Positions 1-16,201 of a DNA stretch of 16,201 nt are shown here, in pieces. Numbering within the stretch: the stretch's first letter is position 1; each line of letters opens with the position of its first letter. Source of the DNA: Microcaldota archaeon (lineage in GTDB: Archaea; Micrarchaeota; Micrarchaeia; Micrarchaeales; Micrarchaeaceae); assembly GCA_021810685.1 (NCBI GenBank), contig JAJZII010000007.1:1-16201 (forward strand), written 5' to 3'. A program made the position numbers and the translations under genes. The notes under the pieces are model-generated. The model searched no databases. It was not told the DNA's origin and saw nothing but the letters and a program-made list of their open reading frames with translations.

Positions 1-429
1 AAGATAAGTATCGAGGGCCTCGAGCCCCTTAATATCGAACCACCGGAGCTCGCTCCCCTCGCCCTCGCTGAGCTTCAGTTCGCCGCCGGTTTTCCTCATC
101 ACGTAAATGCTGTCGTAGTGTATGTGCGGCTCGTCCTTGTACGGAACGTCCTCGTACATTATCGCGAACGGTAGCCCTACAGAGTGTGCGACCTTGTCCG
201 AGTACCTCACTTTGTCGTCAGCTACTATCTCCGCATCAAGGCCAGTTTCCTCCTTCACCTCCCGGAGCGCAGCAGCGTCGGGAAACTCACCCCTGTCAAC
301 GTGGCCGCCTGGATATACCCATATGCCGAGTTTCAGGTGGTTCATGAAGAGCACCCTGTCATTCTCTATTATAAGGCCGCTTGCGGTCATGCATCTTCTG
401 GTCATTGTATCACAGTGTAAGTGCCGCAT
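1..429 (-). CDS. Nudix hydrolase (C-terminus cut by window edge)
   Basis: The minus-strand frame from ATG 429 stays open to base 1, giving 143 residues with the C-terminal end outside the window. It contains a complete Nudix box: G-x5-E-x7-REVKEETGL, within PGGHVDRGEFPDAAALREV at about residues 41-59. This is the metal-binding, pyrophosphate-cleaving motif of the family. The protein begins MRHLHCDTMTRRCMTASG, then has a beta strand (LIIENDRVLFMNH) typical of the Nudix fold. Substrate cannot be read from the box; nucleoside diphosphate-X compounds are the family range. ATG 429 is preceded by an AAAGG-like sequence, and upstream in-frame codons offer no better start. It diverges from nth, with an AT-rich promoter region between them. 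The family call is firm; the function is open. Confidence 0.85.
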   Translation of the reverse strand, partial: MRHLHCDTMTRRCMTASGLIIENDRVLFMNHLKLGIWVYPGGHVDRGEFPDAAALREVKEETGLDAEIVADDKVRYSDKVAHSVGLPFAIMYEDVPYKDEPHIHYDSIYVMRKTGGELKLSEGEGSELRWFDIKGLEALDTYL

Positions 430-467
430 TTCAAAGCCTTTCCCGTCAAGACCAATAAGTGGCGTCG

Positions 468-510
468 CACCTTGTATATCTTCATCTTCATTAAAGCTTT
501 ATTTACCTTG
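468..510. promoter_or_regulatory. Divergent promoter region, Nudix gene / nth
   Basis: The 97-bp gap between the two divergent starts is AT-rich here. On the plus strand an A/T stretch (CTTTATTTAC, about 497-506) is centred about 26 bp before the nth ATG at 527, the spacing expected of an archaeal TATA box driving a leaderless transcript. On the minus strand GATATACAA (about 472-480) and AAATAAAG could serve the Nudix gene. The assignment rests on spacing and composition only. Confidence 0.45.
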
Positions 511-526
511 CCATAAAGTTATCCGC

Positions 527-1192
527 ATGAACAGTCAGAGGGTAAAGTTCCTCGGAGTCGTCATAGCAAGGCTAAGGCGCAGGTACCGGGCGGAGCTGCG
601 CACAACCCTCGACCACGGGAGCCCCTGGGAGCTTCTAGTCGCCACCATGCTGTCGGCGCAGGCGCCCGACGCTAGCGTCAACAGAATAACACCCAAACTT
701 TTTGGCGCTTTCGGCGGCGTGAGCGACTACGCCGTCCTCCGACCGCCGCAGCTCTACAAGTATACTAAGAGCATAGGTCTTTACAGGAGCAAGTCAAAGA
801 ACATAGTAAACGCAGCGAAGGTCATAGTTGGTAACTATATGTCGAAGGTGCCGGACACGATGGAAGGCCTGACGTCGCTTCCTGGAGTGGGAAGGAAGAC
901 GGCCAACGTGGTGCTCTACAACGCCTTCAACAAAAGTTATGGCATAGCGATAGACACGCACTGCATAACCGTCGCAAACAGGTTGGGCCTGGCGCGCAGC
1001 ACTGTCGCGGCGAAGATAGAAAAGGAACTTATGGGGATAACGCCGAGGAAGAACTGGGGCGACCTCACACATCTCTTCATAGCCCTGGGCAGGGACGCCT
1101 GCACAGCCCGCAGGAAATACTGCGAGCGCTGCGTGCTCAACGACATCTGCCCGTCGAGTACTGTGAAGACAAAGCACCAGGTGCCATCATGA
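527..1192 (+). CDS. nth: Endonuclease III (DNA glycosylase/AP lyase)
   Basis: A 221-residue base-excision-repair enzyme that removes oxidised pyrimidines and nicks at abasic sites. Visible features: LSAQAPD (residues 42-48, family consensus LSAQxTD, so Pro replaces the usual Thr); the helix-hairpin-helix LPGVGRKTA (118-126) with the catalytic Lys at 124; catalytic Asp 143 in IDTHC; and a C-terminal [4Fe-4S] cluster motif C192-x6-C199-x2-C202-x5-C208. The length matches bacterial and archaeal Nth (about 210-220). An open frame extends upstream to 122, but ATG 527 gives the canonical N-terminus and sits about 26 bp after a TATA-like element, implying leaderless translation. The stop overlaps the next gene's start (ATGA at 1189-1192), so the two are probably co-transcribed and translationally coupled. 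Confidence 0.95.
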   Translation: MNSQRVKFLGVVIARLRRRYRAELRTTLDHGSPWELLVATMLSAQAPDASVNRITPKLFGAFGGVSDYAVLRPPQLYKYTKSIGLYRSKSKNIVNAAKVIVGNYMSKVPDTMEGLTSLPGVGRKTANVVLYNAFNKSYGIAIDTHCITVANRLGLARSTVAAKIEKELMGITPRKNWGDLTHLFIALGRDACTARRKYCERCVLNDICPSSTVKTKHQVPS

Positions 1193-1866
1193 TAGCATGT
1201 CTTTTCAGCGGTGGAAAGGACTCGACGCTGGCTCTGCACAAGGCCTGGGCGCAGGGCCAACGCGCAGAACTCCTCATAACGATGCGCCCTGAGAATGACG
1301 CCAGCTACATGTTCCACAAGCCCAACATAGACAAGACCGCACTGCAGGCCCAGGCGATGGGTATAAGGCAGGTCTTCGCAGACACTAAGGGCGAGAAGGA
1401 GAAGGAGCTCGCTGACCTAGAGAAGACGTTCGTCGGCAACAAGGTGGACGTGCTCATAACCGGTGCGGTAGCGAGCACCTACCAGCGCGAGCGCATACAG
1501 GCGATATGCGGCAGACTCGGGATCAAGCACGTCGCCCCGCTGTGGGGCATCGACCCTATAGACGAACTGTCCGAGCTCGCAGAGAGGTACGACGCGATAA
1601 TAACTCATGTCTCGGCCGAGGGATTCGACCAGAGTTTCCTTGGCGCGCACATAAACGCGCAGACAATAGAGAGGCTCATAGCGCTCAACAGGCGTTACAG
1701 GATAAGCCTCATATTCGAAGGCGGAGAAGCGGAATCGTTTGTGCTGGACGCGCCACTCTTCAAGAGGCGCATAGAGGTCAGGAAGTCGCACACGGTGATG
1801 GAGGGAACGAACGGCACGTACATAATAGACGACGCGGCGCTAGTGGAAAAGCCGCCCAGGCAGTGA
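1189..1866 (+). CDS. dph6: Diphthine--ammonia ligase family protein (Dph6-like ATP pyrophosphatase)
   Basis: A 225-residue adenine-nucleotide alpha-hydrolase-fold protein. The N-terminal PP-loop SGGKDS (residues 7-12) binds ATP. Near the C-terminus FEGGEAESFVLDAPLF (176-191) matches the conserved EGGE(F/Y)ET-LVLDxPLF block of the Dph6/MJ0570 family. Dph6 catalyses the last step of diphthamide synthesis, the ATP-dependent amidation of diphthine on elongation factor 2. The length fits the single-domain archaeal form, lacking the YjgF-like domains of the yeast protein. It overlaps nth by 4 bp and ends 2 bp from the convergent kinase gene. A Dph2 homologue lies about 3 kb away on the other strand, which supports the pathway assignment. 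Some PP-loop relatives are uncharacterised, so exact substrate is inferred. Confidence 0.85.
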   Translation: MIACLFSGGKDSTLALHKAWAQGQRAELLITMRPENDASYMFHKPNIDKTALQAQAMGIRQVFADTKGEKEKELADLEKTFVGNKVDVLITGAVASTYQRERIQAICGRLGIKHVAPLWGIDPIDELSELAERYDAIITHVSAEGFDQSFLGAHINAQTIERLIALNRRYRISLIFEGGEAESFVLDAPLFKRRIEVRKSHTVMEGTNGTYIIDDAALVEKPPRQ

Positions 1867-1868
1867 CC

Positions 1869-2411
1869 CTATTCGCCAGCATCAATCCTTTCGAGCAATG
1901 CATTCACGTCTTCCTTCAGCAGGTCCATGGTGCCGGAGTTGCTTATGACATACTGCGCGCGTGCCATTATGCCTTCTATCCCGAACTGACGCTCCTTCTC
2001 CTCCCTGTAATCGAAGTCAGTCTTCGTTTTCGGGTCGTCGGGCCTTCCGCGCGCCTTCAGCCTCTCGAACCTTAAGTCGTCGGGCGCTGTCACCAATATA
2101 ATCTTCAGCTCTCCCTGGCTCTTAAAGTACCTCGCCTCGTCTTCGCCCCTGATGCCGACGATCAGCACCTTGTCCGTGCCTAGCTTCTTTATGGACTCCA
2201 TGGCCCATCTGGCGACTATGTCACCGCCGTACTCCTTCCTTATCCTCAGCGAGAACTCTCTCAGGTTCACGTTGCTGGCCTCAATGCCCTGCTCGCGCAT
2301 CTTCTCCCTGATGCTGGCGCTCATCTCTACCTCTGCGAAGCCCTTTTCCACAAGGATTGCGCCTACCTCGCTCTTGCCTGCGCCCGGCAGGCCTGTTATG
2401 CAAAGCATCAT
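1869..2411 (-). CDS. P-loop nucleotide kinase, UPF0200 / dephospho-CoA-kinase-like
   Basis: About 180 residues with an N-terminal Walker A motif GLPGAGKS (residues 7-14). It has the short P-loop kinase layout of the archaeal UPF0200 family, often annotated as dephospho-CoA kinase-like or adenylate-kinase-like. A core strand VLIVGIRG, a RLKARGRPDD lid-type segment rich in Arg, and a conserved TDFDYREEKERQFGI stretch are visible. The last resembles the DFxxRExKExxxGI motif I recall for this family. The frame could start at GTG 2420, ATG 2411 or ATG 2408. I chose ATG 2411 because homologues begin a few residues before the P-loop strand. A TATA-like tract near 2444-2455 is shared with the divergent aminotransferase. 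Its substrate is unknown. Confidence 0.8.
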   Translation of the reverse strand: MMLCITGLPGAGKSEVGAILVEKGFAEVEMSASIREKMREQGIEASNVNLREFSLRIRKEYGGDIVARWAMESIKKLGTDKVLIVGIRGEDEARYFKSQGELKIILVTAPDDLRFERLKARGRPDDPKTKTDFDYREEKERQFGIEGIMARAQYVISNSGTMDLLKEDVNALLERIDAGE

Positions 2412-2443
2412 GATACGCACCGCGCTAGCCTAGTGTTTCCCGC

Positions 2444-2467
2444 AAAAATATTTAATGGTCATATACT
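2444..2467. promoter_or_regulatory. Bidirectional AT-rich promoter, kinase / aminotransferase
   Basis: The AAAAATATTTAATGG tract followed by CATATACT lies between divergent starts. Its centre is about 26-30 bp from the kinase start region and 26-45 bp from the aminotransferase starts. It is plausibly a bidirectional TATA region giving near-leaderless transcripts. This is inferred from spacing. Confidence 0.45.
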
Positions 2468-2494
2468 CTCTACTCATTGTCCAAAGATGAGTCA

Positions 2495-3730
2495 ATGCAT
2501 TCTATCCTATCAAGACGAAGCGCCTACGCCAATAACTCCATACTAGAGGAGGAGCGCGTGGTCGAGAGCCTCAAGAGGCACGGCAGGAAGGTCATAGAGC
2601 TGAACAGGGGCGACCCTCCGGCTTACTTCACCACTCCTAAATATATGATAGACGCGTACGTCAAGGCCCTCAGGGAAAATCATACTGGCTATTCGCGCGC
2701 GGAAGGCATCTTCGAGCTCGTCGACGCCATAACCAGGCGCTACTCCCGCATGTATGGGGTGCATGCCACTGAGGGCGACGTCATAGTGACAGCAGGCGTA
2801 TCTGAAGGCCTGCACTTCATCAACTCCGCCCTGATAAATGACGGCGATTACGCGATAATTTTCAGCCCGTACTACAACCAGTACATGTCGCAGCTCAGGA
2901 TTGACGGAGGCTCACCTATAATCGAGCGCTACGACGAAGCAAACGGCTGGAACATAGATACGGAAAGCGTGAAGCGCTCCCTGGCGAGAATGAAGGCCCA
3001 GAAGAGGCTCCATAAGGTAAAATACCTGATAGTGACTAACCCTAACAATCCTACTGGAACCGTGCTGAAGCGCTCGGTGCTGGAGGAGCTGGCAGGCATA
3101 GCAAACGATTACGGCGTGCTGCTGATAAGCGACGAGATATATGACGAGATAACATACAACGGCGCAAAATTCACGACGATGAGCTCCATCGCGAAGGGAA
3201 TGCCCCACATCATACTGAACGGTGCGTCGAAGGACTACGACGCTACTGGCTTCCGGATCGGATACGCGCTGGTGCCGGAGCACGACGCGATGTCGAGGCA
3301 GCTGAAGGCGAAGCTCGCGGACATGGCTCGCATGAGGCTCTCGGTCAACACGCCCGCGCAGTATGCCGTGGCAGAGGCAATGAACAACGTAAAGGAGCAC
3401 GAAAGGACGTTGAAGAAGATGGTGGGCTCGATAGAGCGCAGCGTCAACTACGCCACGAAGCGCATAAACGAGAACCCTTATCTGAGCGCGGTCAGGCCGA
3501 ACGGCGCATTCTACATCCTCCCCAAAGTGGACTTCAAGGCGCTCAAGCTTAAGAACGACAGGGAGTTCGTTGACAGGCTGCTGAAGAGCACCGGAGTGCA
3601 GCTGACCAGGGGCTCGGGCTTCGGCGCACCATCGCACATACGCATCGTATCGCTGCCGCCAAAAGAAATATTAGAGTATGCAATGGATAAGATAGATGCT
3701 TTCTGCAGGAGCAATGCAAGGAAGAAGTAG
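2495..3730 (+). CDS. Class I PLP-dependent aminotransferase (aspartate/alanine type)
   Basis: A 411-residue fold-type I aminotransferase. In order: the substrate-binding N-terminal segment VIELNRGDPPAYFTTP; TGYSRAEGIFELVDAI; the cofactor-pocket TAGVSEGLHFI; the family hallmark NPNNPTG; SDEIYDEI with the Asp and Tyr that contact PLP (Asp at about 213); and NGASKDYDATGFRIGY, whose Lys (about 246) would form the Schiff base. The C-terminal SHIRIVSLP supplies the Arg that binds the alpha-carboxylate. GDPPAYFTTP resembles alanine/aspartate transaminases of the AlaT type, but the exact amino donor cannot be fixed by eye. TTG 2477 is an alternative start adding six residues; ATG 2495 is preferred. 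tRNA-Val follows 9 bp downstream on the same strand. Confidence 0.9.
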   Translation: MHSILSRRSAYANNSILEEERVVESLKRHGRKVIELNRGDPPAYFTTPKYMIDAYVKALRENHTGYSRAEGIFELVDAITRRYSRMYGVHATEGDVIVTAGVSEGLHFINSALINDGDYAIIFSPYYNQYMSQLRIDGGSPIIERYDEANGWNIDTESVKRSLARMKAQKRLHKVKYLIVTNPNNPTGTVLKRSVLEELAGIANDYGVLLISDEIYDEITYNGAKFTTMSSIAKGMPHIILNGASKDYDATGFRIGYALVPEHDAMSRQLKAKLADMARMRLSVNTPAQYAVAEAMNNVKEHERTLKKMVGSIERSVNYATKRINENPYLSAVRPNGAFYILPKVDFKALKLKNDREFVDRLLKSTGVQLTRGSGFGAPSHIRIVSLPPKEILEYAMDKIDAFCRSNARKK

Positions 3731-3739
3731 CAAGCCAAC

Positions 3740-3811
3740 GGGCCTGTAGTCCAACGGTCAAGATGCCAGCCTTACACGCTAGAGACCGGAGTTCGACTCT
3801 CCGCAGGCCCA
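3740..3811 (+). tRNA. tRNA-Val(UAC)
   Basis: A full cloverleaf folds. The acceptor GGGCCTG (3740-3746) pairs with CAGGCCC (3804-3810), with discriminator A 3811 and no encoded CCA. The D arm is GTCC/AGAT with GG in the loop. The anticodon loop CTTACAC carries TAC at 3773-3775, which reads GUA (Val). The variable loop has 4 nt. The T arm is CGGAG-TTCGACT-CTCCG. The anticodon stem CCAGC/GCTAG has one C-A mismatch (28-42), and 13-22 is also unpaired. No intron is present. It lies 9 bp after the aminotransferase stop. Confidence 0.95.
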
Positions 3812-3847
3812 TGGTGTTCTACAGCAAGCAGAATCAGGGTTCGGAAA

Positions 3848-4171
3848 TCAGAGTATGTCTCCGACCACGCCAGCAGTGCCGCCCTTGACATGGTAACTGC
3901 TGAGCCCGTGCGCCTTCTTCAGGTGCCTGGCCACGAAGCCCGACGTGTTGCCGTGATAGCACAGGAAGACATGGTTCTCGAGCTTTGCTATCTCCTTCTC
4001 GTCCATGTAAAGCAGCTGCTCTGGATCTATGCTCATAATCTTGTCTTTCTCGATCTCAAGCAGCTCGCCTATGCGCTCCTTCGGCTCGATGCCGAGCCAC
4101 ACGAACTTCGTGCCCTTGGCGTCGACGTGCTTTAGCGCGCTCTTGAAATCCATCTCCTCGCTTGAGTCCAT
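3848..4171 (-). CDS. Rhodanese-like sulfurtransferase, single domain
   Basis: A small 107-residue rhodanese-fold protein. The active-site loop CYHGNTSG (Cys 71 onward) fits the rhodanese C-x-x-G-x-x-S pattern, preceded by the strand HVFL and followed by a helix and the typical end YHVKGGTAGV. Such proteins carry persulfide sulfur or detoxify sulfur species in the cytoplasm; the physiological acceptor is unknown. The frame extends upstream to 4333 and that extension looks superficially like a signal peptide. However ATG 4171 has GGTGG exactly 4 nt upstream, the same Shine-Dalgarno and spacing as ftsZ in this window, and the extension overlaps the pilin promoter with atypical AT-rich codons. 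A TATA-like CTTAATAAT (about 4216-4226) would give a 24-nt leader. Confidence 0.8.
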   Translation of the reverse strand: MDSSEEMDFKSALKHVDAKGTKFVWLGIEPKERIGELLEIEKDKIMSIDPEQLLYMDEKEIAKLENHVFLCYHGNTSGFVARHLKKAHGLSSYHVKGGTAGVVGDIL

Positions 4172-4215
4172 TATTCCACCCAATGCTTTTTTACAAACTC
4201 TAATGAACCCGACCA

Positions 4216-4325
4216 GATTATTAAGCGTTTGCCCGTCCCATCTGTTCGAGGGACTAAACCCTGCACACGCCAGCACAGACGCAATTATACAAAACAAAAA
4301 TTTCAAAATCAAAAAGCTTTTATAT
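4216..4325. promoter_or_regulatory. Back-to-back promoters between rhodanese and pilin genes
   Basis: The 196-bp intergenic region holds two TATA-like elements. On the minus strand CTTAATAAT (4216-4226) is placed for the rhodanese gene. On the plus strand CTTTTATAT (about 4317-4325) is placed for the pilin, with a predicted start near 4348-4350 and a leader of about 20 nt. Between them is a long A-rich tract (4285-4316) that could act as the BRE/upstream region of the pilin promoter. No other gene is evident here. Confidence 0.55.
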
Positions 4326-4367
4326 CCAGCCATTCCTTAAATCTCTGAACTACAAGGGTAGATCTTG

Positions 4368-4898
4368 ATGGGAAAAGCATACAAAAAAGCGCAGAGCGCT
4401 ATGGAGTACCTGATGACATACGGGTGGGCCATACTAATAATCGCGATAGTGCTGGCGGCACTATTCTCACTGGGAGTATTTAGCAGCAGCTCGTTCCTGG
4501 GCACTACTTGCGTAGCAAGCTCCGGATACCTCTGCCAGTCTCCACTGCTGCATGCTGGTAGCCTGACGTTCACCTTCGGCCAGAGCACAGGCACGTCGTG
4601 GACCAGCGCTGATGTGTTCTTCATAGCGTCAGGTTCTGCTGCCCCAACGTACTCGACGATGCCGGCTGCGAGCGGTTGCTTCGACGTTGTTAGTGGCGGT
4701 CTTGCAAGCGGCCAGACTACTACAGTAACTGCTAACGCACCAGCGCCTGGAGGATCCAGCACAACGTGCGGCACAACATTCGTAACTACAGCTGGAACAT
4801 CGTACAGCGGTTCAGTGTGGGTTGCGTTCCAGACTGCCTCGACGAGCAGCGATGTGCTGCTATCGCAGGTAGCTACTATGACCCTGAAGTCGAGCTAA
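4368..4898 (+). CDS. Type IV pilin-like protein with class III signal peptide
   Basis: A 176-residue surface protein. The N-terminus MGKAYKKA|QSAMEYLMTYGWAI has a short basic leader, the class III prepilin cleavage context A8|Q9, Glu at mature position +5 (E13), and a hydrophobic helix (residues about 20-38) that would form the pilus core or membrane anchor. In Methanocaldococcus-type archaea such Q-leading prepilins are cut by the peptidase EppA. The remainder is Ser/Thr/Gly/Ala-rich with low charge and four cysteines, consistent with an extracellular beta-rich domain with possible disulfides. ATG 4368 follows an in-frame TTG at 4365 and is preferred. It has its own TATA box and a T-rich terminator, so it is probably monocistronic. 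It may be a pilin or another anchored surface protein. Confidence 0.8.
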   Translation: MGKAYKKAQSAMEYLMTYGWAILIIAIVLAALFSLGVFSSSSFLGTTCVASSGYLCQSPLLHAGSLTFTFGQSTGTSWTSADVFFIASGSAAPTYSTMPAASGCFDVVSGGLASGQTTTVTANAPAPGGSSTTCGTTFVTTAGTSYSGSVWVAFQTASTSSDVLLSQVATMTLKSS

Positions 4899-4902
4899 TC
4901 GC

Positions 4903-4935
4903 TCGGCTTCTTCTTTCTTTTTCTTTTTTCATTTA
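4903..4935 (+). terminator. T-rich terminator after pilin gene
   Basis: Directly after the pilin stop the plus strand reads a long pyrimidine run with T5 and T6 blocks (CTTTCTTTTTCTTTTTTC). This is typical of archaeal intrinsic termination, which relies on oligo-T rather than a strong hairpin. It lies between the convergent pilin and dph2 genes. Confidence 0.7.
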
Positions 4936-4957
4936 AGGATTGGTTCCTGCGTGAGCT

Positions 4958-5890
4958 CTAGCTACTGCCCTTCCTCATACCTGCGAGCTCTTCCTTCATC
5001 CTCAGCACGTCCATGAGCTCGTTGGCACTGAGCAGCGGCCTGTTGAGCCTGTCAGGGTCGTCGACCGCGAGCCTCGGGCACGCTGTATTCACGAACGCGT
5101 CGAACTCCAACATGTTGTTCAGGGAGTCGAAGTCGAAGGTGTTGGATGTCAGGATCGCTGCCGCGAGGCCTCTCTCCTCTATCTTTCTCTTCAGGAGGCC
5201 GGCCAGCTGCGCGTTGTGCTGGCCGTTCTTCGTGGTTAGCATGATGCCGAAGTTTTTCGCGTCAAGCGCCGAGAGCACCTTGCCCTTGCTCCTCCTCGCG
5301 TGCTTCTCCCGCATCGAATCGATGAACTCCACCTTGTTCTCGAACGGCTCTATGGCCAGGAAGGGCTTGGTCGTCGCCAGCAGCGCTCCCAACGGATGGA
5401 AGATGCCGCCGCCGAAGTAGACGTGCGCGTCGACCTGCCTGTCTATGCTTGCCGCGCTGCCCACGTCGCATCCGAGGATCTGGCCCGGCCTCTTCGCGAA
5501 GCCGTAAGGCCTGCCTATAAGCACCTTCTTGCCGCTGCGCTCATAAAACTCCCTTATCAGGTCCAGTTGGTGGACATGCTGTATGGTGGTGACAAGGCCT
5601 ATCGTGCCGAAGCCCTTGAGCAGCTCCAGTGACCTCTCAAGGATAGCAAGGGGTGCGTCGACCTGGTACTCGACGTACTCGACGTTGAAGTCTACGTGGT
5701 GGAACTCTGCATGCCCGAAGTGCACAAGTTTGCCGGCACCTATGGCTCTTGCCTCATCAAGAGCAAGGTCGCAGGCTCCGAAGGTCGGCGAAGCCGACAC
5801 GAATACCTCGTCGCCCTGACTTTCCAAGCGCTTCGCGTGCTCCAGTGCCTTCTGCTTGAGCCCTTCGGGGAACTGCAACAGTACGCGCAT
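4958..5890 (-). CDS. dph2: Diphthamide biosynthesis protein Dph2 (radical 3-amino-3-carboxypropyl transferase)
   Basis: A 310-residue archaeal Dph2, the [4Fe-4S] enzyme that uses S-adenosylmethionine to transfer a 3-amino-3-carboxypropyl radical to a histidine of elongation factor 2, the first diphthamide step. The three cluster cysteines are in family contexts: C40 in PTFGACD, C141 in ILGCDVG and C271 in NTACPR, one in each of the three homologous domains. MRVLLQFPEGL at the N-terminus and HFGHAEFH are also typical. The length is slightly shorter than that of Pyrococcus-type Dph2 (about 340). ATG 5890 has a good Shine-Dalgarno (AGGTG) about 5 nt upstream. It lies 56 bp downstream of rpl10e on the same strand and is probably co-transcribed. 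Together with the Dph6-like gene it suggests the organism makes diphthamide. Confidence 0.93.
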   Translation of the reverse strand: MRVLLQFPEGLKQKALEHAKRLESQGDEVFVSASPTFGACDLALDEARAIGAGKLVHFGHAEFHHVDFNVEYVEYQVDAPLAILERSLELLKGFGTIGLVTTIQHVHQLDLIREFYERSGKKVLIGRPYGFAKRPGQILGCDVGSAASIDRQVDAHVYFGGGIFHPLGALLATTKPFLAIEPFENKVEFIDSMREKHARRSKGKVLSALDAKNFGIMLTTKNGQHNAQLAGLLKRKIEERGLAAAILTSNTFDFDSLNNMLEFDAFVNTACPRLAVDDPDRLNRPLLSANELMDVLRMKEELAGMRKGSS

Positions 5891-5946
5891 TGATGCACCT
5901 CTTGCGTGCGTGACAGGAAAGGATCAGCACGTCCAGATAGAAAAAG

Positions 5947-6465
5947 CTATGCTACCTTGGTCCTGTAGTTTCCTGAAAGCTTTCCGGAGGCCTTCCTGAA
6001 AGCTTCCTTGGCGTGGTTTATATTCTTCTTCGAGGTCTTTATCATGAACACTGCCTGGCCGTTCCTGAGCCTCGCCGCGACGCCAGTAGGTTTGCCGAAG
6101 GCGTTGTTCATTCCCTGCGAGATACGGTCCGCGCCCGCACCTGTAGCCATCTTGTGTTCGCGTATTACCTGGTGGGGGTAGACCAGCACGCGGAACTCGT
6201 ACCCCAGCGGTATCGCACCCTCGAGATATTTGTGCACCTGCTGGCGTGCCGCCTCGAGCGCGTTGGACCTGACCTGTACGTCCTGCTCTGTGTTGAGCGT
6301 TACCGTCGTGTCATAGCCGTCGCTGGGCGTGCCCATCTTGAAGATGAGCAGGCTTGTGTGCGGGAGCGCGCGTATGTAGTTCTTCTTGGGCTTCTTCTGC
6401 GAATAGCGCGCCCACGCTTGTGAATGTATGTACCTGAAGGTCCTTGCGGGCCTGAGCCTTGCCAT
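5947..6465 (-). CDS. rpl10e: Large-subunit ribosomal protein L10e (uL16)
   Basis: 172 residues with the archaeal L10e/uL16 pattern. It starts MARLRPARTFRYI, then KKNYIRALPHTSLLIFKMG, the basic LEAARQQVHKYL helix, GYEFRVLVYPHQVIREHKMATGAGADRISQGM, and ends AFRKASGKLSGNYRTKVA. uL16 sits near the peptidyl-transferase centre and helps position tRNA. The KMATGAGADRISQGM stretch is the conserved loop that points toward the tRNA. An in-frame ATG at 6498, inside a palindrome, would add MRRNEYNRVFI; homologues begin at MARLRP, so ATG 6465 is chosen. No Shine-Dalgarno is obvious. dph2 follows 56 bp downstream, with a short T5 run in the gap that might cause partial termination. Confidence 0.95.
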   Translation of the reverse strand: MARLRPARTFRYIHSQAWARYSQKKPKKNYIRALPHTSLLIFKMGTPSDGYDTTVTLNTEQDVQVRSNALEAARQQVHKYLEGAIPLGYEFRVLVYPHQVIREHKMATGAGADRISQGMNNAFGKPTGVAARLRNGQAVFMIKTSKKNINHAKEAFRKASGKLSGNYRTKVA

Positions 6466-6489
6466 TATAAACACTCGGTTATACTCGTT

Positions 6490-6505
6490 GCGCCGCATGC
6501 GGCGC
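6490..6505. promoter_or_regulatory. 16-bp perfect palindrome upstream of rpl10e
   Basis: GCGCCGCATGCGGCGC is a perfect palindrome 25-40 nt upstream of the rpl10e ATG. As RNA it can form a 6-bp GC hairpin with a CAUG loop. If transcription begins near 6519 from the TATA at 6541-6550, the hairpin lies inside the rpl10e leader. It could be a regulatory hairpin or a protein-binding operator. Nothing in the sequence decides which. Confidence 0.45.
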
Positions 6506-6540
6506 TACAAAGAGCTTACAGAATAGGTTATGCACAACAA

Positions 6541-6560
6541 GCTATAAAAACGTTTATAGC
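6541..6560. promoter_or_regulatory. Symmetric TATA-like inverted repeat, probable rpl10e promoter
   Basis: GCTATAAA-AACG-TTTATAGC is a perfect 8-bp inverted repeat that contains a TATA motif on both strands. In the minus direction it would start a transcript near 6519 with a leader of about 54 nt ahead of rpl10e. It also contains the stop codon (6554-6556) of the small minus-strand ORF upstream. Confidence 0.45.
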
Positions 6561-6730
6561 AGCGCGAGCGCGGCGCCTCCTGCCACGGCCAGCCTGCTTA
6601 TCGCCACGAGCAATGCCACATGCCTCACTTCAAGCCACGTCACAAGTATCCTGATGGGACCGTCCTTCATGCTCCAGAGGAGCATGACCGCAACTGCCGC
6701 GACAGTTATGATGCTATACATCGAAACCAT
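6554..6730 (-). CDS. Small putative membrane protein, 58 aa, unrecognised
   Basis: ATG 6730 opens a 58-residue frame, MVSMYSIITVAAVAVMLL at its start and ending ISRLAVAGGAALALL. It has one clear N-terminal hydrophobic segment (about residues 3-19) and a second C-terminal one (about 39-58), joined by WSMKDGPIRILVTWLEVRH. I do not recognise a family; it does not resemble SecE or Sec61-beta, although those are of similar size. Codon use matches the genome (ATA for Ile, AGG for Arg, G/C third bases). A TATA element centred near 6761 is placed to start a transcript about 5 nt before the ATG, a near-leaderless arrangement. It is divergent from ftsZ and upstream of rpl10e on the same strand. The region also holds a perfect hairpin (6667-6687), so it could instead be non-coding. 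Confidence 0.45.
   Translation of the reverse strand: MVSMYSIITVAAVAVMLLWSMKDGPIRILVTWLEVRHVALLVAISRLAVAGGAALALL
6667..6687. repeat. Perfect 9-bp inverted repeat with 3-nt loop
   Basis: TCATGCTCC-AGA-GGAGCATGA forms a perfect 9-bp stem with a triloop. It lies inside the small minus-strand ORF, over the codons for MLLWSM. It may be a chance product of CTC/GAG codons, or an RNA structure in the leader between ftsZ and rpl10e. Confidence 0.5.
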
Positions 6731-6749
6731 CGACGCAGTTCCTTGCCTG

Positions 6750-6767
6750 CTATACTATTTTATATTT
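6750..6767. promoter_or_regulatory. Bidirectional TATA region, ftsZ / small ORF
   Basis: CTATACTATTTTATATTT lies about 28-45 bp upstream of the ftsZ ATG on the plus strand and 20-37 bp upstream of ATG 6730 on the minus strand. The TTTATATTT core, centred near 6762, would place transcription starts near 6788 and 6735. It is the only AT-rich block between the two divergent frames. Confidence 0.55.
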
Positions 6768-6784
6768 GCGCTCATCAGTAGACT

Positions 6785-6790
6785 AGGTGG
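6785..6790 (+). promoter_or_regulatory. Shine-Dalgarno of ftsZ
   Basis: AGGTGG ends 4 nt before ATG 6795. It fixes the ftsZ start against the upstream in-frame codons reaching back to 6654. The rhodanese gene uses GGTGG at the same spacing. Confidence 0.8.
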
Positions 6791-6794
6791 AACA

Positions 6795-7832
6795 ATGGAG
6801 CTTATCGATAGCGCACTCGAGTCTAATGAAGACGAGGGCTTTTTCAAGGCAAAGATAGCAGTCTGCGGCGTTGGCGGCGGAGGCAGCAACACCATCCAGC
6901 GCATATCAAGGCAGGGCATACACGGAGCGTCGCTCATAGCAATCAATACCGATGCCAACCACATAAACAGCCTTGACTCGCAGATAAGGCGCGTGCTGAT
7001 AGGCGGACCCCTGACCAGGGGTCTCGGCGCCGGCGGCTTCCCTGATATAGGCGAGAAAGCAGCGCAGTACTCGAGGTCCGACCTAGAGAGCGCTCTCTCA
7101 AACTACAACCTCGTTTTCGTTGCGGCAGGCATGGGAGGGGGAACAGGTACGGGCGCAGCACCGGTCGCGGCAGAGGTGGCGAAGCGCAACGGCGCCATCG
7201 TCATAGGTATCGTCACATTCCCGTTCAGGCTTGAGCGCGTGCGCCTGCAGGTTGCGCAGAAGGGCCTAGAGGAGATGCGCAAGAACGTCGACACGCTCAT
7301 AGTTATAGACAACCAGAGGCTGGTGGAGCTATACCCGAACCTCGCGCTTGAGCAGGCGTTCCGCGTTGCGGACGAGGTAACGTCGAGAGCAGTGCGCGGT
7401 ATAACCGAGACAGTGAACATGCCGAGCTTCATAAACCTTGACTTCGCGGATGTCAAGAACATACTTTCCGGCGGCGGATTGGCCATGATAAGCATCGGCG
7501 AGGGGAAGGGTCAAAACAGGATCGACGAGGTCGTGGAGGACACGCTCAAGAACAAGCTGCTTGACGTCGATTATGAGGGTGCGACCAGTGCGCTGATACA
7601 CATAACCGGCGGTGAGGACCTGACGCTTGGCGATGCCAACGAGATAGGCAGGAAGCTCACTGACCAGATGAAGGGCACGGCCAACATAGTCTGGGGAGCC
7701 AGGATAGACCCTGCCTACAACGGCAAGGTCGAGGTCATAGCAATATTCGCCGGGGTGAATAGCCCCGAGATGTTCTCCAGGAAGGACAGGGAGGAGCGCC
7801 AGGACCACGGATTCGGCCTGACACGGCTGTAA
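6795..7832 (+). CDS. ftsZ: Cell division GTPase FtsZ
   Basis: A 345-residue tubulin-superfamily GTPase that forms the division ring. Seen in order: GVGGGGSN (residues 25-32, T1); INTDANHINSL (50-60, T2); LIGGPLTRGLGAGG (T3); the tubulin signature GGGTGTG (114-120, T4); TFPFRLE (T5); DNQRLVELY; and the T7 loop NLDFADV (214-220), whose acidic residues activate GTP hydrolysis in the neighbouring subunit. The C-terminal domain (about 225-325) is complete. A short tail ends in HGFGLTRL, which may be a partner-binding peptide. ATG 6795 is fixed by a strong Shine-Dalgarno. Archaea often have two FtsZ paralogues; I cannot tell by eye which this is. The PDO gene follows, with its own TATA box. Confidence 0.97.
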   Translation: MELIDSALESNEDEGFFKAKIAVCGVGGGGSNTIQRISRQGIHGASLIAINTDANHINSLDSQIRRVLIGGPLTRGLGAGGFPDIGEKAAQYSRSDLESALSNYNLVFVAAGMGGGTGTGAAPVAAEVAKRNGAIVIGIVTFPFRLERVRLQVAQKGLEEMRKNVDTLIVIDNQRLVELYPNLALEQAFRVADEVTSRAVRGITETVNMPSFINLDFADVKNILSGGGLAMISIGEGKGQNRIDEVVEDTLKNKLLDVDYEGATSALIHITGGEDLTLGDANEIGRKLTDQMKGTANIVWGARIDPAYNGKVEVIAIFAGVNSPEMFSRKDREERQDHGFGLTRL

Positions 7833-7843
7833 TCCTGACATCA

Positions 7844-7853
7844 AAGTATATAG
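7844..7853 (+). promoter_or_regulatory. TATA box of the PDO gene
   Basis: AAGTATATAG lies in the short ftsZ-PDO gap. A start about 26 bp downstream (near 7874) would leave a leader of about 17 nt containing AGTGA, a Shine-Dalgarno-like sequence, before ATG 7891. Confidence 0.5.
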
Positions 7854-7890
7854 ACCTGAAGCGGCAAATCGCCTGTGTGAAGTGATTCCA

Positions 7891-8541
7891 ATGGCAATGC
7901 TCAAAGACGCGGACAGGAAGGCCGTGGCCGAGCTCTTCGGGAAGAGCCTCGAGGACGAGGTCAACGTGATGTTCTTCTACGACAGCCCGGAAGCGTGCCA
8001 GTACTGCGTCCAGACGCTTGAGCTGGTGAAGGAAGTGGCTTCGCTTAATCCCAAGATAAAGGTCAAGCAGTACAACGTCAACGATTCAGCGAAGGAAGCC
8101 AAGTTCCTCGGCATAGACAGGACGCCGGCCATAGTCATCGGAGGCAAGAAGCTCTACAACGTGGTGTACTACGGCATACCAGCGGGCTATGAATTTTCTT
8201 CTTTGCTGGAGGACATAATCGATGCGTCCAAGGGTGAGACGAGGTTGCAGCCTCATACCAAGGAACGCCTCAAGGAGGTGAAGACGCCCGTCGAGATAAA
8301 GGTCTTCGTGACGCCGACGTGCCCGTACTGCCCGCAGGCGGTGCGCACCGCGCACCAGTTCGCTATGGAGAACAGCATGATTAAGGGCAGCATGATAGAA
8401 GCAAGCGAGTTCATGGAGCTCGCGCAGAAATACGACGTGATGGGCGTGCCAAAGGTAGTCATAAACGACACGCTGTCGTTCGAGGGCGCGCAGCCGGAGG
8501 AAGTGTTCCTCCAGTACGTCCTGAAGGCCGCGAAGCAGTAA
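7891..8541 (+). CDS. Protein disulfide oxidoreductase (two-domain glutaredoxin-like PDO)
   Basis: 216 residues forming two tandem thioredoxin folds. The N-terminal domain has CQYC (C36, C39) and the C-terminal domain CPYC (C144, C147), the same pair as in Pyrococcus PDO. A TPA segment (about 78-80) and GVPK provide the cis-proline loops beside each active site. Archaeal PDO makes, breaks and reshuffles disulfides in the cytoplasm, often coupled to a thioredoxin-reductase-like partner; no such partner is in this window. ATG 7891 is chosen over GTG 7882 because the AGTGA at 7881-7885 would serve as its ribosome-binding site. The gene ends 1 bp from the convergent isocitrate dehydrogenase gene. 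Presence of PDO is often linked with thermophily, but it also occurs outside thermophiles. Confidence 0.92.
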   Translation: MAMLKDADRKAVAELFGKSLEDEVNVMFFYDSPEACQYCVQTLELVKEVASLNPKIKVKQYNVNDSAKEAKFLGIDRTPAIVIGGKKLYNVVYYGIPAGYEFSSLLEDIIDASKGETRLQPHTKERLKEVKTPVEIKVFVTPTCPYCPQAVRTAHQFAMENSMIKGSMIEASEFMELAQKYDVMGVPKVVINDTLSFEGAQPEEVFLQYVLKAAKQ

Positions 8542-8542
8542 G

Positions 8543-9763
8543 CTAGGCCTCTATATAGCCAACGAGCGCATCGGAGAACTCCTTCGTGCCCAGGGGCTCG
8601 GTCCCCATGAGCCTGGCTATGTCCTGCGTCACCCTCTTGTCCTGCATCGCCTTCGCGAATGCCTTGTCTATGAGGTCTGCAGCCTCCTTCCATCCCATGA
8701 AGGTCAGCATGAGCTCTGCTGCCTTTATCATGCCCATCGGGTTCGCGACGTTCTTGCCTGCGTACTTGGGCGCGGTGCCGTGAACTGCCTCGAACATGCC
8801 GCCGGTGTCTCCCACGTTGGCGCTTCCGAGAACCCCTATGTCGCCGATGAGTGCGCCGCACGCGTCAGATATATAGTCGCCGTTGAGGTTCGGTGCCAGT
8901 ATTACGTCGTACAGCTCTGGCTTCGCTATCACCTGCTGGAACATGTTGTCCGCTATGCGGTCGTTGAGCAGCAGCTTGCCCTCCGGCACTGAACCTTTGT
9001 ACTTCGACATCACGTCGGCCTCCGTGACGACGCTGTCTGGGAATTCATTAGCAGCAGTCTCGTAGGCCCACTCCCTGAACGCACCCTCTGTGTACTTCAT
9101 TATGTTGCCCTTGTGCATTATCGTGACTGACCTGCGCTTGTTGTCTATGGCGTACTTGAGCGCCATGCGCGTTATGCGCTGCGTCTTGCCCTTGCCTATG
9201 GGTTTGAGCCCAATGCCTGCGTCCGCATCTATACTCACGTTCATGCTGCTCTTCATGAAGTCGCGCACCTTCTGTGCCTCCTGGCTGTCATATTTCCATT
9301 CTATCCCTGTGTAGATGTCGTCGGTATTCTCCCTGAATATAATCATGTCTACGCTGTCCGGCTTCCTGAGCGGGCTGTCCAGGCCTGGTATGTACCTGAC
9401 CGGCCTTATATTGGCGTAGAGGTCGAGAAGCATGCGTATCGTCACGTTTATTGATCTGAAGCCGCCGCCTACAGGAGTCGTGAGCGGCCCCTTAAGAAGC
9501 AGCCTGTACTCTCCGAGGAGCTTCCTTGTCTCCTCAGGTAATCTGTCGCCGTACCTCTCCTGCGCCGCGTCGCCGGCGAGCACCTCCGTCCACACTATGC
9601 TTTTCGAGCCTCCGTAGGCCTTGCTTATGGCAGCGTCGGCAACGGCCAACGCGGCAGCCGTCACCTCCGGCCCTATGCCGTCGCCCTGCGCATATAATAT
9701 TATAGGATTGTCCGGCACCTGCCACTTCCCGTTCACGAATTCTATCTTTTCCCCTTCAGCCAT
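8543..9763 (-). CDS. icd: Isocitrate dehydrogenase, probably NADP-dependent
   Basis: 406 residues of the isocitrate/isopropylmalate dehydrogenase family, catalysing oxidative decarboxylation of isocitrate to 2-oxoglutarate in the TCA cycle. It shows YAQGDGIGPEV at the N-terminus; RSINVTIR with the substrate-binding Ser (104); LDLYANIRPVRY and FRENTDDIYTGIE; KGNIMKYTEGAF with the catalytic Lys; the metal-binding NGDYISDACGALIGDIG; and HGTAPKYAGKNVANP. Lys-Tyr in APKY (333-334) corresponds to E. coli Lys344/Tyr345, which favour NADP. VTQDIAR keeps the Arg395 equivalent but has Gln where E. coli has Tyr391. Start ATG 9763 follows a TATA tract at 9793-9805; GTG 9772 is an alternative. Convergent with PDO, codirectional with rad50 upstream. 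Confidence 0.95.
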   Translation of the reverse strand: MAEGEKIEFVNGKWQVPDNPIILYAQGDGIGPEVTAAALAVADAAISKAYGGSKSIVWTEVLAGDAAQERYGDRLPEETRKLLGEYRLLLKGPLTTPVGGGFRSINVTIRMLLDLYANIRPVRYIPGLDSPLRKPDSVDMIIFRENTDDIYTGIEWKYDSQEAQKVRDFMKSSMNVSIDADAGIGLKPIGKGKTQRITRMALKYAIDNKRRSVTIMHKGNIMKYTEGAFREWAYETAANEFPDSVVTEADVMSKYKGSVPEGKLLLNDRIADNMFQQVIAKPELYDVILAPNLNGDYISDACGALIGDIGVLGSANVGDTGGMFEAVHGTAPKYAGKNVANPMGMIKAAELMLTFMGWKEAADLIDKAFAKAMQDKRVTQDIARLMGTEPLGTKEFSDALVGYIEA

Positions 9764-9792
9764 GCGAATCACAGATTAATAATCGTCAACCG

Positions 9793-9805
9793 TTAATAAA
9801 ATATT
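9793..9805 (-). promoter_or_regulatory. TATA box of icd
   Basis: The minus strand reads AATATTTTATTAA, centred about 26 bp before 9773. It predicts a start within about 10 nt of the icd ATG, so icd has its own promoter rather than depending on rad50 read-through. Confidence 0.55.
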
Positions 9806-9816
9806 GCCGCCTGTTC

Positions 9817-12123
9817 CTATGCGCTTCCGATTACCGTCGGGCCGTTCGCCGCCTTGTCGCGGTCCAATACGAATATGCGTGCGTTGCTTATCTGCTTGAG
9901 GCTCTCGTCGTGCGTGATTATGAATATCTGCTCGACTATATCCGGAAGTGAGCTCCCGAAGACGTCGATGAGCTTGCCTATTCCTGCGCTGTCTATGTTA
10001 TGCGTCGGCTCGTCAAGTATTAGCCAGCGCAGGTTCGGCACTATCACCATCGCCATCGCTATGCGCAGCGTAAGGCAGGCAACGCTCCGCTCCCCCCCGC
10101 TCGCGACCGAGTTAACAGGCGCCCACTCGCTGGTGCCGTCTGTGCCGACGTCGGCTACGAGCTCATAGTCTCCGTTTTCGGCGTTGAGCATTATGCCGGC
10201 ATAGTCGCCATACGGGTAGAGTGACGGCCACAGCCCCTGCATGAGCTCGTTTATCGAAGTGACGAGGCGTGCCCTCAGCATTGTCTCAGTCGAAACTATC
10301 GCCTCCTTAAACTTGTTCATATTCTTGACGCGCTCCCTGCGCAGCTCTATGCGCCTCTCCATTCCTGTGTACGTCTCCAGCTCCTTCCTGCGCTCTTCGA
10401 GCTGCGCCTTCACGCTCCTAGCGTGGAGCTCCATGCTCGCGTGCCTTTCCCTGGCGCCGCTGAGCTTCGCTGACTGTTCAGTGAACGAACCCTGTAGCGC
10501 GTCAAGCTGCTTGTCGTCGACCTTTATGCTCTCGAGCTCCACCGCTGCCTTCTCAAGCTCAGAATCTGCCCGCGCCTTCTCCATTTCGTGGCCTTTCAGG
10601 CGCTCCAGCGCCTCCTCCCTGCTCTTCAGGTCGCGCAGCGCGTTCTTTCGCGCTTCTGCATTCTTGTCCATCCTCCCGAGCACTGCCTCCTTCTCCTTCA
10701 ACTCCTCCTTTCCTTTCGTGAGCTTCTCCTTGGCTTTCTCCAGTTCCTCATCGAGGCCCTTGTAATCTTTAAGCTTGTCGAGCGCGAACTGCAGCTCCTG
10801 CACCTGCTTGTCAAGCTCTGTGATGAGCCTCTCCTTCTCCTTTGCCATCTTCGAGCTCGACTCTATGCCGGCGCCGAGGTCGCGCAGCAGCGCCTCCTTG
10901 CTGGCAAGGAGCTTCTTGCGCAGCTCAGGCTCAAGCTCCCTTTCGCACACGGGACACTTGCCACCGACATGCTTGCCTAGTTCCTTGAGCCATTCGTTGA
11001 CCTCGTCGTGCCTGCTCCTGCTGGCCGCTATCTCTCCGGCGAGCTTCTGCAGCCCGATCTTCTCCTTCTCCAGCGAGGCTGCGAGTGCCTTATCTTCCTT
11101 GCCCTTTGTTTTCTCAATAAGCGCGTCGCGGACCCTGGCCTTCTTTTCTGCCTCTATAATGAAAGAACCAGTTTCGGCCACAGCCTTCTGTGCGGCGGAC
11201 CACTCCCTCTTTGCCTTGTCAACCTCCTCTGTTGCAAGTTTGTCTTCTGCTAGCGCCTTCTCGCGCTCCTTTCGGAGCGCTTCCCCATCAATCTTCATGG
11301 CCTTGAGCTTCTCCATCTCAGCCTTGATGGTCGCGGACCTGCTGCGCAGCCCCTCTATCTTCGTCCTGAGCTCCACCTTCTTCGCGTTCTCGCGCTTGAG
11401 CCTTTCGAGCTCCTCCTTCGTCTTGGCGGATTGCTCCTTCAGTGCGCTTTCCTCAGCCTTCGCCTCTGCGCCCTCCTTCGAGATTTTCTCGAATTCCTTC
11501 TCTAGCTCTGCCACCTTTTCCTTTATAGCAGGGACGCTCATGTTTTCGAGCATCTGCTCGTCCTCCTTCACCATGCCCTTCATGCTGTTTATCAGCGACG
11601 TCGCATTGTCCTCGACGGCCGCGAAGTGGTCGAGCCCGAGCATCTCGTCTATTTGGTGCTTCCTGCTCTTCTTGTCGAGCTCCAGGAAGTACTCGAGATT
11701 GTTCTGCTCTGCATACACTGCCCTGGAGAATGTGTCGTAGCCTATCTTGAGAACATTGCACACTTCCTCTGTGACGCGCTCCGGCTGCGTCTGGAGATAT
11801 TCACCGTTCTTTTCGAGCTTCGCGCCGCTCGTCTTACCCTTCTGTATCGTGCGCGTCACGGTGTATTCGTCGCCGCCAGAGTCAAATACGAGCTTGACCT
11901 CGGCATCGGTGAGTACCGTCGGCCTGCTGGTCGGTATGTCGCTTATCTTTACGCGCCTGTGCTCAAGAGCCGGGAAGCTTCCGAAGAGTGCGAACGATAT
12001 CGCGTCCATTATCGAGCTCTTGCCTGCGCCCATAAGCCCTATTAGCACGTTGACGCCCTTCTGGAACTCGAGCATGCTGTGCTGGTGGGTCTTCCAGTTC
12101 CTGAGCTCTATGGACCTTATCAC
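9817..12123 (-). CDS. rad50: DNA double-strand break repair ATPase Rad50
   Basis: 768 residues from GTG 12123. SMC-like ABC ATPase that works with Mre11 in break processing. It shows IRSIELRNWKTH, Walker A GLMGAGKSS (29-37), AEQNNLEYFL (Q-loop), two long Lys/Glu-rich coiled coils, the zinc-hook CPVC (C390, C393) at their apex, the ABC signature SGGER (about 675-679), Walker B LILDEPT (about 701-707), and the ITHDE switch His. In Walker A, Met stands where most Rad50 proteins have Asn. The coils are short (archaeal Rad50 is usually about 850-900). The frame is open to 12192, but those codons (MEAHPFRGGR...) are IS terminal sequence. GTG 12123 with GAGG 8 nt upstream gives the normal N-terminus. 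No mre11, herA or nurA is adjacent. Confidence 0.95.
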   Translation of the reverse strand: MIRSIELRNWKTHQHSMLEFQKGVNVLIGLMGAGKSSIMDAISFALFGSFPALEHRRVKISDIPTSRPTVLTDAEVKLVFDSGGDEYTVTRTIQKGKTSGAKLEKNGEYLQTQPERVTEEVCNVLKIGYDTFSRAVYAEQNNLEYFLELDKKSRKHQIDEMLGLDHFAAVEDNATSLINSMKGMVKEDEQMLENMSVPAIKEKVAELEKEFEKISKEGAEAKAEESALKEQSAKTKEELERLKRENAKKVELRTKIEGLRSRSATIKAEMEKLKAMKIDGEALRKEREKALAEDKLATEEVDKAKREWSAAQKAVAETGSFIIEAEKKARVRDALIEKTKGKEDKALAASLEKEKIGLQKLAGEIAASRSRHDEVNEWLKELGKHVGGKCPVCERELEPELRKKLLASKEALLRDLGAGIESSSKMAKEKERLITELDKQVQELQFALDKLKDYKGLDEELEKAKEKLTKGKEELKEKEAVLGRMDKNAEARKNALRDLKSREEALERLKGHEMEKARADSELEKAAVELESIKVDDKQLDALQGSFTEQSAKLSGARERHASMELHARSVKAQLEERRKELETYTGMERRIELRRERVKNMNKFKEAIVSTETMLRARLVTSINELMQGLWPSLYPYGDYAGIMLNAENGDYELVADVGTDGTSEWAPVNSVASGGERSVACLTLRIAMAMVIVPNLRWLILDEPTHNIDSAGIGKLIDVFGSSLPDIVEQIFIITHDESLKQISNARIFVLDRDKAANGPTVIGSA

Positions 12124-12155
12124 AAAATCAGCCTCTGATTGTGCGCGCCAGTTGG

Positions 12156-12330
12156 GTGACATCCTCCCACCCCTGAAGGGGTGGGCTTCCATGGTGGCTA
12201 TGATTGGTCGTCATGATGCCACCCATATAGTTCCTGATTCATCGGCAACCGCCTCCCTTGCGGAAGGTCTTACGTCGTCTCCAGAGGCTTGACTTCCCGA
12301 ATGCCCTTCGGTAGTTGAACTTTTTTCAAG
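12156..12330 (-). ncRNA. Predicted omega-RNA (reRNA) of TnpB
   Basis: In TnpB systems a guide RNA scaffold is made from the 3' end of tnpB plus the right end of the element, and the guide is the flanking host sequence. Here the tnpB 3' end (coding GHSGSQASGDDVRPS...DESGT, a tail common in this family because the DNA is also RNA scaffold) runs into the right-end hairpin. The scaffold would end near 12156 and the guide would begin CCAACTGGCGCGCAC, in the rad50 leader. The 5' boundary at 12330 is a guess. Confidence 0.45.
12166..12185 (-). repeat. Right-end hairpin of the IS element
   Basis: CCCACCCC-TTCA-GGGGTGGG on the minus strand is a perfect 8-bp stem with a tetraloop. It lies 26 nt after the tnpB stop and is followed by GGAGGATGTCAC. 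It is both the terminal hairpin of the element and the likely last stem of the omega-RNA. Confidence 0.85.
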
Positions 12331-13419
12331 TCCAATCCTCAATATATTTATAGACGCATTCAAATCCCTGTCGATTTGCAATCCGCATCTGCCGCAGATG
12401 TAGACTGTTGCGCCTTTTTCCACTTCCTGTATGTTCCTGCATTCGTTGCATGTCTGCGTGGTATATTGTGGAGGTACATCAACCACTCTGCAACCAGCGC
12501 TTTCAGCCTTGTAGCAAAGGAATTGCGTGAACCTGCTCCACGATACGTCGTTGATGGATTTAGCATAATGATGATTCTTGGCCATATTCTGGACTTGCAG
12601 GTCTTCGTATGCAATGAAGGAATATGATCTGACGAGGCTGATGGAAAGCTTGTGGGCAAAATCGTTCCGCCTGTTTGCAATGGATTCGGAAAGCCTTGCG
12701 AATTTCAATACTGCCTTGTGTCTGTTCACTGAACCTTTCTGTTTTCTGGAGATTCTTTGTTGCAACCTTTTCGCCTTCTTTCGTGATTGTTTTCCGAATC
12801 GAAGGTTGGGAATCTTCGTATTATCTGAAAGAGTTGCATATTCCCGTAAACCCAAATCAAGCCCTATCTGTGGTTTATTATTTGATGCGAATCCCATAGC
12901 CTCCTTTTCCACCGATATCGTTATGTACCATTCTCCCGACTTTGTTTTCTTGATCGTGCACGTCTTTGGTTTGCCTTCGATATCCCTATGGTTGACGAAA
13001 TTTATCCTGCCTGCCTTTGAGAGTTCGACTCTCTTCTTTTCTATCCTGAAACCGTTAGCCTGGGGATATGTCAGCGATGATACGAACTTCTTATATCGTG
13101 GAAACCCAACCTTTACCTTTTTGCCTTGCTTCTTTTCTCTGCACCTTCTGAAGAAGTGCCTGTATGCGTCGGATACCCTTCTTGAGACATTCTGGAGGAC
13201 TTGGGAATGAAGTTCACTGAACTCAGGCCTTTCCTTCTTCATCTGCGTTATCCAGATGTTCATCCTGTATTCTGTGAGTGTTTTCCCTGTTTCCTTGTAG
13301 TATGCCTTTGATCTTTCAAGGAGGATGTTGTAGAGTTCCTTTGCAATAAACATCTGTTTATCGAGGGTTTCCTTCTGCGCCTTTGAAGGATATGCACGAT
13401 ATTTATATGCAGTTTTCAC
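12211..13419 (-). CDS. tnpB: TnpB, RNA-guided endonuclease of IS605/IS1341 family
   Basis: 402 residues from GTG 13419, full length for TnpB. N-terminus VKTAYKYRAYPSKAQ; GFPRYKKF; RuvC-I IGLDLGLREYATLS with Asp 188; RuvC-II FIAYEDLQVQNM with Glu 272; zinc ribbon C324-NE-C327 ... C342-GR-C345; RuvC-III IDRDLNASINI with Asp 352. All three catalytic acids are present, so the nuclease is probably active. TnpB is the ancestor-like relative of Cas12. A longer frame to ATG 13479 runs through the left-end hairpins. GTG 13419 lies 6 nt after the start predicted from a TATA box inside the left end (13446-13456), so that start is preferred. Codons are AT-rich (AAA, TTT, ATT) compared with neighbours, a sign of transfer. 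Confidence 0.93.
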   Translation of the reverse strand: MKTAYKYRAYPSKAQKETLDKQMFIAKELYNILLERSKAYYKETGKTLTEYRMNIWITQMKKERPEFSELHSQVLQNVSRRVSDAYRHFFRRCREKKQGKKVKVGFPRYKKFVSSLTYPQANGFRIEKKRVELSKAGRINFVNHRDIEGKPKTCTIKKTKSGEWYITISVEKEAMGFASNNKPQIGLDLGLREYATLSDNTKIPNLRFGKQSRKKAKRLQQRISRKQKGSVNRHKAVLKFARLSESIANRRNDFAHKLSISLVRSYSFIAYEDLQVQNMAKNHHYAKSINDVSWSRFTQFLCYKAESAGCRVVDVPPQYTTQTCNECRNIQEVEKGATVYICGRCGLQIDRDLNASINILRIGLEKSSTTEGHSGSQASGDDVRPSAREAVADESGTIWVAS

Positions 13420-13445
13420 GGCGACCGTATTTATTACGCTTTTTG

Positions 13446-13508
13446 TATTTATATATGTTGCAGTGGGCTTATATCCCATCGCTAAAGCGTGTGGGTTTTA
13501 CGCCCACA
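13446..13508 (-). promoter_or_regulatory. IS left end: hairpins and internal tnpB promoter
   Basis: Read on the minus strand this segment has the hairpin TGTGGG-CGTAAAA-CCCACA (13490-13508), CGCTTTAGCG, a second stem TGGG-ATATAAG-CCCA (13464-13478), and then the TATA box ATATATAAATAC (about 13446-13456). The TATA centre is about 26 bp before 13425, just ahead of GTG 13419. Confidence 0.6.
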
Positions 13509-13545
13509 TAGATAAAAAAGGTACTGCACGCGCAGCGGAACAGGG

Positions 13546-13791
13546 TCAGATAAGCGTCTCCTGCTCGACTTCCACTTCGTTGACGCCCTCAGTGCCCTTC
13601 AGCTTCTCCTCCATCGCAGAGCTGCCCGCATCGGCATCGTCGAACGTGAAGAAGGCCTTTATTACCTTTATGCCGAATGCTACCTCTTCAGTCTGTACGC
13701 TCTTCGGCCCGAGCTTCTTTATGCCATCCAAGGCCTTCTCGAGCTCTCCGTCCTTCGGGTATACCTTGTATATGACTCCAACTGCGGACAT
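13546..13791 (-). CDS. ef1b: Translation elongation factor aEF-1beta
   Basis: 81 residues, the small archaeal EF-1beta that acts as nucleotide exchange factor for aEF-1alpha. It has the ferredoxin-like layout: MSAVGVIYKVYPKDGE, then VQTEEVAFGIKVIKAFFTF (family motif IAFGLKALKV), and the C-terminal end LKGTEGVNEVEVEQETLI, which matches the GIEGVxSVEVxxVxRL ending of homologues. The length is slightly under the usual 85-90. ATG 13791 has GTGAT just upstream and starts 4 bp after the zinc-ribbon gene's stop, so the two are one operon. Downstream lies a T6 run (13514-13519) that may have been its terminator before the IS landed there. Confidence 0.92.
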   Translation of the reverse strand: MSAVGVIYKVYPKDGELEKALDGIKKLGPKSVQTEEVAFGIKVIKAFFTFDDADAGSSAMEEKLKGTEGVNEVEVEQETLI

Positions 13792-13795
13792 CGCA

Positions 13796-13981
13796 TCACG
13801 GCCCCTCGAATTCGCATTCGCTGCACTTGTAGCTGTTAGATATCTCCCTGCAGTGCATGCAGCGGATTATCATGTCCTTGCCGCACTTCGGGCACTTGAA
13901 CTCAGTATACTCATGAGTGAGCCTTCCGCACGAAACGCACGTCTTGCCTGGTAATATTGATGCTATATAATCACCTTCCAA
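13796..13981 (-). CDS. Small zinc-ribbon protein (HVO_2753-like)
   Basis: 61 residues with four CxxC pairs (C15/C18, C30/C33, C41/C44, C53/C56), binding two zinc ions. The pattern CVSCG...FKCPKCG...IRCMHCREISNSYKCSEC.FEGP closely follows the archaeal two-zinc-finger family represented by Haloferax HVO_2753, often annotated as RNA-binding and often found beside EF-1beta. The start is uncertain: no ATG lies ahead of the first cysteine. TTG 13981 gives the expected length of about 60, 15 nt after the S16 protease stop. A GGTGATTATATAG sequence just inside the frame looks like a Shine-Dalgarno or TATA element but no start codon fits it. Probably part of an operon with the protease upstream and EF-1beta downstream. 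Confidence 0.85.
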   Translation of the reverse strand: MEGDYIASILPGKTCVSCGRLTHEYTEFKCPKCGKDMIIRCMHCREISNSYKCSECEFEGP

Positions 13982-13996
13982 CGTAAAGCACAGAAA

Positions 13997-15829
13997 TCAT
14001 GTCATCCTGCGCCTCCTCTTCCTTCTTGTGCCGCGCCCGCGCGCCTTGGCTCGCTTGTGAGACCTCGACGCGATGTACGCGAGCGCCGCCAGCAGGGCGG
14101 CAAGAAGCACAATGATTATGCCCAGCAAAATATATATAATACCCTGCTCTCCTGCGGCTATTGGGGGTGCGCCGGAACCGGCCGTCGTGATAGGTATGGT
14201 CGTTGTGGTGTTGGTCGGCGTCAGGTTAGCGAATATGTTGCGCGTGTCGTTGCCAAGCTGGCTCGCCAGCAGCGCAGTCTGATAGGCATTGACTGCATCA
14301 GACCTCCTAACCGTCGCGTTGCTCGCCGCGCCCGCATCGTAATAATACATCATCGCCTCGTTGGCGAACTGTGACGCCCATATGCCGTACGTCGCGCTGG
14401 AGGCGAGGCTCCTGGCGGATTCGAGGAGCCCTGTGGTGCTCCCGTTGCTTGGGCTGCCAAAGCTGTAGGCGTAGTCGGCGTCGAATACCGCCACAGGGTA
14501 GTCGCCGGAGTTGTACGCCAGCTGTGCGGTTGCCAGGTAAAGGCTTGGGCCATAGCCCGCCGCCCTCTGAATCCTGGCCTTGGCCAGGCTGCCAATGGAC
14601 GCAGACGGCACGACGGGCGTGCCTCCCATACTTCTGGATGAGTTGAACATGTAGTCGGCCGCGGCGCACCATGCGTTGGCCGTGCTCCCTGAGTAAAGAT
14701 CCTCAAGCACCCCATCGCTGTCTATCGCAGTGGCGTTGTACGTGCTTATGGTGCCGTTGAGCGTGTACTGAGCCCAGCCCTTGCGCAGCTCGCCCCCGAT
14801 GACATATTCATAGTTTATGTTCGTCATCTGCGGCGCGTATATTCCCGCGCACGAATCGCTTATTGAGTGCAGGGTCTGCAGGCCACCGGCCCGCGTAGCG
14901 TTGTGGTTCAGGAAGAAGTAAGCGTTTATGTAGTCGAGGAACGCTGCGTCGGCTCCTGCATAATCATAGCCCTTCGAGACTAGCCCCTGGGCTTCTGTCA
15001 GCGCCTCTGACATCTGCGACGCCGCTGCCGTGAAGTTGTACTGGCGCCCAAGCTTGCTTACGGCGCTGCGCACGAAGCCCAATGTGAACGCAGTAAGGCC
15101 GCCGAAGGCGCTCTCGTTGCAGTTGTTGCTGCACGATATCGCGGCATTGGGCAGCGAAGGCGGATAGTGTGATGTTGAGAAGTTGTACGTCGTTTCGGCT
15201 CCGTTGCCGCTGAGGTTTGAGAACGCATACACTGATGCCTGGCTTATGTTGGCCACCTGCACAACCGGTATGCCGTACTGGTCCTGCGCGAGCAGGTAGA
15301 GCTCGTCCTCTATGGATGTACTGGGCACCGCCGGCACGAGCACGAGGTCAAGGCCGTCTGCCTTCGCCGCGCCGACCTTGTCATAGACTCCTCCTATCTC
15401 GCCTATGCTTCCGTTGGCGCTGATTGTGCCTGTCATGGTGAAGTCTGTGCGCAGCTGCCTGCCGGAAAGCGCAGAAACGGCAAGCATTGCCATCGCCCCG
15501 CCGGCGCTCGGACCCGAAACGTTGGCCGTGCTGTCGTGTATCACGTACGAGAAGTTGTAGTTTCCTGCGCTCAGGCCAAGGTAATCGGCTCCGGCCTGCG
15601 CGGCAGTGCGCGCCGAATCGACCGTACTGGCCGCCACCTCGCTCGGTCCTGTCACGGTCACGGCTCCGTTGCCGCTGCTCACGTTCAGGCTTATCGTCGT
15701 TATTATGCCTGTGTTGTTCTGGAGCACGACCGCCGGTGCATTTATGTGCGCGCTTCCTATAGTCTGCGCCAGCACTGTCCCTGACGCCAAAATCATAATG
15801 GCTGCTGCCAATACAAACGTTATCCTCAT
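13997..15829 (-). CDS. Membrane-anchored Lon-like (S16) serine protease, no ATPase domain
   Basis: 610 residues. A signal peptide (about 1-21, ending VLA|Q) is followed by a Lon-type proteolytic domain. VSGPSAGGAMAM carries the nucleophile Ser 108 and GGVYDKVGAAK carries Lys 151. The Ser-Lys spacing of 43 equals that of E. coli Lon (679 and 722). There is no AAA+ domain. A long Ala/Ser/Tyr-rich region (about 200-540) with many N-x-S/T sequons and several cysteines follows, with repeated helical SASxAYNSGDYxxA-like stretches. Then comes a Thr/Pro-rich linker, one membrane helix (about 564-586) and a very basic cytoplasmic tail (RGRGTRRKRRRR). This fits the archaeal S16 group (COG1750 type) with the catalytic domain outside the cell. 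ATG 15829 follows GAAGGGGT. It has a TATA-like CTAAAAAG upstream. Confidence 0.85.
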   Translation of the reverse strand: MRITFVLAAAIMILASGTVLAQTIGSAHINAPAVVLQNNTGIITTISLNVSSGNGAVTVTGPSEVAASTVDSARTAAQAGADYLGLSAGNYNFSYVIHDSTANVSGPSAGGAMAMLAVSALSGRQLRTDFTMTGTISANGSIGEIGGVYDKVGAAKADGLDLVLVPAVPSTSIEDELYLLAQDQYGIPVVQVANISQASVYAFSNLSGNGAETTYNFSTSHYPPSLPNAAISCSNNCNESAFGGLTAFTLGFVRSAVSKLGRQYNFTAAASQMSEALTEAQGLVSKGYDYAGADAAFLDYINAYFFLNHNATRAGGLQTLHSISDSCAGIYAPQMTNINYEYVIGGELRKGWAQYTLNGTISTYNATAIDSDGVLEDLYSGSTANAWCAAADYMFNSSRSMGGTPVVPSASIGSLAKARIQRAAGYGPSLYLATAQLAYNSGDYPVAVFDADYAYSFGSPSNGSTTGLLESARSLASSATYGIWASQFANEAMMYYYDAGAASNATVRRSDAVNAYQTALLASQLGNDTRNIFANLTPTNTTTTIPITTAGSGAPPIAAGEQGIIYILLGIIIVLLAALLAALAYIASRSHKRAKARGRGTRRKRRRRMT

Positions 15830-15898
15830 GCTACCCCTTCACTCCAGTTTTTGGTGCCAAGGCTTTTTAGATGCGCCTGCACCTTTCGCATTACTGAA

Positions 15899-16201
15899 TT
15901 ACGCGCCACGCAGATGCTCATACTTGGTGCCGCGGTTCCAGAGGAACTCGAAGCGCTTCGCGGCGCGCCCGTGGTCTATGCTCACAACGTGCTCGTTCTT
16001 CTTGTTTATGATGTTGAGTGGCGGTATCTTGTAAGCCCTAGCCGAGTCTATCAGAAGGCGTTCGTGCTGCTGTCCTGCATCTTCGCTGTTCATGACGCGC
16101 AGCTCGAAGGTTATGTTCTTGTTGCCCAGTTCCTCTACCAAGTCTGTGTAGCTGCGCTCAAAGTTCTTGCCGAGCCTGTCTGCCTTCGTGAGAACATGTA
16201 T
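15899..16201 (-). CDS. Unrecognised protein, C-terminal 100 residues (cut by window edge)
   Basis: The minus-strand frame enters from beyond 16201 and ends at TAA 15899. It reads IHVLTKADRLGKNFERSYTD, then a beta-like segment ITFELRVMN, QQHERLLIDS, YKIPPLNIINKKNEHVVSID and ends LWNRGTKYEHLRGA. The HERLLID stretch faintly recalls the HxK/R...D motif of phospholipase D-like enzymes, but the spacing to Asp is one residue short, so I do not assign that family. The real start is outside the window. It is followed on the same strand by the S16 protease, which appears to have its own promoter. Confidence 0.7.
   Translation of the reverse strand: MHVLTKADRLGKNFERSYTDLVEELGNKNITFELRVMNSEDAGQQHERLLIDSARAYKIPPLNIINKKNEHVVSIDHGRAAKRFEFLWNRGTKYEHLRGA

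Follow-up and report, generated by a model that had tools for sequence, protein, structure and literature searches.

Immediately upstream of rad50, in the window analysed here (the whole stretch of DNA, 16,201 nucleotides long), lies a tnpB gene reading in the same direction. This raises the question of whether an RNA-guided nuclease has been coupled to a gene of double-strand-break repair, or whether rad50 is simply a place where such elements land. The second answer is the one favoured here, with a probability of roughly 0.8: the element was inserted, directed by its target motif, at the TATA-like box of rad50, which is an ordinary, repeatedly used landing site and no designed partner. The features concerned are the following.

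9817..12123, minus strand: rad50, with its GTG start at 12123, on the same strand as tnpB
12121..12155, minus strand: leader of rad50 (32 nt) together with the GTG start codon, placed by the starts of Rad50 homologues
12136..12155, minus strand: native guide of 20 nt, CCAACTGGCGCGCACAATCA, equal to the rad50 5' leader and following the right-end tail
12156..12167, minus strand: conserved right-end tail GGAGGATGTCAC, directly before the guide, from the right-end consensus
12166..12185, minus strand: hairpin of the right end, predicted to form the 3' part of the omega-RNA scaffold, from covariation and fold
12211..13419 (or to 13479), minus strand: tnpB, with a GTG start at 13419 and the RuvC residues D, E, D kept
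13447..13455, minus strand: TATA-like box of tnpB within the element, TATATAAAT; many related elements have similar stretches in a comparable position
13465..13511, minus strand: left end with hairpin TGTGGGCGTAAAACCCACA; similar left ends occur in loci L142, L230, L244 and L248
12156..13511, minus strand: whole element, running from its left end (13511) to its right end (12156), from the left- and right-end consensus of related copies
13512..13523, minus strand: TATA-like box of rad50, TACCTTTTTTAT, in the left flank, aligned with TACCTTTTTATA of locus L001
13546..13791, minus strand: elongation factor 1-beta (EF1-beta) gene, usually found upstream of rad50

The element in front of rad50

Positions 12156-13511 of the minus strand are occupied by a solo-tnpB element of the IS200/IS605 type, 1,356 bp in size, whose ends were derived from the consensus over related copies. 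It has the subterminal hairpins and conserved ends of IS200/IS605 elements and is inserted 3' of a fixed short motif (the TAM), which in the window is TTTAT. The tnpA gene (Y1 transposase) of autonomous IS200/IS605 elements is absent from it, and can be ruled out because within 12156-13511 tnpB is flanked by only about 92 nt on its 5' side and 55 nt on its 3' side. The left end is recognised by its hairpin and is directly preceded by TTTAT (13516-13512), while the right end consists of a hairpin (12185-12166) followed by GGATGTCAC. Among 17 sequences, 94.8% of the cells of this hairpin are paired and two-sided changes occur in seven of the eight pairs, a covariation that exceeds both shuffled and slid controls and that puts the element itself beyond doubt. 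The fold of 12137-12357 gives z = -2.54; no omega-RNA family was detected in the window by Rfam at gathering scores.

The boundary between element and guide was set by comparison. GGATG(T/C)CA is found downstream of tnpB in 79 of 170 tnpB loci (one of these right ends, that of L160, lies 185 nt past tnpB and probably matches by chance); the base after it is C in 73 of the 79, and the following one is variable (A 39, C 16, T 12, G 12). The conserved motif plus C, followed by a variable base, places the element end at 12156 and the guide start at 12155. A right end about 33 bp from the rad50 GTG had been proposed, and the distance obtained from the 79 loci is 32 nt. According to a published study (PMC11043419), the guide comes right after the right-end tail; read in this way, the guide at 12155-12136 (CCAACTGGCGCGCACAATCA) agrees with the CCAACTGGCGCGCAC of the original prediction, whose two further statements, that the native guide is the rad50 leader and that tnpB and rad50 are codirectional (both on the minus strand), are borne out as well. 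A Shine-Dalgarno-like GGAGG is embedded in the tail GGAGGATGTCAC.

On the minus strand, the order of the genes is EF1-beta (13791-13546), the TnpB element and rad50 from the GTG at 12123. Two close Rad50 homologues (P0002 and P0003) begin at the position of this GTG, with M-I-R-S. A longer, 791-aa rad50 reading from 12192, which extends back into the right end of the element, was discarded as an artefact of the ORF caller. The window is from a Micrarchaeota-like archaeon: the database matches of its Rad50 are proteins named Marsarchaeota/Micrarchaeota, and the neighbouring genes of the window encode FtsZ, Dph2, EF1-beta and a Lon_C protein; a tRNA gene is located at 3740-3811 on the plus strand.

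The TnpB protein contains OrfB_IS605, Cas12f1-like TNB and HTH domains, all passing the curated cut-offs, and reaches 288.6 bits with the guided_TnpB model NF040570 against a cut-off of 100. Its best natural PDB matches (8bf8, 8ex9, 8exa and 8h1j, which we take to be structures of ISDra2 TnpB) cover residues 4-385 of 402, and the RuvC residues D, E, D are all intact. The protein is predicted to bind an omega-RNA and to perform RNA-guided cleavage.

As for the insertion site, the last five bases of TACCTTTTTTAT (13512-13516) are TTTAT, that is, the TAM or target motif itself. Upstream of rad50 in L001, the closest relative compared with an uninterrupted upstream region, although with a rad50 just 59% identical, TACCTTTTTATA aligns with the TACCTTTTTTAT of the window; the TATA-like box of rad50 is now 1.36 kb from the rad50 start. 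The uninterrupted allele is known solely as a protein, the public Rad50 P0001, which is 100% identical over the query and whose N-terminus (...LSNWRAQSEAGF) agrees with a reading across the joined flanks (...LSNWRAQSEADF) and disagrees with that of the occupied site (MSPNWRAQSEADF). Since its residues farther upstream (MNGH) mismatch the left flank of the window, P0001 is supportive of an uninterrupted allele and no proof of it.

Between tnpB and rad50, no stem-plus-T-run terminator was found by a scan blind to stemless archaeal T-run terminators, and the sole run of at least four T is the TTTT right before the GTG. The suggestion that tnpB, omega-RNA and rad50 might share one transcript is plausible, given the lack of a stem terminator and the position of the element between a TATA-like box and a start codon, and it is from this layout that we infer it.

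Target motif, position and polarity of tnpB elements in Micrarchaeota

The survey included 170 distinct tnpB ORFs, each 330 aa or longer, from Micrarchaeota genomes, i.e., high-scoring matches, the two loci fetched through rad50 (L079 and L136) and the window; at least three full-length places (G138:C32, G063:C66 and G170:C52) and several partial matches within long open frames lie outside it. Eighty-seven loci were assigned to class A by a looser pattern, 53 of them with a recognised left end (types 1, 1b and 2) and 52 with enough flank for the insertion site to be reconstructed by joining the flanks. Of the 63 left ends recognised, 46 are directly preceded by the exact motif NTTA[TA], and TGATAA precedes five elements with a different type of left end. 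The target motif of the family, TTTAT/TTTAA, is also promoter-like in archaea; in 732 genes, same-strand TTTA[TA] peaks 20-45 nt before the ATG. The opposite-strand motif likewise rises 30-40 nt before starts, so that the orientation of the elements is not set by the motif alone.

The reconstructed sites are intergenic in 39 of 52 cases, with a codirectional next gene in 34 of the 39, and are located inside called ORFs in the other 13. With gene starts taken from a simple ORF caller, 23 of the 52 elements are followed within 60 nt by a codirectional start, versus 447 of 6,175 TTTA[TA] control sites drawn from the 80 rad50 loci L001-L080 (Fisher, 4e-13); when just intergenic sites are considered, the figures are 23 of 39 versus 447 of 1,878 (4e-6). 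The window belongs to the 52 sites and is missing from the 23, because the ORF caller accepted ATG starts only. The elements are also polar, with 23 right ends and four left ends facing a start, whereas the control motifs are symmetric (500 vs 456).

These comparisons bear on the view that chance insertion would be the simpler reading of the locus. Elements of the IS200/IS605 family are indeed common: at least 362 tnpB hits were obtained in 301 genomes, 147 of which have a hit at E <= 1e-30. Nevertheless, position and polarity are so unlike those of motif-matched controls that a purely random insertion into an intergenic gap, with no preference for promoters or leaders, is very improbable. That earlier view comes near and is incomplete, in that a promoter-like motif picks the site and rad50 has been hit repeatedly.

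The direction of the next ORF varies with the type of tail. It is codirectional in 64 cases and otherwise in 15 with GGAGG-type tails, the bias being weaker with other TCAC-type tails (42 and 25; Fisher P = 0.016) and absent where no tail is recognised (9 and 9); by class, the codirectional and remaining cases are 70/16 in A, 26/19 in B and 21/14 in N. A domain scan of 108 of 109 downstream neighbours (L136 left out, the window having been excluded earlier) disclosed, among the codirectional ones, matches to AlaRS, GatD, RtcB, PGK, HMG-CoA reductase and CTP synthase. The genes downstream of these elements presumably still need to be expressed. The placement might reflect survival only, in that an insertion at another place, or one with its left end towards the gene, would silence the gene and be lost; matches to essential gene families among the codirectional neighbours, the polarity of the elements against symmetric controls and the stronger bias with GGAGG-type tails all speak for this explanation, to which we give an even chance. 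It is compatible with motif-directed insertion, of which it forms one part, but taken alone it leaves the recurrence at rad50 unexplained, the density of target motifs per leader being not clearly higher for rad50 (0.77) than for other genes (0.62; P = 0.10).

As judged from these sequences, a guide corresponding to the leader of the next gene is common in Micrarchaeota elements, housekeeping genes included. Since the arrangement also occurs before matches to alanyl-tRNA synthetase, GatD, CTP synthase and PGK, no special purpose is needed for rad50.

Under motif-directed insertion, the events at the window locus were probably as follows. A solo-tnpB element inserted, in the usual manner, right 3' of the TTTAT that ends the TATA-like box of rad50. 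From then on, tnpB, omega-RNA and rad50 would be carried on one read-through transcript, driven by the TATA-like box of the element and/or by the captured rad50 promoter, which TnpB would trim into an omega-RNA with the rad50 leader as its guide. The resulting ribonucleoprotein would cut uninterrupted rad50 promoters (TTTAT followed by CCAACTGG...), favouring the occupied allele, and rad50 would still be expressed from the read-through transcript via its own leader. Owing to the core-promoter-like motif and to the Shine-Dalgarno-like GGAGG at the right end, most surviving copies would be those whose right end faces a start. The simplest account is thus that a promoter-like motif aims the insertion, and that copies with the right end towards the gene survive, the gene being kept active by read-through and the GGAGG tail; anatomy, motif, guide, orientation and polarity can be read directly from the sequences.

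rad50 as a recurrent insertion site

A right end followed by rad50 was found in five of 301 genomes, and the reversed pattern used as a control in none. Besides the window, true elements codirectional with rad50 are present in four of the 301 Micrarchaeota genomes (G012, G022, G044 and G190), a count that leaves aside antisense tnpB pieces upstream of rad50 in L006 and L007 and that may be too low, all five pattern matches lying on the plus strand of their contigs. The fifth match, in G201 (L137, with the same sequence as that upstream of rad50 in L059), has neither a right-end hairpin nor an upstream tnpB and was rejected. The element reaches into the rad50 start codon in L012 and is separated from the ATG by 3 nt in L022 and L136 and by 28 nt in L079; no left-end hairpin was recognisable in G012 and L079. 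The five rad50-adjacent tnpB genes (window included) share 36-68% identity and the corresponding rad50 genes 36-47%, so that most of these are separate events; L022 and L136, having the same position and the same left-end type, could be related.

Two of these loci show further peculiarities. In L012 (5507-5560), the right end of the element falls inside the rad50 start codon, where ACG is now found, with no in-frame ATG, GTG or TTG just upstream of rad50. In L022 (8600-8760), an apparent very short element, made of a left and a right end and lacking tnpB, is located just upstream of the tnpB element of rad50, so that two insertions may be stacked in one EF1-beta to rad50 gap.

The recurrence might suggest that rad50 is a favoured, selected partner, either because the omega-RNA is kept for the regulation of rad50 or because the breaks made by TnpB profit from Rad50. 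Apart from the four genomes, this idea can draw on the fact that rad50 is the most frequent downstream neighbour (five cases, counting the window and L136), and on G012, in which the tnpB at rad50 is the only one found, is open and retains D, E, D, and in whose possibly incomplete assembly no Y1 transposase was found. (The genome set behind this statement includes, as its 44th member, the L079 genome, chosen because its tnpB was already known.) However, the rad50 group drops to three without the window and L136, both of which were known rad50 cases, and other groups of three or four exist, with mixed distance and orientation; the Pfam models DEAD and AAA match three neighbours each, and models of AlaRS, GatD, ScpA and NreA two each. 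Four insertions at one gene do exceed uniform placement, but with a Poisson P ranging from 2e-5 to 0.03 depending on the assumptions, the true P being larger since the 362 hits are a lower bound (at most six candidates per genome were scored). Moreover, the G012 insertion, lying within the rad50 start codon, can hardly be beneficial. A selected partnership is therefore unlikely, and the functional coupling of TnpB to double-strand-break repair that had been proposed finds no support beyond the recurrence itself.

Of the rad50 relatives L001-L080, the best 80 of 431 loci in an alignment-based search, 79 have a rad50 start, and 63 of these have EF1-beta as the same-strand gene upstream of it. 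The gap between the two genes is short (54-185 nt) in 32 of the 63 and at least 200 nt in the other 31, many of which hold differing, unrelated ORFs. With about half of the gaps long and many holding such ORFs, this intergenic stretch may be an insertion hotspot in general, which argues against a selected partnership as well. A greater richness of rad50 leaders in target motifs, also considered, is unsupported at the P = 0.10 given above, and TTTA[TA] occurs within 60 nt in just 39 of 75 rad50 leaders of relatives. A direct search of the genome contigs for near relatives of the window rad50 returned none.

Known TnpB systems and a possible rule

The nearest likeness is with Sulfolobus islandicus, where, in one study, solo tnpB genes go with TTTAT and tnpA plus tnpB with TTTAA (PMC10640517), and where, in another, SisTnpB7 uses TTTAA and has a guide beginning after UUCAC (PMC11043419). 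The solo-tnpB (IS1341-type) elements of S. islandicus REY15A share with the window element a solo tnpB, TTTAT at the left end and a conserved right tail followed by the guide; they differ in the tail, which is GATGTCAC in the window and TTCAC in REY15A, and the window is set apart by a motif that is the TATA-like box of rad50 and by a guide that is a gene leader. ISDra2 TnpB has the same RuvC residues as the window TnpB, but is bacterial and has TTGAT as its TAM, the motif given for DraTnpB in PMC11043419. Archaeal IS200/IS605 omega-RNAs or sotRNAs are described in PMC12558985 as RNAs tied to the 3' end of tnpB, whereas the omega-RNA of the window is a prediction from DNA. Among the papers listed in literature searches on TnpB, IS605 and sotRNA, none makes, by its title or abstract opening, a link between the TAM and the TATA box.

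The element is ordinary, and it is its setting that suggests a rule: if the TAM resembles the archaeal TATA box, guides would often be leaders and targets often promoters. In its full form, the TnpB motif would double as a core-promoter and translation-start signal, elements would capture promoters in a polar manner and bring along a ribosome-binding tail, the next leader would become the guide, rad50 would be a hot target, and G012 would keep an orphan, apparently immobile TnpB at its rad50 start. We put this forward tentatively, as rather unlikely when taken as a whole. The rule offers a testable reason for the orientation of TnpB elements in archaeal genomes and, if true, would make these elements ready-made precursors of RNA-guided regulators; the TnpB of G012 would then be a natural starting point for the RNA-guided control of a repair gene.

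TldRs are nuclease dead, and their guides aim at the 5' region of a gene. The guide of the window likewise corresponds to such a region, but D, E, D are intact and the inactivated RuvC site of a TldR is not found in the window TnpB. TldRs are TnpB-derived RNA-guided transcription factors (PMC13418256, by its listing). In three of the 170 TnpB-like proteins of the survey (L106, L154 and L155), the RuvC glutamate is replaced by G, and in L156 by Q; the right ends of the three former loci read GGATGTCAG in L106 and L154 and GGATGTCAA in L155. From the substituted residue, it is possible that L106, L154 and L155 represent nuclease-dead, TldR-like relatives in Micrarchaeota.
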